Shown here in pieces: positions 1-64,000 of a stretch of DNA of 64,000 bases (position 1 is the first letter of the stretch; each line of letters opens with the position of its first letter). The stretch is from Corynebacterium camporealensis (GTDB lineage: Bacteria > Actinomycetota > Actinomycetes > Mycobacteriales > Mycobacteriaceae), in the NCBI RefSeq assembly GCF_000980815.1, contig NZ_CP011311.1:850571-914570 (forward strand), read 5' to 3'. The notes under the pieces are model-generated. The model did no database searches and was not told where the DNA came from. It saw only the letters and a list, made by a program, of their open reading frames with translations. A program made the translations under genes and the position numbers.

Positions 1-1010
1 GAGACCACGCGCATAAACGCCAGGTTGTCGCGGTGCTTTTGGTCCATGCCGGCCTGGACCTTGAAGATCACGCCGGAGAAATCATCGGTGACCTCACGGA
101 CCTCATCAATTGCGGTGGTGGATTCTTCCACCGCACGCGGGTCGGACTCACGCGAATGCGGAGCCGGTGCAATCGCGCACAGGGTATCGAGAATCTGGTG
201 CACACCGAAGTTCAGCATCGCGGAGGCGAAAATCAGCGGCGAGGTCACGCACTGCTCGAACAGTTCCTGGTCGTGCAAGGCGCCATCGGCAGCTAGCAGC
301 TCAGCTTCCTCAACCGCAGTTTCCCAGTTGGCTTCTTCCTTCGCGGCAGCCTCGTCAGGGGAGTAGTGCTCCTCCGGCGCGATGGTGGAACCACCGGCGG
401 TGCGCAGGAAGTGGATGTACTTGTCGGCCTCGCCATCGTCGTTGATGTGGGCCAGACCGCGGAAGTCACCGGCGATACCCACGGGCCAGTACAACGGGGT
501 GGGCTGCAGCTGGATTTCGTTGACGATTTCATCGACCAGCTCCAGCGGCTCCCGGCCGACGCGGTCCCACTTGTTGATCACGGTGACAATGGGCAGGGCA
601 CGGGCCTTACACACGCGGAAGAGCTTCAGGGTTTGCGGCTCGAGGCCTTTGGCGGCATCGATAAGCATGACTGCCGCATCGACAGCGGTGAGTACGCGGT
701 AGGTATCTTCCGAAAAGTCCGCGTGACCAGGGGTATCCACCAGGTTGATCATGTAAGGCTCGCCCTCATGACCTTCCGGGGCGTACTCAAACTGCAGGGC
801 AGACGAAGCCACGGAAATGCCGCGGTCTTTTTCCATGTCCATCCAGTCCGACACGGTGGACTTACGTCCCGCCTTGCCGTGGACGGCACCTGCTTCATTA
901 ATGACGTGCGCGTGCAGCGCCAGCGCCTCCGTCAGGGTCGACTTACCGGCATCGGGGTGGGCGATAACGGCAAAGGTACGGCGGCGGGCAGCTTCAGCGG
1001 CAATACTCAT
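1..1010 (-). CDS. prfC: Peptide chain release factor 3 (partial, C-terminus outside window)
   Basis: This is a translational GTPase that recycles RF1/RF2 from the ribosome after termination. Read on the minus strand the protein begins MSIAAEAARRRTFAVIAHPD, so the P-loop AHPDAGKST lies within the first 25 residues. The switch II motif DTPGHADFS and the NKWD guanine-specificity motif follow, and the insert pattern is that of RF3 rather than EF-G. The frame is open to the window edge, so about 337 N-terminal residues are present and domains II and III are missing. The ATG at 1010 gives the canonical N-terminus. The family is very clear; the gene ends outside the window. Confidence 0.95.
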   Translation of the reverse strand, partial: MSIAAEAARRRTFAVIAHPDAGKSTLTEALALHAHVINEAGAVHGKAGRKSTVSDWMDMEKDRGISVASSALQFEYAPEGHEGEPYMINLVDTPGHADFSEDTYRVLTAVDAAVMLIDAAKGLEPQTLKLFRVCKARALPIVTVINKWDRVGREPLELVDEIVNEIQLQPTPLYWPVGIAGDFRGLAHINDDGEADKYIHFLRTAGGSTIAPEEHYSPDEAAAKEEANWETAVEEAELLAADGALHDQELFEQCVTSPLIFASAMLNFGVHQILDTLCAIAPAPHSRESDPRAVEESTTAIDEVREVTDDFSGVIFKVQAGMDQKHRDNLAFMRVV

Positions 1011-1027
1011 GCCGGATAGTTTAGCGC

Positions 1028-1618
1028 CTACTTAGTGTGAATCTGATTCTGTGCCGCAGCCAGGCCTTTTTCGACAATCAGACGCACGGCTTCAGCAGCA
1101 GTATCAATAGCCGGTTCCACGCCCTCATCCACGTTGCTGAGCACGTAATCCGGAATCGGCGTGCCCTTGGCCGGGCGCCCAATACCAATGCGCACGCGCA
1201 GGTAATCCCGTGTGCCCAGGTATTGGGTTAGAGATTTGAGGCCGTTGTGGCCATTTTCATTACCGCCTTTCTTACACCGTACCTTGTGCGCAGGCAGGTC
1301 CAGTTCGTCGTGCAGGACGATAATCTTCTCCGCAGGCACGCCGGTCTTGTGCGCCAGGGCGGCTACTGGTTCACCGGAGTTATTCATGTACGTCCCCGCG
1401 CGCACCAGCAGTACGTTCTGCCCGGCAATGGTTAGGTTTGCCCCGGTGACATTGATGCCGCGCAGGGGCTTTAATGGGGCATCGCAAAGCTTATCGATGC
1501 CCATATACCCCACATTGTGCCGCGTACCGGCGTAGCGCTGACCTGGGTTTCCCAAACCTACGACCAGCCAGTCGGCGGTGGGTTGGTTGCCAAAAAGTCG
1601 GGCAAAGAACTTCTTCAT
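1028..1618 (-). CDS. pth: Peptidyl-tRNA hydrolase, first copy
   Basis: The enzyme releases peptides from prematurely dissociated peptidyl-tRNA in the cytoplasm. The 196-aa protein has the family signature GLGNPGQRYAGTRHNVG, with catalytic Asn24 and His34, the HDELDL motif with the catalytic Asp near residue 107, and the substrate-binding NGHNGLKSL segment. It carries about ten extra N-terminal residues compared with the second copy at 8855-9370. It lies 17 bp from the prfC start and is transcribed in the same direction, with a 75-bp gap behind the tetR gene. All catalytic positions are intact, so both copies should be active. Confidence 0.95.
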   Translation of the reverse strand: MKKFFARLFGNQPTADWLVVGLGNPGQRYAGTRHNVGYMGIDKLCDAPLKPLRGINVTGANLTIAGQNVLLVRAGTYMNNSGEPVAALAHKTGVPAEKIIVLHDELDLPAHKVRCKKGGNENGHNGLKSLTQYLGTRDYLRVRIGIGRPAKGTPIPDYVLSNVDEGVEPAIDTAAEAVRLIVEKGLAAAQNQIHTK

Positions 1619-1693
1619 CGTGCTCCTTTAACGGTTATCGATATCGTCGATCCTAAGGTATCGCTGCAGCGATGAAGAAGTTCCCCGCAGGCG

Positions 1694-2281
1694 TTATTTC
1701 AGAGCAGATAGTGCCTTAAATGCTGTTCTGACTGTGTCCTTCTTGGCATTCGTGTCGGTGATGCCTTGGTCGGCGATGTAGCGCATCGCCAGCATGCTGC
1801 AGGTGCCGCAAGCGTTGAGCATGACGGAGATTTCAAACTCATCGTGGTCGGGGAGGCGTTCCATAAAGGCATCGACAAGCGGTTGGCAACGCTCAACGAA
1901 ACTGCGGGCGTCATCGCAAGAGACCTCAGAGGCCTCGAGGAATTCGCCTACTTTGAACAGCGATGCCACACCATGTAATTCGACGCCGTCGTCGGAGAGA
2001 ATATCCACCGTGATGTCTTCCATGATTGCGGTCATGGTCATCTCTGTGTCGTAGGACGGCACTTGCTGAGCGACAGACCCCACGACATCAGAGACGAAAT
2101 GCAGTAGTGCCTCAGGCACGGACGCGAAATAGTTGTGGAAGGTGCGGGCTGAGACCCCGGAAGCCTCAGCAACGCGGGCGACCGTGAGGGCCTCAGCGCC
2201 TTCTTCCACCAGGATGCGGGCCGCCGCGTCGGACATGGTACGACGGGTGGCCTGCTTTTTGGATTCGCGCAGGCTAGGCAT
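1694..2281 (-). CDS. TetR-family repressor of the MMPL exporter operon
   Basis: This 195-aa regulator has an N-terminal TetR helix-turn-helix (about residues 10-55), including VARVAEASGVSARTFHNYF, where the recognition helix ends in the classic TFHNYF. The rest is a divergent all-helical ligand domain. Its ATG overlaps the 3' end of the MMPL gene by 8 bp, so the two are probably translationally coupled in one operon. It is expected to bind the TTGCA/TGCAA dyads at 4682-4717 upstream of the exporter and to be released by a substrate of the pump. The ligand cannot be told from sequence. Confidence 0.85.
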   Translation of the reverse strand: MPSLRESKKQATRRTMSDAAARILVEEGAEALTVARVAEASGVSARTFHNYFASVPEALLHFVSDVVGSVAQQVPSYDTEMTMTAIMEDITVDILSDDGVELHGVASLFKVGEFLEASEVSCDDARSFVERCQPLVDAFMERLPDHDEFEISVMLNACGTCSMLAMRYIADQGITDTNAKKDTVRTAFKALSALK

Positions 2282-4643
2282 TGACCTTCTCCTGCTGGCT
2301 GTCCATGAGCTGCTCGCGGTTTTCGGTCAGAGCCTCGCCCTCGATGTCGATATTCGGCAGAATCTTATCCAGCCACTTAGGGATCCACCAGGCCTTATCG
2401 TCGAGGAGGAACATGGTGGCCGGGATGATCATCATGCGGACGATAAAGGCATCGAATGCGACACCAACGGCCAGTGCGAAGCCCATGGTCTTAATGAACG
2501 GCTCGTCGATCAAGATGAAGGCCGCGAAGACGGAAATCATAATCAGCGCGGCGGCGGTGACAACGCGTGCACCGTGCTTGAAGCCGTTCGACGTTGCGTT
2601 GCCTGCCGTCTTGCCGCGGATGAATCCTTCGCGCATGCGGGTGACTAGGAAGACCTGGTAGTCCATCGCCAAGCCGAAGGTCAGGCCGATGAGCATGATC
2701 GGCAGGAAGGACAGCAGCGGCTGCGGATCGTCGACGATGCCGGCGAAACCTTCCTGCCAGATAGCAACGGTGATGCCGAAGGCCGCGGCCATGGATAACG
2801 CGAAGCCGAGTGCAGCGATCAGCGGCACCCAGATGGAACGGAAGACCAGCAGTAGGACGATAAAAGCCAGAACCAAGACGATGGCGATGTACGGAATCAG
2901 CACCTCAGTCAGACGCTCGGAAATGTCGTCGAAGATTGGGGTGATACCGGTAATGCCGAACGTAGCGCCGGTTTCCTGCTCGAACTCACCCTGGAATCCG
3001 CGCAGGGTGTTCAGGGTTTCTGTCGTAGCATCGTCGGTGGCGCCGGTGGTCGGGGTGATAAGCACCTGTGCGGCGTCCATGTTGTCGGTCGTGGCAATAA
3101 CCTGTGCGTTGACGACGCCCTCGGTGGAGTTGAACTCCTCCAAAGCCATGCCGTAGGCAAGCTGGCGTTCCTGCTCATCGACGTTGGCAGCATCAACGAA
3201 AGCAATCATCGGCGCGTTGCGTCCTGGACCAAAGGCATCCGAGGTCATCTCGTAAGCATCCCTTTGCGGAGAGCCCAGCTTCGCGGAGCCGTCGGTAGGC
3301 ATAGCCAGCGAGAGGTTTGCAGCCGGGATAGCCAGCACGCCCAAAATAACGACGCCGGCCAGCAGGTTAAGGACAGGACGCTTGCGGACCTGGCGGACCC
3401 ACTTCAGACCCATGGTGGGCTTTTCGTCTTCCGGGTCCGGAACCTTAGGTCCTGGTACCTTGCCGGCGAAGATCTTGGTGCCCAGCAGACCCAGCAGGCC
3501 AGGGATAGCGGTCAGAGCCACGAGCACGGCAATCGCCACGGTAGCCGCGGCGGCAAGAGCCATGGTGGACAAGAACGGGATACCGATAATCGTCAGCGCA
3601 GTCAGCGCGATAATCACGGTAATACCGGCGAAGACCACCGACGAGCCAGCAGTACCCAACGCCATGCCCATGGAGTGAGCACGGGTGGCCTTGTCCATCT
3701 TCTTCAGCTCTGCGGCGAGCTCGCGCGGGGTGAGGTCGTTGAGACCAGAAGAGGTAATGAGCTCGTTGCGGAAGCGCGCCACAATAAACAGCGCGTAGTC
3801 AATGCCGACTGCCAGGCCAATCATGGAGGCCAGCATCGGCGTCATTTCGGAAATGGTATCGGTAAAGACAGTCGAGACCTGAATACCGATGATGCCCACA
3901 GACACACCGATGATGGCAGAAATCAGCGGCATGCCCGCAGCGACGAAAGAACCGAAGGTAATCAGCAGCACGATAGCCGCGACCACCAGGCCGATGAGCT
4001 CCGCGGTCATGTCCAGGCCGTCGGCCATGGAGTTAAACGCATTGCCCTGGTACTTAACCGTGAGATCGCCGTCGTCGTAGTCGTTGAGGATGTTCGTGAC
4101 CGCTTCACGGTCGGCGGACTCAATCGCCATGACATCTTCAGCGTCGAAGGTGACAGAGATGGTGCCGGTGGTCTCATCGGGGCTCAGCGGGGACAGTGCC
4201 TCCAGGTTGGACTCAATCTGTTCTTCCGGCATGCCCTGCACGCTCATCTGCTCGCCCATTTGCTGGGCCATGCCACCCGCAGCCAGTACTGGGTTCACCA
4301 GCTGGTCGGCGTCAGCCAGCGCGCCGGTGTCCTGGAGTTCTTCAATCATGACGTCCATTTCCGCCATGACCTCAGGGTCAGTCAGCGTTGCGCCTTCCGG
4401 TGCCTGCACTACAACGGATCCCGTGGGCGCGTTCATGGCATCGGTGTCATCTTCGAAGCGTTCGCTTATGCGCTCCTGGGTGACAGTCGAATCCATATCC
4501 GGCATGGCGAAATTCGGGTTCGGCGCCTTCGCAAAAGCAGCCATGAGTCCGCCTAAGACGGCCAAGAGCAAAATCCACATCGCCAAAAATGGCCACACCT
4601 TGCGGTATGACCAACTTCCTAGGCAGTAGAGGAAAGTAGACAT
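2274..4643 (-). CDS. MMPL/RND-family membrane exporter
   Basis: This is a 789-aa RND-type transporter of the MMPL group. In actinobacteria these export drugs or envelope lipids by proton antiport. The order is one TM helix (about residues 10-35), a periplasmic domain, a five-helix block with the MMPL motif GLAVGIDYALF near residue 260, a second periplasmic domain, and a second block with FGLAMDYQVFLVTR near residue 650. The ATG at 4643 is chosen because it is preceded by an AAAGGGA ribosome site and starts MSTFLYCLGSWSYRK; an upstream in-frame start would add 31 unlikely residues. It is first in an operon with tetR. Its pairing with a TetR suggests drug or detergent export; mycolate export by an MmpL3-type protein is unlikely at this length and locus. 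Confidence 0.88.
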   Translation of the reverse strand: MSTFLYCLGSWSYRKVWPFLAMWILLLAVLGGLMAAFAKAPNPNFAMPDMDSTVTQERISERFEDDTDAMNAPTGSVVVQAPEGATLTDPEVMAEMDVMIEELQDTGALADADQLVNPVLAAGGMAQQMGEQMSVQGMPEEQIESNLEALSPLSPDETTGTISVTFDAEDVMAIESADREAVTNILNDYDDGDLTVKYQGNAFNSMADGLDMTAELIGLVVAAIVLLITFGSFVAAGMPLISAIIGVSVGIIGIQVSTVFTDTISEMTPMLASMIGLAVGIDYALFIVARFRNELITSSGLNDLTPRELAAELKKMDKATRAHSMGMALGTAGSSVVFAGITVIIALTALTIIGIPFLSTMALAAAATVAIAVLVALTAIPGLLGLLGTKIFAGKVPGPKVPDPEDEKPTMGLKWVRQVRKRPVLNLLAGVVILGVLAIPAANLSLAMPTDGSAKLGSPQRDAYEMTSDAFGPGRNAPMIAFVDAANVDEQERQLAYGMALEEFNSTEGVVNAQVIATTDNMDAAQVLITPTTGATDDATTETLNTLRGFQGEFEQETGATFGITGITPIFDDISERLTEVLIPYIAIVLVLAFIVLLLVFRSIWVPLIAALGFALSMAAAFGITVAIWQEGFAGIVDDPQPLLSFLPIMLIGLTFGLAMDYQVFLVTRMREGFIRGKTAGNATSNGFKHGARVVTAAALIMISVFAAFILIDEPFIKTMGFALAVGVAFDAFIVRMMIIPATMFLLDDKAWWIPKWLDKILPNIDIEGEALTENREQLMDSQQEKVNA

Positions 4644-4681
4644 AGAAAAGCAGTCCCTTTCAGTAAAACGTGCGCGATAAC

Positions 4682-4717
4682 TTGCACAGTCTATGCAATT
4701 TTGCAGACCAACTGCAC
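4682..4717. promoter_or_regulatory. Candidate TetR operator, two TTGCA-N7-TGCAM dyads
   Basis: In the 117-bp divergent gap between the MMPL start and the nitronate monooxygenase-like gene, TTGCA-N7-TGCAA occurs at 4682-4698 and TTGCA-N7-TGCAC at 4701-4717. The two begin 19 bp apart, close to two helical turns, which suits two TetR dimers bound side by side. This is visible directly. The assignment to the co-operonic TetR is inference from position. Confidence 0.6.
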
Positions 4718-4760
4718 ATTTCGTGTCCTTCGTCACGCCAGCGCCTTTATGCTGAAAGCT

Positions 4761-5636
4761 ATGCTCCTTGACTCTTTAGAACTGAAGGTCCTGCCCGCGC
4801 CCATGGCAGGCGGGCCCACCACCCCGGAACTCGTCCGCGCCGCCCATACCGCTGGTTCCTTTGGCACGTTGGCTTGGGGCACGTCCCCGGTGTCCGATGC
4901 ATTGCTTGACGACGTCCCGGACGTCCCCTTCGGCGTCAACCTCTTTTATCCGCAGTCCGCAGAGCACACCTTTGGCTGGCACGAAAAGCTCGACTTGGCG
5001 CTATCTGCAGGGGCGTCGGTGGTGTGGTCGATGTTTGGCGGATTTACGGACAAAGAAATTGACCGCATCCATGCTGCTGGGGCAGAGGCCTGGACGACGG
5101 TGACCACCCCCGCAGAGGCCCAGGCCGCATCTGGAGCCGACGTGCTGTGCGTTCAGGGCCCCAAAGCAGGTGGGCACCGGGGAACCTGGGACCCTTATGC
5201 GGAACCGGACCAGCGCAGCCTCGAAGAGCTCCTCGAGCTTATCGATGGCCCCGTCATCGCCGCAGGCGGCCTGCGCACCGCCGCCGATGTTGCCGCTGTG
5301 CTCGCCCGTCCCAACGTCGTTGCGGTGAGCTGCGGTTCTGCCTTCTTGCTTAGCGATGAAGCCGGCACCTCCGAGTGGAAACGCGAGCTCTTGCGGGCCG
5401 GTGGGAAGACCGTGTGTTCGCGGGCGTTTTCGGGACGCTATGCCCGCGGGCTGGAAACGGACTACACCCGATCCCACCCGAATCACCCGATGAAATATCC
5501 GGAATTGAACGCAGAATTGGCCGAACGCCGCGCACAACGTGACCCGGCGGTGGCCTATTGTTTAGTAGGTACTGAAGTAGAGAAAATTTCCGGGGGTAGT
5601 ACGGCCCGGATTTTGCAACAACTAAGTATCATTTAG
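4761..5636 (+). CDS. Nitronate monooxygenase-like FMN enzyme
   Basis: This protein of about 291 aa is a TIM-barrel FMN flavoprotein of the nitronate monooxygenase (2-nitropropane dioxygenase) family. These enzymes oxidise alkyl nitronates such as propionate 3-nitronate. Visible hallmarks are the N-terminal PAPMAGGPTTPELVRAAHTAG strand-loop, the FMN-phosphate motif GPKAGGHRG near residue 136, and the second phosphate motif AAGGLRTAADVAAVL. The ATG at 4761 is chosen because it starts right at the barrel and lies 7 nt after TATGCT, a leaderless-type -10 box; an ATG at 4749 lies inside that box. It is divergent from the MMPL operon, so it may share its operator region. The true substrate is unknown. 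Confidence 0.82.
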   Translation: MLLDSLELKVLPAPMAGGPTTPELVRAAHTAGSFGTLAWGTSPVSDALLDDVPDVPFGVNLFYPQSAEHTFGWHEKLDLALSAGASVVWSMFGGFTDKEIDRIHAAGAEAWTTVTTPAEAQAASGADVLCVQGPKAGGHRGTWDPYAEPDQRSLEELLELIDGPVIAAGGLRTAADVAAVLARPNVVAVSCGSAFLLSDEAGTSEWKRELLRAGGKTVCSRAFSGRYARGLETDYTRSHPNHPMKYPELNAELAERRAQRDPAVAYCLVGTEVEKISGGSTARILQQLSII

Positions 5637-5672
5637 CAGTGAATGCCCCGCGACAGTAAAGGAATGAATTTC

Positions 5673-7127
5673 GTGACTGCGAACGCCAATGTTGGCCACG
5701 ACGACTGGAACGAGCGCCTCGAGCTGGCACAGGAGATGATCCCGCTCATCCACCAGCTCCACCGCAACAACAACGTTGTCACCTCGATCTTCGGTCGTCT
5801 GTTGGTGGGTGTGACCGACATCGACATCATCAAGTCCCACCGCTACGCCCGCCGCGTGGCGCATCGCGAGCTCTCCACTGCGGAGACCCTGCCGATCCTG
5901 CGCGAGCTGGTTGACATGAACCTCAGCTCCGCATCCCTGGACCTGGGTCGCCTGGCCACCGGCTTTGCCGACTCCTCCAGCGAGAACCCGCGCTCCTACC
6001 TGGAAGAAGAGCTCTCTGAGATCGTTGGCTCCGGTGCAGACCGCGAGCCTACCGATGTCGTGCTCTACGGCTTCGGCCGCATCGGCCGCCTGCTGGCCCG
6101 CATCCTCATCGCCCGCGAAGCTGCTTACGGTGGCGTGCGCCTGCGTGCCATCGTCGTACGCAAGAAGGGCGACGGCGACATTCTGAAGCGTGCCTCCCTG
6201 CTGCGCCGTGACTCCGTCCACGGTGCTTTCAACGGCACCATCTCCGTCGACGAGGAGAACGAGGTCATCTGGGCCAACGGCACCAAGATCCAGATGATCT
6301 ACGCCAACGACCCGGCTGACATCGACTACACCTCCTACGACATCAACAACGCCATCCTGGTCGACAACACCGGTGTCTGGCGTAACCGCGAGGGCCTGGA
6401 GCAGCACCTGCAGTCCAAGGGCATCGAGCGTGTCCTGCTGACCGCACCGGGCAAGGGCGATATCAAGAACATCGTCTACGGCATCAACCACGACGACATC
6501 GAAGACAGCGACAAGATCCTGTCCGCAGCGTCTTGTACTACCAACGGCATCACCCCGGTGCTCAAGGTCATCAACGACCGCTACGGTGTCGAGCACGGTC
6601 ACGTCGAGACCGCTCACTCCTTTACCAACGACCAGAACCTGATCGACAACTTCCACAAGGGCGACCGCCGTGGTCGCGCTGCGGGCCTGAACATGGTTCT
6701 CACCGAGACCGGCGCTGCCAAGGCCGTCTCCAAGGCCGTTCCGGAGTTCGAGGGCAAGCTGACCGGTAACGCCATTCGCGTTCCTACCCCGGACGTCTCC
6801 ATGGCTGTGCTGAACCTGGAACTGCAGAAGGAAACCACCCGCGACGAAATCAACGATTTCCTGCGCAACGTCTCCCTGCACTCCAACCTGCGCCAGCAGA
6901 TTTCCTACATCGCTTCCCCGGAGGTCGTGTCCACCGACTTCGTCGGCTCCACCCACGCTGGTGTCGTTGACGGTCTGGCCACCATTTCCTCCGGCAAGCA
7001 CCTGGTGCTGTATGTCTGGTACGACAACGAGTTCGGTTACTCCAACCAGGTCATCCGCATCGTCGAGCAGCTGGCCGGCGCACGCCCGGTCGTTCTGCCG
7101 AAGCGCATCGACCCAACTGAGCTCTAA
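5673..7127 (+). CDS. gapB: Long-type glyceraldehyde-3-phosphate dehydrogenase (GapB-like)
   Basis: The enzyme interconverts glyceraldehyde-3-phosphate and 1,3-bisphosphoglycerate. At about 484 aa it is some 150 residues longer than glycolytic GapA because of an N-terminal helical extension (residues 1-125). The Rossmann motif GFGRIGR lies near residue 132 and the catalytic Cys in SCTTNG near residue 288. Corynebacterium glutamicum has a gene of this type, GapB, which works in the gluconeogenic direction. A GTG at 5673 is preferred because AAAGGA lies 9 nt before it and the protein then begins VTANANVGHDDWNERL; ATGs at 5643 and 5664 have poorly spaced sites. It follows the previous gene by 36 bp and ends at a strong hairpin terminator. 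Confidence 0.93.
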   Translation: MTANANVGHDDWNERLELAQEMIPLIHQLHRNNNVVTSIFGRLLVGVTDIDIIKSHRYARRVAHRELSTAETLPILRELVDMNLSSASLDLGRLATGFADSSSENPRSYLEEELSEIVGSGADREPTDVVLYGFGRIGRLLARILIAREAAYGGVRLRAIVVRKKGDGDILKRASLLRRDSVHGAFNGTISVDEENEVIWANGTKIQMIYANDPADIDYTSYDINNAILVDNTGVWRNREGLEQHLQSKGIERVLLTAPGKGDIKNIVYGINHDDIEDSDKILSAASCTTNGITPVLKVINDRYGVEHGHVETAHSFTNDQNLIDNFHKGDRRGRAAGLNMVLTETGAAKAVSKAVPEFEGKLTGNAIRVPTPDVSMAVLNLELQKETTRDEINDFLRNVSLHSNLRQQISYIASPEVVSTDFVGSTHAGVVDGLATISSGKHLVLYVWYDNEFGYSNQVIRIVEQLAGARPVVLPKRIDPTEL

Positions 7128-7136
7128 GCAAAGCTA

Positions 7137-7166
7137 AAGCCCGGAGGCAAAGACCTCCGGGCTTTT
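7137..7166. terminator. Bidirectional terminator between gapB and ppk2
   Basis: AAGCCCGGAGG (7137-7147) pairs perfectly with CCTCCGGGCTT (7154-7164) around a 6-nt loop and is followed by a T run. The genes on either side converge, so it can serve both. Confidence 0.9.
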
Positions 7167-7174
7167 AGTCTGTT

Positions 7175-8020
7175 TTAGGACTTCTTCTTTTTCTTCTTGT
7201 CCTTCTTGACCAGCTTGGCTGCGACATCCGGGACGTAGCGGTAGTCCTCACGCGATGGGCGCTCGTACTCTTCACCAGAAGACTTCGGACGTTTCGGAAT
7301 CTTCGGCAGCTCGCGCTTGATGTGCTCATAAGGAATCGACTCGAGCAGGTGCGCAATCACGTTGATACGCGAGCGCTTCTTATCCTCCGACTCGACCGTG
7401 TACCACGGTGCAATCGGGGTATCGGTGTGTGCGAACATCGCATCCTTCGCACGGGAGTAGTCCTCCCAGCGAGTAATGGACTCGAGGTCCATAGGGGAGA
7501 GCTTCCAGCGGCGCAGCGGGTCATTGCGACGCGATTCGAAGCGCGCAACCTGCTCCTCATCGGAGACGGAGAACCAGTACTTGCGCAGGATGATGCCGTC
7601 ATCGACAAGCATGTTCTCAAAGATGGGTGCCTGGTGGAGGAAGCGGACGTACTCCTGGTCAGTGCAGAAGCCCATGACGCGCTCCACGCCAGCGCGGTTG
7701 TACCAGGAGCGGTCAAAGATGACGATTTCGCCCTTGGTCGGCAGCTTTTCGACGTAGCGCTGGAAGTACCACTGGCCCTGCTCACGGGAGTTCGGGGCGG
7801 GGAGCGCCTCAATGCGGCAGGTACGTGGGTTGAGGTACTGGGTGATGCGCTTGATGGCAGAGCCCTTGCCCGCGGCGTCGCGGCCTTCCATGACGATGAC
7901 CACGCGCGCACCGGTCTCGACGACCCACTGCTGCATCTCGACCAGCTCGGCTTGCAGGCGCTTGAGTTCTTTCTCGTAGGCCTGCTTGTCTAGCTTGGCG
8001 GGTTTCTTAGAATTACTCAT
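7175..8020 (-). CDS. ppk2: Polyphosphate kinase 2
   Basis: PPK2 transfers phosphate between polyphosphate and nucleotides; corynebacterial enzymes use it to make polyP from NTP or phosphorylate GDP/ADP. The 281-aa protein is a one-domain PPK2 with Walker A MEGRDAAGKG near residue 45 and the lid/Walker B segment FDRSWYNRAGVE near residue 105, followed by the lid helix with EYVRFL. The C-terminus is a run of lysines, visible as a terminal KKDKKKKKKS. It lies 9 bp downstream of the FAH-family gene. Together with the exopolyphosphatase gene at 32340-33299, the window holds both making and breaking steps for polyphosphate. Confidence 0.93.
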   Translation of the reverse strand: MSNSKKPAKLDKQAYEKELKRLQAELVEMQQWVVETGARVVIVMEGRDAAGKGSAIKRITQYLNPRTCRIEALPAPNSREQGQWYFQRYVEKLPTKGEIVIFDRSWYNRAGVERVMGFCTDQEYVRFLHQAPIFENMLVDDGIILRKYWFSVSDEEQVARFESRRNDPLRRWKLSPMDLESITRWEDYSRAKDAMFAHTDTPIAPWYTVESEDKKRSRINVIAHLLESIPYEHIKRELPKIPKRPKSSGEEYERPSREDYRYVPDVAAKLVKKDKKKKKKS

Positions 8021-8029
8021 ATTTCGAGC

Positions 8030-8848
8030 TTACCTTGCGATGCGCGTGGTATTACTAATCCGTCCTAGCCCATCGATAGCAATCTCCACGGTTTGGCCAT
8101 CCTGCAGGAACTCCCCGCGCGCAAAGCCGACGCCCTCGGGCGTGCCGGTGACGATGACATCGCCAGGCAGCAGCGGATACAGGTGCGAGCAGTACTCAAT
8201 TAATTCCGCCACAGAGAAAATCAGGTCATCGGTGTCGTCGTCCTGTCGCACCTCGCCATCCACGGTGGTGCGCACCCGCGCGTGCTTGCCCGGCTCCCAG
8301 TCGGTTTCCAGCCACGGCCCAAAGCCCGCGGACTTATAAAAGGACTTACCCGCGTGGAATTGCGAGGTCGCGCGCTGAAAATCGCGCAGTGTGTAGTCGT
8401 TCATAATTGAATAGCCGGCCACGTACTTCAGCGCCTCAGAGCGGGGCACCTGGTGTGCACGCCTGCCGATTACCACAGTCAACTCCCCCTCATAATCCAA
8501 CTGCTTGGATGCGTACTCAGGGATTTCGACATCGTCATAAGGGCCCGTCAGCGCATCAGCGAACTTGATAAACAGCGTCGGGGTATCCGGAAACTCGCGG
8601 TTCATTTCGCGGATGTGCTTTGCGTAATTGAGACCCACACAAATAATCTTGCCGGGGTGGGGGACAACCGGTGCGAGGTCCTTCGGGTCGAAGACCACCG
8701 GCTCGCCCGATAGCTGTGCCGCCTTGCGCCAATCCTCTGCGCGCAGCAGCGCCCCGACGTCGTCAAAGTCGAGCTCCACGCCTAAGTTGTCACCATCGAT
8801 ACGGATGGCAGTCGTTCCAAATTGCTGACGAAGTGTGGCGAGTTTCAT
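8030..8848 (-). CDS. Fumarylacetoacetate hydrolase family protein
   Basis: This 272-aa protein belongs to the FAH superfamily of metal-dependent C-C hydrolases, isomerases and decarboxylases acting on diketo acids. The FAH core starts at ICVGLNYAKHIREM (residues 69-82). The metal ligands sit in LDYEGELTVVIGR, and the C-terminal GDVIVTGTPEGVGF motif is typical. The N-terminal 60 residues form the small domain seen in hydroxyhepta-diene-dioate isomerase and acylpyruvase-type members. Neighbours give no pathway clue because pth and ppk2 flank it in a tight minus-strand run. Oxaloacetate decarboxylase or acylpyruvate hydrolase activity is possible but not shown. Confidence 0.88.
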   Translation of the reverse strand: MKLATLRQQFGTTAIRIDGDNLGVELDFDDVGALLRAEDWRKAAQLSGEPVVFDPKDLAPVVPHPGKIICVGLNYAKHIREMNREFPDTPTLFIKFADALTGPYDDVEIPEYASKQLDYEGELTVVIGRRAHQVPRSEALKYVAGYSIMNDYTLRDFQRATSQFHAGKSFYKSAGFGPWLETDWEPGKHARVRTTVDGEVRQDDDTDDLIFSVAELIEYCSHLYPLLPGDVIVTGTPEGVGFARGEFLQDGQTVEIAIDGLGRISNTTRIAR

Positions 8849-8854
8849 AATGAA

Positions 8855-9370
8855 CTAGTCTAGCGCCAGCGCATCCACCGCATCAGCACAAATGATAGGA
8901 ATCTCGGCTGCTTCCTGCTTCGTCCACGGCTTCAACACGAACGCCGCCGGCGCCATCCTGCCCGGCGGGCGACCAATGCCCACTGACAGACGCTGATAAT
9001 CCTTCGTGCCCAGCGACTTTGTAATCGACTTCAGGCCGTTGTGCCCGTGGTCGCCGCCACCCTTGCGGAGTTTTACCTGCCCAAAATCCAGCTCCAGCTC
9101 ATCGTGCACGACCACCAGCTCGTCCACGCGGTAGTACTGCATGATTGCTTTCACCGGCCCACCCGAGAGGTTCATAAAGGAGCGGGGCTTAACGATGCCC
9201 ACCTCACCCCACGTCGCAACCTCCGTATTCGTCTTCTTGTGCACCGAAAAACTGGTGCCTAACTCGCGGGCGAGTTCGTCAACGACGTCAAAGCCGATGT
9301 TGTGGCGCGTTCCCTGATACTTCGGGCCCGGGTTGCCCAGGCCGACAATGAGCTTTTTCACGCCCTTCAT
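8855..9370 (-). CDS. pth: Peptidyl-tRNA hydrolase, second copy
   Basis: This is a second, shorter (171 aa) bacterial-type peptidyl-tRNA hydrolase. Catalytic Asn13 and His23 are in GLGNPGPKYQGTRHN, the HDELEL motif carries the catalytic Asp near residue 95, and HGHNGLKSI is present. It lies 6 bp upstream of the FAH-family gene. From memory, corynebacteria keep pth copies flanking this region, with one near rplY as in M. tuberculosis Rv1014c-Rv1015c. It differs from the first copy over most of its length, so this is an old duplication and not a recent repeat. Confidence 0.95.
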   Translation of the reverse strand: MKGVKKLIVGLGNPGPKYQGTRHNIGFDVVDELARELGTSFSVHKKTNTEVATWGEVGIVKPRSFMNLSGGPVKAIMQYYRVDELVVVHDELELDFGQVKLRKGGGDHGHNGLKSITKSLGTKDYQRLSVGIGRPPGRMAPAAFVLKPWTKQEAAEIPIICADAVDALALD

Positions 9371-9382
9371 TGTGGCACACAG

Positions 9383-9391
9383 TTATCCACA
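9383..9391 (+). promoter_or_regulatory. DnaA box, upstream copy
   Basis: TTATCCACA is an exact match to the bacterial DnaA-box consensus, embedded in a 13-bp CAGTTATCCACAG shared with the copy at 9436. It lies just upstream of pth (minus strand) and upstream of the HNH gene (plus strand). Confidence 0.6.
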
Positions 9392-9435
9392 GTCCGTAAC
9401 CAGGGCAAATACCAACTTTTGCGAAAAAGGGGCAG

Positions 9436-9444
9436 TTATCCACA
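9436..9444 (+). promoter_or_regulatory. DnaA box, downstream copy
   Basis: This is a second exact TTATCCACA in the same orientation, again inside CAGTTATCCACAG. It begins 53 bp after the first copy, about five helical turns, so both boxes face the same side of the DNA. A TTGACA -35-like hexamer follows at 9471. Confidence 0.6.
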
Positions 9445-9498
9445 GGTTTGAAAATTTCCTCTAGCGGGGGTTGACAAACCTCTTTTAGCGTTAGAGGT

Positions 9499-10458
9499 AT
9501 GAAAGCAGTCAAGGCATACGCAGCATCGCTTGCCACCCCGATGGACATCCTGTCCGAGGTGGCCATGCTGACGCGTGCCCACTTGCAACTCGAGGGACTG
9601 CCACAGAAGGAAATCACGGCCCTGATGTCTTTGGCAGAGGTCTACTTCGGACAAACGCCATACACGCGCCTGCAGGCCACGGCCCGCAACACCCCGCACT
9701 CCCTACTGGTACTCAAAGACATTGAGAACAAAGCCCGTCGCATTAAAGACCCGGTCCAGCGCTACAAGTTCCGCATCGCCTGCGCCGAGGTCCACGAAGA
9801 AGACATCAACGCGCTAGCCAAAGAATTCCTCCCGCCACCACCAGAGCCCAAAGAGGGCACCAAGATGAAGCGTTCGAAGACCGACAAGTGGTCCTGGAGT
9901 GTCACCGGCCGATCAGAGCTGATTTCGAAGCTCAACGATGCCTTCCCCGATACCGAAGCTGTCGATGAGTTCCTCCAGACCGGCACGACCAAGGGCACTG
10001 CTGTGACCACCAACGTGGTCATTAAACTCGACGAGTTGGACAAGATCGTTGACGGCGACGGCGACGATGTCGTGCTGCAGATGACTAACGGTGCCAAGCT
10101 AACTGGTGCGCAGCTGGTGCAGCAGATGTTTACCGATCACGGCTACGCCACCCTCATCCACCCTGTGGAGGGACCGGTGAACCTCTACCGCACGGAGCGG
10201 CAGGCCAGCTGGAAGCAAAGAATGATGGCAGCGGCCGAAAATCCGGTCTGTCCGTGGAAAGACTGCCTGAAAGGCGCTGATGAGTGTCAGGTTCACCACA
10301 TAGTGGCCTGGAAATACGGCGGCGAAACCAATCAAAGCAACTTAACAACTGCCTGTAAATTCCATAACGGAAGAAACGACGATGACGGGGTTCCCAGATA
10401 TGGGCGCCTGCTCAGAATCAGAGGCGAAGTCCAATGGGTCCCGCCGTCCTTTTATTGA
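9499..10458 (+). CDS. HNH endonuclease domain protein
   Basis: The protein is up to 319 aa. A helical N-terminal region of about 240 residues resembles the DUF222/13E12-type proteins common in actinobacteria. The C-terminus is an HNH nuclease: a CPWKDC zinc knuckle, then QVHHIVAWKYGGET and NLTTACKFHNGRN, so the two His pairs and the final His-Asn are present. The ATG at 9499 follows AGAGGT, which is itself one arm of a small inverted repeat (9478-9498); the next ATG is at 9541. The nuclease appears intact. Its role is unknown; such genes occur in multiple copies in actinobacteria and may be selfish elements. Two DnaA boxes precede it. Confidence 0.78.
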   Translation: MKAVKAYAASLATPMDILSEVAMLTRAHLQLEGLPQKEITALMSLAEVYFGQTPYTRLQATARNTPHSLLVLKDIENKARRIKDPVQRYKFRIACAEVHEEDINALAKEFLPPPPEPKEGTKMKRSKTDKWSWSVTGRSELISKLNDAFPDTEAVDEFLQTGTTKGTAVTTNVVIKLDELDKIVDGDGDDVVLQMTNGAKLTGAQLVQQMFTDHGYATLIHPVEGPVNLYRTERQASWKQRMMAAAENPVCPWKDCLKGADECQVHHIVAWKYGGETNQSNLTTACKFHNGRNDDDGVPRYGRLLRIRGEVQWVPPSFY

Positions 10459-10485
10459 CGCGAATCACCAACGTGAAACGACACC

Positions 10486-10503
10486 GCGGAATAGCTATTC
10501 CGC
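10486..10503. terminator. Palindromic hairpin after the HNH gene
   Basis: GCGGAATAGCTATTCCGC is a perfect 18-bp palindrome 28 bp after the HNH stop. There is no T run, so it is a weak terminator candidate or an unrelated palindrome. Confidence 0.4.
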
Positions 10504-10519
10504 AGCTAAAACGGCGAAA

Positions 10520-10547
10520 AGCCGCCATCCCCAAAATGGATGGCGGC
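10520..10547 (-). terminator. Terminator of rplY
   Basis: On the minus strand AGCCGCCATCC pairs with GGATGGCGGCT around a short loop and is followed by TTTTCGCCGTTTT. It lies 12 bp past the rplY stop. Confidence 0.85.
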
Positions 10548-10558
10548 TAGGGGAGGTT

Positions 10559-11218
10559 TTACTCCTCGTCGTCGTTGTCCTCGGAGGACTCGCCCTCTTC
10601 GTCCTCGGAGTCGGCGCCAGCCTCGGCGCCGCCTTCCTCGACGGACTCTGCAGCAGCCTCGAGATCTTCGTCGACCTCCGGCTCGGAAACAGAAGCGATG
10701 ACGGTGTCTTCCTCAGCAACCAGGACGGTGCCCTCTGGCAGCTCGACGTCGGCAGCGGTAACGACAGCGCCGTCGTCCAGGCCCTCGATGGAGATAACGA
10801 GCTCTTCTGGAATGTTCAGAACGTCGGCCTCGACCATCAGGACGTCGGCGTCCTGGATGTACATCATGCCCGGTGCCGGCTCGCCCTCGACGGTGACCGG
10901 AACCTCAACCTCAACCTTCTCGCCACGCTTAATGGCCAGCAGGTCAACGTGGTCGATGTCCAGGGTCAGAACGTTCTGGTCAACGTGCTTGACCATGGTC
11001 AGGTGCTGCTCGCCGTCGATCTCGAGCTCGAGAACAGCGTTAACACCGTTGTTACGGACCAGGGACTGGATGTCCAGCAGCGGCACTGCGAAGTGGATCG
11101 GCTCCTGGCCGGAACCGTAGACAACGCCCGGGACCTTCCAGTCGCGGCGCAGACGGCGGGCGAAGCCCTTACCAAACTCGGTGCGCAGTTCTGCCTTAAT
11201 TACGGGGCGATCAGCCAT
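10559..11218 (-). CDS. rplY: 50S ribosomal protein L25/general stress protein Ctc
   Basis: L25 binds 5S rRNA in the central protuberance. The 219-aa protein is the long TL5/CTC form: an N-terminal L25 beta-barrel (residues 1-95, with KAELRTEFGKGFARRLRR), a C-terminal TL5 domain (100-185), and an acidic, disordered tail rich in Glu, Asp and Ser. A GGAGAA site precedes the ATG. The gene has a 198-bp upstream gap with a strong hairpin at 11269-11309 and its own terminator, so it is probably transcribed alone with leader control. Confidence 0.95.
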   Translation of the reverse strand: MADRPVIKAELRTEFGKGFARRLRRDWKVPGVVYGSGQEPIHFAVPLLDIQSLVRNNGVNAVLELEIDGEQHLTMVKHVDQNVLTLDIDHVDLLAIKRGEKVEVEVPVTVEGEPAPGMMYIQDADVLMVEADVLNIPEELVISIEGLDDGAVVTAADVELPEGTVLVAEEDTVIASVSEPEVDEDLEAAAESVEEGGAEAGADSEDEEGESSEDNDDEE

Positions 11219-11268
11219 AGCAAATTCTCCTTTTAAAAAGTTGATTTACGGCGGCCGACGCAAAGCGA

Positions 11269-11309
11269 AAGCCTGCCGATGGACGTCTTGGACGAGTCAT
11301 CGCAGGCTT
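11269..11309 (-). promoter_or_regulatory. Hairpin in the rplY leader
   Basis: On the minus strand AAGCCTGCGATG pairs with CATCGGCAGGCTT, 12 base pairs with one bulged base, around a loop of about 16 nt. It ends some 50 nt before the rplY start. A TATAAG-like box lies just upstream of it. It may be an L25 autoregulatory leader or an attenuator; there is only a short T run after it. Confidence 0.5.
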
Positions 11310-11416
11310 ATAAAAGAAACATGCAAAGATATCGCGTCGATAACGGCTTCCCAATCAGGGTTGCCCTCGCCGAGACGACGTTACTTTAGCACCTCTTGCT
11401 TTCCCCGGGCAAAACC

Positions 11417-12724
11417 CTAGTGCTTCTTGTCCTGGGGAACTTCAGGTTCGGTCTCGACCTTGAACTTCACCGAAGAACCGGAAGTCACGGATTCTGGGGA
11501 CACCTCATCCCAATCGGAGGAGAGTTCCTCGTTGAGTTCGGCTGCCACGGCCTCGCGCAGTTCGGCGGGGTGCAGGTTGGAGTCGGTGATGGCATCGGAA
11601 AGCGCTGTTTCTTCCTCTGCAGCGAAAGGCTTGCGCGGGTTGACCTTGTTGAGCACCAGCGCACGGATGCGGTCGCGGCGACGGGCCTCTTCCTCGACGA
11701 TGTTGCGGCCGCGGCCGAACCAGGTGATAAGCAGCACGGCAATCATGACCAGCGCGACGTAACCCATAATCGGGAAGACGGTGCCGACCAGGGTGGCAAA
11801 GTCAACGAAGGACAGCACGAAGCCAACCGCGACGATGATAAAGAGTGCCGGGCGGAACATCTTCGGACGACGGGAGCTGACGCGTAGACCCAGCGAGTAG
11901 AAGTTACCCAAGGCGGTAGAAAAGATCATCAGGTAAATCAGCACTGCGGAAATGGTGGCCAGCAGCGGGCTCATCTCTTGGATGATGGCCAGGGTCGGCA
12001 GCGGGCTGTCGTAGACCTGCTCGACGTTGAGAATCATCGATGCGACCAGCAGAACCAGCAGGACACCGAAGAGGAGACCACCGAAGAGACCACCGCGGCC
12101 GGCAGCCTTCACGTCGAGGACGTCGCCGCCCATGATGATGCTCATGGAGATACTGGTCATCAGCGCGATGCCAACGTAGTTGAAGGTGGAAACCCACCAG
12201 TTCGGCAGGGAGGACTCGATGTTGGCCTGTGCGAACTCAGCGTTAGCACCCAGGTCAGCCGGCATGTTCAGGAAGGAGTAGACAATCGCTGCCACCATCA
12301 CTGCGACCACGAACGGGGTAATCGCACTCAGGATGCGGGTGACCTTCTGCACGTTGAGGTAGGCGCAGCCGATAACAAATGCGGCCATCAGGCTAGCGCC
12401 GACCCAATTGGGCAGACCCCACTGCTGGTTGAGGTTGGCACCTGCTCCGGACAGCATCACGAACGCGATACAAAACTGCGTAAACACAATCGAGTAGTCC
12501 ACGAACTTCGCCATGAGCTTAGAGGTCACGGAAGAAAAGACGCGGTCGTGTGATGTTGCCTGGAAGTAAGAGCCATACTGCATCGCAATCGTTGCGGCAA
12601 TTGGCATCAGCACCAAGGCGATAACGGCGCCAGCCACGCCCCACCAACCGAAGGCGGCGTAGTACTGGAGCATCTCCTGGCCCGAGGCAAAGCCCGCGCC
12701 GACGGTGCAACTGAAATAGGCCAT
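11417..12724 (-). CDS. YkvI-type membrane carrier (APC superfamily-like)
   Basis: The integral membrane protein is at least 435 aa with about ten TM helices and a charged C-terminal tail of about 90 residues. The first helix carries the TVGAGFASGQE motif of YkvI-type proteins, which are distant relatives of amino-acid/sodium symporters. The substrate is unknown. The ATG at 12724 cuts into the first helix. The reading frame continues upstream as ALILG, and a well-spaced AGAAAGG site sits before ATGAAAAGG in the +1 frame; one more A would give MKKALILGMAYF. The gene lies downstream of prs, beyond its terminator. Confidence 0.7.
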   Translation of the reverse strand: MAYFSCTVGAGFASGQEMLQYYAAFGWWGVAGAVIALVLMPIAATIAMQYGSYFQATSHDRVFSSVTSKLMAKFVDYSIVFTQFCIAFVMLSGAGANLNQQWGLPNWVGASLMAAFVIGCAYLNVQKVTRILSAITPFVVAVMVAAIVYSFLNMPADLGANAEFAQANIESSLPNWWVSTFNYVGIALMTSISMSIIMGGDVLDVKAAGRGGLFGGLLFGVLLVLLVASMILNVEQVYDSPLPTLAIIQEMSPLLATISAVLIYLMIFSTALGNFYSLGLRVSSRRPKMFRPALFIIVAVGFVLSFVDFATLVGTVFPIMGYVALVMIAVLLITWFGRGRNIVEEEARRRDRIRALVLNKVNPRKPFAAEEETALSDAITDSNLHPAELREAVAAELNEELSSDWDEVSPESVTSGSSVKFKVETEPEVPQDKKH

Positions 12725-12797
12725 TCCAAGGATCAGTGCCTTTTCATCTAAAACCTTTCTTAAACTTCAAAAATAAAGCCTGTAAAACGCAAAAAAA

Positions 12798-12818
12798 GAG
12801 CGCACCCGCGGTGCGCTC
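12798..12818 (-). terminator. Terminator of the glmU-prs operon
   Basis: GAGCGCAC (12798-12805) pairs with GTGCGCTC (12811-12818). On the minus strand it is followed by a seven-T run, 17 bp past the prs stop. Confidence 0.92.
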
Positions 12819-12834
12819 TTTCCTTTGTAACGTT

Positions 12835-13809
12835 TTATTCGGTTTCAAACAAAGTCGTAACCGAGCCGTTCTCGAAAATCTCGTGGATGGTACGAGCCAG
12901 CAGCGGAGCAATCGACAGCACGGTCAGGTTGGACCAGCCCTCGGTCGACTGCGGCAGGGTATCGGTGGTGATGACCTCTTCGGCGCCGCACTCGGACAGG
13001 CGCTCACGTGCCGGAGCGGAGAACACGCCGTGGGTACAAGCAATGACAACCGACTTCGCGCCAGCCTCCTTGAGCACGCGCACAGCACCGGCAATGGTGC
13101 CGCCGGTATCAATCATGTCGTCGAGCAGGATGCAGTCCTTGCCCTCGACTTCGCCGACCACGCGGTTGGAGACGGTCTCGTTGGCAACCTCGGTGGAGCG
13201 GGTCTTGTGGACGAAGGCCAGTGGGGCATCGCCAAGCTCGTGTGCCCACTTCTCAGCCACCTTGACGCGACCGGCATCCGGGGAGACCACTGCCAGGTTA
13301 GAAATGGAGTAGTTCTTCTTGATGTAGTCGGTCAGGATCGGCATGGCGTGCATGTGATCGACCGGGCCATTGAAGAAGCCCTGGATCTGGTCGGTGTGCA
13401 GGTCGACGGAGACGATGCGGTCCGCGCCAGCAGCCTGCAGCAGGTCAGCAACCAGGCGAGCGGAAATCGGCTCGCGGCCGCGGTGCTTCTTGTCCTGTCG
13501 CGCATAAGGGTAGAAGGGCAGAATTGCGGTAATGCGCTTGGCCGAACCACGCTTCAACGCATCAATCATGATGAGTTGCTCCATCAGCCACTTGTTCAGC
13601 GGCTGGGTGTGCGACTGCATCACGAAGCAGTCTGCACCACGCACGGATTCCTCGAAGCGGATGAAGATTTCGCCGTTAGCGAAGTCCCGCGCGGTGGTAG
13701 GAACCAGGTCGGTTTTCAGTTCCTTAGCGACAGCCTCAGCCAAATCCGGGTGTGCACGCCCGGAAAAGAGCTTCATGTTCTTACTGCTGCCAGTTACCTT
13801 GCCAGTCAA
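12835..13809 (-). CDS. prs: Ribose-phosphate pyrophosphokinase
   Basis: The enzyme makes PRPP from ribose-5-phosphate and ATP for purine, pyrimidine, NAD, His and Trp synthesis, and in Corynebacteriales also feeds decaprenyl-phospho-arabinose. The 324-aa protein shows the ATP-binding RQDKKHRGREPISARLVA region, the metal site VSVDLH, and the PRPP loop LLDDMIDTGGTI near residue 228. It starts 11 bp after glmU, forming a glmU-prs operon conserved in the order. An internal Met12 could be an alternative start. Confidence 0.97.
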   Translation of the reverse strand: MTGKVTGSSKNMKLFSGRAHPDLAEAVAKELKTDLVPTTARDFANGEIFIRFEESVRGADCFVMQSHTQPLNKWLMEQLIMIDALKRGSAKRITAILPFYPYARQDKKHRGREPISARLVADLLQAAGADRIVSVDLHTDQIQGFFNGPVDHMHAMPILTDYIKKNYSISNLAVVSPDAGRVKVAEKWAHELGDAPLAFVHKTRSTEVANETVSNRVVGEVEGKDCILLDDMIDTGGTIAGAVRVLKEAGAKSVVIACTHGVFSAPARERLSECGAEEVITTDTLPQSTEGWSNLTVLSIAPLLARTIHEIFENGSVTTLFETE

Positions 13810-13820
13810 GGAGATTCCCC

Positions 13821-15260
13821 TTACTTGTTGTTCTTCTGCGCACGCTCAGCCGCTTCGGCTGCTGGCGTGCCCGGACGCTTCTTTTGGACCCAGCCCTCGA
13901 TGTTGCGCTGCTTGCCACCGGAGACTGCGAGTGCTCCCGCGGGAACATCGTCCTTAATTACTGTACCCGCCCCGGAGTAGGCACCGTCACCGACGTTGAC
14001 CGGAGCCACGAACATGGTGTCCGAGCCGGTGCGCACGTGCGAGCCGATGTGGGTCTGATGCTTTTCGACGCCGTCATAGTTCACAAACACCGACGACGCA
14101 CCAATGTTGGATTCCTCGCCCACGGTGGCATCGCCAATGTAGGTCAGGTGCGGAACCTTGGAGCCGCGGCCAATCTTGGCATTCTTTGCCTCGACGAAGC
14201 CACCCAGCTTGCCCTCTTCGCCCAGCACGGTGTTCGGGCGGATGAAGGTGAACGGTCCAACGTTGGCATTGCTGCCGATGACCGATTCCGAACCATGGGT
14301 GCGAATCACCTTCGCACCCTCGCCGACCTGCATGTCGGTCAGGGTAGTATCCGGGCCAATCTCAGCGTTATCGGCGATGCTGGTCGCACCCCACAGCTGC
14401 GTGCCGGGGTGGATGACCACATCGGAGCCGATGGTGACGTTGACGCCAATCCAGGTCGAGGCCGGGTCGATGATGGTGGCGCCACCGCGCATGGCGGCTT
14501 CCACGGTGCGGCGGTTGAGCTCAGCACCAGCGGCGGCCAGCTGCACGCGGTCGTTCACGCCAGCCAGTTCGCGCTGGTCCGGAGCCACGCAGGCGCCGAC
14601 GCGGTGGCCGTCCTTGCGTGCAATCTCTAGCACGTCGGTGATGTAGAGCTCGCCCTGGGCGTTGTTGGAATCCAGGCGGGTCAGTGCCTCGCGCAGAATG
14701 GCGGCATCGAAGGCGAAGACACCGGAGTTGACCTCGTTGATGGCCAGCTCGGCGGCGGAGGCATCCTTGTGCTCGACAATCGCGTTGACGGCACCGGACT
14801 CATCGCGCACGATGCGGCCATAACCAGTCGGGTCATCCAGCTCAATCGAGAGCACCGTGACGGCATTGCCGACGTGCTCTTCCTGCAAACGCTGCAGGGT
14901 CTCCGGGCGCAGCAGCGGCACATCCGCATTGGTCACCAGCACGGTGCCCTCGAAGTCCTCGATGGGGCCGAGACCGCACTGCACGGCGTGGCCGGTACCG
15001 TTTTGTTCTTCCTGCACAGCCTGCAAGATGTCGCGGTCCAGCTCCTCCGAAATGGCCTCGACGGCAGGGGAGACCTGGTCGCGCTGGTGGCCCACGACGG
15101 CCACGACGTGCTCCGGGTTAATGCCAGCTGCAGCGTGCAGGGCATGACCGAGCAGCGAGCGCCCGCCGATTTCGTGCAGAGTCTTTTGCTTCTGGGACTT
15201 CATGCGGGTTCCTGCGCCAGCTGCCAGAACGACAACGGCGCATGGAGAGGAATCAACCAC
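13821..15260 (-). CDS. glmU: Bifunctional UDP-N-acetylglucosamine pyrophosphorylase/glucosamine-1-phosphate acetyltransferase
   Basis: GlmU acetylates glucosamine-1-phosphate and then forms UDP-GlcNAc, the precursor of peptidoglycan and the arabinogalactan linker. The 479-aa protein has the N-terminal nucleotidyltransferase motif [11 protein letters not shown] near residue 12 with the NADVPLL metal-binding Asp. The C-terminal left-handed beta-helix starts near residue 255 and shows hexapeptide repeats and the acetyltransferase loop [13 protein letters not shown]. The C-terminal tail is Lys- and Ala-rich. It lies between an MFS gene (38-bp gap) and prs (11 bp). Confidence 0.97.
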
Positions 15261-15298
15261 GAGCGCTCCTGAGTATCGGGATTAAAAAGTTACGCGCT

Positions 15299-16483
15299 TT
15301 ATCCTATCGCTTCGGGTAGGCGCCGGGCACGCCATACCCCAACAAATCCCACAAGCGCCAAAAATAACAGCGCCACATCCGGCCCCGCCATTGAAATTAC
15401 GGCCGATACACCACCCATGCCCAGCAGCATCACACCCATCAGGGTGTTCGCCGCGCCGACATAGCGGGTGCGCTCGTCTCCTTCGGCCATATTCACGATG
15501 TAAGTCTTTCGCGCCACGCGCACCGCCGTATGCGCCAGGTGCACCAGGAAGAACCCCAGCGGCATCACCCACACCAATACCGCCTCCGGCGCCCAGTAAT
15601 CGGCAGCGACCAAACCCAGCAGCAACACCGATGCCAGGCCGACGCCAAGGGCCATGGTGCGGGAGGAGGAGGCATCGGAAATCATGCCGCTTACACGGCC
15701 TCCCAGCAGCGCAGCCAAACCAGAAGCCAAGACGAATCCAGCCAGGCCGACCGGGTGCAGCAGCACAATAAACGACGTCGACAGCGCGGAGACCAGCAGC
15801 AGCGAGCGCACAATCACAAAGTCACGGAAGTGCTTGTTGCCCGTAAACAGCGTCCAGGTATCACTCCACCAGCGCTTATCGATGCCCCGCGGCTCTTCCT
15901 CACTCACCGGCTCCTCCACACCACCAAAGACCAGCGCGGCGAAAGCCCAGGTGCTCGCACCAGCCAAAATCACCACCGCGAGCGCCCACTGCGGCAGCTC
16001 ACCTAAAAACGCCAGCAAGATACCGACCAGCAAGGTCGCAGCACCACCTAACGCCGTCGCCCGCCCAGTGACCTGCCCGCGCTGCTTTTTCGGAATCGTC
16101 CGCCCCTGCACATCCTTGCCCGCCAGCGAACACAGCGCGCGAAACAAAGACAGAAAGGCCAAAGCAAGAAGGGAGAAGAGGCCGAGGAGCCAGGCATCGA
16201 AAAGCAATGCTCCAATACCTAATGCGGCGGCGGAAACAGCCTGGCCCACCGAACCAATGATCCACAGCCGCTTGCGGGCGCGGTGCGTGCTCACCCAGGG
16301 GCTCAGCGCTGCCTGCGGCAACATCGAACCGGACTCGCGGATGGGAACCAGCAGGCCAGTGAAGAAATTGGGCACGCCCGCGGACTGAAACAGCGCCGGC
16401 AGCACCGTCTTGGCGGCCACAACCTGGTCGCCTAAGTTCTGCAGGCCGTTAGCCCAGATGAAATAGCGCGCATTCCGGCTCAT
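15299..16483 (-). CDS. MFS transporter
   Basis: This carrier of about 394 aa has 11-12 predicted TM helices in two halves joined by a hydrophilic loop near residues 190-215 containing EEPVSEEEPRG. No drug/H+ antiporter signature was recognised, so substrate and direction are unknown. Helices end in short basic loops such as THRARKRLWI. The start at 16483 is preferred because GGAAGGTGG lies 6 nt upstream; a GTG 18 bp further on is not needed. It is divergent from the multicopper oxidase with only 33 bp between them, and lies upstream of glmU-prs. Confidence 0.75.
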   Translation of the reverse strand: MSRNARYFIWANGLQNLGDQVVAAKTVLPALFQSAGVPNFFTGLLVPIRESGSMLPQAALSPWVSTHRARKRLWIIGSVGQAVSAAALGIGALLFDAWLLGLFSLLALAFLSLFRALCSLAGKDVQGRTIPKKQRGQVTGRATALGGAATLLVGILLAFLGELPQWALAVVILAGASTWAFAALVFGGVEEPVSEEEPRGIDKRWWSDTWTLFTGNKHFRDFVIVRSLLLVSALSTSFIVLLHPVGLAGFVLASGLAALLGGRVSGMISDASSSRTMALGVGLASVLLLGLVAADYWAPEAVLVWVMPLGFFLVHLAHTAVRVARKTYIVNMAEGDERTRYVGAANTLMGVMLLGMGGVSAVISMAGPDVALLFLALVGFVGVWRARRLPEAIG

Positions 16484-16516
16484 AATTTCCACCTTCCGCA
16501 CGTTAGACTGATATGT

Positions 16517-18067
16517 ATGACTATCTCACGCCGAACCTTTTTCCGTGGTGCTGTGCTGCTGGCGTCGGTCGCTGGGCTGAGCGCGTGCAGTAACAACACC
16601 CCGCAGGGCTACGACGGGGAACCGCGTGCGCTGCCGATTCCGCCGCTGCTGGAAGGCGAGATGAAAGACGGGGTGCGCGAGTTCAAGCTGGACATGCGCA
16701 CCGGTCACAGTGAAATTTTGCCGGGCAACCCGGATACCCGCACCTGGGGGTTCAACGGTGACTTCTTAGGTCCTACCCTGCGCGTGAACGATGGTGAGCA
16801 GGTGCGCATGCACGTGCGCAATGACTTACCGGAGATGACCACGGTGCACTGGCATGGCATGAAGCTGCCTGCGCTTGCCGATGGCGGCCCGCACTCACCC
16901 ATCGACCCGGGCGAGACCTGGTCCCCAAGCTGGACCGTGGACCAGCCGCAGGCGACCTGCTGGTACCACCCGCACCCGCACGGTGTGACCGGCCTGCATT
17001 GCTACCGCGGCTTGGCCGGCGTGTTCATCGTCGCTGATGACAACGATGCGGAGCTGCCGCGTGAGTACGGCGTCGACGACATCCCGGTCGTGATTACTGA
17101 TGCCAAGTTCACCGACGATGGCCAGCTGGACAACCGCGTCGACCCGACCCTGGGCTTGCTGGGCAATACGCCGCTGGTCAACGGCATTACCAACGCCCGC
17201 TGGGAGGGTGATACCGGTCTGGTGCGCCTGCGCGTGGTCAACGGTGCGAACATGCGTTTTTGGAACCTGGCGCTGTCGAATGAGGCCCCGCTGCAGGTCG
17301 TGGCGACGGATTCCGGGCTTCTCGATGAACCCGTGACCGTCGATACCGTCCTGCTCAGTCCCGGCGAGCGCGTCGAGCTGCTGGTGGAGCTGCCTGCCGA
17401 TGACGACGTCATCCTGCAATCCCTGCCCGTCGAAGGCAACTTCGGCCTCCCGGAGGACGACGAGGTCGACTTCGGCTTCCAGGATTCTTACGACCTGCTG
17501 CAGCTGCGCGGTAACGGCGCGGGCGGCACAGTGCCTGCAACGCTTGTCGATGCCGATGTCCCCTCCGCCGAGGGACTCAAGGAACGCGAGTTCGTGCTCA
17601 ACACCTTCATGATTAATGGCGAGTACATGGACATGGCGCGGGTGGATGAGGTCATCGATAGCCGGGATCCGGAAATCTGGACCGTGATCAACGAAAACAG
17701 CGACTGGCCGCACAACTTCCACATCCATGACGCGCGCTTCCGCGTGCTGGAATTCGACGGTGGGGAAGTACCGACCGTCGGCTGGAAGGACACCGTGGCG
17801 CTGCCGCCAAAGTCGAAGGCGAAGCTGCTGGTGGAGTTCGGCTACCACCCGGACCCGACCGTGCCGTACATGTTCCACTGCCACATGCTCCTGCATGAAG
17901 ATGAGGGCATGATGGGCCAGTTCGTCGTCGTGGAACCAGGCGACAAGCCGGACGTGCGCGTCAACGCCCGTGCCTTGGTCCACGAAAAGCACGGCGGCCA
18001 TTCTGCGCACGCTGCCCAAAGCATCGATACTTCTCGTAGCCCGCAAAGGAATGCTGTGCTCGGCTAA
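16517..18067 (+). CDS. Multicopper oxidase, exported by Tat
   Basis: The 516-aa protein is a three-cupredoxin-domain multicopper oxidase of the CueO/CotA/bilirubin-oxidase type, which oxidises Cu(I), Mn(II) or phenols with O2. All four copper motifs are present: HWHG near residue 111, HPHPHG near 150, HNFHIHDARF near 398, and HCHMLLHEDEGMM near 453, the last giving the type-1 Cys/His/Met site. The N-terminus SRRTFFRG is a twin-arginine signal, followed by a hydrophobic stretch and GLSAC, a lipobox. It should therefore be folded in the cytoplasm and anchored outside as a lipoprotein. TAGACT lies 7 nt before the ATG, suggesting a leaderless mRNA. Confidence 0.92.
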   Translation: MTISRRTFFRGAVLLASVAGLSACSNNTPQGYDGEPRALPIPPLLEGEMKDGVREFKLDMRTGHSEILPGNPDTRTWGFNGDFLGPTLRVNDGEQVRMHVRNDLPEMTTVHWHGMKLPALADGGPHSPIDPGETWSPSWTVDQPQATCWYHPHPHGVTGLHCYRGLAGVFIVADDNDAELPREYGVDDIPVVITDAKFTDDGQLDNRVDPTLGLLGNTPLVNGITNARWEGDTGLVRLRVVNGANMRFWNLALSNEAPLQVVATDSGLLDEPVTVDTVLLSPGERVELLVELPADDDVILQSLPVEGNFGLPEDDEVDFGFQDSYDLLQLRGNGAGGTVPATLVDADVPSAEGLKEREFVLNTFMINGEYMDMARVDEVIDSRDPEIWTVINENSDWPHNFHIHDARFRVLEFDGGEVPTVGWKDTVALPPKSKAKLLVEFGYHPDPTVPYMFHCHMLLHEDEGMMGQFVVVEPGDKPDVRVNARALVHEKHGGHSAHAAQSIDTSRSPQRNAVLG

Positions 18068-18082
18068 GCTATCCTGCTTGCT

Positions 18083-18826
18083 ATGCACGAAGTCGATCCC
18101 CTCATCAACACCCTGTATCAGGTCTTTGACCTGATCGGAGTGGTGCTTAATGGCATCATCGGCGGCACGATTGCCCGCAAGCGCGAGTTCGACTTCGTGG
18201 GCTTTATCTTCCTCGCGCTGTTCTCGGCGTTGGGCGGCGGCATGATTCGCGACATGCTCATCGGCCAAGGCCCTGCCGCCGCAGTTTCCGACCCCTGGTA
18301 CTTAAGCCTCGCGATGGTCGGCGCCTTGATTGCATTCCTGACCGACTTCAAGGGCAAAGCCTGGGAAATCTTCCGCGCGCATGGCGATGCCGTCATTTTG
18401 GGCGTGTGGTCGATTACCGGCTGTGTGAAGGGCCTGACCTACGACATGCCGTTGGTCACCTGTGTCTTCCTGGGCCTGCTAACCGCCGTGGGCGGCGGCA
18501 TGCTCCGCGACGTCGCCTCCGGACAAACCCCGGGCATCTTCGGCGGCAGCCCGCTCTATGCCGTCCCTGCGATCATCGGCGGCATCGTCATGGTGACCTT
18601 CGCTCACTTCGAACACATGGCGCTGGGCATGATCATCTCGCCGTTCGTCGGCACCGGCCTCGCCGTCCTGGCCTATTGGCGCGGCTGGATCCTCCCACGC
18701 ACCGGCGTCGCCCCGGTCAACTACACTGCCGACCAAGTCAAAGCCATCGCGCGCCGGGCCGAGCGCAAAGGCTACCGTGCCGGCGCGAAGGCGCTGCGCA
18801 AGATGAAAAAGCGCCCGCGCGACTAG
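18083..18826 (+). CDS. TRIC/UPF0126 family membrane protein
   Basis: This 247-aa protein has two UPF0126 repeats, seven TM helices in total. The duplicated signature is visible as SALGGGMIRDMLIGQ (about residues 50-64) and TAVGGGMLRDVASGQTP (about 133-149). Prokaryotic TRIC proteins are trimeric cation channels; some relatives have been linked to glycine or other small-solute transport. The C-terminus is basic (RAERKGYRAGAKALRKMKK). It starts 15 bp after the oxidase stop, and TATCCT lies 7 nt before its ATG, so it could have its own leaderless transcript. Confidence 0.88.
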   Translation: MHEVDPLINTLYQVFDLIGVVLNGIIGGTIARKREFDFVGFIFLALFSALGGGMIRDMLIGQGPAAAVSDPWYLSLAMVGALIAFLTDFKGKAWEIFRAHGDAVILGVWSITGCVKGLTYDMPLVTCVFLGLLTAVGGGMLRDVASGQTPGIFGGSPLYAVPAIIGGIVMVTFAHFEHMALGMIISPFVGTGLAVLAYWRGWILPRTGVAPVNYTADQVKAIARRAERKGYRAGAKALRKMKKRPRD

Positions 18827-18909
18827 CGCCCGCCACTACTCCTGCCAAGCTGCATGAACACTGGTTTAATGGGGATGGCAAAGCGAGATAGGCAAGTGGG
18901 GGCAAAACC

Positions 18910-19749
18910 TTGAACGCTAACGAAGAACAAGAACCATTTCTTCAAAGAAGGCCGCCGTATTCCAAAACGCAAGTCAACAAACAAGGCAGTAACTGGCGTG
19001 ATGGGCGTGATTTTGATGAACAGCCGATAGATGAATTTTTGGCGTACTCCGCAATTCACATTGACGAACTGTTTGCTATCACGCGGAGGATGATCGCGAC
19101 CTTCGATTTCGGTATTGCCCCAATCGACGGGCTCACTGTGCGACCAGATAGTGGGGGCTATGCGTTGACAGCGAGAGTGAAGACAAAGAGCACGCTGCTA
19201 GAAAAGCTTCGCAGAATGCGCAGCATCCCCTTGATGAACATTCAGGATGTCGTTGGGATCAGGTTTGATTGTGACCTAACTTTGTCGCAGCAAAGCGAAG
19301 TAGCTAACTCCTTTGCAGAAACTTTTCGACAGCAAGGCGCGAAGCGCGTCGACATAAAGGACTTGAGAGACAAACCGCATTCCGGTTACCGGGCGGTCCA
19401 CCTTCACGTATACGCCAATGCTGGGCGCAGCGAGATTCAAATTCGGACCGCGTTACAGTCTCGCTGGGCTAATATCTATGAGAAAGCGGGCGATATCTAC
19501 GGTCGTGACATCCGCTACCTCCATGAAGGGGGAGAAATTCCAAAGAACGCTGAAAAGATGGTGCAGGATCTGCACCGCCTTTCACGCATCATCGAGCGAA
19601 TTGAGGCCTTATCGGATGAGCCTCGACTCAAACAACGACGAATGATTAAGAAGCTTCGTAAGGAAGCTAATGGCATACTAGACAGCAGTAACCACACGCT
19701 GGAGCTAGTAGCCGAAGCAAATGCAGCACAAGGAAGGAGGCTACGATGA
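18910..19749 (+). CDS. RelA/SpoT synthetase-domain protein (small alarmone synthetase or toxSAS type)
   Basis: The 279-aa protein has a single (p)ppGpp-synthetase fold and no HD hydrolase, TGS or ACT domain. Synthetase motifs appear in order: the G-loop TARVKTKSTLLEKL near residue 77, DVVGIRFDC near 115, the pocket KPHSGYRAVHLHV near 155, and SEIQIRTALQSRWA near 176. The catalytic residues look intact. A TTG start at 18910 follows GTGGGGG. Its stop overlaps the start of a 67-aa ORF by 4 bp, the layout of toxSAS toxin-antitoxin pairs. Base composition is about 43-50% G+C in sampled lines against 60-70% in neighbours, suggesting transfer. It could be a housekeeping RelS-type enzyme instead; toxicity is inferred. 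Confidence 0.82.
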   Translation: MNANEEQEPFLQRRPPYSKTQVNKQGSNWRDGRDFDEQPIDEFLAYSAIHIDELFAITRRMIATFDFGIAPIDGLTVRPDSGGYALTARVKTKSTLLEKLRRMRSIPLMNIQDVVGIRFDCDLTLSQQSEVANSFAETFRQQGAKRVDIKDLRDKPHSGYRAVHLHVYANAGRSEIQIRTALQSRWANIYEKAGDIYGRDIRYLHEGGEIPKNAEKMVQDLHRLSRIIERIEALSDEPRLKQRRMIKKLRKEANGILDSSNHTLELVAEANAAQGRRLR

Positions 19750-19949
19750 CGTCCTACTTAATCAGGTATCAGCGACGCACTGGCAAACTGCTCGATCTCA
19801 TTGAATTCGACTCACTCTACGACGCGACCATGAAGCGTCTAGAGCTTGATAAGACGAACGATGACCCTGATATCGAAATCGTAGCTATTGCGAGTGAAAG
19901 CGAATCCCAGCTGCGTGTTTCGCACTCCCGCTATTTCTCAGCAGCCTAA
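19746..19949 (+). CDS. Small ORF coupled to the RelA/SpoT gene, candidate antitoxin
   Basis: This 67-aa protein starts with an ATG that overlaps the preceding TGA (ATGA) behind a strong AAGGAGG, so it is clearly translated with its neighbour. It begins MTSYLIRYQRRTGKLLDLIE, then an acidic segment with DDPDIEIVAI, and ends RVSHSRYF. It looks like a small alpha/beta protein with no membrane segment and no DNA-binding motif I recognise. Known toxSAS antitoxins are small proteins that bind and block the synthetase, so that role is the natural hypothesis. It could also be an allosteric partner. Confidence 0.7.
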   Translation: MTSYLIRYQRRTGKLLDLIEFDSLYDATMKRLELDKTNDDPDIEIVAIASESESQLRVSHSRYFSAA

Positions 19950-19984
19950 ACACCGGCGGCTAGGGCTGCAGCGTGCAGAAATAT

Positions 19985-20028
19985 AACCCCAGTTCAACCT
20001 GTGAAAGACGCCGGTTGAGCTGGGGTTT
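19985..20028. terminator. Hairpin terminator between the RelA/SpoT pair and tRNA-Gln
   Basis: AACCCCAGTTCAACC pairs with GGTTGAGCTGGGGTT with one mismatch, and TTT follows on the plus strand. It can end both the small ORF and the tRNA transcript, which converge here. Confidence 0.8.
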
Positions 20029-20033
20029 AAGAG

Positions 20034-20105
20034 CTTCCCCACCAGGATTCGAACCTAGAATGACGGTACCAAAAACCGTAGTGTTGCCGATTACACCATG
20101 GGGAA
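20034..20105 (-). tRNA. tRNA-Gln (anticodon TTG)
   Basis: The 72-nt cloverleaf reads on the minus strand. Acceptor TTCCCCA pairs with TGGGGAA; the anticodon stem is ACGGT/ACCGT with loop TTTTGGT giving anticodon TTG; the T-stem is CTAGG/CCTGG with loop TTCGAAT. The discriminator is G and CCA is not encoded. Confidence 0.93.
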
Positions 20106-20207
20106 ACACAGCGAAGCTGTAGCCCATAGAGTACCGCATGATGGTGGTAGGGCAATAACCGGGTGGCTGTTGGGGTCTAAGCAGGGCCGGTAGCTAGGCT
20201 AATAGCT

Positions 20208-20816
20208 ATGGTGCGACAAAGGATGACCGGCCTGGAACGCCGTGAGCAACTAATCAACGTCGGGCGCGCAGCTTTTGCAGAACTCGGCTACGACGGTGCG
20301 AGCGTGGAGGAAATCTCTGCGCGCGCAGGCGTATCTAAGCCCGTGGTCTACGAACACTTCGGCGGCAAAGAAGGCCTGTTCGCGGTCGTTATTGACCGGG
20401 AGATGGTGGCGCTGGAAAGCGTGATTACCTCCGCGCTGGAGGAAGGCTCCTGGCGCGAGCGCATCGAGGCCGCCGCCCGGGCGCTGTTGACCTACGTCGA
20501 AGAAGAAACCGACGGCTTTATTATCTTGGTCCGCGATTCCAAGCCAGGTGCAGAGCGCAGCTATTCGACGCTGCTCAACGCGGCGGTCAGCCAGGTCTCC
20601 CACATCCTCGGCGAGGCCTTCCGTAGTCGCGGCTTCGATCCGGAGTTGGCTGTACTGTATTCGCAGGCGCTCGTCGGTATGGTCTCGACTACCGCGCAGT
20701 GGTGGTTGGATGAACGCAGCCCGGATAAAGACACCGTGGCAGCACACATTGTGAATTTGTGCTGGAATGGTCTTTCTGGCATGCAGGCACAACCGAAACT
20801 AGGGGGCGCACACTAA
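20208..20816 (+). CDS. TetR-family regulator upstream of mfd
   Basis: The 202-aa protein has a TetR N-terminal domain: RREQLINVGRAAFAELGYDG, then the helix-turn-helix VEEISARAGVSKPVVYEHFG. The C-terminal domain is all-helical with an exposed QWWLDE segment. It precedes mfd with a 1-bp TAA/ATG overlap, an arrangement I recall from M. tuberculosis Rv1019-mfd, so the regulator and repair helicase are probably co-transcribed. TAGGCT lies 7 nt before the ATG, suggesting a leaderless mRNA. The palindromic hexamer TAGCTA occurs twice around the start and could be an operator. Targets are unknown. Confidence 0.88.
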   Translation: MVRQRMTGLERREQLINVGRAAFAELGYDGASVEEISARAGVSKPVVYEHFGGKEGLFAVVIDREMVALESVITSALEEGSWRERIEAAARALLTYVEEETDGFIILVRDSKPGAERSYSTLLNAAVSQVSHILGEAFRSRGFDPELAVLYSQALVGMVSTTAQWWLDERSPDKDTVAAHIVNLCWNGLSGMQAQPKLGGAH

Positions 20817-23800
20817 TGGCAACCGCGATGCTAGCCGGTCTGCTGAAGACGGCGGCACAGGACCCGAAGCTCAAAGGCCTAGTTACCCAGGTAGGCACGC
20901 CGCACCTGCACTTGATGGGTATTGACCAGGTACGTCCGTGGGCACTGGGCACCCTGGCACAGCACGCCCCGGTGCTGGTCGTGACGGCGACTGGTCGTGA
21001 GGCAGAAGACCTCACCGCAGAACTCACGGCGATGCTAGGGGAGAAGGTCGCACTTTTCCCGGCATGGGAGACGCTGCCGCATGAGCGTTTGAGTCCGGGT
21101 GCGGATATCGTCGGCAAGCGTGCGCAGGTGCTGCACAACCTGGCCAACCTGCGCGTGGTGGTCGCCCCGGCGCGTGCGTTTAGCCAGCCGGTGCTCGAGC
21201 ACGTGGAGGGCCGCGAGCCGGTGCGCCTGGAAGAAGAGGCCGAGTACGACCTCACGCAGGTTGTCGAGGAGCTGCAGTTCCGCGCGTACAAGCACGTCGA
21301 TATGGTTGCTCGCCGCGGTGAGTATGCGGTGCGCGGTGGCATCGTGGATATTTTCCCGACCACGCTGGACTATCCGGTTCGCGTGGAGTTTTGGGGCGAT
21401 GAGGTTACTGATATTCGTCAGTTCTCGGTCGCGGACCAGCGCGCGATTGATGAGATTGATGTCCAGTCCGTCGAGATTTACCCGGCGCGCGAGCTGCCGA
21501 TTACGGACCAGGTCGCTGAGCGTGCCGCCGAGCTGTCCCGCGAGCACCCGGGCAATGCAGCCCTGGTGGAGCTGTTGAGCAAGGTCTCAGACAAAATTGC
21601 TGCCGATGGCATGGAGTCCTTACTTGCAGTGCTTTCCGATGCCCCTTTCGTCACCCTTCCAGAACTCATGCCAGAAGGCACCCATGTCGTCTTGGCGGCG
21701 CCGGAGAAGATTCGCACGCGCATTGCGGATCTGGAAAGCACCGATGCGGAGTTTTTAGAGGCCGGCTGGGAGGCCGCCGCGATGGGCGCGGATGGCCCGC
21801 TGGCGGTCTTTGATACCGAGTCGGCGAGCTTTCGTTCCTATGAGTCGCTCGAGGCCAGTGTCGAAAAGGCCGGTCTGCCGCTGTGGACGTTTGCCCCGCC
21901 GGGCATGCTGAGTGTCGATGATGCGGAAACGTTGCCGTTGGAGCTCGAGCCAGGGCCGACCCCGCGCGGTGACCTCAAGGAAATCGATGCGATGATGGCG
22001 CAGCTGCTTGCGCACACCAACAATGGTGGTCGCGCGGCGTTTGTGGCACCGTCGCCAGGTGCGATTAAGCGCATGGTCGACCGCTTTACCGAAAAGGGTA
22101 TTCGCGCGAAGGTCGCCACCCCGGGATGGGAGCCTTCCGCGGGCGAAGTAACCCTGTACCAGGCGCTCTCTCATGCCGGTCTGGTCTTCGACTCTGTCGT
22201 CGTGGTGACCGAGACGGATCTCACTGGTAACCGCGTCGGCGATATTGCCGGTGCTAAACGACGCCCTGCCAAACGCCGCAACCGCGTCGACCCGCTGGCG
22301 CTGAAGCAGGGGGATTTTGTGGTGCATGAGACCCATGGCATCGGCAAGTTCATCAAGATGGCTGAGCGCACCATTCAATCCGGTGATGAGACCAGCCGTC
22401 GTGAGTACATCGTGCTCGAATATGCGGCGTCCAAGCGCGGGCAGCCCGCGGACCAGCTGTGGGTACCGATGGATTCACTCGACCTGCTGTCGAAGTACAC
22501 CGGCGGCGAGGCCCCACGCGTGTCCAAGATGGGTGGTTCGGACTGGAAGAACACCAAGAAGAAGGCACGTGCTGCGGTCCGCGAAATCGCTGGCGAGCTC
22601 GTGGAGCTCTACGCCAAGCGTCAGGCCGCGCCGGGTCACCAGTTTGCCCCGGATTCGCCCTGGCAGGCGGAGATGGAAGATAACTTCCCCTTCGTCGAGA
22701 CCGAAGACCAGATGCTAGCTATCGATGCGGTGAAAGAGGACATGGAATCTACCGTGCCGATGGACCGCGTCGTGGTTGGCGATGTCGGCTACGGCAAGAC
22801 CGAGGTCGCCGTGCGCGCAGCTTTCAAGGCGGTCCAGGATGGTTGCCAGGTCGCCGTGCTCGTGCCGACGACGCTGCTGGCACAACAGCACTTCGATACC
22901 TTCAACGAGCGCATGGCTGGTTTCCCGGTCGAGATTCGCGTGCTCTCGCGCTTTACCTCGACCAAGGACGCCAAGGAAATTGTTAAGGGGCTGGCGGATG
23001 GCACGATTGATATTGTCATCGGCACGCATCGCCTCCTGCAGACCGGCGTGGGCTGGAAGAACCTAGGCCTCATCGTGGTCGATGAGGAGCAGCGCTTCGG
23101 CGTCGAGCACAAGGAGCACATCAAGGCGCTGAAGGCCTCTGTCGATGTGCTGACCATGTCCGCCACGCCGATTCCGCGCACCCTGGAGATGTCCATGGCA
23201 GGAATCCGTGAGATGTCGACGATTCTTACCCCGCCGGAGGACCGCCACCCGGTGCTGACCTACGTTGGCGCTTACGAGGACAAGCAGGTTGCGGCAGCCA
23301 TTCGGCGCGAGCTGCTTCGCGATGGCCAAACCTTCTTCATCCACAACAAAGTCTCCGACATCGAAAAGAAGGCTCGCGAACTGCGCACCCTGGTGCCCGA
23401 GGCGCGTATCGTCGTCGCGCACGGCCAGATGAACGAGGACGTGCTGGAAAAGACCGTTCAGGGATTCTGGGATCGCGAATACGACGTGCTGGTGTGTACC
23501 ACCATCGTGGAAACCGGTCTGGATATCGCGAATGCTAACACGCTGATCGTGGAAAATGCGCACCACATGGGTCTATCCCAGCTGCATCAGCTGCGCGGGC
23601 GCGTGGGTCGTTCCCGCGAGCGCGGTTACGCCTACTTCCTCTACCCGAAGGGATCCACGCTGACGGAGACCTCCTATGACCGCCTGGCCACCATTGCCCA
23701 GAACAACGATCTGGGCGCCGGCATGGCCGTAGCGATGAAGGACCTCGAGATGCGCGGTGCCGGCAACGTACTGGGCGCACAGCAGTCCGGCCACATCGCC

Positions 23801-24379
23801 GGAGTCGGCTTCGACTTGTATGTTCGCCTGGTCGGCGAGGCCGTCGAGACCTTCAAGGCCTTCGCGCGCGGTGAAACCCCACGCGTGGGCGATGAGGGAC
23901 CGAAGGAAATACGCATCGACCTGCCCGTGGATGCGCACATTCCGGAGTCCTACATCAACGCTGAGCGCCTGCGCCTGGAGGTCTACCGCAAGATCGCCGA
24001 GTCCAAGGACAACGACGACCTCAAACGCGCCGTCGAAGAAATGGAAGACCGCTACGGCCCACTACCCGAAGAAGTCCAGCGACTGCTCTCGGTGGCCCGC
24101 TTGCGCCACCAGGCGCGCCGGGGAGGCGTTAGCGACATCACCGTCCAAGGCACCCGCATCAAAGTCCACCCGGTGGAGCTGCCGGATTCCAAGCAGGTGC
24201 GCCTCAAGCGCATCTACCCGGGCGCGAATTACCGCGCGGCCGCCAAGGCCATCCAGCTGCCCTTCCCGAAGGCCGGCCCGAACGTCACCAGCCCGAAGCT
24301 GCGCGACGAGGACCTGCTGCAGTGGGTCGCGGACTTCCTGACCCAGATGTTCGATCTGGAGCGGGTGAAGGTCGCTTAG
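20816..24379 (+). CDS. mfd: Transcription-repair coupling factor
   Basis: Mfd removes RNA polymerase stalled at DNA lesions and recruits UvrA. The protein of about 1187 aa has the UvrB-homologous N-terminal module, the RNA-polymerase-interaction domain around residue 500 (QGDFVVHETHGIGKF), and the RecG-like translocase with Walker A GDVGYGKTEVA near residue 656, DEEQRFG and TMSATPIPRT. The C-terminal TRCF domain is complete. The ATG at 20816 shares its A with the tetR stop and follows GGGGGCG. Its stop overlaps the convergent nadC stop region by 4 bp. Confidence 0.97.
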   Translation: MATAMLAGLLKTAAQDPKLKGLVTQVGTPHLHLMGIDQVRPWALGTLAQHAPVLVVTATGREAEDLTAELTAMLGEKVALFPAWETLPHERLSPGADIVGKRAQVLHNLANLRVVVAPARAFSQPVLEHVEGREPVRLEEEAEYDLTQVVEELQFRAYKHVDMVARRGEYAVRGGIVDIFPTTLDYPVRVEFWGDEVTDIRQFSVADQRAIDEIDVQSVEIYPARELPITDQVAERAAELSREHPGNAALVELLSKVSDKIAADGMESLLAVLSDAPFVTLPELMPEGTHVVLAAPEKIRTRIADLESTDAEFLEAGWEAAAMGADGPLAVFDTESASFRSYESLEASVEKAGLPLWTFAPPGMLSVDDAETLPLELEPGPTPRGDLKEIDAMMAQLLAHTNNGGRAAFVAPSPGAIKRMVDRFTEKGIRAKVATPGWEPSAGEVTLYQALSHAGLVFDSVVVVTETDLTGNRVGDIAGAKRRPAKRRNRVDPLALKQGDFVVHETHGIGKFIKMAERTIQSGDETSRREYIVLEYAASKRGQPADQLWVPMDSLDLLSKYTGGEAPRVSKMGGSDWKNTKKKARAAVREIAGELVELYAKRQAAPGHQFAPDSPWQAEMEDNFPFVETEDQMLAIDAVKEDMESTVPMDRVVVGDVGYGKTEVAVRAAFKAVQDGCQVAVLVPTTLLAQQHFDTFNERMAGFPVEIRVLSRFTSTKDAKEIVKGLADGTIDIVIGTHRLLQTGVGWKNLGLIVVDEEQRFGVEHKEHIKALKASVDVLTMSATPIPRTLEMSMAGIREMSTILTPPEDRHPVLTYVGAYEDKQVAAAIRRELLRDGQTFFIHNKVSDIEKKARELRTLVPEARIVVAHGQMNEDVLEKTVQGFWDREYDVLVCTTIVETGLDIANANTLIVENAHHMGLSQLHQLRGRVGRSRERGYAYFLYPKGSTLTETSYDRLATIAQNNDLGAGMAVAMKDLEMRGAGNVLGAQQSGHIAGVGFDLYVRLVGEAVETFKAFARGETPRVGDEGPKEIRIDLPVDAHIPESYINAERLRLEVYRKIAESKDNDDLKRAVEEMEDRYGPLPEEVQRLLSVARLRHQARRGGVSDITVQGTRIKVHPVELPDSKQVRLKRIYPGANYRAAAKAIQLPFPKAGPNVTSPKLRDEDLLQWVADFLTQMFDLERVKVA

Positions 24380-25194
24380 AAGTCCAGGCCCAAATCCAGT
24401 ACGGGCGCGGAGTGGGTCAGCTCGCCGACGGCGACAAAATCCACTCCGGTCGCGCCGTACTCGGCAGCATTGTCTAAGGTCAGACCGCCCGATGCTTCGA
24501 GCACCACGCTTTGCGATGCCACCATCTCCACCGCCTGCCGCACCTCAGCAGGGGTGAAGTTATCCAACATCACCACATCTGGATTAAGCGGCAGCACCTC
24601 GGCTAGCTGCTCGAGGTTGTCGACCTCGATTTCGCAAGCTAGGTCTGGGTAGGCTGCAAGCACCTTTTCAAAGGCCGCGGTTACTGAGCCTGCTGCGGCG
24701 ATGTGGTTGTCTTTGATTAAGGCGGCATCGCCAAGCCCTAAGCGGTGATTGACACCGCCGCCGCAGCGTACTGCGTACTTTTCCAACAGGCGCAGGCCAG
24801 GGGTGGTCTTGCGGGTATCGCGCACCCGTGTATTGCCCACTGCTGCCAGCGCGCTGGCCCATTGGTCCGTCACCGTCGCAATGCCGGAAAGGTGACAGAG
24901 CAGATTTAAAAAGGTGCGCTCTGCCGTGAGCAGCTTCCGGGTCGGTGCTTCGATGGTGGCCACGACGTCGCCGGGGCGCACGCGGGTGCCATCGGGGACG
25001 GTGGTGATGGAGGCATCGGAAAGCACGTGCTCAATGTAGACCGCACCGCAGATGATGCCCTCTGCCCGGGCGCGGACCTGGGCGGTGGTGTGGGCATCGG
25101 CGTCGATGGTGGCCAGGGTGGTGTAGTCCGGGCCGTAGGCGAGATCCTCAGCGAAAGCGGCCTCAATGACCGCGGTAGCGTCGGGTGCCTGCAT
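24376..25194 (-). CDS. nadC: Nicotinate-nucleotide pyrophosphorylase (carboxylating)
   Basis: NadC turns quinolinate and PRPP into nicotinate mononucleotide. The 272-aa protein has the N-terminal half with the AERTFLNLLCHLSGIAT helix, the RDTRKTTPGLRLLEKYAV active-site segment, and GGGVNHRLGLGDAALIKDNH, with the catalytic Arg, Lys and His residues. The nadA stop and nadC start overlap by one base (TAATG), so translation is coupled. The regulator and nadS reported near nadAC in C. glutamicum are not next to the genes here. Confidence 0.97.
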   Translation of the reverse strand: MQAPDATAVIEAAFAEDLAYGPDYTTLATIDADAHTTAQVRARAEGIICGAVYIEHVLSDASITTVPDGTRVRPGDVVATIEAPTRKLLTAERTFLNLLCHLSGIATVTDQWASALAAVGNTRVRDTRKTTPGLRLLEKYAVRCGGGVNHRLGLGDAALIKDNHIAAAGSVTAAFEKVLAAYPDLACEIEVDNLEQLAEVLPLNPDVVMLDNFTPAEVRQAVEMVASQSVVLEASGGLTLDNAAEYGATGVDFVAVGELTHSAPVLDLGLDF

Positions 25195-26225
25195 TACTCG
25201 CCGCTTCCCGGATTACCGATAGAAATCATGGCCTCCAGCGAATCGCGTGCCGCCTTGGAGATATCCTCTGGCACGGTCACCTCGTCCGCGCCCTCAGCCA
25301 GGCAACGCAGCAGGGCAGCAGGGGTGATCATCTTCATGTACTTGCACTCTGCCTGCGGGTTAATCGCCTGGAAGTCCGCCTCCGGCGCGGCCTGGTTGAG
25401 CTGGTGCAGCATACCGGTCTCGGTCGCGATAAGCACCTTGTTGTTGCCGCCCTCGCGCGCGGCGTCCAGCATCTGACCGGTGGAGTACATGTGCACGCGC
25501 TCTGGTTCGATAGCGCCTTCGCCGGCGAGGTAAATCGCGGAGTTCGCACAACCGCACTCTGGGTGGATGTAGAGGTCAGCCTCCGGATTCGCGGTGGCCT
25601 GCTCTTCGAGCTGACGCGGGGTAATACCGGCGTGGACGTGGCACTCGCCAGCCCAGACCTGGATGTTGTCGCGATCGGTCTCGCGCTTGACGTGAGCGCC
25701 GAGGAACATATCCGGATTAAAAAGAATTTCCTTGTCCTCCGGCAGGGACTTCACGACGTCCACGGCATTCGACGAGGTACAGCACACATCGGTCAGCGCC
25801 TTTACCTCAGCGGTGGTGTTTACGTAAGAGACCACCAACGCATCGGGGTGCTCTGCCTTCCACTCACGCAGTTGCTCAGCAGTAATAGAATCCGCCAGCG
25901 AGCAACCCGCTTCCTCATCCGGAATGAGCACCGTTTTATCCGGGGAAAGAATCTTGGCCGATTCTGCCATGAAATGCACGCCGCAAAAGACGATGACATC
26001 GGCATCTGTTTCGGCAGCCTTGCGAGACAACGCCAAAGAATCACCGACATAGTCAGCAATATCCTGAATCTCTGGCAGCTGGTAATTGTGCGCCAGGATG
26101 ACAGCGTTGCGTTCTTGCTTTAAACGATTAATTTCATCAACCCACTCGGCATTCGGCTCAACGCCAGTCCAGTGGTTATCCGTGCGGTGGCACGCAGACA
26201 AAAGAGAAGACGTGATATTGGCCAT
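25194..26225 (-). CDS. nadA: Quinolinate synthase
   Basis: NadA condenses iminoaspartate with dihydroxyacetone phosphate to quinolinate using a [4Fe-4S] cluster. The 343-aa protein has [46 protein letters not shown] and the conserved cysteines in [15 protein letters not shown] and HPECGC. It is first in the nadA-nadC pair. No nadB (L-aspartate oxidase) is adjacent, so iminoaspartate must come from elsewhere. Confidence 0.97.
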
Positions 26226-26290
26226 ACGCCAGTATCCTAATCAGCCGCCACAGAAAATAAACGGAAATATCCTTAGCCTGCGCAAACGGG

Positions 26291-26317
26291 GGTAGAACCG
26301 CCGTGAGCGGTTCTACC
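26291..26317. terminator. Perfect hairpin between lysI and nadA
   Basis: GGTAGAACCGC and GCGGTTCTACC form an 11-bp perfect stem with a 5-nt loop, 30 bp past the lysI stop. There is no clear T run. It probably ends lysI; it also lies about 65 bp upstream of nadA. Confidence 0.6.
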
Positions 26318-26346
26318 GTAAGCCTTAAGGGCTGGTTTCACCGGAA

Positions 26347-27822
26347 CTAAAGCTGCAACGTGCCGGTGGAGATACCCCAGACCGCAGCGATGGCGCCAAT
26401 GCTGACGATGACTACCACGCACCACTCGAAAGCGTTGAACACGCGCTCCTTGTAGTACAAGCGCGTGCCGACATAGGGGATAAGGCCCGGGACTACGGCG
26501 AGGGCGCCGAGCAGGACGTAGACCGGGTCGGCAGCATAAATTAGCCACAGCGAGTAGACAAAGGCGACGATGCCAATCGCTAAGTGCTTGCGGTTCTCGC
26601 GAGCAGGAATCTCTGGTCCGGAAATGTCGAAGCGAACGCCGGCGTGCGGGTGGGTGAGTCCCTTGCCGCGGGAGGCGAGCAGGACCAGGTAGAGCGCGGA
26701 GAAGATGTAGGGCAGCAGGTACATGATGGTAGCCAGCTGCACCATGGCGTTATAAGAGGTCTCGTTCAGATAGAAGATGATGATGAAGACCTGGATGACC
26801 GAGGTGGAAATCAGCTGTGCGACCCAGGGAGCACCGGCGACGTTGATGGTGCCGATCTTGCGAGGGATAAGGCCATCGATAGCCATCATGACAATTGGCT
26901 CAGCACACAGCATCTGCCAGGAGACGTATGCGCCCAGCACGGACAGGCACAGACCAATCGAAATCAGCGCGCCACCCCACGGGCCGACGACCTCAGTCAG
27001 CACGGAAGCCATGGAGTTATCCGGCAGTGCGGCGAGTTCTTCCTGCGTTAGCACACCGAAAGACAGCGTGGACACCGAGACGAGCAGCGCCAGTACAGCG
27101 AAGAAGCCGATGACGGTGGCGCGGCCGACATCGGAACGCGTGCGCGCCTGCTTGGAATAGACCGAAGCGCCCTCGACACCAATAAAGACCCAGACGGTAA
27201 AGAGCATGATGCCCTGGATCTGCTCAAATAAGGAGGCATCGGAACGCTCGCCCCAGAAATCGAAGGTGAAACGGTCCCAACTAAAGCCAATAAAGGCAAC
27301 CAGCACGATAAAGGCCAAGATCGGAACGATCTTGGCAATCACGGTGACCATGTTCATAAAGGCCGCTTGCTTGATGCCGCGGGCCAGTACAGCAAAGATG
27401 CCCCAGGACAACAGCGAGACGGCGATGGCGGAGATCCAGCGGTGGGATTCATCGAAAAGCGGCACGTAATGGCCGATGGTGTTGAAAAACAGCGTGGCAT
27501 AGCCGACCTGCGCCATGACCGAACCCAGCCAATAACCCCAGCCGGAGGTAAAGCCAATGAAGTCACCCAGACCGGCACGCACATAGGAATACACACCCGA
27601 ATCCAGGTGTGGTTTACGTTGGGCGAGAATCTGGAAGACGAAGGTCACCGACAGCATGCCCATACCGGCAATCAACCAGCCGATGAGCATGGCGCCGGGA
27701 CCGGCGACAGAGGCAATATTCTGCGGTAGCGAGAAGATACCGGCGCCCACGGTCGAGCCAATGATTAGCGCGATGAGGGTCCACACGGTCACCGAGTGAG
27801 AACGCTGGGTGCTGGAGTTCAT
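26347..27822 (-). CDS. lysI: L-lysine permease of the APC family (LysI-like)
   Basis: The 491-aa protein has 12-13 TM helices and the basic-amino-acid/polyamine antiporter motif LIIGSTVGAGIFSLP in helix 1. Several stretches match my memory of C. glutamicum LysI closely, including GPGAMLIGWLIAG, RKPHLDSGVYSY and LCLSVLGAYVSWQMLCAEP. It is expected to take up L-lysine across the cytoplasmic membrane. It is divergent from mazG with only 29 bp between the start codons, so the promoters overlap. ArcD-type arginine/ornithine exchange is an alternative. Confidence 0.88.
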   Translation of the reverse strand: MNSSTQRSHSVTVWTLIALIIGSTVGAGIFSLPQNIASVAGPGAMLIGWLIAGMGMLSVTFVFQILAQRKPHLDSGVYSYVRAGLGDFIGFTSGWGYWLGSVMAQVGYATLFFNTIGHYVPLFDESHRWISAIAVSLLSWGIFAVLARGIKQAAFMNMVTVIAKIVPILAFIVLVAFIGFSWDRFTFDFWGERSDASLFEQIQGIMLFTVWVFIGVEGASVYSKQARTRSDVGRATVIGFFAVLALLVSVSTLSFGVLTQEELAALPDNSMASVLTEVVGPWGGALISIGLCLSVLGAYVSWQMLCAEPIVMMAIDGLIPRKIGTINVAGAPWVAQLISTSVIQVFIIIFYLNETSYNAMVQLATIMYLLPYIFSALYLVLLASRGKGLTHPHAGVRFDISGPEIPARENRKHLAIGIVAFVYSLWLIYAADPVYVLLGALAVVPGLIPYVGTRLYYKERVFNAFEWCVVVIVSIGAIAAVWGISTGTLQL

Positions 27823-27851
27823 TCGCCTAAAATACCTTATACTTTTGGCTC
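27823..27851. promoter_or_regulatory. Compact divergent lysI/mazG promoter region
   Basis: The whole gap is 29 bp. A plus-strand TATACT (27838-27843) lies 8 nt before the mazG ATG. The overlapping reverse complement gives TATAAG or TATTTT as minus-strand -10 candidates for lysI. Confidence 0.55.
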
Positions 27852-28454
27852 ATGACTATTTTGTTGCTGGATGAACGCTGGCCGACCCAAATTCCCCTGG
27901 AAGCAGTCGGCGCGGTGGAAGGCCCGGTGGAGTTCAGCAGTGAGGTGCCGGTGTCGGTGCGGTGGAACATCGATAAGCTGCTGCGCACTACCGACGGCGA
28001 AGGGCTGTGGGTGAGTATGGACCCACACGACCCGGAAACCCGCCGCCGGATGGAGCAGGGGGAGCGGGTGATTGAGGCGGCATCGCTAAGCGATGCAGTC
28101 TGGCAGGCCCAGCAAGTCATGCAGCGGGCGCGCCGGATTGGCCAGTGGGAGCGCGAGCAAACGCATGAAACGCTGTTGCCTTACCTGGAAGAAGAGGCCG
28201 CGGAGTTCGCCGAAGCCGTGCGCGAGGCCCCGGCGGAGATGTGCAAGGAGCTTGGCGATGTCTTCTTACAAGTACTCTTCCACGCCGAAATCGCCTCTAC
28301 CTTCAGCTTGGATGACGTGGCGGCAAGCTTTGTGACAAAAATGCGCTCCCGCGCGCCGTACCTCTTTGATGGCACGGAAGACATCGTGGATGTCGACGAG
28401 CAGGAGCGCCTATGGGCAGAAGGGAAACGCTACGAAGACAGCGCCGGAGCGTAG
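27852..28454 (+). CDS. mazG: MazG-family nucleoside triphosphate pyrophosphohydrolase
   Basis: MazG hydrolyses aberrant or excess (d)NTPs to monophosphates. The 200-aa protein has one MazG domain in its C-terminal half, with the metal-binding EEEAAEFAEAV helix and KELGDVFLQVLFHAEIA. The N-terminal 90 residues are a less conserved extension as in mycobacterial MazG. From memory it occupies the same place between mfd and eno in M. tuberculosis (Rv1021). Its 3' end overlaps the convergent porB-like gene by 25 bp. TATACT 8 nt before the ATG suggests a leaderless start. Confidence 0.92.
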   Translation: MTILLLDERWPTQIPLEAVGAVEGPVEFSSEVPVSVRWNIDKLLRTTDGEGLWVSMDPHDPETRRRMEQGERVIEAASLSDAVWQAQQVMQRARRIGQWEREQTHETLLPYLEEEAAEFAEAVREAPAEMCKELGDVFLQVLFHAEIASTFSLDDVAASFVTKMRSRAPYLFDGTEDIVDVDEQERLWAEGKRYEDSAGA

Positions 28455-28831
28455 TCGTTGAGCAGGGAGGACAGCTGAGCCAGGCCCGGGACGGTTGGAT
28501 CCGGCTTGACCAGGTTGCAGGTCAGGGCGCGGTCAGCGGCGGTGCCGGAGTACTTGATGACTGCCAGGCCCAGCATGTCCAGGCGCGGGGTGCCATTGAG
28601 AGCCTGCAGGTTGCGGGCGAGCTGGTTGCGGGTGGTCTCCGGGCCGATGAGCTGGTTGCCGGTCGCACGGCCGACGGTGTCGAGGGTGGTCTTGAGCACG
28701 CGGCAGTCAGCGGTAGCAATGGCCTGGGAGGCAAGCTTGTCCAGGTCGCCGAGGGTCTGGGCGTTGGCGACAGGCGCGAGGATGAGGGATGCCGCAACGG
28801 CAGCAGAAGTGGCAAGGGTACGAAGACGCAT
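28430..28831 (-). CDS. PorB-family outer-membrane channel precursor
   Basis: The 133-aa protein has a clear Sec signal peptide (RLRTLATSAAVAASLILAP then ANAQ) and a mature helical domain of about 108 residues with two cysteines (TADCRV and LTCNLV) placed to form one disulfide. Size, signal, helical content and position between mazG and eno match the alpha-helical PorB/PorC anion channels of the corynebacterial mycomembrane, which in C. glutamicum lie at this spot. Only one copy is seen here. The family call rests on pattern and synteny, not an alignment. Confidence 0.75.
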   Translation of the reverse strand: MRLRTLATSAAVAASLILAPVANAQTLGDLDKLASQAIATADCRVLKTTLDTVGRATGNQLIGPETTRNQLARNLQALNGTPRLDMLGLAVIKYSGTAADRALTCNLVKPDPTVPGLAQLSSLLNDYAPALSS

Positions 28832-28949
28832 GGCAGGTCCTTTGAAGAAGAAGTGATGATGTCCTTTTGCATCCTAAAGCAATTTGTGACGGATGGGAAG
28901 GAAATGTCATAACTTTTAGGTTTGGGTGCGTGCTGTAGGATGGTTCCTC

Positions 28950-29735
28950 ATGACTCAAACGCAACGCAGTAGGGGTGGGTGCGGCTGCGCCGGAGCCCTG
29001 GTCATCGTGGTGATCGCGTCGTTGCTGATCTGGTCGCTGTCCTTTTTGGGAGATATCACTGCGCGTCGGGACTTAGGTCCGGTGCCCGATAACGTCCCGC
29101 CCCAGGCAGGCCAGGAAGTCGCACACATTGATGTGCACGCCCCGGGTCGTACCGCAGACAAGCTGACGTATTGGTCGCAGGATTTAAGTGAGCAAACCCG
29201 CATACCGGGCCAAGCTCTGCGCGCGTATGCGAATGCGGAGCTGATTGCTCGTGATGCCTGGCCGGAGTGCAACCTGCGCTGGAACACTTTGGCAGGGCTG
29301 GGCTGGGTGGAAACTCAGCATGGCACCTACAACGGCAACCGTTTGCGTCCGTCCAAGCTGAACGATGCCGGCTACCCCGAACCGGCCATCGTCGGCATCC
29401 CGCTTGATGGCACCAATAGCACTGCGCGGATTGAAGATACCGACAACGGTGAATTGGACGGCGATACTGAATTTGATCGCGCAGTCGGGCCGATGCAGTT
29501 TATCCCGAGCTCGTGGCAGCGCTACGGCCGGGATGCCAATGGCGACGGGCGCGCCGACCCTAATCAGATCGATGATGCTGCGCTGAGTGCGGCGCACCTG
29601 TTGTGTACCAATGGCGGCAACTTGGACGAAGCACAGGGCTGGATGCGGGCGATTTTCTCCTATAACCAATCGAACCAATACGTCCGCGATGTAGCCGATG
29701 CGGCGAACGCTTATGCGGTCGGTCAGCCTGCCTAG
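28950..29735 (+). CDS. Membrane-anchored lytic transglycosylase (LpqU-like)
   Basis: This protein of about 261 aa has one N-terminal TM helix (ALVIVVIASLLIWSL) and an exported lytic transglycosylase domain. Visible motifs are LAGLGWVETQHGTYNG, with the catalytic Glu, and AVGPMQFIPSSWQRYG, both typical of the SLT family. It would cleave peptidoglycan outside the membrane. The M. tuberculosis counterpart beside eno is LpqU (Rv1022); this copy lacks a lipobox, and its GGCGCAG lies before the helix. The ATG at 28950 follows TAGGAT by 8 nt. Confidence 0.88.
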   Translation: MTQTQRSRGGCGCAGALVIVVIASLLIWSLSFLGDITARRDLGPVPDNVPPQAGQEVAHIDVHAPGRTADKLTYWSQDLSEQTRIPGQALRAYANAELIARDAWPECNLRWNTLAGLGWVETQHGTYNGNRLRPSKLNDAGYPEPAIVGIPLDGTNSTARIEDTDNGELDGDTEFDRAVGPMQFIPSSWQRYGRDANGDGRADPNQIDDAALSAAHLLCTNGGNLDEAQGWMRAIFSYNQSNQYVRDVADAANAYAVGQPA

Positions 29736-29814
29736 ATCCAAATAGGGGTTGAGCACTCGCGCGCGCGGGTTTTCTGGAACAATTGGCTAGTGGAAGTCTG
29801 CGAGTCGGACTTAG

Positions 29815-31125
<1,311 letters not shown>

Positions 31126-31207
31126 TCGCTACTGAAGCATAAAAGTTCCCGGCCCCTGCGCGAGTGATCGCTGCGGGTGGCCGGGTTCTCGCTATGATGA
31201 GTACCCT

Positions 31208-31744
31208 ATGGCGCGCAAGAAAAACACTTCCTTCCGGACCACCGTTCCGGTGGCTTCGCGTGCGACAAAAGGGACTTCTTCTGCCAAGCTGCGCAAGAAG
31301 CCACAAGTCGACATCGTAGGTATCGCGGTCATCGTCAGCGTCGTGTTGTTGGTGCTGCTGTTTATCGCCACTCCGCTGCGCAACTACTACCAAGGTCGCT
31401 CGGAGATTGCGTACCTCAATGAGTCGATTGCGGCGAAGGAAGCCGAAAAGGCACGCCTGTCGGAAGAAATTGAGCGCTACGAGTCGGATGAGTTCTTAGA
31501 ACAAGAAGCCCGCCGTCGCTTTGGCCTTGTCGAAGAGGGCGAGATGGCCTACCGCATCCTGGATCCGCGCATGCAGGGCGGCACCACGACGACTACCGAT
31601 AAGCATGCTGAGGAAGATTCCCGCAGCTGGGAAGAAGTCCTCTGGGAGTCTTTTGCTGAGCCGCCAGAAAATGACGCGGATACGCCGGACCCGGGCAACC
31701 TGCCGATTCAAGAAGACCCAGTAGAAGAGCAGCCAGACCCTTAA
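31208..31744 (+). CDS. ftsB: FtsB/DivIC-family septum formation protein
   Basis: The 178-aa bitopic protein has a basic cytoplasmic N-terminus (residues 1-35), one TM helix (IVGIAVIVSVVLLVLLF), then a coiled coil of about 40 residues (SEIAYLNESIAAKEAEKARL) ending in the FtsB/DivIC box EARRRFGLVEEGEMAYRIL. It should join FtsL and FtsQ in the divisome. The C-terminal 60 residues are acidic and proline-rich. It sits in the conserved eno-ftsB-DUF501-ppx cluster. TATGAT lies 9 nt before the ATG. Confidence 0.9.
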   Translation: MARKKNTSFRTTVPVASRATKGTSSAKLRKKPQVDIVGIAVIVSVVLLVLLFIATPLRNYYQGRSEIAYLNESIAAKEAEKARLSEEIERYESDEFLEQEARRRFGLVEEGEMAYRILDPRMQGGTTTTTDKHAEEDSRSWEEVLWESFAEPPENDADTPDPGNLPIQEDPVEEQPDP

Positions 31745-31779
31745 AACATAAGTGCGCGGGACATGGAATAATGCCAACC

Positions 31780-32328
31780 ATGACCGTGAGTACTCAAGAC
31801 CTCGAGACCGTCGCTAAGCAGCTCGGCCGTAAGCCCCGTGGCGTGTTAGAGATTGCCTACCGCACCCCGGATGAGCAGCCCGCCGTAATTAAGACCGCAC
31901 CGAAGCTGGAAGACGGCACGCCTTTTCCCACCCTGTATTACCTCACCGACCCGCGCCTGACTGCTGAGGCTAGCCGCCTGGAGGTCGCCCACGTGATGAA
32001 GTGGATGGAAAAGCGCCTTGGCGAAGACGAGGAACTCGCCGCTGATTACCAGCGCGCCCACGAGTACTACCTAAACAAGCGCAACGCCATTGAGGATCTT
32101 GGCACCACCTTCTCCGGTGGCGGCATGCCGGAGCGTGTCAAGTGCCTGCATGTGCTGATTGCCTACGCGCTGGCCGAAGGCCCGGACCACTTCCGCCTCG
32201 GCACCGAAGCCGTCGCCATGGCTGCCGACCACGGCCGCCTGCGCGGCACCGCCATCCCGCAGGACTGGCCCACCGTCGAGGACCTGGGCATCGACCTCGC
32301 TGACTTCGATTTCTCCAACGCAGAATAG
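31780..32328 (+). CDS. DUF501 family protein
   Basis: This protein of about 182 aa belongs to the DUF501 family found mainly in actinobacteria, always close to ftsB and ppx. Its hallmarks are LGRKPRGVLEIAYR near the N-terminus, PFPTLYYLTDPRLTAEASRLE and GGMPERVKCLHVLIAYALA. The function is unknown and it is soluble. The ATG at 31780 is preferred over one at 31771 because AATAAT lies 7 nt before it and homologues begin near this point. It overlaps nothing and leads into ppx with an 11-bp gap. Confidence 0.85.
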   Translation: MTVSTQDLETVAKQLGRKPRGVLEIAYRTPDEQPAVIKTAPKLEDGTPFPTLYYLTDPRLTAEASRLEVAHVMKWMEKRLGEDEELAADYQRAHEYYLNKRNAIEDLGTTFSGGGMPERVKCLHVLIAYALAEGPDHFRLGTEAVAMAADHGRLRGTAIPQDWPTVEDLGIDLADFDFSNAE

Positions 32329-32339
32329 GGGAGAGGACT

Positions 32340-33299
32340 ATGACTCGTGTTGCTGCCGTCGATTGCGGCACCAATTCCATCCGTTTGCTCATTAGCGACA
32401 TCTCCGAAAAGGGCAAGATCAAAGACATCTCCCGCACCATGGAGATCGTCCGCCTCGGCGAAGGCGTCGACGCCACCGGCGAAATCTCCGAAGCCGCCCT
32501 GGCACGCACCCACGCCGCCTTGGAAGATTACGTCGGCCAAATGCGCTTTGAGGGTGTTACGCGCGTGCGCATGGTCGCTACCTCTGCCACCCGTGATGCG
32601 AAGAACCAACAGCAGTTCTTCAACATGACTGCCGAGCTCCTCGGCCAAATCCAGCCTGGTGCCCGCGCTGAGGTCATCTCCGGTGAAGAGGAAGCCAACC
32701 TCTCTTTCAAGGGTGCTGTCAGCGACCTGACGGAAGAAAAGTCCCCCTACTGCGTCATCGACTTGGGCGGCGGCTCGACTGAGTTCATTGTCGGCACCTC
32801 CGATGGCGACATCCTCGGCGCCTACTCCGCGCAGATGGGCTGCGTGCGCCTGACCGAACGCATCCTTCGTACCGACCCACCCACCGAGACAGAAATCGAA
32901 ATCGCCCAAGACTATGTCGCGGACCGCATGGAGGAAGTCGAAAAGATCGTCCCGGTCTCCAAGGCCAAGACCTTCGTCGGCTGCGCTGGCACCTTCACCA
33001 CGCTCTCCGCCCTGGCCCAGGGGTTGGAGCGTTACGATGCCGACGCCATCCACGGAACCCAACTGCGCTTCGACGCTCTGCGCGTACTCATCCGTGAGCT
33101 GGCAAAATCGCCTGCCGATGTCCGCGCCCTCAACCCGGTCATCCACCCGGGGCGCGCCGATGTCATTGGTGGTGGTTCCATTGCAGTCGAGGGCATCATG
33201 AACCTTGTTGAGCGCAACAGCAAAGCCGATTCCTTCATCATCAGTGAAAAGGACATCCTCGACGGCATCATCGCCGGTCTAGCTGCAGAAATGCGCTAA
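32340..33299 (+). CDS. ppx: Exopolyphosphatase of the Ppx/GppA family
   Basis: The 319-aa protein is a two-domain ASKHA phosphatase that degrades polyphosphate or pppGpp. The phosphate-1 motif VDCGTNSIRLLI is at the N-terminus, VMISGEEEA-type residues appear as VISGEEEANLSF near 118, and the phosphate-2 motif CVIDLGGGSTEF is near 142. It is the short form without the C-terminal HD domain, like C. glutamicum Ppx2 and M. tuberculosis Rv1026. It is last in the ftsB-DUF501-ppx cluster and is followed by a tRNA gene. Confidence 0.93.
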   Translation: MTRVAAVDCGTNSIRLLISDISEKGKIKDISRTMEIVRLGEGVDATGEISEAALARTHAALEDYVGQMRFEGVTRVRMVATSATRDAKNQQQFFNMTAELLGQIQPGARAEVISGEEEANLSFKGAVSDLTEEKSPYCVIDLGGGSTEFIVGTSDGDILGAYSAQMGCVRLTERILRTDPPTETEIEIAQDYVADRMEEVEKIVPVSKAKTFVGCAGTFTTLSALAQGLERYDADAIHGTQLRFDALRVLIRELAKSPADVRALNPVIHPGRADVIGGGSIAVEGIMNLVERNSKADSFIISEKDILDGIIAGLAAEMR

Positions 33300-33354
33300 A
33301 CCGACCCGTTGTGCCAACCACGACGCGCGTGACCTAAAATAGGAGAACGCGCTG

Positions 33355-33431
33355 GCCCCCATAGCCCAATCGGCAGAGGCAGTCGACTTAAAATCGATTC
33401 AGTGTGGGTTCGAGTCCCACTGGGGGCACCA
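33355..33431 (+). tRNA. tRNA with anticodon TAA (Leu by anticodon), short variable loop, CCA encoded
   Basis: Acceptor GCCCCCA (33355-33361) pairs with TGGGGGC (33421-33427), followed by discriminator A and an encoded CCA. The anticodon stem GTCGA/TCGAT encloses loop CTTAAAA, giving anticodon TAA. The T-arm is GTGGG-TTCGAGT-CCCAC. The body is 74 nt with a variable loop of only 5 nt (TCAGT), unlike the long variable arm of usual bacterial tRNA-Leu. The anticodon predicts decoding of UUA as Leu. Confidence 0.9.
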
Positions 33432-33811
33432 TAACTCCAGGTCAGAAGGTGGAAGATATAATTATTTTCCCAACTGTACCTTTAAATCGGCCATTTATTT
33501 GCTATTTATTAGGCGGCTTTGGGTGTTCTAGGCAGCCCTGATTGGTAGTTTTGTTCGATTCTTGACGACCGTGAGTGTGATGCCTTTGAGTGGCATTGCT
33601 AGCAGGTCGAAATCTCCCAACGCTCTGGATGGTTGGGGCTTGCATCTGTGTGCATTACAAAGACATAAATTCGCAATTCTTGGCAACGTTTAGAAGGAAT
33701 TTTGGCAATCTAGACAAATTTCTTCGCAGATGGGGAACTAGTTGGAGATGTGTACCGTTGTGTAGAAAGAAGAGATAATTCTCCCCTACAAGCGAAAGGA
33801 TTGGGATCTAC
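33432..33811. other. 380-bp gene-poor, AT-richer stretch
   Basis: No convincing gene is seen. A 62-codon plus-strand frame at 33590-33778 has no ribosome site and no recognisable features. A minus-strand frame across about 33525-33625 reads DLLAMPLKGITLTVVKNRTK without a plausible start and may be a decayed gene end. An AAAGGA site at its right end serves the next gene. Confidence 0.5.
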
Positions 33812-34624
33812 GTGCGTTCGAGTAATCCCGTAATGACATCCCTGACTAGCGAACAGCAGCAGGGTGGTCAGGGTGGTTACGCCTCCGCTGACTACAACAA
33901 CCCTTTTGGTCAGCAGCAGACCCCACAGAATGAGCGACCAATGACCGTTGACGATGTGGTCACCAAGACCGGCATCGTCCTGGCCGTGATTATTGCTGGT
34001 GCCGTAATCAACTTCGGTATCGGCGCATTCGTTAACACAGGCCTTGCTATGGGCCTCACCTTGGTCGGTGCCATCGGTGGCCTTATCACCGTATTAGTCT
34101 CCACTTTCGGCCGTAAGTTTGGTTCCGCCCCTGTAACGCTGACCTACGCTGCCTTTGAGGGCCTGTTCGTCGGTGGCTTCTCCTTCCTCTTCGCTGGCAT
34201 GAGCATTGCCGGTGGCAATGGCATGGCAATCATTGGCCAGGCAATCATTGGCACTGTCGGTGTCTTCATCGGTATGCTGCTCGTCTACAAGACCGGCGCC
34301 GTTAAGGTCACCCCGAAGTTCAACAAGATCATGTTTGGCCTTATCGCTGGTGTGGCTGTCATGGCTCTGGGTAACCTGCTGCTGGCTATCTTCACCGGTT
34401 CTAGCCCGCTTCGCGATGGCGGCACCATCGCCATCGTGTTCTCCCTGGTCTGCATCGTTCTGGCTGCTCTGTCCTTCATGACAGACTTTGACGAGGCTGA
34501 CCGCATGATCCGCGCTGGCGCTCCGGCTAAGTACTCCTGGGGTATCGCCCTGGGTCTGGCTGTTACCCTGGTCTGGCTCTACACCGAGATCCTGCGTCTG
34601 CTGTCTTACTTCCAAGACCGCTAA
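33812..34624 (+). CDS. BAX inhibitor-1/YccA-like membrane protein
   Basis: This 270-aa protein has a soluble Gln/Gly-rich N-terminus (residues 1-45) that starts RSSNPVMTSL, a hallmark of the actinobacterial BaxI_1-type family, followed by seven TM helices. The final helices carry a charged FDEADRMIRAGAP loop and end with an IALGLAVTLVWLYTEILRLL segment. Relatives act as pH-dependent calcium leak channels in other systems; function here is unproven. The GTG at 33812 is preceded by AAAGGA. It ends at a strong terminator, so it is probably monocistronic. Confidence 0.87.
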   Translation: MRSSNPVMTSLTSEQQQGGQGGYASADYNNPFGQQQTPQNERPMTVDDVVTKTGIVLAVIIAGAVINFGIGAFVNTGLAMGLTLVGAIGGLITVLVSTFGRKFGSAPVTLTYAAFEGLFVGGFSFLFAGMSIAGGNGMAIIGQAIIGTVGVFIGMLLVYKTGAVKVTPKFNKIMFGLIAGVAVMALGNLLLAIFTGSSPLRDGGTIAIVFSLVCIVLAALSFMTDFDEADRMIRAGAPAKYSWGIALGLAVTLVWLYTEILRLLSYFQDR

Positions 34625-34640
34625 GGCCTAATAGCTCCAA

Positions 34641-34670
34641 AGTCCCTGCCGATTCGGCAGGGACTTTTTT
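34641..34670 (+). terminator. Terminator of the BAX inhibitor-like gene
   Basis: AGTCCCTGCCGA pairs with TCGGCAGGGACT and is followed by six T, 17 bp after the stop. Confidence 0.93.
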
Positions 34671-35148
34671 ATGCGCCAGCACTCTGTGACGGTAAACACT
34701 TTCTAAACTTTTCGTGTCCACAAAACAACGCTCGTATGGCCGACGTATAAACAGTGTAACCAGACGTTTTCGCTGCTCACTTTGGTGAATTCTTACATTC
34801 TTGTAATTCAGGGGTGGCAATGGGGGTAATAATTCGGCGATTGTGGACATGTACACCAATTAAAGGTCTACTCGCACACACATTCCCCGTCCAGCCAATG
34901 AGCAGGAAATTTTTACCTAATTCTCGTAATCCAATTCACCCTTTGGTGTTTGTTGAGCGACGGTTGCCTTCCGAGGGTCAATTCGTCTCGTCGCGACAAA
35001 GTGTGCTGGGTCATGCATGATTGTGCCCAGGACGTTCGGAACACGACGTCGGGACGGGCAACCGCCTCGGGGTCCCCGCCAGAGCGCGAGAGCGTAACTG
35101 GAGTCCGGAGGTCCTTGCTCATTGGATTGTTTCTATCGAGGGGATGCT
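34671..35148. other. 478-bp intergenic region upstream of the lipoprotein/PPE-like pair
   Basis: No gene is supported. The left 250 bp are AT-richer and contain GGTAATAATTC and two near-DnaA-box sequences in opposite orientation (GTGTCCACA near 34713, TTGTGGACA near 34842). The right part is G+C-rich and holds the palindrome TCATGCATGA near 35012. A GGGG run precedes the next ATG. Promoter and control sites for the next operon must lie here. Confidence 0.5.
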
Positions 35149-35874
35149 ATGCAACGGCTGGGATTCGCAGCGCTGCTGACGGCTACGTTCGCAGTAGTGG
35201 GCTGTAGTGCGGAAGCCGGTGTGCGGAACGCGTCGGAGGAGGCGTCGCTGGAACAACGCGACGGCGAGGGGGCCTCTGATGGTACTAGTGCCACCGGTAG
35301 CCAGGGTGAGGCAGCGAATCCCGACGGGGGAGTCGTAGACGGTCATCCCGGGGGACTCGAAGACGACAATTCCAATGAGCAAAACGACGCCGGTGGCGGG
35401 GCTTCGGGGGGCCTCGCCACCGCAAGCGACGAGGGCTACGGCGTCCTTCCACCGCTCGGCCCCTTCGACCCAACTGCTCCAGACTTTGAACTCTTCGACC
35501 CTTGCACAGAAATCCCGCAAGAGGTGTTCGATGAACTTAATCTCGAGAGAGTTGAAGAAGGCCTGGACCTTGAAAGTGTAAAGAACTGTACTTTCAGTAT
35601 GACTGATGGGCCTTTTGTGATGGGATTGTCCGGTCTGGCAGTAGACCTCGAAACTGTAGCTGCGCAGGCTATCGGAGACCGTATCATTTTGGACGACGCG
35701 GTCACTCCGCACTCCATGTTTCATCAAATTGACCCTGAAAAGGGATTTCATTGCGCGATGCATACAGAGACTTCGCGAGGAACTTTAATGCTTTCGATTG
35801 GTAGCTTTAGCGAGAAAATTGAAGGTGCGGCTGTCTGTTTGATGGCCGATAAATATATGCAAGATCTTGTTTAG
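35149..35874 (+). CDS. DUF3558-like lipoprotein
   Basis: This protein of about 241 aa begins with a lipoprotein signal ending VVGC near residue 18. A low-complexity linker rich in Gly, Asp, Glu and Ser follows (about residues 20-100). A globular C-terminal domain opens with FDPCTEIP and contains two further cysteines in KNCTFSM and FHCAMH; DPC followed by a C-x-F/W pair is typical of DUF3558, an actinobacterial lipoprotein family of unknown function. The linker is G+C-rich while the domain is about 45% G+C. It lies 20 bp before the PPE-like gene and is probably co-transcribed with it. An upstream in-frame start at 35122 would add nine residues but spoil the signal. Confidence 0.75.
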   Translation: MQRLGFAALLTATFAVVGCSAEAGVRNASEEASLEQRDGEGASDGTSATGSQGEAANPDGGVVDGHPGGLEDDNSNEQNDAGGGASGGLATASDEGYGVLPPLGPFDPTAPDFELFDPCTEIPQEVFDELNLERVEEGLDLESVKNCTFSMTDGPFVMGLSGLAVDLETVAAQAIGDRIILDDAVTPHSMFHQIDPEKGFHCAMHTETSRGTLMLSIGSFSEKIEGAAVCLMADKYMQDLV

Positions 35875-35894
35875 AATTGTCTTACGGGGGAAGA

Positions 35895-37634
35895 ATGAAG
35901 ATTAGTACTGAATCCATGGCTACGTCCTCTCTGAGGTTGTTGAGCACAGCCTTTATTAGCGGGGTAGTGGCTGAAGGGGTGACTTCGCCAATTGACCAAA
36001 GCTTTTCAAGTGTTTCTGGAATCGATGCGGTCGGAGGAATTTTTGAGCGCACACTCACCTCTGATGTTGGTTCCGCAAAAAATTCGCTTCGAGAATTTGG
36101 TCAGCAAGTTGAATGGCTCGGTGACACGCTTCGCTCTGAATTCAAGGCATTTTTTAACCAGGAGTCTTCAAATAGTCATGCACTAGATATTGCGGATGCC
36201 GGTGGAGCAGTAGGGCATGAAAATATGCCTATTGTTAATCAACCACAGCCAGGCTACAGCCACTTTTCCTTTGTGCCCCCGAGTGTAAGCGTTGGGCCGA
36301 GTTTGCCTGCTCTCGTAAACAATTTGTCATTTACAAAGCATGCAAGTCTAAAGAGTACTCGTGAAGAGTGGAATAAGCTTGGGGAGCACGTTGGGAACAT
36401 CGTGCAAAGTCTTGACGAGATTGCGGACGCTCTATCCCATCAAAATGAAGCGGAAGCTATTTCGAGGGCTATCAGTAAGATTCAGGAAGTTGCTGGCTCG
36501 GGCCGACAGTTTATGGCTAACGCAGACAAGATGGCTTTAAAGGCAACTGTATTTCAAGAGAGTCTGATTGATGCCACACTCGATGGAATGATGTATCAGT
36601 TCAAGGTTAATGCTATTCCTGATCCTGCTGCGAAGAAGCTGGCTGAGCAGGCGGCGTTGCAGACGTTGCAGGCGAAGTTGCAGGCGTTGGCGTTGGCGGC
36701 GGTGCCGGACCAGCATCCGTTGATGGAGCCGAAGGCTGCTACTGGTGGTGGCAGTATCGATGCTGGTCTGGGTGATGTCGCTGGTGATGGTACGCGGTGT
36801 TCGACTGAGTCGGTGGTGTGGCCGAAGGCAATTACTGAGGCTATGGCTAATGGCACTGTGGGGCCAGGTTCGTTTGAGGTGGCTGATGGTCAGATTCAGG
36901 CGGTAGCTGGTGTGGACCCGGAGGCGGTGCAGCAGTTGCGAGAAACTGCGCATCGGGAAGGTACTCGGGCGCTGCGTGAGATGGGCTTTGGAGATGTGCT
37001 GCCCATGGATGCAGGAAGTTTGGCAACGCAGCAGGCGGCGACACCGTCGATGGCGAGTGCGGGTACTGGTTTCGGTACGGCTACTCCGATGGGCGCTGGT
37101 GCTTCTGGTGTTGGTGCGGGTCCGGCGGGTGCCGCTGCGGTGAGTGGTGGTGCGGTGCCAGGTGGTCAGACGGGCATGGGTGGCTTTGCTCCGGTTGGTG
37201 CGGCTGTTGGTGGTTCGGGAAGTAACCGCTTGGCAGCGGGAATCCGTGGAGGTTCTTTTGGTGCGGCACCTGGTGGGGTAGCGGCACGGTTGAATCCGGG
37301 TGGAGCTGGTGCTGGTTATGGCGGTGCAGGTGCTGGCGCAGGTAATGGTGCGGCATCGCCGAGGGCTATTGGAGGCCCGGGTGCGGGGGCATCGTCAGGT
37401 GCGGCTGGTGCGGCTGGTCAGTCTGGTGGACAGGCAGCCCGTGGTGGGGGTGCGATGCGCGGTATGGTGCCGATGATGGCGGGCCCGCGCGGTAATGACA
37501 AGAAGGAGACCTTGGTCAAGATGGTGACCACGAAGGTCGAGCGCGACCCGAATCGCCGGGACTTGTTAGGCGAGGCACCGGCGGTGGTGCCAGGTGTTAT
37601 TGGTGATTGGGTGCGTGACCAAAAACCTGACTAG
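35895..37634 (+). CDS. PPE/EspB-like helical protein with glycine/alanine-rich region
   Basis: This protein of about 579 aa has no Sec or Tat signal. Residues 1-130 have no recognised domain. Residues 155-270 are a predicted helical bundle containing REEWNKLGEHVGNIVQSLDE and two further amphipathic helices, reminiscent of WXG100/PPE/EspB proteins. From about 370 to 530 it is Gly/Ala/Ser-rich. The last 45 residues are again ordered: VTTKVERDPNRRDLLGEAP then VVPGVIGDWVR, a tail I associate with PPE-like type VII secretion substrates of nocardiae. The ATG at 35895 has GGGGGAAG before it. The first half is AT-rich (45% G+C in a sampled line), the repeat region about 72%. No secretion genes or EspG are nearby, so export by ESX is inference. 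Confidence 0.6.
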   Translation: MKISTESMATSSLRLLSTAFISGVVAEGVTSPIDQSFSSVSGIDAVGGIFERTLTSDVGSAKNSLREFGQQVEWLGDTLRSEFKAFFNQESSNSHALDIADAGGAVGHENMPIVNQPQPGYSHFSFVPPSVSVGPSLPALVNNLSFTKHASLKSTREEWNKLGEHVGNIVQSLDEIADALSHQNEAEAISRAISKIQEVAGSGRQFMANADKMALKATVFQESLIDATLDGMMYQFKVNAIPDPAAKKLAEQAALQTLQAKLQALALAAVPDQHPLMEPKAATGGGSIDAGLGDVAGDGTRCSTESVVWPKAITEAMANGTVGPGSFEVADGQIQAVAGVDPEAVQQLRETAHREGTRALREMGFGDVLPMDAGSLATQQAATPSMASAGTGFGTATPMGAGASGVGAGPAGAAAVSGGAVPGGQTGMGGFAPVGAAVGGSGSNRLAAGIRGGSFGAAPGGVAARLNPGGAGAGYGGAGAGAGNGAASPRAIGGPGAGASSGAAGAAGQSGGQAARGGGAMRGMVPMMAGPRGNDKKETLVKMVTTKVERDPNRRDLLGEAPAVVPGVIGDWVRDQKPD

Positions 37635-37660
37635 GAAGTGGACTTAATCCACGATCGGCA

Positions 37661-37686
37661 AAGGCCCGGGGATGAACCCGGGCCTT
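37661..37686. terminator. Bidirectional terminator after the PPE-like gene
   Basis: AAGGCCCGGG (37661-37670) pairs perfectly with CCCGGGCCTT (37677-37686) around GATGAA. It lies between convergent genes. Confidence 0.85.
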
Positions 37687-37703
37687 CATGCTGTCATGAG
37701 AAG

Positions 37704-37994
37704 TTACTGCTGACCAGGAGCGTCAGCGATGCCGTCAGTGGCGCGGACCTCAGGGTCGATTGCCTCGGTCGGGGTTACCTCGAGGATCTGCGGCTCGCCA
37801 GCTTCGTTGGTGGCGGCGCCGGTGTCCTGGCTCTCGGCGTTCTCGGCAACAGCCGGAGCGGTGCCGGTGAAGGTGGACGCGTTGTCGACCTTCTCAGCGT
37901 TGGAGTCCTGCTCGTTCGGCGGGTGGCAGGCGGCCAGGGTCAGGCCGGCGGCGAATACGAGGCTAGCGGTGGCAAAGCGAGGGAACTTCTTCAT
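37704..37994 (-). CDS. Small lipoprotein
   Basis: The 96-aa protein has a lipoprotein signal: MKKFPRF, a hydrophobic core, then LAAC with the modified Cys at residue 23. The mature part of about 73 residues is acidic, Ala/Glu/Thr-rich, without cysteines or a recognised domain, and probably disordered. AGAAAGAAAT precedes the ATG. It lies 41 bp downstream of greA, in the same direction. From memory a small secreted protein is found near greA in C. glutamicum as well. Function unknown. Confidence 0.75.
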   Translation of the reverse strand: MKKFPRFATASLVFAAGLTLAACHPPNEQDSNAEKVDNASTFTGTAPAVAENAESQDTGAATNEAGEPQILEVTPTEAIDPEVRATDGIADAPGQQ

Positions 37995-38035
37995 GAGATT
38001 TCTTTCTCCAGAAAGTGGATATAGAACTGCGGGGT

Positions 38036-38554
38036 TTAAGACTGGCGCGGAGTAGCTGCCTTAGCTGAATCATACGGCGCGGCGGACTCGATCGTCACCG
38101 AAATGGTCTTGCCATTTGGAGCGGTGTACTCACGGGTCTCACCTTCCTGGGCACCCAGGATGGCAGCGCCCAGCGGGGACTGCTCAGAGTAGGTCTCCAG
38201 ATCCTTGTTATCGGAGGCAGCAGCGCGGGTACCGATAAGGAAGGTTTCCTTGTCCTCAGAATCGCCGTTGTAGTAGACGTGCACGACCGAACCGATGTGA
38301 GCAACGCCTTCCTGGACGGTGCTGCGCTCGGTGGTGGCGTTGGCGAGAACCTCAGAAATCTGCTTGATGCGGGCCTCTTCCTGGTCCTGCATCTCACGTG
38401 CGGCGTCGTAGCCGGCGTTCTCCTTGAGGTCGCCCTCTTCGCGGCGCTCGTTAATTTCGGCAGCAACGACCGGGCGGTGGTCGATCAGAGCCTGCAACTC
38501 GGCTTCGAGCTTTGCCTTGGTTTCCGGCGTGATGTATTGCTTCTGCTCAGCCAT
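38036..38554 (-). CDS. greA: Transcription elongation factor GreA
   Basis: GreA stimulates RNA cleavage by backtracked RNA polymerase. The 172-aa protein has the N-terminal coiled coil with the acidic tip (EINERREEGDLKENAGYDAA, where the DLKENAGY motif carries the catalytic acidic residues) and the FKBP-like C-terminal domain with SPLGAAILGAQEGE. The ATG at 38554 gives MAEQKQYITPETK and has GGAAGG 7 nt upstream; a longer frame to 38632 lacks a site. It lies downstream of the DUF4307 gene. Confidence 0.96.
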   Translation of the reverse strand: MAEQKQYITPETKAKLEAELQALIDHRPVVAAEINERREEGDLKENAGYDAAREMQDQEEARIKQISEVLANATTERSTVQEGVAHIGSVVHVYYNGDSEDKETFLIGTRAAASDNKDLETYSEQSPLGAAILGAQEGETREYTAPNGKTISVTIESAAPYDSAKAATPRQS

Positions 38555-38638
38555 TCTGCAACCTTCCGTGTGGGCGTTAAGATTTATTCGGGTGGAATAT
38601 GGCACCCCTTCTAAGCGACCCAATACTAGCACAACGGA

Positions 38639-39097
38639 CTAATTGGATTCTGCATAGTCAGGGTTATCTACATCCAGATAAGGGGGGATTTCGCCCGAGC
38701 AACCGTAGACACCGCCAGCGACGGCACGGTGGTTGGTGGGAACGTCGACGGCGACGCGGAAGGTGTCGCGGCCATCGGCAGGCACTGCAAACTCACGGCG
38801 GCCGACCTCAGCCTTGGCGTAGTCGTAGGCCTGGACGATGCAGTAGGCGGCCTCATCTGGGCGGTTGCGGGTGACGTCGGTCCAGATGCGCAGGGTTTCA
38901 TCGTCACGCACTTCATGGGTGACATAGGTGATCTGCGCGTTGACTTCGTTGCGGTCCCGGAAGAACTGGAAGGCGTAGATGACAGCCGCTGCCACGACCG
39001 CAATGAGGATGATCACCAGGGCACGGCTGGCCACAGTCGAGGATTTCGCAGGGGCAGAGGAGCCATAACGTGCTCCCGAGCGAGGTGAAGCAGACAT
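38639..39097 (-). CDS. DUF4307 membrane protein
   Basis: This protein of about 152 aa has a short basic N-terminus, one TM helix (ALVIILIAVVAAAVIYAF), and an extracytoplasmic domain with two cysteines (AYCIVQAY and VYGCSGE). This matches the actinobacterial DUF4307 family, which neighbours greA and mca in Corynebacteriales. Function unknown. The ATG at 39097 (MSASPRSGARYG) fits homologues; a longer frame to 39214 would overlap the mca promoter. It is divergent from mca. Confidence 0.85.
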   Translation of the reverse strand: MSASPRSGARYGSSAPAKSSTVASRALVIILIAVVAAAVIYAFQFFRDRNEVNAQITYVTHEVRDDETLRIWTDVTRNRPDEAAYCIVQAYDYAKAEVGRREFAVPADGRDTFRVAVDVPTNHRAVAGGVYGCSGEIPPYLDVDNPDYAESN

Positions 39098-39189
39098 GCT
39101 CGTAAGCTTAGCCGACTGCGGTGCTAAACCCACGATCGCATATGATGGGTGGCTGTTCGAGAAATCTAGAAAGGGAGGCGGATGAGACA

Positions 39190-40080
39190 GTGAGCGGTTT
39201 GCGACTGTTAGCAATCCATGCGCACCCGGACGATGAGTCCTCTAAGGGTGCGGCCACGACCGCGAAGTATGCAGCGGAAGGAAACGTGGTTTCTGTCCTC
39301 ACCTGTACCGGCGGCGAGCGCGGCGATATTTTGAACCCCGCGATGGATCGTCCTGGTGTCAAAGAAAATATGGTCAACGTGCGTCGTGAGGAAATGGCAG
39401 AGGCTGCCGCGGCACTCGGTGTGCATCACCTGTGGCTCGGCCACGTGGATTCCGGTTTGCCGGATAATCCAGACAACCTGCCGATGCATGAGCTGCTGCC
39501 GGAAGGCTGCTTCGCGCTGATGCCTGACGATGAAGTCGCCCAGGAATACGTCAAGGTCATTCGTGAGCTGCGTCCGCACGTCATCGTTACTTATGACGAA
39601 AATGGTGGCTACCCGCACCCGGACCACCTGATGGTGCACCGCGCGTCGATGATTGCGTGGGAAAAGGCAGGCGACCCGAACTACCACCCGGAGCTCGGCG
39701 AGGCCTGGGAGCCGCTGAAGCTGTACTACAGCCACGGCTTTGTCTACCAGCGCATGAAGATCTTCCACGACCTGTTGGAAAAGGAAGGCAAGACCAGCCC
39801 GTATGCGCCGATGATGGCGCGCTGGGATACCACTTTCGGCGACATCATGGAGCGTGTGACCACCCAGGTGGAGTGCGCGGACTACTTCTCCAATCGCGAA
39901 AAAGCCCTGCGTGCGCACGCTACTCAGATCGATCCGGCCGGTGCATTCCTGGCCACCTCCGTAGAAGATCAGCAGAAGTATTGGCCGACTGAAGAGTTCG
40001 AGTTGGCCCGTACACGCGTGTCCACGGCGCTGCCAGAAACAGATCTATTTGCAGGAATCGAGAAAGTAGAGCAATCTTAG
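39190..40080 (+). CDS. mca: Mycothiol S-conjugate amidase
   Basis: Mca cleaves mycothiol S-conjugates to a mercapturic acid and GlcN-inositol, detoxifying electrophiles. The 296-aa protein has the zinc-site AIHAHPDDESSKG near residue 8 and the third ligand in YPHPDHLMVH; the LmbE/PIG-L fold is complete. It is distinguished from MshB by synteny and by the ATTAKYAAEG and GGERGDILNP segments. The GTG at 39190 gives SGLRLLAIHAHP. A 3-codon ORF (ATG AGA CAG TGA) starting at 39182 overlaps this GTG and sits on the GGGAGG site. The gene marks a mycothiol-producing host. Confidence 0.93.
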   Translation: MSGLRLLAIHAHPDDESSKGAATTAKYAAEGNVVSVLTCTGGERGDILNPAMDRPGVKENMVNVRREEMAEAAAALGVHHLWLGHVDSGLPDNPDNLPMHELLPEGCFALMPDDEVAQEYVKVIRELRPHVIVTYDENGGYPHPDHLMVHRASMIAWEKAGDPNYHPELGEAWEPLKLYYSHGFVYQRMKIFHDLLEKEGKTSPYAPMMARWDTTFGDIMERVTTQVECADYFSNREKALRAHATQIDPAGAFLATSVEDQQKYWPTEEFELARTRVSTALPETDLFAGIEKVEQS

Positions 40081-40084
40081 GACT

Positions 40085-40375
40085 ATGAGCTCATTTGATT
40101 CGCTAGCCGATGTCTATTTCTTGGCCCAGGCTGCAACCGATGGCCCGATGGGCCCGGAGTTCGGTAAGGCTTCGCCCATTGGTCTGCTGATCCTGGTGTT
40201 GATGCTGGTCGCAGTGTTGATGGCGGGCTGGAATTTCCACCGTCGTTACTCGCGCTTCCGTCGTCGCACCATGTTCGCTGAAGACCACGGCATCGATCCC
40301 TTCGATGACGAGGCCATCGATAAGGCGATGAAGGAAGCCGGCATCTACGATCGCCGCAAGCGCTCTGTCTTCTAG
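40085..40375 (+). CDS. Small membrane protein downstream of mca
   Basis: The 96-aa protein has an extracytoplasmic N-terminus, one TM helix (IGLLILVLMLVAVLMAGW) and a basic then acidic cytoplasmic tail (HRRYSRFRRRTMF, then GIDPFDDEAIDKAMKEAG). It starts 4 bp after the mca stop, so it is co-transcribed. A similar small gene follows mca in mycobacteria (Rv1083, from memory). Function unknown. Confidence 0.8.
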   Translation: MSSFDSLADVYFLAQAATDGPMGPEFGKASPIGLLILVLMLVAVLMAGWNFHRRYSRFRRRTMFAEDHGIDPFDDEAIDKAMKEAGIYDRRKRSVF

Positions 40376-40382
40376 AGCAATT

Positions 40383-40401
40383 AGTTTAGTAGAGATAAAC
40401 T
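40383..40401. promoter_or_regulatory. Inverted repeat overlapping the uppS -10 box
   Basis: AGTTTA-N7-TAAACT is a perfect 6+6 inverted repeat. Its right arm TAAACT is also the presumed -10 hexamer, 7 nt before the GTG start of the prenyltransferase gene. A regulator bound here would block the promoter. Confidence 0.45.
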
Positions 40402-40408
40402 AGTAGCC

Positions 40409-41179
40409 GTGAGTTTCCTTCCGCAGTTGCTATACCCGGCCTATGAGGCGCGTTTGCTGCGCTCATTGAAGGGTAAGCCCCAGCCCAAGCACGTCGCCAT
40501 CATGGCAGACGGCAATCGACGCTGGGCGCGGGAGGCTGGTTTCACCGATATCAGCCACGGGCATCGTCAGGGTGCCAAGAAAATCGGGGAGATGATCTCC
40601 TGGTGCGCAGACACTGACATTGAGGTCGTCACCATCTACTTGCTGTCCACGGAAAACCTTAAGCGGGACCAGCAGGAAGTTCAGCTGCTCTTCGACATCA
40701 TCTCCGATGTCGTCACGCATCTGTCCCAGGGGGATTTAGGCTGCCAGGTGCGTCTGGTGGGGCATTTGAATCTGTTGCCGGAAAAGATCCGGGACAAGAT
40801 GCAGCGCGCCACCGAAAAGACTGCGGAGAACAACGGCGTTATCGTCAATGTCGCAGTCGGCTATGGCGGCCGCCAGGAAATCGTGGATGCAGTCCAAGAA
40901 CTCATCCGCGCCGAAGCAGCCCAGGGCACCACTGCCGATGAAATGGCAGAACACGTCAATGCCCAGGCCATTACTGAGCACCTCTACACCAAGGGCCTGC
41001 CCGATCCGGATTTGGTGATTCGCACCTCCGGCGAGCAGCGTCTCTCCGGCTTCTTGCTGTGGCAGGCAGCGTATTCGGAAATCTGGTTCACCGATACCTA
41101 CTGGCCAGCCTTCCGCAAGATTGATTTCCTGCGCGCGCTGCGTGACTATTCCCAGCGCTCCCGCCGCTTTGGCAAGTAG
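40409..41179 (+). CDS. uppS: cis-Prenyltransferase (isoprenyl transferase)
   Basis: The 256-aa enzyme adds isopentenyl diphosphate with Z stereochemistry. The catalytic Asp lies in HVAIMADGNRRWA near residue 32, STENLKRD is present, and the C-terminal RTSGEQRLSGFLLWQAAYSE motif completes the family. Corynebacteriales have two such genes; the one beside mca (Rv1086 in M. tuberculosis) makes a short Z-prenyl diphosphate that feeds decaprenyl phosphate synthesis, and this gene has the same neighbourhood. The GTG at 40409 gives SFLPQLLYPAYEARLLRSL. Whether it makes short or long chains cannot be read from sequence alone. Confidence 0.92.
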   Translation: MSFLPQLLYPAYEARLLRSLKGKPQPKHVAIMADGNRRWAREAGFTDISHGHRQGAKKIGEMISWCADTDIEVVTIYLLSTENLKRDQQEVQLLFDIISDVVTHLSQGDLGCQVRLVGHLNLLPEKIRDKMQRATEKTAENNGVIVNVAVGYGGRQEIVDAVQELIRAEAAQGTTADEMAEHVNAQAITEHLYTKGLPDPDLVIRTSGEQRLSGFLLWQAAYSEIWFTDTYWPAFRKIDFLRALRDYSQRSRRFGK

Positions 41180-41189
41180 GCTTTAAGCC

Positions 41190-41693
41190 ATGGCCACCAT
41201 TGTTTATGACTCCTTTTATGGGTCGACCCGGCAGTATGCGGACGCTTTGGCAGTGCTTATCGATGCCACCGTAGTCCCCCTCGCAGAAGCCAACGGCGAA
41301 GAACTCATCGCAGCCGGCGAACCAGTGATCGTGTTATCCCCGGTGCATGGGCCGCAGATTCGGGGTGCGGAATTCGTCGCAAAGCATCGCTGGGGCAAGA
41401 CCCCCGTCGCAGTAGCAGCGGTGGGCATGACCCTGCTGGATGAGGCGCGACAAAAGGACCAGCTTGCCCGCATCGTCGGCGAGAATATTCCGCGCTTTTA
41501 CCTGCCTGGCAGGCTGAATTATTCGCAGTTAAGCCAGTCGCATCGCACGGTCATGCGCACCATCGTCACCGCCCTGCGACTCAAGCCGCTCAAGAGCGCG
41601 AATGAAAAAGCCATGGTCAAAGGCTATGACAAAGACATCGATCGAGTGGACATCGATGAACTCAAGCCGCTGGTGAAGTGGGCGCGTTCTTAA
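41190..41693 (+). CDS. Flavodoxin-domain protein
   Basis: The 167-aa protein resembles HemG-type and other flavodoxin-fold proteins: [17 protein letters not shown] is the FMN-phosphate loop at residues 4-20, and [15 protein letters not shown] is the 50s loop. It may act as an FMN-dependent reductase or electron carrier. It follows uppS by 10 bp. TAGGCT, which includes the uppS stop codon, lies 7 nt before the ATG. Its stop codon overlaps the convergent coaA stop (TTAA). The partner is unknown. Confidence 0.8.
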
Positions 41694-42616
41694 AGCTTGC
41701 GCATGCGCACGCGCTCGACCAAGTGGTGTGAGCCCTTGCGCAGCACCAGCGAGGCGCGCACACGGGTCGGCAAGATGTTTTCGACCAGGTTAGGCAAGTT
41801 AATCGACTGCCAGATTTCACGTGCTTGCTCAAAGGCTTGCTGGTCTTCCATGTCGGCGTAGTGCGCGAAGTGGGCGCCGGGTTCGCGGAAGGCGGTGTGG
41901 CGCAGTTGCAGGAAGCGGTCGATGTACCAGCTTTCGATGTCATCGACGCGCGCATCGACGTAGACGGAGAAATCAAACAGATCCGAAATCATCAGCGTCG
42001 GGCCAGTCTGCAGTACGTTGAGACCTTCCAAGATGAGGATGTCCGGGCGGTTTACCATCTGGTGCTCATCGGGAAGAATGTCGTAGGTGATGTGCGAATA
42101 CACCGGGGCTTTGACCTGTTCCTTGCCGGATTTTACGTCCGTGACAAAGCGCATGAGCTTGCGGCGGTCATAGGATTCCGGAAAGCCCTTGCGTTCCATC
42201 AGGCCGCGCTCTTTAAGGACCCGGGTGGGGTAGAGGAAGCCATCGGTAGTAACCAGGTCCACCTTCGGGTGCGAATCCCAGCGCTGGAGCAGTACCTGCA
42301 GCAAACGCGCCGTCGTCGACTTGCCCACCGCCACCGAGCCGGCCACGCCAATGACGAAAGGAACGCGCGCAGGCGGGTTGCCCAAGAACTGTTCTGTGGC
42401 CGTCGTCAGCTTCTGGCGTGCCTCCACTTGGAGGTGAATAAGACGCGAAAGGGGGAGGTAGACCTCCGCCACTTCGTTCAAATCGATGCGATCGCCAAGA
42501 CCTGAAAGCTGCTCAACTTCGGACTCAGTAAGCACCTGCGGCATGGATTTACGCAGCTCACGCCAGGTATCACGAGAGAAGTCAAGGTAGGGGCTGGAAT
42601 CAGGAGTACGCGCCAT
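41690..42616 (-). CDS. coaA: Pantothenate kinase, type I
   Basis: CoaA phosphorylates pantothenate, the first step of coenzyme A synthesis. The 308-aa protein has the P-loop [17 protein letters not shown] near residue 100, the catalytic [13 protein letters not shown] segment, and [16 protein letters not shown], all typical of type I kinases that are feedback-inhibited by CoA. The ATG at 42616 ([13 protein letters not shown]) is preferred over an in-frame ATG nine codons upstream. It is convergent with the flavodoxin gene and divergent from glyA. Confidence 0.96.
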
Positions 42617-42687
42617 GCCTACTATTGTCGCACCTTGCTGCATGGAAGTTGGGTAATGGCCCCCACAAGGAAAATGGCTCCGTTATT

Positions 42688-42705
42688 ATTGGTAGCGCTA
42701 CCAAT
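42688..42705. promoter_or_regulatory. Perfect 18-bp palindrome in the glyA promoter
   Basis: ATTGGTAGCGCTACCAAT is a perfect palindrome with a central GCGC, the shape of LacI/GalR-family operators. It begins directly at the end of TTATTAT, a candidate -10 box, and lies 28 bp before the glyA start. It is seen once in the window. Confidence 0.6.
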
Positions 42706-42733
42706 TTCCAATCGAGAAGGGAAATCTCGCTTC

Positions 42734-44032
42734 ATGACTGCTGCGAATAATGAAGTTTTGAACAAGGAGCTCCGTGAGCTCGATCCGGATGTATTTGAGG
42801 CCATCGGCGGCGAGATTTCCCGCCAGCGCGACACTCTGGAGATGATTGCTTCTGAGAACTTTGTTCCGCGCGCCGTACTGCAGGCACAGGGTTCTGTCCT
42901 GACCAACAAGTACGCCGAGGGCTACCCGGGCCGCCGTTACTACGGTGGCTGCGAAAACGTCGATGTCGTCGAAAATCTCGCCCGTGACCGCGCCAAGGAG
43001 CTCTTCGGCGCAGAGTACGTCAACGTCCAGCCGCACTCTGGTGCGCAGGCCAACGCCGCTGTGCTGGCTGCACTCGCTGAGCCGGGCGACAAGATTCTCG
43101 GCCTCTCCCTTGCTCACGGTGGCCACCTCACCCATGGCATGAAGCTGAACTTCTCCGGCAAGCTTTACGATGTCGCCGCCTACGAAGTCGACCCAGAAAC
43201 CCTGCGCGTCGACATGGACAAGCTGCGCGAGCAGGCCATCGCAGAAAAGCCGAAGGTCATCATCGCCGGCTGGTCCGCGTACCCGCGCACCTTGGACTTC
43301 GCGAAGTTCCGCGAGATCGCCGATGAGGTCGGCGCATACCTGTGGGTCGATATGGCTCACTTCGCAGGTCTGGTTGCTGCTGGTCTGCACCCGTCCCCGG
43401 TCCCGCACGCTGACGTGGTTTCCACCACCGTCCACAAGACCCTGGGTGGTCCGCGTTCTGGCATGATCCTGGCGAAGCAGGATTTGGCTAAGAAGCTCAA
43501 CTCCAATGTCTTCCCAGGCCAGCAGGGTGGCCCGCTGATGCACGTCATTGCTGCCAAGGCTATCGCTATGAAGCTGGCTGCCACCCCTGAGTTCAAGGAG
43601 CGTCAGGAGCGCACCCTGGAAGGTGCAAAGATTCTGGCTGAGCGTCTCATGCAGGACGACACCAAGGCCGCTGGCGTTGACGTGCTCACCGGCGGCACCG
43701 ACGTTCACCTGGTCCTGGTTGACCTGCGCAACTCCGACCTGGATGGTCAGCAGGCTGAGGACCTCCTCCACGAGGTTGGTATCACCGTCAACCGCAACGC
43801 CGTGCCGAACGACCCACGCCCGCCGATGGTTACCTCCGGCCTACGCATCGGTACCCCGGCCCTGGCTACCCGCGGCCTGGACACCGAGGCTTTCACCGAG
43901 GTTGCCGACATCATCGGTACCGCCCTGGCACAGGGCAAGGACGCAGACGTCTCTGCTCTGCGTGCTCGCGTGGAGAAGATCGCTAAGCAGTTCCCGCTCT
44001 ACGAGGGCCTGGAAGACTGGAAGCTGGTCTAA
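42734..44032 (+). CDS. glyA: Serine hydroxymethyltransferase
   Basis: GlyA interconverts serine and glycine and charges tetrahydrofolate with a C1 unit. The 432-aa protein has [31 protein letters not shown], the PLP-Lys motif [16 protein letters not shown] near residue 228, and the C-terminal [12 protein letters not shown]. The ATG at 42734 follows AGAAGGGA; the long frame upstream to 42635 runs through the promoter. It is followed 6 bp later by pabAB, so C1 and folate genes are together. C. glutamicum glyA is controlled by GlyR; whether the palindrome is its site is unknown. Confidence 0.97.
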
Positions 44033-44038
44033 TAAACG

Positions 44039-45880
44039 GTGCGCTTGCTTGTCGTAGATAACCACGACTCGTTTACTTTTAACCTCGTGGACTACGTCCA
44101 GCGAGTGCTCGGTTCCCGCCCAGACGTACTTCCCAACAATGCTTCGGTGAGCGACTGGGCGGATTATGATGCCGTCATCATCTCGCCGGGCCCAGGTACC
44201 CCGCATAATCCGGAGGACCTGGGCCTTTCGGCTGCCGCGCTGCAGCTTTACGATGGCCCCATCCTCGGCGTCTGCCTAGGCATGCAAGCCATGGTCGTCG
44301 ATGTTGGTGGCACCGTCGCTGCGGCCCCTCGGCCCGTCCACGGCGAAAAGGCGGTGATCACCCACCGCGGAACCGATCTCTTCGCCGGACTGGATAACCC
44401 CTTAGATGTCGTGCGCTATCACTCTCTGATCGCAACCGACATCCCGGAGGACTACCAGGTCACCGCCACTGTCGCGAACCTGCCGATGGCCATCGCCCAT
44501 CGCAGCCTGCCGCGCTGGGGCGTGCAATTCCACCCGGAATCGCTGTTGAGTTCCAGCGGCGTTGAGCTCATCTCCAACTTCATCCAGCTAGCCCGCCGCC
44601 ACTATGCGCAGAAGTATTACAGCCTGCGCACCCTCGACGGCGCCCTCGATCCAGCGGAGGTCGCCTCCGGCTTTGATGGCCAGGTCTTCTGGTTGGATAA
44701 CGGCGCCTTCAGCATCCTTGGCGACGACTCCGCACCCGGCTCGCGGCACCTTATCTGCCAGGACGCAACAGAGAAGGAAGACTTCTACACTGAACTGGCC
44801 CAACCGCGCTTGCCGGATCGCGTCGGCCCGCCGATTCCCGGTTGCGACTTCGCTTTAGGCTGGGTCGGCTACCTCGGCTACGAGATGGCCGACATCGCCG
44901 GTCCCGCGCGTCACCGCGCCCCTGGCCCTGATGCCGAACTCATCTACGCCACCCGCGCGGTAGTCATTGACCACGCCCGCAATCAGACCCACTTGCTGAG
45001 TTTCGCGGGTGATGAGGAGTGGGACATCGTGAAGCGTGCGCCGAAGCCAGCAGGGAAGTGGCAGCCCGAACTGAACCTGGTGCACGACCGAGAGGACTAC
45101 CTCGATCTGATTGACAAGGCCCAGGCAAAGATGCGTGCAGGTGAGTCCTATGAGGTGTGTCTGACCAACCGCATCGAGATGGCCCCAGTGCCGACCCCGC
45201 TGGAGACCTTCATCGAACTGCGGGCGGCGAACCCCAGCCCGCGTGCGGGATACCTGGGCTTTGCTGTACAACAGTTACTCTCGACAACCCCAGAGCTTTT
45301 CCTGCGGGTGGACAGCAACGGCGTGGTTCATTCCCGCCCCATCAAGGGAACCCGCCCGCGCGGTGCGAACCGAGTCGAGGACGCCCAGCTGCGCACCGAA
45401 CTCGAAGGACCAAAAGAACGCGCCGAACTCCTCATGGTCGTCGACATGGTGCGCAATGACTTATCGCGTGTCTGCGATAGCGTGCGCGCCGGGTCTTTTG
45501 GCGTCGAATCCTATGCCACTGTCCACCAGCTGATGTGTGAAATTTCTGGACATCTATCCGTCGGCCGGGGACCGGCCGACGCCATTCGCGCGGCCTTCCC
45601 GGGTGGGTCGATGACCGGTGCGCCAAAGGTGCGAACGTGTGAGATCATCGCCGACCTCGAAGACACCTGGCGTGGCGTGTATTCGGGCGCTTTCGGATTC
45701 ATCTCACCCGTAGGCACGGCAGATCTGTCGATGGTCATCCGCAGCATCGTCAATACGCCTGAGCAGGCTACCTACGGTATGGGCGGTGCCGTGCTTGCCA
45801 TTTCTGACCCGGTTGCCGAGTGGGAGGAAACCTTGGTAAAGACCAGGCCGTTGACGGAGTATCTCGGCTATGGACTTTAG
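44039..45880 (+). CDS. pabAB: Aminodeoxychorismate synthase, fused PabA-PabB
   Basis: The 613-aa fusion makes 4-amino-4-deoxychorismate from chorismate and glutamine for folate. Residues 1-190 are the class I glutamine amidotransferase with oxyanion loop ISPGPGTPHNP, nucleophile Cys in GVCLGMQA and WGVQFHPES. Residues 230-613 are the chorismate-binding PabB with IKGTRPRGANRVED, MVVDMVRNDLSRV and FPGGSMTGAPKVRT. The IKGTRPRG Lys is the chorismate-C2 nucleophile expected in PabB, which separates it from anthranilate synthase TrpE. The GTG at 44039 starts RLLVVDNHDSFTFN. Its 3' end overlaps pabC by 11 bp. Confidence 0.94.
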   Translation: MRLLVVDNHDSFTFNLVDYVQRVLGSRPDVLPNNASVSDWADYDAVIISPGPGTPHNPEDLGLSAAALQLYDGPILGVCLGMQAMVVDVGGTVAAAPRPVHGEKAVITHRGTDLFAGLDNPLDVVRYHSLIATDIPEDYQVTATVANLPMAIAHRSLPRWGVQFHPESLLSSSGVELISNFIQLARRHYAQKYYSLRTLDGALDPAEVASGFDGQVFWLDNGAFSILGDDSAPGSRHLICQDATEKEDFYTELAQPRLPDRVGPPIPGCDFALGWVGYLGYEMADIAGPARHRAPGPDAELIYATRAVVIDHARNQTHLLSFAGDEEWDIVKRAPKPAGKWQPELNLVHDREDYLDLIDKAQAKMRAGESYEVCLTNRIEMAPVPTPLETFIELRAANPSPRAGYLGFAVQQLLSTTPELFLRVDSNGVVHSRPIKGTRPRGANRVEDAQLRTELEGPKERAELLMVVDMVRNDLSRVCDSVRAGSFGVESYATVHQLMCEISGHLSVGRGPADAIRAAFPGGSMTGAPKVRTCEIIADLEDTWRGVYSGAFGFISPVGTADLSMVIRSIVNTPEQATYGMGGAVLAISDPVAEWEETLVKTRPLTEYLGYGL

Positions 45881-46496
45881 TTCTTTCCTCGTCCGCGACG
45901 GACGCGCGATTCGGCCTGACCTCCACCGGAAACGTCTCGGCGGAATTCCGGATCTGTCTGACATTCCCAAGGCAGGGCAGTGGTTCCCCAAACTCACTGC
46001 AGACTCGGTGGAGCTGCGTCCCGCGCCGCCACTGCGTACTTCGACGGTGTTGTGGATTCCAGAAGACCCGGATCCACGCCGGCATCCTCTGCGTAAAGGG
46101 CCTGATACGGCGGTGCTTGCGCGCTTACGCTCGCAAGCACGAGACGAAGGCGCTGATGACGCGGTCTTGCATGCCGATGGCTATGTCCGCGAAGCCGCTA
46201 ATGCAGCGCTGGTCTTTTTCGACGAGTCTGGTCCGGTGCAGGCACCGGAATCAGAGGTATTGGCCTCGACGACCGTGCAGGGCACGGTGGAGGCCGGACT
46301 CATGCCGACGCCGCGTCGGAGGAATATCACCCTTGAGGAAGCGTTCACGCTGCCTGCGTTGGCGGCGAGTGCGCTGCACGGATGGACGCCGGTTCACGCC
46401 TGGGCGGTGCAGGGGCGGGGGATTAAGGCGGCATCGTTAAGCATTGATGCAGCGGGACTCAACGCCGCGCTGTGGGCCCAGGCTGAGAGGATTTAG
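45870..46496 (+). CDS. pabC: Aminodeoxychorismate lyase-like PLP enzyme, short form
   Basis: The 208-aa protein is a class IV aminotransferase-fold protein that would release pyruvate from aminodeoxychorismate to give 4-aminobenzoate. The PLP Lys is in HPLRKGPDT near residue 72, and the EAANAALVFF motif, matching the usual EatxxNvf, is near residue 111. It is about 60 residues shorter than typical PabC, with most of the N-terminal domain reduced. Overlap with pabAB by 11 bp and operon position support the function. Its stop overlaps the convergent DUF5997 gene by 4 bp. Confidence 0.82.
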   Translation: MDFSSFLVRDGRAIRPDLHRKRLGGIPDLSDIPKAGQWFPKLTADSVELRPAPPLRTSTVLWIPEDPDPRRHPLRKGPDTAVLARLRSQARDEGADDAVLHADGYVREAANAALVFFDESGPVQAPESEVLASTTVQGTVEAGLMPTPRRRNITLEEAFTLPALAASALHGWTPVHAWAVQGRGIKAASLSIDAAGLNAALWAQAERI

Positions 46497-46867
46497 TCCT
46501 CAGATTCTGGTTCGGTGGTGCCGCGCTGCTCAGCAAGAGCGGTGCGGGCCTTGCGCAGCCATTCTGGCTGGTCGGCGAGTAGTTCCTTGATTTCCGCAGT
46601 GGTGAGCGGCTTATCCAGGTCGTTCTTTTTGAGTGCGGTTACCGAAATGCCTAGCTTTTGCGCGACAACGGGACGCGGGTGGGGGCCTTCGCGGCGCAGC
46701 TTCGCGAGCCACTCAGGTGGGTTGTCCTGCAGGTCGCGCAGCTGCGCGTGGGTCACGGCGGATTCTTGGAACTCTGCAGGCGCAGCAGGCAGGTAGATGC
46801 CGAGCTTCTTAGCGGCGGTCTGCGCGCGCATTGCGGTGCCGGAGGGTTGCAAATTCTGATCAGTCAC
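46493..46867 (-). CDS. DUF5997 family protein
   Basis: The 124-aa protein consists of two similar helical segments: an N-terminal AKKLGIYLPAAPAEFQ..VTHAQLRDLQDNPPEWLAKLRREGPHPR and a C-terminal ..PLTTAEIKELLADQPEWLRKAR, both ending in a PPEWL/QPEWL box. The middle VVAQKLGISVTALKK looks like a helix-turn-helix. This pattern fits DUF5997 of actinobacteria. It starts 35 bp from the divergent LysR-like gene, a pairing I recall from other actinobacteria. It may be a DNA-binding protein; function unknown. Confidence 0.75.
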   Translation of the reverse strand: MTDQNLQPSGTAMRAQTAAKKLGIYLPAAPAEFQESAVTHAQLRDLQDNPPEWLAKLRREGPHPRPVVAQKLGISVTALKKNDLDKPLTTAEIKELLADQPEWLRKARTALAEQRGTTEPESED

Positions 46868-46902
46868 GTTGCCACCCTAGCACCTTCAGTAGGATTAGCT
46901 GC

Positions 46903-47586
46903 ATGCTTAGACTTGCCTTCGCCACCGGCACAGAGCCCGGCAAATGGTTCCGCCGCTACCGGGAGAACACCGCGCACGGGCTAGAAACCATCGATGCTGA
47001 CGATGCTTTCGCCACCCTGCTGGAGGGCAACGCTGACCTGGCATTGGCGCGCGTGCCTGTCGATGGCGGCGACCCCCGCGCCGACGACAACTTCCATCGG
47101 GTGCGCCTCTACGAAGAAGCCCCCGGCGTGGCCGTGCCGAAAGATTCCATCTTCGCGGAGGTCGGCGAGGACGTCGAGGCCTCCGACTTGGCAGATGAAC
47201 ACGTGAACTACCGGCTTGGCGATGGCGCCATGGTCAACATCCCCGACATCCGCACCAGCCTGCAGGTCGTCGGTGCCAACGTCGGCATCGTCATTGCCCC
47301 GCGTCCACTGCTGAAGGTCTTGAGCAAAAAGCAGGTCGTGCCGCTGGGGCTCAACGACCCGACGGTGCCACTGACCGAGATTGTGTTGCTGTGGCGCAAG
47401 GATGATGATTGCGATGCGATTCAGGATTTTGTCGGTATCGCCAAGGGGCGCACCGCGAATTCTTCCCGCCAGCAAACCCCAAAGAAGAAGACCAAAAAGA
47501 AACCTGAGAAGAGAGCTACATCACGTAAAAACAAGTCGTTACCGAAAAGTAAGAAAGGCTCTCACCGGGGTAAACGGCGTCGTTAA
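46903..47586 (+). CDS. LysR substrate-binding-domain protein without HTH, lysine-rich tail
   Basis: The protein of about 227 aa begins MLRLAFATGTEPGKWF, the first strand of a LysR-type periplasmic-binding-like domain, and has no N-terminal helix-turn-helix. Residues 1-175 form the ligand domain. From about 180 the sequence is a run of Lys, Arg and Ser (KKKTKKKPEKRATS, then KGSHRGKRRR), which could bind nucleic acid. TAGGAT lies 7 nt before the ATG. It is divergent from DUF5997, whose helix-turn-helix-like segment might supply the missing DNA-binding part. This is inference. Confidence 0.78.
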   Translation: MLRLAFATGTEPGKWFRRYRENTAHGLETIDADDAFATLLEGNADLALARVPVDGGDPRADDNFHRVRLYEEAPGVAVPKDSIFAEVGEDVEASDLADEHVNYRLGDGAMVNIPDIRTSLQVVGANVGIVIAPRPLLKVLSKKQVVPLGLNDPTVPLTEIVLLWRKDDDCDAIQDFVGIAKGRTANSSRQQTPKKKTKKKPEKRATSRKNKSLPKSKKGSHRGKRRR

Positions 47587-47712
47587 GCGCTGAAACTACT
47601 CTACGGCAGGGCCAGGTGGTGGCAGGGTTCTCAACTGCGTGGCTAGCGTAGATCTTATTGCGCTTTAAGGATTAAGCGCCCAACGCACAACCAATTAGAG
47701 GAGTTAGAACCT

Positions 47713-48333
47713 ATGAAGAAGATGTCCCGTCGCATTGTTGGTGGCTTTGCCGCAGCATCTCTGTCCCTGGCACTGGTTGCCTGCAGCGAGGCAGAAGATG
47801 CCGCTGATTCCGCAGGCGATGTTGCTGCTTCTGCTACCGATGCCGCAGCCGGCGCCGTCGATGATGGCGACGCTGTAGACGACGGCGAGTCCGTGGACGG
47901 TGCGGGCGCTGCCGACGATCAGGTCAACGACGAAGACGCTGATGCCGACGCAGATGCCGACGGTGCCGAGATGGCCACCGTTGCTACCGCCGATGGCGAG
48001 GCTGAGGTTCCGGCAGAGTTCGCTTCCGCTATTGAGGATAAGACCGGCGAGTGGGGCGAGGTCCAGAACATCGAAGAGGGCGACAACGGCTCTGTTGCTA
48101 CCTTCGTAAACGGCGACCTGCTGGTTTACTCCGAGGATCACGGTGCACAGCCGGTCGTCGGCAAGATTGCTGAGACCTGGCAGAACGAAGGCGGCCTGGA
48201 CGCTGAGGTTGGCCTGCCGACCGCCGCTGAGCAAGACGCTACCGAGGGCACCGGCTGGACCCAGGACTTCACCGACGGCACCATCTCCTGGCTGCAGGAT
48301 GACTCCGGTGAGTTCTCCGCTGAGATTGCCTAA
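47713..48333 (+). CDS. LGFP-repeat lipoprotein
   Basis: The 206-aa protein has a lipoprotein signal ending LVAC near residue 24. An Asp/Ala-rich low-complexity linker follows (about residues 27-95). The C-terminal domain has LGFP-type features: WGEVQNIEEGDNGSVATFVN, DAEVGLPTAAEQ, and WTQDFTDGTISWL. LGFP repeats are thought to bind the corynebacterial cell envelope and appear in mycolyltransferase-associated proteins. GAGGAG lies before the ATG. A GCGCTT-N8-AAGCGC inverted repeat lies about 35 bp upstream. It is probably monocistronic, with a terminator behind it. Confidence 0.82.
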   Translation: MKKMSRRIVGGFAAASLSLALVACSEAEDAADSAGDVAASATDAAAGAVDDGDAVDDGESVDGAGAADDQVNDEDADADADADGAEMATVATADGEAEVPAEFASAIEDKTGEWGEVQNIEEGDNGSVATFVNGDLLVYSEDHGAQPVVGKIAETWQNEGGLDAEVGLPTAAEQDATEGTGWTQDFTDGTISWLQDDSGEFSAEIA

Positions 48334-48367
48334 TAGTTAACGCTTTAGTCTGCGCGTCTTGACGCGC

Positions 48368-48410
48368 ACCCCGGTGTTGCTCCCATGTTGCTGGAGTGAC
48401 ACCGGGGTTT
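48368..48410 (+). terminator. Terminator after the LGFP lipoprotein
   Basis: ACCCCGGTGT...CTCC pairs with GGAG..ACACCGGGGT, an interrupted stem of 14 bp, and TTT follows. Confidence 0.82.
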
Positions 48411-48554
48411 AAGGTTTTCCGAAAGTTCATCTTCCACCCATGTAATTTCTACCTTGGACGCATACGTTGAGTGGTAGCTGGCACGACCGGCTCGGGCCAG
48501 CAGTAATTGAATAGCCCACTAGTTGTTCGAATCTCCAAGGGAGACATTGCCACT

Positions 48555-49916
48555 ATGACCAGCTCGGCTACCCTGCACGATATGCCCACCGAATCTTCGA
48601 CGAAGACGAAAACTTACGTCGTAGATACCTCCGTATTGCTGTCCGACCCGTGGGCACTGCGCAAATTCGCAGAACACGAGGTCATCCTTCCACTCGTTGT
48701 TATCTCGGAGTTGGAAGGAAAACGTCATCACCCAGAGCTTGGCTGGTTCGCCCGCCAGGCTCTTCGTCTTTTAGAGGAGCTGCGCTCTAACTTCGATGGC
48801 TTGGACCATGCAGTGCCGGTCAATCAGGCAGGCGGTACGTTGCGGGTGGAGCTCAATCATCAGGACCAGTCGCTGCTGCCTGCGTCTTTCCGCGGCGAGT
48901 CCGGCGATCATCGCATTTTGGCCTGTGCGCTCAACCTGGCCCACGAGGGCAAGGACACTGTTCTGGTGACCAAGGACGTGCCGCTGCGCGTGAAGGCCGG
49001 CGCGGTTGGCCTGGCCGCAGATGAGTACCACGCCCAGGATGTTGTGTCGACTGGGTACAGCGGTATGGCGACGGTCCATGTGCTGCCTGAGGTCATCGAT
49101 AAGCTTTATGCAGAAGGCGACGTGCTTATCGACGATGCCTACACCACCAACGATGAACCCGTAAGCGAACTGCCCGTCAACTGCGGTGTCACGCTGCAGG
49201 CAGGCACCCAGTCGGCGCTGGGGCGCATTACTTCCGATGGCGCTGTGGCGCTCGTGCCTGGCGATGTCAACGCCTTCGGCCTCCAGGGCCGCTCCGCTGA
49301 ACAGCGCATCGCTTTGGACCTGCTTGCCGATAACAACATTGGCATCGTTTCGTTGGGCGGCCGTGCCGGTACTGGTAAGTCAGCTTTGGCGTTGTGCTCG
49401 GGTCTGGAGGCAGTCCTGGAACGCGGCGAGCACCGTCGCATCGTGGTCTTCCGCCCGATGTATGCCGTTGGTGGCCAGTCCCTGGGGTATCTGCCTGGTA
49501 CTGAGGCAGAGAAGATGAACCCCTGGGCACAAGCCGTCTTCGACACGTTAGAGGGCCTGGTCTCGGACAACGTCATGGAAGAAGTCTTAGACCGCGAGCT
49601 CATCGAAGTCCTGCCACTTACCCATATTCGTGGTCGCTCGCTGCATGACTCCTTTGTCATTGTCGATGAAGCGCAGTCGCTGGAGCGCAACGTGCTGCTT
49701 ACTGTCCTATCGCGCCTGGGCCGCGGCTCGCGGGTGGTGCTGACTCACGACGTTGCCCAGCGCGACAACCTGCGTGTGGGGCGCCATGATGGTGTGCAGG
49801 CGGTCATCGAAAAGCTTAAGGGGCATGATTTATTTGCTCATGTCACCTTGCAGCGCTCTGAGCGTTCTGCCATTGCGGAGCTGGTCACAGACATTCTGGA
49901 AAGCGACAACATTTAA
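48555..49916 (+). CDS. phoH2: PIN-PhoH protein (PhoH2-type)
   Basis: The protein of about 453 aa fuses an N-terminal PIN RNase domain ([12 protein letters not shown] near residue 22, [11 protein letters not shown] near 117) to a C-terminal PhoH ATPase ([11 protein letters not shown]alker A near residue 273, [10 protein letters not shown] near 375). Mycobacterial PhoH2 is an ATP-dependent RNA helicase/RNase. In mycobacteria a short phoAT gene precedes phoH2; I see no such ORF in the 221-bp gap upstream here. The ATG at 48555 follows AGGGAG. It lies between the LGFP lipoprotein and a GNAT gene, in a syntenic position. Confidence 0.92.
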
Positions 49917-49978
49917 AGATCCTAAGAACCTGGATGTTCTTGTGGCCATATCGGTGCGCGGACGGGATAATAGTTGCC

Positions 49979-50530
49979 ATGACAGAGAAGAACTCGAAGA
50001 AGGGTTTTGTAATCCGCCCATTCCGGAACGCGGATTACCCTCAACTGCGTAAGATCTACGAGGTTGGTCTCAACACCGGTCACGCGACCTATGAGACTCG
50101 TGCGCTGACACTGGAGCAGTTCACTAACTCGAAGATCATGTCCTCGGTATTTGTTGCCGTCGAAGAAGACGACGACAACAAGGTGCTGGGTTGGGTATCT
50201 GCAGCGCCGATTTCCTCGCGCTCAGTGTTCCACGGTGTGGTGGAAGATTCCATCTACATCGACCCGGATGCACAGGGCCGCGGCATTGCGGGCGCGCTGA
50301 TGGATAAGCTCATTGAGGTGTGCCAGGACCTGCATAAGTGGGCTATCCACGCCTGGATTTTCCCGGAGAACGAAGGTTCGGCCAAGCTGCACATCTCCCG
50401 CGGTTTCGAAAAGGTGGGCACCTACTCCCACTTGGCAAAGATGACCTACGGCGAAATGGCTGGCGAGTGGCGCGATACAGACGTCTACGAAAAGCTGCTG
50501 CCAAAGCCGGAGCGTCGCACCAAGGAATAG
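49979..50530 (+). CDS. GNAT-family N-acetyltransferase (phosphinothricin/methionine sulfoximine type)
   Basis: This protein of about 183 aa has the Pat/MnaT pattern: FVIRPFRNADYPQLRKIYEVG at the N-terminus, TATYETR-like HATYETRALT, acetyl-CoA motif A DSIYIDPDAQGRGIAGALM near residue 94, and NEGSAKLHISRGFEKVG in motif B. Such enzymes acetylate toxic amino-acid analogues or free amines. GATAAT lies 7 nt before the ATG at 49979, suggesting a leaderless mRNA; a longer frame to 49934 would read through it. The substrate is not known. Confidence 0.85.
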   Translation: MTEKNSKKGFVIRPFRNADYPQLRKIYEVGLNTGHATYETRALTLEQFTNSKIMSSVFVAVEEDDDNKVLGWVSAAPISSRSVFHGVVEDSIYIDPDAQGRGIAGALMDKLIEVCQDLHKWAIHAWIFPENEGSAKLHISRGFEKVGTYSHLAKMTYGEMAGEWRDTDVYEKLLPKPERRTKE

Positions 50531-50549
50531 TACAACTTACACAGCACAA

Positions 50550-50580
50550 AGGGCCTTCTCCCCACAAGGGGAGAGGCCCT
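50550..50580. terminator. Bidirectional terminator between GNAT and MFS genes
   Basis: AGGGCCTTCTCCCC pairs with GGGGAGAGGCCCT with one bulged T and an ACAA loop. The flanking genes converge. Confidence 0.88.
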
Positions 50581-50589
50581 CTATTCGTC

Positions 50590-52143
50590 TTAGGAGATGG
50601 TCTCCTTCAAATGCTCCTCACGCAGCGGGAGCAGCAAAATCAAGGCGATAACTGCCATTGGCACCATCAGTGCGATAACTGGAGTCAGGCCGTAGTTGTA
50701 GGAATTTAAGATGGCGTCGCGGATGGCATCGGGAAGCATGGTGACTGCTTCTGGAGTCAGCGAGTTAGCCGCGCCACCGGAGTTGAACTTCTCGATGTAC
50801 GGTGCCGCCTCCGGACCCATCTGCGCGAAAGCCTCCGGCAGGCGAGTGCTCATTTCATCCTGCATGTTGTGGATGAACAGCGAACCAACCAGGGAAGCAC
50901 CCAGTGCAGAACCAATCTGGCGGAAGAAGTTATTCGCCGCGGTTGCGGTACCGACCAGTGCAATCGGGAAGGTGTTCTGGACAATCAGGACCAGCACCTG
51001 CATGACCATGCCCAGGCCGAGGCCAAAGATGTAGAACTCCACGCCCAGCTGAACCAGCGAGGTATCCACGGTCAGGCGCGACATCCAGATCAGTGAACCG
51101 GTCACAATCGCCAATCCGATAATTGGGTAGATCTTGTAGCGACCGGTGCGGGAAATGATGAAGCCAATAACAGTCGAGGTACCGATCATGCCGACCATCA
51201 TCGGAATCATCATCAGACCAGCTTCGGTCGGGGTGAGCATGTGCACCATCTGCAGGTAGGTCGGCATGTAGCCGAGGACGCCGAACATCGCCAAGCCCAG
51301 CACAGTGCCCGACAGAGTGGTCAGCACCATGTTGCGGTGGCGGAACAGGTTCATCGGGATCAGCGGCTCGAGCGCACGCTTTTCGACGAACACAGTCGCA
51401 ATCGCCCCCAGCACCGTCACCGCACCCAGCGACATGATGACCGAAGAATTCCAGTCATATTCGGTACCGCCCCAGGTAGTCATGAGAATCAGCGAGGTGG
51501 TGGTAATCGCAATCAGGGTTGCGCCCAGCCAGTCGAAGCGGCGCATGTTACCTTCGCCTACCCGCAGGTTGAGAGCAAAGACACAAACCACCATGGCGAG
51601 GATGCCCAGCGGGATATTCATCCACAAGCCCCAGCGCCAGCCCGGACCGTCTGTGAACCAGCCGCCCAGTACCGGGCCAAGGACCGAAGATAGGCCGAAG
51701 ACCGCGCCCATGATGCCCATGAATTTGCCGCGCTCACGAGAGCTCGTGACCTCTGCGACGATGGCCTGGGAGGAGATCATCATAAAGCCAGCGCCGAAGC
51801 CCTGGATGGCGCGGCCGGCGATGAGCAGGCCCATGCTATGGGCGAAACCGCCGAGTGCGGAACCAACAACAAAGACTGCGATACCGCCGATATACAGCCA
51901 CTTGCGGCCCAGCATGTCACCGAGCTTGCCGGAAATCGGCATCGCGATGGTCATCGTGACCAGGAAGGCGGAGATGACCCAGCTCATCTGGTCCACACCG
52001 CCAAGTTCACCAACGATGGTGGGCAAAGCAGAGGAAAAAATCATCTGGCCCAGCGAACTCATCAGCATGGTGAGCACGAGGGCGCTGAAGACTAAGCCCA
52101 GGTTATGGGCACGTGCCGGTGGTTTAGTCGCAGTGGCTACCAT
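50590..52143 (-). CDS. DHA2-family drug/H+ antiporter (EmrB/QacA type)
   Basis: The 517-aa protein has 14 predicted TM helices. Motif A appears as GKLGDMLGRKWLYI after helix 2, and motif C as GLSSVLGPVLGGWF in helix 5, both typical of drug:H+ antiporters. It is the second gene of an operon with the TetR gene at 52137-52769; the two overlap by 7 bp. The tandem TTGCA-N5-TGCAA sites upstream should control both. It is expected to export lipophilic or cationic drugs. Confidence 0.9.
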   Translation of the reverse strand: MVATATKPPARAHNLGLVFSALVLTMLMSSLGQMIFSSALPTIVGELGGVDQMSWVISAFLVTMTIAMPISGKLGDMLGRKWLYIGGIAVFVVGSALGGFAHSMGLLIAGRAIQGFGAGFMMISSQAIVAEVTSSRERGKFMGIMGAVFGLSSVLGPVLGGWFTDGPGWRWGLWMNIPLGILAMVVCVFALNLRVGEGNMRRFDWLGATLIAITTTSLILMTTWGGTEYDWNSSVIMSLGAVTVLGAIATVFVEKRALEPLIPMNLFRHRNMVLTTLSGTVLGLAMFGVLGYMPTYLQMVHMLTPTEAGLMMIPMMVGMIGTSTVIGFIISRTGRYKIYPIIGLAIVTGSLIWMSRLTVDTSLVQLGVEFYIFGLGLGMVMQVLVLIVQNTFPIALVGTATAANNFFRQIGSALGASLVGSLFIHNMQDEMSTRLPEAFAQMGPEAAPYIEKFNSGGAANSLTPEAVTMLPDAIRDAILNSYNYGLTPVIALMVPMAVIALILLLPLREEHLKETIS

Positions 52144-52769
52144 GACAGTCCTTTCGCGTAGTTGGTGATGTGCTGGAGGGAATATTCGATTCTTTCGGTC
52201 AGCGGATCCTCGCAGTCGACATCGGGCGAGCCGAGTGCCAACCAGATGGCCTCACGAACGAGACCGGCGACAATCATCGCCTCGGTCTCCGCGTCGAGCT
52301 CCGGCAGCTTGCGTAGACTGCCATCCTGCTGGAGGCGCTGCGCGATAAGCTCCATGACCTCAGTGGTCTTCGCGCGTTTGCGATTCAGCGCTACCGCTGC
52401 CAGCTCGCTATCGCGGGCAATGCGGCGACGTCGTTGTGCGATTTCCGAGTTTTCGTGATGATCATCGACGTGCTGCTTCATCAGCTCGAGCGTCAACGAA
52501 ATCGCATCGGTTGCTGGGGTGGTGAGGAACCACTCTTTTTGTGCTTGGTCGAAATCGAGACTTGGCGAACCTAAAACCGCCGTGTCTTTGGAGTCAAAGT
52601 AGTTAAAGAAGGTGCGGCGGGAAATCCCGGCCTTCTCGCAAATTTCCTCCACGGTTACCGAGGAAAAGCTACGCTCGTCGACCAACGCGGTCGCAGCGTC
52701 CTCGATATTCAGCCGCGTATCACGGCGTTTCTGCTCGCGCAGAGAAATATTCTGTTGCATAGCATGCAA
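52137..52769 (-). CDS. TetR-family repressor of the DHA2 exporter
   Basis: The 210-aa protein has a TetR DNA-binding domain: RLNIEDAATALVDERSF and the helix-turn-helix VEEICEKAGISRRTFFNYFDSKD. The C-terminal domain is a distinct helical bundle. The ATG at 52769 lies inside the first TTGCA-N5-TGCAA operator, and AGGTG lies 9 nt upstream, so a bound repressor would cover its own start; Met4 (52760) is an alternative. The gene overlaps the MFS gene by 7 bp. Autoregulation is very likely from this layout; the inducer is unknown. Confidence 0.88.
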   Translation of the reverse strand: MHAMQQNISLREQKRRDTRLNIEDAATALVDERSFSSVTVEEICEKAGISRRTFFNYFDSKDTAVLGSPSLDFDQAQKEWFLTTPATDAISLTLELMKQHVDDHHENSEIAQRRRRIARDSELAAVALNRKRAKTTEVMELIAQRLQQDGSLRKLPELDAETEAMIVAGLVREAIWLALGSPDVDCEDPLTERIEYSLQHITNYAKGLSW

Positions 52770-52803
52770 CTTTACACCTGGTGCAAGTTTGCATCTAGTG
52801 CAG
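52755..52803. promoter_or_regulatory. Three tandem TTGCA-N5-TGCAA operators at 17-bp period
   Basis: TTGCA-TAGCA-TGCAA starts at 52755, TTACA-CCTGG-TGCAA at 52772, and TTGCA-TCTAG-TGCAG at 52789, exactly 17 bp apart. The first overlaps the tetR start codon. They are presumed sites for the adjacent TetR. Confidence 0.7.
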
Positions 52804-52841
52804 AAAGGGTGATTTTAAGCAGGCGGATTTACTGCTGTGAC

Positions 52842-53327
52842 CTACGCCTCCGGTTGCAACTCAGCGTTCACGATGACCTGGCTGTTTTCTTCATAACTGG
52901 CCTTGAGTCCCTCCGGGCTCCCCTCGAAAACCCACTGGCCGCCAGCCTGGCATTTCCGGTTCAGCGCCTCGCTCTCGAAGCTCACCCGATTGTCTTCCAC
53001 CTCCGGCTGCGACAAAAAGACCTCGCACCCGCGCTGCGGATACGCCAAAATCCCGTGACTACCCGTCAGCGCTACCACGCCTGGCCATGGCTGTTCGCCT
53101 TCTTGGACGAACTCGCCGCTATAGGTTCCAATCAAATCCTCTGCCTGTTCCGGCGCCGCCACCGGAGTCCTTTCAACCGGCTCTTCTTCTGGCTCGCGGT
53201 TTAGCGCAATCAATGCCGCGGCCAACGCGGCAACTAACGCAATCACCAAGACTGCAACTCCGCCTCCGACCACCCAGCGGAAGCTCGTGCGCGATTCTTG
53301 GTACCTCTCAAAGGTGTTTTCAGGCAT
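52842..53327 (-). CDS. Membrane-anchored hypothetical protein
   Basis: The 161-aa protein has a short cytoplasmic N-terminus (MPENTFERYQESRTSF), one TM helix (GGVAVLVIALVAALAAALIAL, about residues 22-42), an acidic linker EPEEEPVERTP, and an extracytoplasmic domain of about 100 residues. That domain has two cysteines (RGCEVF and RKCQAG) that could form a disulfide and contains IGTYSGEF and WVFEGSPEG. It is not recognised. It lies between the tetR operator and the palindromic elements, in its own transcription unit. Confidence 0.7.
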   Translation of the reverse strand: MPENTFERYQESRTSFRWVVGGGVAVLVIALVAALAAALIALNREPEEEPVERTPVAAPEQAEDLIGTYSGEFVQEGEQPWPGVVALTGSHGILAYPQRGCEVFLSQPEVEDNRVSFESEALNRKCQAGGQWVFEGSPEGLKASYEENSQVIVNAELQPEA

Positions 53328-53342
53328 GCGGTCATTTTACCC

Positions 53343-53410
53343 GCGCCCTTCGCGCTCACCGAAAGCGTCATTTCCGCCCTAGAGCCGTTTCCCGTGACCG
53401 CGAAGGGCGC
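53343..53410. repeat. Palindromic intergenic element, copy 1
   Basis: Left arm GCGCCCTTCGCGCTCACC-GAAA pairs imperfectly with right arm TTTCCCGTGACCGCGAAGGGCGC around about 23 nt. It shares the CCCTTCGCGCTCACCGAAA arm exactly with copy 2, which begins 105 bp later. Confidence 0.75.
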
Positions 53411-53447
53411 GCCACCCCTGTTCCCATTTCGTGCTCACCCCACCGAA

Positions 53448-53509
53448 CCCTTCGCGCTCACCGAAATGACATTTTCAGAGTAAAACCTGTTTCTGGTGAG
53501 CGCGAAGGG
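53448..53509. repeat. Palindromic intergenic element, copy 2
   Basis: CCCTTCGCGCTCACC (53448-53462) pairs perfectly with GGTGAGCGCGAAGGG (53495-53509), extended by GAAA/TTTC on the inside, around about 24 AT-rich nt. The 38 bp between the copies contains CGTGCTCACC, perhaps a relic of a third arm. Confidence 0.8.
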
Positions 53510-53544
53510 TGCGGGGGGAGAAGCGGAAGGCATAAAACGACTAA

Positions 53545-53566
53545 TGCCCCGGCCGAAGCCGGGGCA
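53545..53566 (-). terminator. Terminator of fumC
   Basis: TGCCCCGGC pairs perfectly with GCCGGGGCA around CGAA, 14 bp after the fumC stop. The T run after it on the minus strand is weak. Confidence 0.75.
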
Positions 53567-53579
53567 AAAGTGCGACGGA

Positions 53580-54980
53580 TTAGAAGTTGTCGCGGTCGCG
53601 GTTGGTCATGGAGAGAACGTCGAGCTTCTCGTCGAGTTCTTCCTCGGTGAGGTTCTCACCGTCGACGAAGCCGAGGTCGATGACTGCCTCGCGGACGGTG
53701 ATCTTCTCATGCAGAGCGTGCTTGGCGGCCTTAGCTGCGTTCTCGTAGCCGATGGCGGAGTTCAGCGGAGTCACGATGGAAGTGGAGGACTCAGCGAACT
53801 TCTTCATGCGCTCTTCGTTGGCCTCGATGCCGTCGACACACTTCTCAGCGAACACGCGAGAGGTGTTAGCCAGCAGGCGAGCGGACTCGAGGACGTTGCG
53901 AGCCATCATCGGGATGAAGACGTTCAGCTCGAAGTGGCCGTTAGCGCCACCGAAAGCAACGGCGGCGTCGTTGCCGATAACCTGTGCAGCAACCATGGTG
54001 GCAGCCTCCGGAATAACCGGGTTGACCTTGCCCGGCATGATGGAGGAGCCCGGCTGCAGGTCCTTGAGGTGAATCTCGGACAGGCCGGTCAGCGGGCCGG
54101 AGCCCATCAGGCGAATGTCGTTGGCGATCTTGTTCAGCGACACTGCGACAGAGCGCATTGCGCCGGAGAACTCGACCAGGCCGTCGCGGTTAGCCTGAGC
54201 CTCGAAGTGGTTGACGGCTTCCTTGAGCTCGGAAACACCGGTGAGGTTCTTCAGCTCTTCGGTGACCTTTGCACCGAAGTCAGCGGAGGTGTTCAGGCCG
54301 GTGCCGGTTGCGGTGCCGCCAATAGCCAGTTCGCCCAGACGTGGCAGGGTAGCCTCGATGCGTTCGATGCCGAGCTCGATCTGGCGAGCGTAGCCGCCGA
54401 ACTCCTGGCCCAGGGTGACCGGGGTGGCGTCCATGAGGTGGGTACGGCCGGACTTCACAACGTCAGCGAACTGCTCAGCCTTTGCCTGCAGGGACTTGTG
54501 CAGAACCTTCAGGCCCGGGATGAGGTCGTTGACGGCAGCTTCGGTAGCAGCAACGTGGGTTGCAGTCGGGAAGGTGTCGTTGGAGGACTGGCCCATGTTG
54601 ACGTGGTCGTTCGGGTGGACCTCAACGCCGTCCTTGTCAGCCAGCGAAGCGATGACCTCGTTGGTGTTCATGTTGGACGAGGTGCCGGAGCCGGTCTGGA
54701 AGACGTCGATCGGGAAAGAATCGTTGTAGGTGCCTTCAGCGATAGCCTTGCCAGCCTTGATGATGGCGTCAGCCTTCTCTGCATCCAGAGCGCCGGAGTC
54801 CTTGTTGACCTGTGCGCAGGCAGCCTTCAGCAGGCCGAGGGCGCGGATCTGCTGAGCTTCGAGGCCGCGGCCAGAAATCGGGAAGTTTTCGACTGCACGC
54901 TGGGTCTGTGCACGCCACAGGGCGTCGGCCGGAACCTTTACTTCGCCCATGGTGTCGTGTTCGATGCGGTACTCGGTCAT
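53580..54980 (-). CDS. fumC: Fumarate hydratase, class II
   Basis: FumC interconverts fumarate and malate in the TCA cycle. The 466-aa protein has the fumarase/aspartase signature [11 protein letters not shown] near residue 318, [14 protein letters not shown] near 97, and [17 protein letters not shown] near 185, with catalytic Ser and His positions kept. AAAGGTG precedes the ATG. The gene is downstream of glpX with a 66-bp gap, on the same strand. Confidence 0.97.
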
Positions 54981-55046
54981 GTAGTAATCACCTTTGTTGG
55001 TAGTAGGGGAAATCGTTCCATCCAGTATGCCAAAGTTGGCGGTTTC

Positions 55047-56063
55047 TTAGACGCTCTTTACTGGGTCGGAGTAGTCGACAACGGAGTACTCCTGCAGCTT
55101 GGCCAGCTTGTGGATGGAGTCGACGTAACGGATGGTGCCGGACTTCGAGCGCATCACCAGCGAACGGGTGGTGGCACCGGAGCTGCGGTAGGAGACACCG
55201 CGCAGCATGTCACCGTTGGTCACACCGGTTGCAGCGAAGTAGCAGTTGTCAGAAGAAACCAGGTCATCGGTGGTCAGGACCTTGTCCAGGTCGTGGCCGG
55301 CCTCGCGAGCCTTGGAGGCTTCCTCTTCATCCTTCGGCCACAGCTTGCCCTGGATTTCGCCGCCCATGCACTTCATAGCGCAGGCGGTGATGATGCCCTC
55401 TGGGGTACCGCCGATGCCCATCATCATGTCGATGGAGTTGGAATCCTGGCACGTAGCGATAGCGCCAGCAACGTCGCCGTCCATAATCAGGCGAACCTTT
55501 GCGCCAGCTTCGCGGATTTCGGAGATGAGCTGCTCGTGGCGCGGGCGGTCCAGCACCACGACGGTCAGGTCGGTCGGGCGCAGGCCCTTGACCTTAGCGA
55601 CGGAGTCGATGTTCCAGGCAACAGATTTGGTGATGTCGATGTGGCCGACAGCATCCGGGCCGACAGCAATCTTTTCCATGTAGAACACTGCAGAAGGGTC
55701 GTACATGGTGCCGCGCTCAGCAGCAGCGATGACGGAAATAGCGTTCGGGCGGCCCTCCGCCATCAGGCGGGTGCCGTCGACCGGGTCCACCGCAATGTCC
55801 ATGGCGGCGCCTTCGCCGTTGCCGACTTCCTCGCCGTTGTACAGCATCGGAGCCTCGTCCTTTTCGCCTTCGCCGATGACCACAACGCCCTGCATGGCCA
55901 CGGAGTTGATGAGCTGACGCATCGCATCGACTGCTGCGCCGTCACCCTCATTCTTCATGCCGCGGCCAACCCAGCGACCAGAAGCCAGGGCTGCGGCTTC
56001 GGTCACGCGAACCAGCTCCATCGCAAGGTTGCGATCAGGCAAATAAGAAGTTTTATCGGACAT
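55047..56063 (-). CDS. glpX: Fructose-1,6-bisphosphatase, class II (GlpX)
   Basis: This is the gluconeogenic phosphatase and in Corynebacteriales the main FBPase. The 338-aa protein has [15 protein letters not shown] with the metal-binding acids near residue 65, [16 protein letters not shown] near 88, and [19 protein letters not shown] near 217. It is divergent from the DUF4245 gene, as in M. tuberculosis (Rv1099c-Rv1100, from memory). With gapB and eno in the window it points to gluconeogenic capacity. The usual gene symbols are glpX or fbp. Confidence 0.96.
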
Positions 56064-56213
56064 TGATTAAGGCTGCCTTCCTTATCGCGTATAGGGCCCT
56101 AGGTGATTCACCCGGGCACAGTGACAGATCTATTCTTCCACTTTTCCGCGGTTAGTAGGTGGGATTTAGCCCCCGAAAGAAGGTGGTTTGGGCAGACGTG
56201 AAATAATCGTCGC

Positions 56214-56786
56214 GTGGCTAAGGAAAGCAAACCCAAGATCTTTGAAGGCGGCAAGGACATGTTGTTGTCCCTTGGCGTCACGGTTCTCGCGATGCTGGCG
56301 GTAGTCGGCGCAACCGGCCTGTGCACCATTAATCCGGAAACGCAGCAGGGGCCGGTGCAAGATGTCGACGAGCAGACCTTCTTCGAGATGGAATCCCGCG
56401 CCGGGGATCAGGTCATCCGCAGCCCGCAGATGCCCGAAGGCTGGGAGGCTAATGCCGCTCGCCGCGCGCCGCTGGCAGGGGAGAATTCCGCTGTGGTTTC
56501 GTGGCTGACTCCGAACGATGGTTTCGTCGAGTCCCGCCAGACGCAGGTGCCTGTCGATGACGCCATCGAGGCTTTCGATCCGAACTACCGCCCCGAAGAA
56601 TCCACGCGGGAGATTGCAGGTCACGAAGTCCGCATCTTAGAAGCCGACGATCCCGAAATTCGTCCCCTGTGGGCTACTGATTTAGGCGATGCCCGCCTGC
56701 TGATTTCTGGTTCTGCCAGCGACGATGAATACGTTGCTGCCATTGAGGCATTCATCGCCGCGGACCCGCTGCAGCCAGAGGCTTAG
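56214..56786 (+). CDS. DUF4245 membrane-anchored protein
   Basis: The 190-aa protein has a basic N-terminus (KESKPKIFEGGKDM), one TM helix (LLSLGVTVLAMLAVVGATGL), and an extracytoplasmic domain with DQVIRSPQMPEGWEAN and VSWLTPNDGFVES, typical of DUF4245, an actinobacterial family beside glpX. Function unknown. The GTG at 56214 follows AATAAT by 6 nt, suggesting a leaderless mRNA. Its 3' end overlaps the convergent gene by 4 bp. Confidence 0.82.
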   Translation: MAKESKPKIFEGGKDMLLSLGVTVLAMLAVVGATGLCTINPETQQGPVQDVDEQTFFEMESRAGDQVIRSPQMPEGWEANAARRAPLAGENSAVVSWLTPNDGFVESRQTQVPVDDAIEAFDPNYRPEESTREIAGHEVRILEADDPEIRPLWATDLGDARLLISGSASDDEYVAAIEAFIAADPLQPEA

Positions 56787-57145
56787 CGGAAAATAACCTC
56801 GGTAAGCTCCTCGTCTTTGGTGATGGAGAGGTTGCTGGGGGCATCGGAAAGCAGTGCGTCGATGTCCTCATCGCTGGCACCGGAGAGCCGCTGCTTGCCG
56901 ACGAATACGTCCACCCGCTCCCGCTGCGACTTAGTAGGGCGAATGACAATCTCGCGCACCTTGTCGTCTGCGAAACGTAGGATGATAGAGGAGGAGAAGT
57001 AGGTGACTTCGTTATCGGTGGCGGTGTGCGCGGGGCCGAAGAACTCTTCGACCTGCTCACGGGTATCACCGAAGAAGATAGCGCCTGCCGATGCCGACTT
57101 CGACACAAAGTCCACGCGCTCGCCGGGGTAGCCGTAAATCTGCAC
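56783..57145 (-). CDS. Hypothetical protein in the xseBA operon
   Basis: The 120-aa soluble protein begins MQIYGYPGERVDFV and contains FGDTREQVEEFFGPAHT, a SIILRFADDKVREIVI strand pair, and an acidic C-terminus. I do not recognise a family. It starts with GTG and overlaps the xseB stop by one base, so it is translated with xseBA. Its stop overlaps the convergent DUF4245 gene by 4 bp. Retention in a nuclease operon is the only clue to function. Confidence 0.75.
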   Translation of the reverse strand: MQIYGYPGERVDFVSKSASAGAIFFGDTREQVEEFFGPAHTATDNEVTYFSSSIILRFADDKVREIVIRPTKSQRERVDVFVGKQRLSGASDEDIDALLSDAPSNLSITKDEELTEVIFR

Positions 57146-57411
57146 TAGTTATCCTCTTCTTCCTGGTCATCTTTGTTGCCGATAGCTTCTTCCACGCGCT
57201 TAGCCGCACCATCGAGGTGATTTTCGCAGGCCTTGGCTAGTGCTTCGCCGCGCTCCCAGTACTTCAGGGACTCATCGAGGCTCATCTGGCCGAGCTCGAG
57301 AATCTTCACGGTCTCGATGAGCTCATCGCGAGCCTGCTCGTAGCTCAATTCTTCGACGGGCGGGAAAGCGTCCTGGCCTGTCTGACCGGAACCGAAAGTA
57401 TCGTTAGTCAT
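57145..57411 (-). CDS. xseB: Exodeoxyribonuclease VII small subunit
   Basis: The 88-aa protein is the all-helical XseB partner: [20 protein letters not shown], then [20 protein letters not shown], ending in an acidic tail. The partner large subunit lies 12 bp upstream. Several XseB bind one XseA to form the single-strand-specific nuclease used in repair. AGGAGAAT precedes the ATG. Confidence 0.93.
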
Positions 57412-57423
57412 GATTCTCCTTGA

Positions 57424-58665
57424 TTAATCTGCAGGTTGAGCGGCCATCGCGGCAGCGGCGACAGAGCCATCGGATACGCGAATGCGCAGCTGGGTTGCGG
57501 GCGGGGATTGCTTATACGAGGTCAGTACTTCAGGTTCGGAACCGTCGCGCTGTAAGACCTGCACGATGGAATAACCGCGCTCCAACGTTGCCGAAGGGCC
57601 GAGCGCAGAAACCTGTGAGCGCAGCGATGACACGCGCTGGGATTCGCGGTCGAGCTGATACGTAATCGACCGGCGCATCGATTCGCGCGCACGCTCTAAT
57701 TCATCGCGGCGGTCGTTAATGGGTTTGAGCGGATCAGCAAGTACCGGGCGGGAGCGGACGTTGTCGAGTCCGCGCCTTTCGCGCTCAACCCAGGAGCGCA
57801 AGGCTTGGGCGGAGCGGGAGCGGGCTTCATCGATAAGCGCGTGCTCCTCGGCAGCAGAAGGAACGACGCGCTTGGCAGCATCGGTAGGCGTGGCGGCACG
57901 CAGGTCAGCAACATTGTCGAGGACGGGAGAGTCCGGCTCGTGACCAATGGCGGAAACCACCGGGGTGCCAGCGGCAGCCACGGCGCGCTGCAACGCTTCC
58001 TCAGAGAAGGGGAGGAGGTCCTCGACGGAACCGCCACCGCGGGCGATGATGATGACGTCGACCTCCGGGTCGGCATCGAGAGTCTGCAGCGCATCGATGA
58101 CCTGCGGAACCGTGTTTGTACCCTGCACCGCGGTGTTGAGCACACGGAACTGCACGGCCGGCCAACGGTCCTGGGCTACGGCCATGACATCGCGCTCGGC
58201 TGCCGAACCACGACCGGTAATCAGGCCGACTTTCTTCGGTAGATAAGGCAAAGGGCGCTTGCGGGCGGGATCGAAAAGCCCCTCGCTGGCCAGCTGCTTG
58301 CGCAACATCTCAATGCGGGCAAGCAACTCACCCACGCCGACGTGGCGGATCTCCGTGGTCCACAGCGACAGCTCGCCGCGACCTTCATACAGCGCGGGCT
58401 TGCCATGGATGATGACGCGGTCGCCATCTTTGAGCGGCGTGGGAAGACCCAGCACCAACTGGGTTGGGCAGGTGAGCTTAATGGACTTTTCCTGCTCCAC
58501 ATCGCGCAACGTAATGTAGGAAAGTTTCCACGAACGCTTCACACTCAGCTGGGCAATCTGGCCCTCCACCCAGAGGAAACCGAGCCTTTCAATCCACCCT
58601 TTGACCTCTTTGTTTACCTTGCCTACCGGCCAGGGCGTATCCGGCGTGCTGACCGGGCTATTCAT
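57424..58665 (-). CDS. xseA: Exodeoxyribonuclease VII large subunit
   Basis: The catalytic subunit of exonuclease VII degrades single-stranded DNA from both ends. The protein of about 413 aa has an N-terminal OB fold ([16 protein letters not shown] near residue 22), then the nuclease core with [12 protein letters not shown] and [19 protein letters not shown] and the [20 protein letters not shown] region, followed by a coiled-coil stalk that binds XseB. The ATG at 58665 is preferred because GGGGAGGT lies 10 nt upstream. It is divergent from ispH with 86 bp between starts. Confidence 0.95.
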
Positions 58666-58751
58666 GCGTGATGTACCTCCCCGCACTTATCGATGCCGCA
58701 TTTGCTCACCCATTCTATTGTTTTACGCCTGCTTTGGTTACTCTGGGGGAC

Positions 58752-59705
58752 ATGACTGATGCAGGCAAGAACGTTCTCCTCGCGGCCCCGCGCGGCTACT
58801 GCGCTGGCGTGGACCGCGCAGTGGAAACCGTGGAAAAGGCACTGGAAAAGTACGGCGCTCCGATTTACGTGCGCAAGCAGATTGTCCACAACCGTTACGT
58901 GGTCGAATCCTTAGCTGAGCGCGGCGTTATCTTCGTCGAAGAAGCCTCCGAGGCCCCTGAGGGTGCCCACCTGGTCTTTTCTGCTCACGGCATCTCGCCA
59001 GCTGTGCGCTCTGAAGCTAAAGAACGCAAGCAACTGACCCTGGATGCCACCTGCCCGTTGGTGACCAAGGTGCACAAGGAAGCCCAGCGCTTTGAGCGCG
59101 ACGGCTACCACATCCTGCTTGTGGGTCACCAAGGCCACGAAGAGGTCGAAGGCACCGCCGGTGAGGCTCCGGACGTCACTCACCTCGTCGATGGTTTGGA
59201 CGGCGTGGATAAGCTGCCGGACTTCCTTGACAACGAAAAGCTCATTTGGCTCTCCCAGACCACCTTGAGCGTGGATGAGACCATCCAGATCGTCAACAAG
59301 CTGCGTGAGCGCTTCCCGCACCTGGAGAACCCGCCGTCAGATGACATCTGCTACGCCACCCAGAACCGTCAGGAATCCGTTAAGGCGATCGCACCGAAGT
59401 GCGACCTGATGATCGTCGTGGGTTCGAAGAACTCCTCGAACTCTGTTCGCCTGGTCGAGGTTGCTCTCGAGGCCGGCTCCAAGGATGCTCATCTCGTCGA
59501 CTTCGCTCGCGAAATCAACGACGACTGGCTCGAAGGCGTCCAGACCGTCGGCTTGACCTGTGGTGCTTCCGTTCCCGAGCTGCTCGTCCGCGAAGTCCTC
59601 GAATACCTCGACGAGCGCGGCTACTCCGACGTCGAACAGGTCACCACCTCCACGGAGACCATCACCTTCGCGTTACCGCGCGACCTGCGACCGGCTCGCA
59701 CCTAA
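58752..59705 (+). CDS. ispH: 4-Hydroxy-3-methylbut-2-enyl diphosphate reductase
   Basis: IspH (LytB) makes IPP and DMAPP in the last step of the MEP pathway using a [4Fe-4S] cluster. The protein of about 317 aa has its three cluster cysteines in [20 protein letters not shown] and LTCGASVPE, plus VFSAHGISP with the substrate His. The ATG at 58752 ([16 protein letters not shown]) follows GGGGGA. It supplies precursors for the uppS product made elsewhere in the window. It ends at a strong bidirectional terminator. Confidence 0.96.
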
Positions 59706-59739
59706 GGCGCAAACGTAACAGTTCGCACTAGGTATAGGT

Positions 59740-59780
59740 AAAGGCTCTGCCTCCTTTTGAATGGGGAGTGCAGAGCCTTT
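59740..59780. terminator. Bidirectional terminator between ispH and DUF6542 gene
   Basis: AAAGGCTCTGC (59740-59750) pairs with GCAGAGCCTTT (59770-59780); CTCC and GGAG extend the stem inward. The genes on either side converge. Confidence 0.9.
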
Positions 59781-59792
59781 GGTGTTTCTGGC

Positions 59793-60623
59793 TTAATCGT
59801 CGTAAAGATTGTCGTTGAGCCGTGACGCGGGCTTTGAGTTGCCGCGGGATTCGGGCTCGCGGCGAACCGGAGTATCACCGGCACGGCGGTTTGGGTCCGG
59901 ATGGTAGGGCTCGCGCTGGCGTGGTTCAGCGGCACGGTGGGCGGCTTGCTCCTTGCGGCGTTCCTCGCGGTCGCGTTCGCGCATGCGGACCGAACCACGT
60001 GGGCGCTGGGATGGCTTTTCCTTCTTTTCCTTGTCGCGTCGAGCCATCAGCTCGGCTACCGACAGTCGCTCAGCAGGGGAGGAGGCAGCGGCACGCTGGC
60101 GGGCGCGCATCGAGGTATCGCGATTGCGTTTGTCGGCTTCTGCTGCCTGACGACGCTTCGCCATCGCATCCGTATTCTCAGTCTGCGCGGTGTTCTTCTG
60201 ACGCCACAGGCGCAGCAAGGCGATGATGATGGCGCCGATGACGGTCATCACGAGCGTCGGAAAGTGTTCCAGCGCAGGGAAAGCGGAGGAAAACAGTGCG
60301 GTCTTAGAAAAGGCTGACGCGCCTTCGGAAAGGTCCGAGCGAGTTATCAGCCATGCGGTGACGACAATAAGCGTCACGAAGAAAATGGGAACGCTGGCTA
60401 CCAGGAGAAACAGGCCGCGGTGCTGCACCAACAAGGTGGCAGCCAGAGTGCCGATGATAAAGCACAGTGTAAAGGGCCACCCGATGCCGCCAGTGAGCAA
60501 GGACAGCATCATGCCGGTGAGCAGGGAAGCTACCACGGTGAGCAAGGCCTGGGGAAGAGACATCGCTGGAAGGCCGGAGCGCTTAGGCGCTGCGGCGGCA
60601 TGATTCCTACTGGCATGAGACAC
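59793..60623 (-). CDS. DUF6542 membrane protein
   Basis: The 276-aa protein has four predicted TM helices (about residues 22-130) and a long hydrophilic Arg/Glu/Pro-rich cytoplasmic tail (about 140-276) with many short repeats of RR, RE and RP, ending RLNDNLYDD. It matches the actinobacterial DUF6542 family next to ispH (Rv1111c, from memory). The tail looks disordered and could bind nucleic acid or acidic proteins. Function unknown. Confidence 0.82.
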   Translation of the reverse strand: MSHASRNHAAAAPKRSGLPAMSLPQALLTVVASLLTGMMLSLLTGGIGWPFTLCFIIGTLAATLLVQHRGLFLLVASVPIFFVTLIVVTAWLITRSDLSEGASAFSKTALFSSAFPALEHFPTLVMTVIGAIIIALLRLWRQKNTAQTENTDAMAKRRQAAEADKRNRDTSMRARQRAAASSPAERLSVAELMARRDKEKKEKPSQRPRGSVRMRERDREERRKEQAAHRAAEPRQREPYHPDPNRRAGDTPVRREPESRGNSKPASRLNDNLYDD

Positions 60624-60685
60624 GTCCGCAGATTCTACCTGCTGGAAGCTTCATTCCAGAACATAACGTGGCCCGAAAGTGCAGA

Positions 60686-61756
60686 TTAATCGCTTTCTGC
60701 CTGCCGTGGCCAGGCATCGATAGGCTGCGGAATCTCCGGTTGCTTGTCGGTACGGGTGGGAATTTCCATCTCGTGTAGGCGCCGCGCGGTCACGCCCACG
60801 CGGGCATCGAGTGAGGACAACGTGGAGTTATAAGCCAGCACCGCCTTTTCCAAATGATTGCCGACCTTCCCGTAATGCTCATGCAAGGTATACAGCCGGG
60901 AGTACAGCTCCGAGCCAAGTTTTTGCACCTCACGGGCCTTGGCCGAGACATCTTCTTGGCGCCAGCCCAGTGCTACCGTTCGCAGCAGCGCAAAGAGCGT
61001 GGTCGGAGTGGCAATGACGATGTTGCGCTCAAATGCGAACTCCAACAAGTGCGGATCGACTTGTAATGCAGCGTCTAAGAAGGGGTCGGCCGGCATGAAC
61101 AGCACGACGAATTCTGGAGTGGGGCTAAACGCGGTGATGTAGTCCTTGCTGGAGAGCTGCTGGACATGGTTGCGCACCAAATTGCAGTGGCGGCGCAGAT
61201 AAGCAGCATGTTCTTCCGGGTCCTTGGTCTCTAATGCGTCGAGGTAAGAACTAAAAGGCACCTTCGCATCCACGACGATGTGGCGCCCGCCCGACAAGTT
61301 AATTACTAAGTCAGGACGGAAACGCTGGTCATCGGCATAGGCGGTAGCCTGCGGTTCAAAATCTACATGTTTGACCATGCCACCCAGCTCCACAATGCGC
61401 TCCAACTGAACTTCGCCCCAGCGTCCGCGCACATTCGGTGAACGCAACGCAGAGACCAAATCATCCGTGCGGTCAGTAAGTCGCGCCGAATTTCGCAACA
61501 TTGCCTGTACCTGATTGTTCAGCGTGGCAGTGGACGTGGCCTGGTCCTCTTCCAATTCCTGAAGCTGGGCGCCCAGGCGGTCCATCGCCTTTTCCAGCGG
61601 AGCAAGCTCTGCTTGACGACGCTGCGACTCACTCAACGCACGATGCTCCTCACTGGGTTGTTGCCGCGCTGCTGCGTGAGCATGCGCCAGCCAGCCCAGC
61701 ACGGCACCGACCGCGAGGCCAACAAAAAGCAAGAGCATGGGCAAGGTAGAAGTCAT
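60686..61756 (-). CDS. rmuC: DNA recombination protein RmuC
   Basis: RmuC is a PD-(D/E)XK-like nuclease-family protein that limits inversions at short repeats. The protein of about 356 aa has an N-terminal membrane anchor (MLLLFVGLAVGAVLGWLAH), a coiled coil, then the RmuC core with SPNVRGRWGEVQLERIVELGGM near residue 125, PDLVINLSGGRHIVVDAKVPF near 166, and FVVLFMPADPFLDAAL. The ATG at 61756 gives MTSTLPMLLLF; an in-frame start ten codons upstream is possible. It stands alone between DUF6542 and the AI-2E family gene. Confidence 0.9.
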   Translation of the reverse strand: MTSTLPMLLLFVGLAVGAVLGWLAHAHAAARQQPSEEHRALSESQRRQAELAPLEKAMDRLGAQLQELEEDQATSTATLNNQVQAMLRNSARLTDRTDDLVSALRSPNVRGRWGEVQLERIVELGGMVKHVDFEPQATAYADDQRFRPDLVINLSGGRHIVVDAKVPFSSYLDALETKDPEEHAAYLRRHCNLVRNHVQQLSSKDYITAFSPTPEFVVLFMPADPFLDAALQVDPHLLEFAFERNIVIATPTTLFALLRTVALGWRQEDVSAKAREVQKLGSELYSRLYTLHEHYGKVGNHLEKAVLAYNSTLSSLDARVGVTARRLHEMEIPTRTDKQPEIPQPIDAWPRQAESD

Positions 61757-61805
61757 AGCTTCTACACTCGCACATGCTCTAGACATCTACGGGGCTAACG
61801 CGCGC

Positions 61806-63302
61806 CTAATTCGAACGTCCGTTCCAAATATTGCTGATTAAGTCTGCGGCGCGCTTCAGCGGCTGTTTACCACTGGGCTTGTCGTAATTATGCGGCGTGC
61901 CATCCATGTTGATTTTGCCGTCGAGGGATTCCGGCGAGCCATCGGCAGTAATGTCGTCGGCAGCACTGTCCGGCGCAGCGTAATCCGGCTGCTCGAGCCA
62001 CAGCTCGCGCTTGTGTTCGCCTTGCTTTTCGGTATAGCGACCGACCAGATAACCGGCTACCGTAGCGAACTCGAGGTCGTTGGTGGTCGCCTCGCCAGAT
62101 TGCAACTTCATCATGTCCTGGACGTAGCGGAACGCCACGGCAATCATCGCGGCTGCAGGCACAGCAAGGAACGCACCGACCAGGTTGAACAGTGCACCAC
62201 CAACGGTCACAGACACCAGAACGATGACCGGATGCAGGTTCATAGCCTTGGACTGCAGCCATGGCGAGAGCACATTGCCCTCCAGCTGCTGGACCAGCAG
62301 CACCAGGCCCAAGACCAGCAGCGCCTCGGTAAAGCCGAGGGAGACCAGCGCAATCAGGACCGACAGCGCACCGGCGACGATGGCGCCGACGAAAGGAATA
62401 AAGCCTGCAATAAACGTGATGATCGCCAGGGCCATCGCCAGGGGCACGCCGATGAGGAAGAGGCCTAAGCCGATGAAGACGGCATCGATAAGCGAGACCA
62501 GTGCTTGGGCACGAATGAAACCGCCCAGGGTGTTCCAACCGCGGGTTAGAGCCTCAGTCAGGTGCCAGCCTGCGCGACGACCCGTCGCAGAACGCAGCCA
62601 GGGCAGGAAACGGTTGCCGTCTTTGAGGAAGAAGAAGGTCAACACAATCACGATGAACAACGTGATGACCAGGGAGGTCGCTGTGCTAATACCGCTAAAG
62701 ACTGAACCAGCGATAGCGCCAGCCTGTTCCTGGAGCCAGGAAGCAATCTCGTCGATAAACCGCCCCATATCCTCAGAATCGAGGTTAAGTGGCGGGCCCT
62801 GCGCCCACAGCTGGAGGCGCTGAATGCCCTCCACTGTCTGCAGGTACAGCGACTGCGACTGACGCACGAAATCTGGAGCAATAAAGACGAACAGCGCGCC
62901 AATGGCACCGAAGAACGTCAGCAACGCAATCAACGCTGCGAGTGCTGCCGGCACCTTCATCTTGCGCATCCACCGCGCAAACGGAGCCAGCACCGTACAA
63001 ATAATCAGTGCCAGCAGCATCGGCAGAATACCCTGCCAGAAGTTGCCCGCAAACTGGAAGACCACATAAAGCAGCAGGCAGATAATGATGAGGCGGATAG
63101 CCCACATCGAGGTACTCTTGATGACCTCGCCGACGACCACAGAGCGATCCACCTGATTTCCCGGCGGATGCGGTGAGACGTCCTCGAGGCTGCGGGTATC
63201 TACGTTCTCGTCGAACTTATCGCCCAAGGATGCTTCAGGCTGCTGATCGGAGGGGAGCTCCTCAGCATCCTTCTGGGCTTTCACAGGCTTCTGGGAATTC
63301 AC
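61806..63302 (-). CDS. AI-2E family transporter
   Basis: The 498-aa protein has a hydrophilic N-terminus of about 60 residues, eight TM helices, and a charged C-terminal tail of about 100 residues. The family core is visible as FIAGFIPFVGAIVAGALSVL near residue 298 and LVQQLEGNVLSPWLQSKAMNLHPVIVL near 345. Members export AI-2, some act as Na+/H+ antiporters (TM-type in Halobacillus), and most are uncharacterised. No luxS or quorum gene is nearby, so AI-2 transport should not be assumed. Confidence 0.88.
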   Translation of the reverse strand: MNSQKPVKAQKDAEELPSDQQPEASLGDKFDENVDTRSLEDVSPHPPGNQVDRSVVVGEVIKSTSMWAIRLIIICLLLYVVFQFAGNFWQGILPMLLALIICTVLAPFARWMRKMKVPAALAALIALLTFFGAIGALFVFIAPDFVRQSQSLYLQTVEGIQRLQLWAQGPPLNLDSEDMGRFIDEIASWLQEQAGAIAGSVFSGISTATSLVITLFIVIVLTFFFLKDGNRFLPWLRSATGRRAGWHLTEALTRGWNTLGGFIRAQALVSLIDAVFIGLGLFLIGVPLAMALAIITFIAGFIPFVGAIVAGALSVLIALVSLGFTEALLVLGLVLLVQQLEGNVLSPWLQSKAMNLHPVIVLVSVTVGGALFNLVGAFLAVPAAAMIAVAFRYVQDMMKLQSGEATTNDLEFATVAGYLVGRYTEKQGEHKRELWLEQPDYAAPDSAADDITADGSPESLDGKINMDGTPHNYDKPSGKQPLKRAADLISNIWNGRSN

Positions 63303-63349
63303 CCCACCATCTTGCCTTAAAACTAACCCGGTGCGTTAGGATTAGCCCC

Positions 63350-64000
63350 GTGAGTCTTACATTAGGAATCGTCGGCCTGCCTAACGTGGGCAAGTCCACG
63401 CTGTTTAATGCCCTGACCCGTTCTGAGATCCTGGCTGCGAACTACCCCTTCGCAACCATTGAGCCCAACGTAGGCTTGGTGGAATTGCAGGATGCTCGTC
63501 TCGACCGCTTGGCTGAGATGTTCAAGTCCGAGCGGATCCTGCCTGCGACTGTGTCCTTCGTGGACATCGCTGGCATCGTTGAGGGTGCTTCCAAGGGCGA
63601 GGGCATGGGCAACGCCTTCCTCGCTAATATTCGCGAAGCCGACGCAATCTGCCAAGTGGTGCGTGCATTTTCCGATGACAACGTCATCCACGTCGACGGC
63701 CAAGTCGACCCCGCACACGACATCTCCGTTATTAATACTGAGCTGATTCTCGCAGACCTGCAGACCATCGAAAAGGCTCTGCCGCGCCTGGAGAAGGAAG
63801 CTAAGAAGAACAAGGAACTCGCCGATACCGTCGAGGCCACCAAGAAGGCCCAGGAAATCCTGGAAGACGACCGCACTTTGTTTGCTGCTTCCAAGCAGGG
63901 TGAAATCGATTTGGCGCTCGTCCGCGAGCTGCACCTGATGACGGCCAAGCCGTTCCTCTACGTCTTCAACTCTGATGAAGCATTGCTTACCGATGACGCC
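63350..64000 (+). CDS. ychF: Ribosome-binding ATPase YchF (partial, C-terminus outside window)
   Basis: YchF/OLA1 is an Obg-related P-loop protein that prefers ATP over GTP and binds ribosomes. The visible 217 residues contain G1 GLPNVGKSTLFNALT, the PFATIEPN switch I region, FVDIAGIVEGASKGEGMGN as G3, and the helical insertion LQTIEKALPRLEKE. Family members lack a usual NKxD motif, and here NSDEALL is in its place. The GTG at 63350 is 7 nt after TAGGAT, suggesting a leaderless mRNA. The TGS domain lies outside the window. Confidence 0.95.
   Translation, partial: MSLTLGIVGLPNVGKSTLFNALTRSEILAANYPFATIEPNVGLVELQDARLDRLAEMFKSERILPATVSFVDIAGIVEGASKGEGMGNAFLANIREADAICQVVRAFSDDNVIHVDGQVDPAHDISVINTELILADLQTIEKALPRLEKEAKKNKELADTVEATKKAQEILEDDRTLFAASKQGEIDLALVRELHLMTAKPFLYVFNSDEALLTDDA

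Follow-up and report, generated by a model that had tools for sequence, protein, structure and literature searches.

Mycobacteriophage Phrann carries the gene pair gp29/gp30, which excerpts of PMC9262239 describe as a prophage defence against several phages, including Tweety. According to passages of PMC9712102, the Phrann pair is PhRel:ATphRel, its members are relatives of the two CapRel SJ46 halves, and in Actinobacteria such pairs are usually unfused. CapRel SJ46 and ATfaRel2 are described in literature passages as blocking the ATP site with a YXXY motif. In ATfaRel2 the second tyrosine is the critical one, the Y54A substitution abolishing neutralisation and Y51A weakening it (PMC11782079, in part), and this antitoxin has been published, in the passages available, as a circular permutation of the CapRel domain. 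Excerpts of PMC11782079 and PMC11559606 further report that the N-terminal region of FaRel2 helps to bind the tRNA acceptor stem.

We analysed a stretch of 64,000 nucleotides from Corynebacterium camporealensis (the window), in which the two genes at 18910-19949 most likely form a toxSAS toxin–antitoxin pair of the PhRel:ATphRel type. The features of the locus, with the basis of each, were as follows.

18083..18826, + strand: left flank, membrane-protein gene, which we take to be of the TRIC type; it directly adjoins tRNA-Gln in three relatives (ORF, locus comparison)
18910..19749, + strand: toxin gene, most likely a PhRel-type toxic small alarmone synthetase, TTG start (ORF, domain, homology, tree, structural match)
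18961..19005, + strand: SKTQVNKQGSNWRDG, N-terminal extension of the toxin (residues 18-32), similar to YSKSQIEKAARKIRHG in CapRel SJ46 (alignment, structural match)
19174..19263, + strand: putative ATP-site residues R89, K91, K99, R102, D113 and R118 (assigned by analogy with FaRel2)
19387..19389, + strand: G-loop tyrosine Y160 in HSGYR (sequence, alignment)
19432..19449, + strand: EIQIRT motif, toxin residues 175-180 (sequence, alignment)
19734..19740, + strand: ribosome-binding site AAGGAGG of the small gene, within the toxin gene (sequence)
19746..19749, + strand: toxin stop and antitoxin start, overlapping by ATGA (sequence)
19746..19949, + strand: antitoxin gene, most likely an ATphRel-like pseudo-zinc-finger protein of 67 aa (ORF, homology, predicted fold)
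19923..19937, + strand: HSRYF, residues 60-64 of the antitoxin, located where CapRel SJ46 and ATfaRel2 have their YXXY neutralisation motif (alignment)
19985..20027, no strand: inverted repeat between the pair and tRNA-Gln, 15-nt arms, 93% complementary (repeat search)
20033..20105, - strand: tRNA-Gln (TTG), the pair being on its 3' side (tRNA scan)
20208..20816, + strand: right flank, regulator gene conserved beside tRNA-Gln, presumably of the TetR type (ORF, locus comparison)

The toxin was read as a 279-aa frame on the + strand, with TTG 18910 as start and 19747-19749 as stop. An in-frame TAG (18889-18891) lies 21 nt 5' of this TTG, which is the first available start and is favoured because the alignment with one phage homologue begins at residue 1. 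The initial annotation had described a lone synthetase with its motifs and without a hydrolase, whose stop overlaps by 4 bp a 67-aa ORF preceded by AAGGAGG, and each of these observations held. RelA_SpoT was the sole Pfam domain of the toxin (E 6e-11), hence the enzyme lacks a hydrolase domain; Pfam gave none in either protein of the pair. Residues R89, K91, K99, R102, D113, R118, Y160, E175 and Q177 were invariant in all 23 alignment rows, the window toxin included. A single synthetase domain with intact catalytic residues and no hydrolase is the make-up of a toxSAS enzyme. The small ORF runs on the + strand from ATG 19746 to 19949, shares the ATGA at 19746-19749 with the toxin stop, and has its AAGGAGG inside the toxin gene, 5 nt ahead of the ATG. 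The overlap would couple translation of the two genes, and an excess of antitoxin would be favoured by the toxin's TTG start and the antitoxin's strong ribosome-binding site. The Pfam search gave no domain in the small protein. It is no chance ORF, since PHROG 22117 matches it end to end (E 4e-27) and 29 of 30 Corynebacterium toxin loci have a homologue at the corresponding position.

Both products matched successive parts of the PADLOC model PDC-S33 (349 positions), the toxin at 5-235 (E 4e-17) and the small protein at 266-329 (E 0.012), and thus the two genes jointly are laid out like a fused toxSAS. The same end of the model was matched better by three relatives of the small protein (E 1.5e-8, 8.6e-5 and 2.4e-4). 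Among 50,697 phage records, searched with E up to 0.1 for the small protein and up to 0.001 for the toxin, the small protein matched five (Phrann twice, WST1, Corynebacterium phage IME1320_01 and a Pasteurella-labelled phage). The toxin matched these five and five more (E 4e-5 to 3e-4), namely Squirty twice, two M. abscessus prophages and one faecal phage. The two genes stood in tandem in all four phages whose loci were read. A separate gp30-type antitoxin gene thus adjoins the toxin here, as in the PhRel subfamily. The homology of both genes to gp29/gp30, the fold and the tree supported the original assignment to the toxSAS class and its plausible role in phage defence. The accompanying view of the partner as an undescribed family found no support, because the protein belongs to the ATphRel, or pseudo-zinc-finger, antitoxin family of PMC9712102, as presented in passages of that paper.

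The Phrann pair has the same gene order and the same HSRYF, with a synthetase of 292 aa (279 aa here) and a partner of 71 aa (67 aa here). The toxin is 37% identical to gp29 over 76% and the small protein 38–39% identical to gp30. The Phrann genes do not overlap, in contrast to the ATGA of our locus, and they reside in a mycobacteriophage, whereas the pair described here is chromosomal with no prophage identified. Phage IME1320_01 and the 'Pasteurella' phage PMP-GADVASU-IND carry the same two genes in tandem, but in phage genomes, about 0.9 kb and 2.1 kb, respectively, ahead of a terminase gene. Identities to the toxin were 45% (IME1320_01) and 51.5% (PMP-GADVASU-IND), and to the small protein 56% and 67%. 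The toxin of the former is annotated as a GTP pyrophosphokinase, and the toxin frame of the latter has no annotated gene of its own. PMP-GADVASU-IND (L004 / KY203335.1) shares its gene order with IME1320_01 at 51–63% identity in the main tblastx pieces, and the label naming Pasteurella as its host may be an error. Some 370 nt beyond the antitoxin gene of this phage there is a tRNA-Lys gene.

CapRel SJ46 resembles the pair in the order of toxin and antitoxin, in being the best structural match of the predicted toxin model, and in its YSKxQ-like N-terminus. It differs in being one fused frame instead of two genes, in reading YPNYF instead of HSRYF, and in its separate tree branch. RelP and RelQ have the catalytic domain in common with the toxin. 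In the structural alignment CapRel was matched from model residue 14 and RelQ only from 37, RelQ being without the N-terminal extension of the toxin; this contrast is valid for RelQ, as RelP structures have, according to the passages available, an unresolved N-terminus. By analogy, the extension of our toxin may be the region that helps FaRel2 to bind the tRNA acceptor stem. For the small protein, ATfaRel2 (Coprobacillus) took ranks 1-3 and CapRel ranks 7 and 9, with modest scores tied with unrelated rows. ATfaRel2, the best match, is 18% identical and has YXXY versus HXXY here; judged by the aligned end points of the model, the two motifs would occupy the same place. The small protein is predicted to comprise a three-stranded sheet, a helix and a short terminal turn carrying the motif, the elements of a pseudo-zinc-finger domain. 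A PDB sequence search with the small-protein profile gave at best E 0.11, to an unrelated-looking protein.

In a tree built from 36 rows and 275 columns, with the genome's own Rel (L001) as root, the window toxin fell into a starred set of eight Corynebacterium and phage proteins (support 99/96). This set was nested in a group with Phrann PhRel and WST1 (support 90/83). CapRel SJ46 branched separately, together with proteins from other families of the phylum. The second synthetase of the genome (L002), our proxy for the housekeeping RelP/RelQ type, fell outside the PhRel group, which sets the toxin apart from the housekeeping type. The rank of the toxin among the toxSAS subfamilies is less sure than this separation, because of the long outgroup branches, a program warning that CapRel and five more sequences may be falsely joined with the own Rel, and the absence of FaRel, FaRel2 and PhRel2 from the tree.

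The toxin was present in 39 of 242 Corynebacterium genomes, the window's own included (E up to 1e-15). In 29 of the 30 Corynebacterium toxin loci fetched, again with the window's own, the small gene lay just 3' of the toxin; the exception (L015) was cut off by a contig edge, and the remainder of a toxin and the small gene were found on another contig of the same genome (L129). With the toxin profile 50 places were found, 44 of them paired with a small gene. The six unpaired ones comprised a contig-edge half (G153), a split-frame half (G043) whose other half was paired, and four weak matches (E 3e-10 to 4e-6) that are probably other synthetases. A scan of named genomes with the toxin alignment, a set overlapping that of the genus, gave 29 toxin loci, all with a small gene 3', two of these by weak matches. 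Sixteen loci were from Corynebacterium, three from Bifidobacterium, four from Chloroflexi/Dehalococcoidia, and the others from Arthrobacter, Mycobacterium, Tomitella, Gordonia, Nocardia and Promicromonospora. A contig scan with a single toxin sequence yielded 47 stretches and no confirmed relative. The small ORF is thus conserved with the synthetase; neither a lack of such conservation nor a grouping with the housekeeping type, both named as refuting in the initial annotation, was observed.

The reverse relation was looser. The small-protein profile found 85 places in 63 of the 242 genus genomes. Of the 76 full-length genes, 44 had a toxin directly 5' on the same strand and 32 had none; the nine partial matches were all unpaired. 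In the phylum the small family was rare, occurring in 10 of 396 genomes drawn (the window's included), with the toxin 5' in seven and no toxin at L095, L098 and L100. The question whether the small protein always sits beside RelA/SpoT genes thus has a one-sided answer: a clear toxin practically always has an antitoxin, and the antitoxin often occurs without a toxin. Two genomes (G136 and G202, loci L119 and L120) had a 28-residue N-terminal stub of a second antitoxin 5' of an intact pair. The window's own genome showed a weak partial second match to the small family (G000:C1:1910150-1910275, E 0.013, positions 24-65 of 66).

The solitary full-length antitoxin-like genes (L137-L168) made up 32 loci in 29 of the 242 genus genomes. 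Toxin fragments adjoined four of them (L139, L141, L146 and L148). About eight lay beside defence genes, such as those for the AEP-TOTE helicase, Wadjet JetA/JetB and an AbiLi-like ATPase, and an ApeA_NTD1-like gene stood 5' of L152 (20.4 bits, under the Pfam cut-off of 25.5). Five solitary copies were found 3' of an AEP-TOTE primase-helicase (L157, L159, L164, L166 and, with a 93-aa ORF between, L165). This helicase occurred in 27 of the 242 genomes, and a small gene lay within about 300 nt of it in six of the 27, one of these being partial; five of the six helicases were 91–100% identical. For these reasons we do not claim the helicase as a second partner of the small protein.

The strict YXXY motif is absent from the window antitoxin, which reads HSRY. 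HxxYF was found in 83 of 84 distinct full-length proteins of the split family, Phrann gp30 included, gathered by a same-family profile with the solitary copies and hence no unbiased sample. The variants were HSRYF (67), HARYF (8), HANYF (4) and four singles, and the lone exception reads HSRYL (L168). The fused set consisted of SJ46 and seven proteins from E. coli, Shewanella, Acinetobacter, Sinorhizobium, Nostoc, Raoultella and Acetobacter. Seven of the eight had [YF]P[NA][YF]F near the C-terminal end, and the Acetobacter protein had no such motif within its last 75 residues. In the split branch, therefore, the first tyrosine is replaced by histidine and the second, the critical one in ATfaRel2, is kept. 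The swap may simply be a clade marker, because the hosts of the two forms belong to different phyla as well. In the literature searched we found no mention of HXXY with 'antitoxin', and it was absent from the main-text passages of PMC11782079 consulted. The histidine itself is already in print, as an alignment figure listed in passages of PMC9712102 includes Phrann ATphRel.

The pair is a low-GC segment of 1.2 kb between the membrane-protein gene and tRNA-Gln. Its GC is 0.50 (GC3 0.53 and 0.58), that of the window 0.593, and the GC3 of four neighbouring genes 0.70–0.84. In three relatives (L040, L041 and L043) the site was empty, the aligned ends of the flanks being 12 to 38 nt apart, and one of these genomes (G016) has a pair elsewhere. 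Among 30 TetR loci fetched, 23 genus loci, the own included, were surveyed. tRNA-Gln was present at 22 of them. The membrane gene was present at five, namely the own locus, the three sites lacking the insert, and L046, where some 530 nt of different sequence are found. The distant species G070, whose toxin is 38% identical, has another pair at the same TetR/tRNA-Gln site (L090, 7425-9721). This pair, too, is on the 3' side of the tRNA but is inverted relative to that of the window, which points to two insertions at this position and makes the tRNA-Gln site a likely insertion hotspot. Among 19 Corynebacterium pair regions scanned for tRNAs, none but L090 had a tRNA within 300 nt of the pair. 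Other cargo occurred at this site in relatives: a gene at L042 153-923, presumably of the DUF3800 type, and an insert at L045 that looks phage-like.

No att-type direct repeats bracketing the insert were found within 18780-20140, so we do not claim a complete integrative element. As five proteins of phage IME1320_01 also gave no matches in the window, a prophage-remnant origin is not claimed either. The inverted repeat at 19985..20027 is a possible terminator and was not among the terminator-scan results. A scan of 18000-20900 for sigma-70-type promoters found none, against a shuffle mean of 1.3. Elsewhere in the window, at 35122-37634, the sequence reads as a lipoprotein-like gene and, after it, a gene for a 585-aa Ala/Gly-rich protein, in or beside a lower-GC stretch.

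Altogether, we consider it probable, at roughly 0.8, that the locus is a bicistronic toxSAS module of the PhRel:ATphRel type, carried as accessory cargo on the 3' side of tRNA-Gln and working through an antitoxin block, tRNA pyrophosphorylation and abortive infection. Our observations cover the two genes and their homology, the folds as predicted, the linkage and the insertion; the docking, tRNA target and phage trigger would follow the pattern of the homologues. At rest, the 67-aa antitoxin would dock on the synthetase by the edge of its own sheet and insert the HSRY turn at its C-terminus between R89 and R118, keeping ATP out. A phage product would then remove the antitoxin, and the freed synthetase would transfer the pyrophosphate of ATP to uncharged tRNAs at their 3'-CCA end, which would halt translation and abort the infection.

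A toxSAS of other chemistry, in which the enzyme would make (pp)pApp and drain ATP as FaRel and Tas1 do and the small protein would still be the antitoxin, appears improbable and is retained as a minor rival. FaRel-type systems have an antitoxin with a Tis1-like domain or a hydrolase antitoxin; the 67-aa partner, predicted as a single domain, would leave no room for two domains, and Pfam showed no hydrolase domain in the two proteins of the pair. Slightly less probable still is a housekeeping-type (p)ppGpp synthetase with a small regulatory partner. Rel and a second synthetase are already encoded elsewhere in the genome, the latter outside the PhRel group, and the patchy distribution of the toxin, its low GC and the empty site speak for an accessory gene; for RelQ, the N-terminal extension seen in the match to CapRel also counts against this reading. 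The tree, linkage and patchiness thus make this reading unlikely, and we retain it as a minor rival. Damaged toxins beside intact small genes in at least six of the 44 pairs (G015, G170, G032, G043, G035 and G188), and the toxin fragments beside four of the 32 solitary genes, would suit a decayed relic that arrived with a phage or island and lost its function; both window frames are complete, with the catalytic residues and HSRYF intact, and for this pair such decay seems very improbable. Beyond the PhRel:ATphRel-type module itself, we regard as doubtful, though worth stating, the idea that the split antitoxins differ in kind, the histidine making release responsive to something that the tyrosine form does not sense, for example protonation or a metal, and that the toxin-less copies serve as stand-alone protection against incoming toxSAS modules or as part of other defences; the family lacks a toxin in about four of ten Corynebacterium cases, some of them in defence islands.

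The gene pair adds a chromosomal case to a defence toxin–antitoxin family known mainly from Phrann and CapRel. With the toxin in 39 of 242 genomes, this toxSAS family is common but patchy in Corynebacterium, and HxxYF provides a sequence signature that tells the split from the fused forms. The solitary antitoxins offer a way to test whether antitoxins are retained by bacteria as immunity against incoming toxSAS modules.
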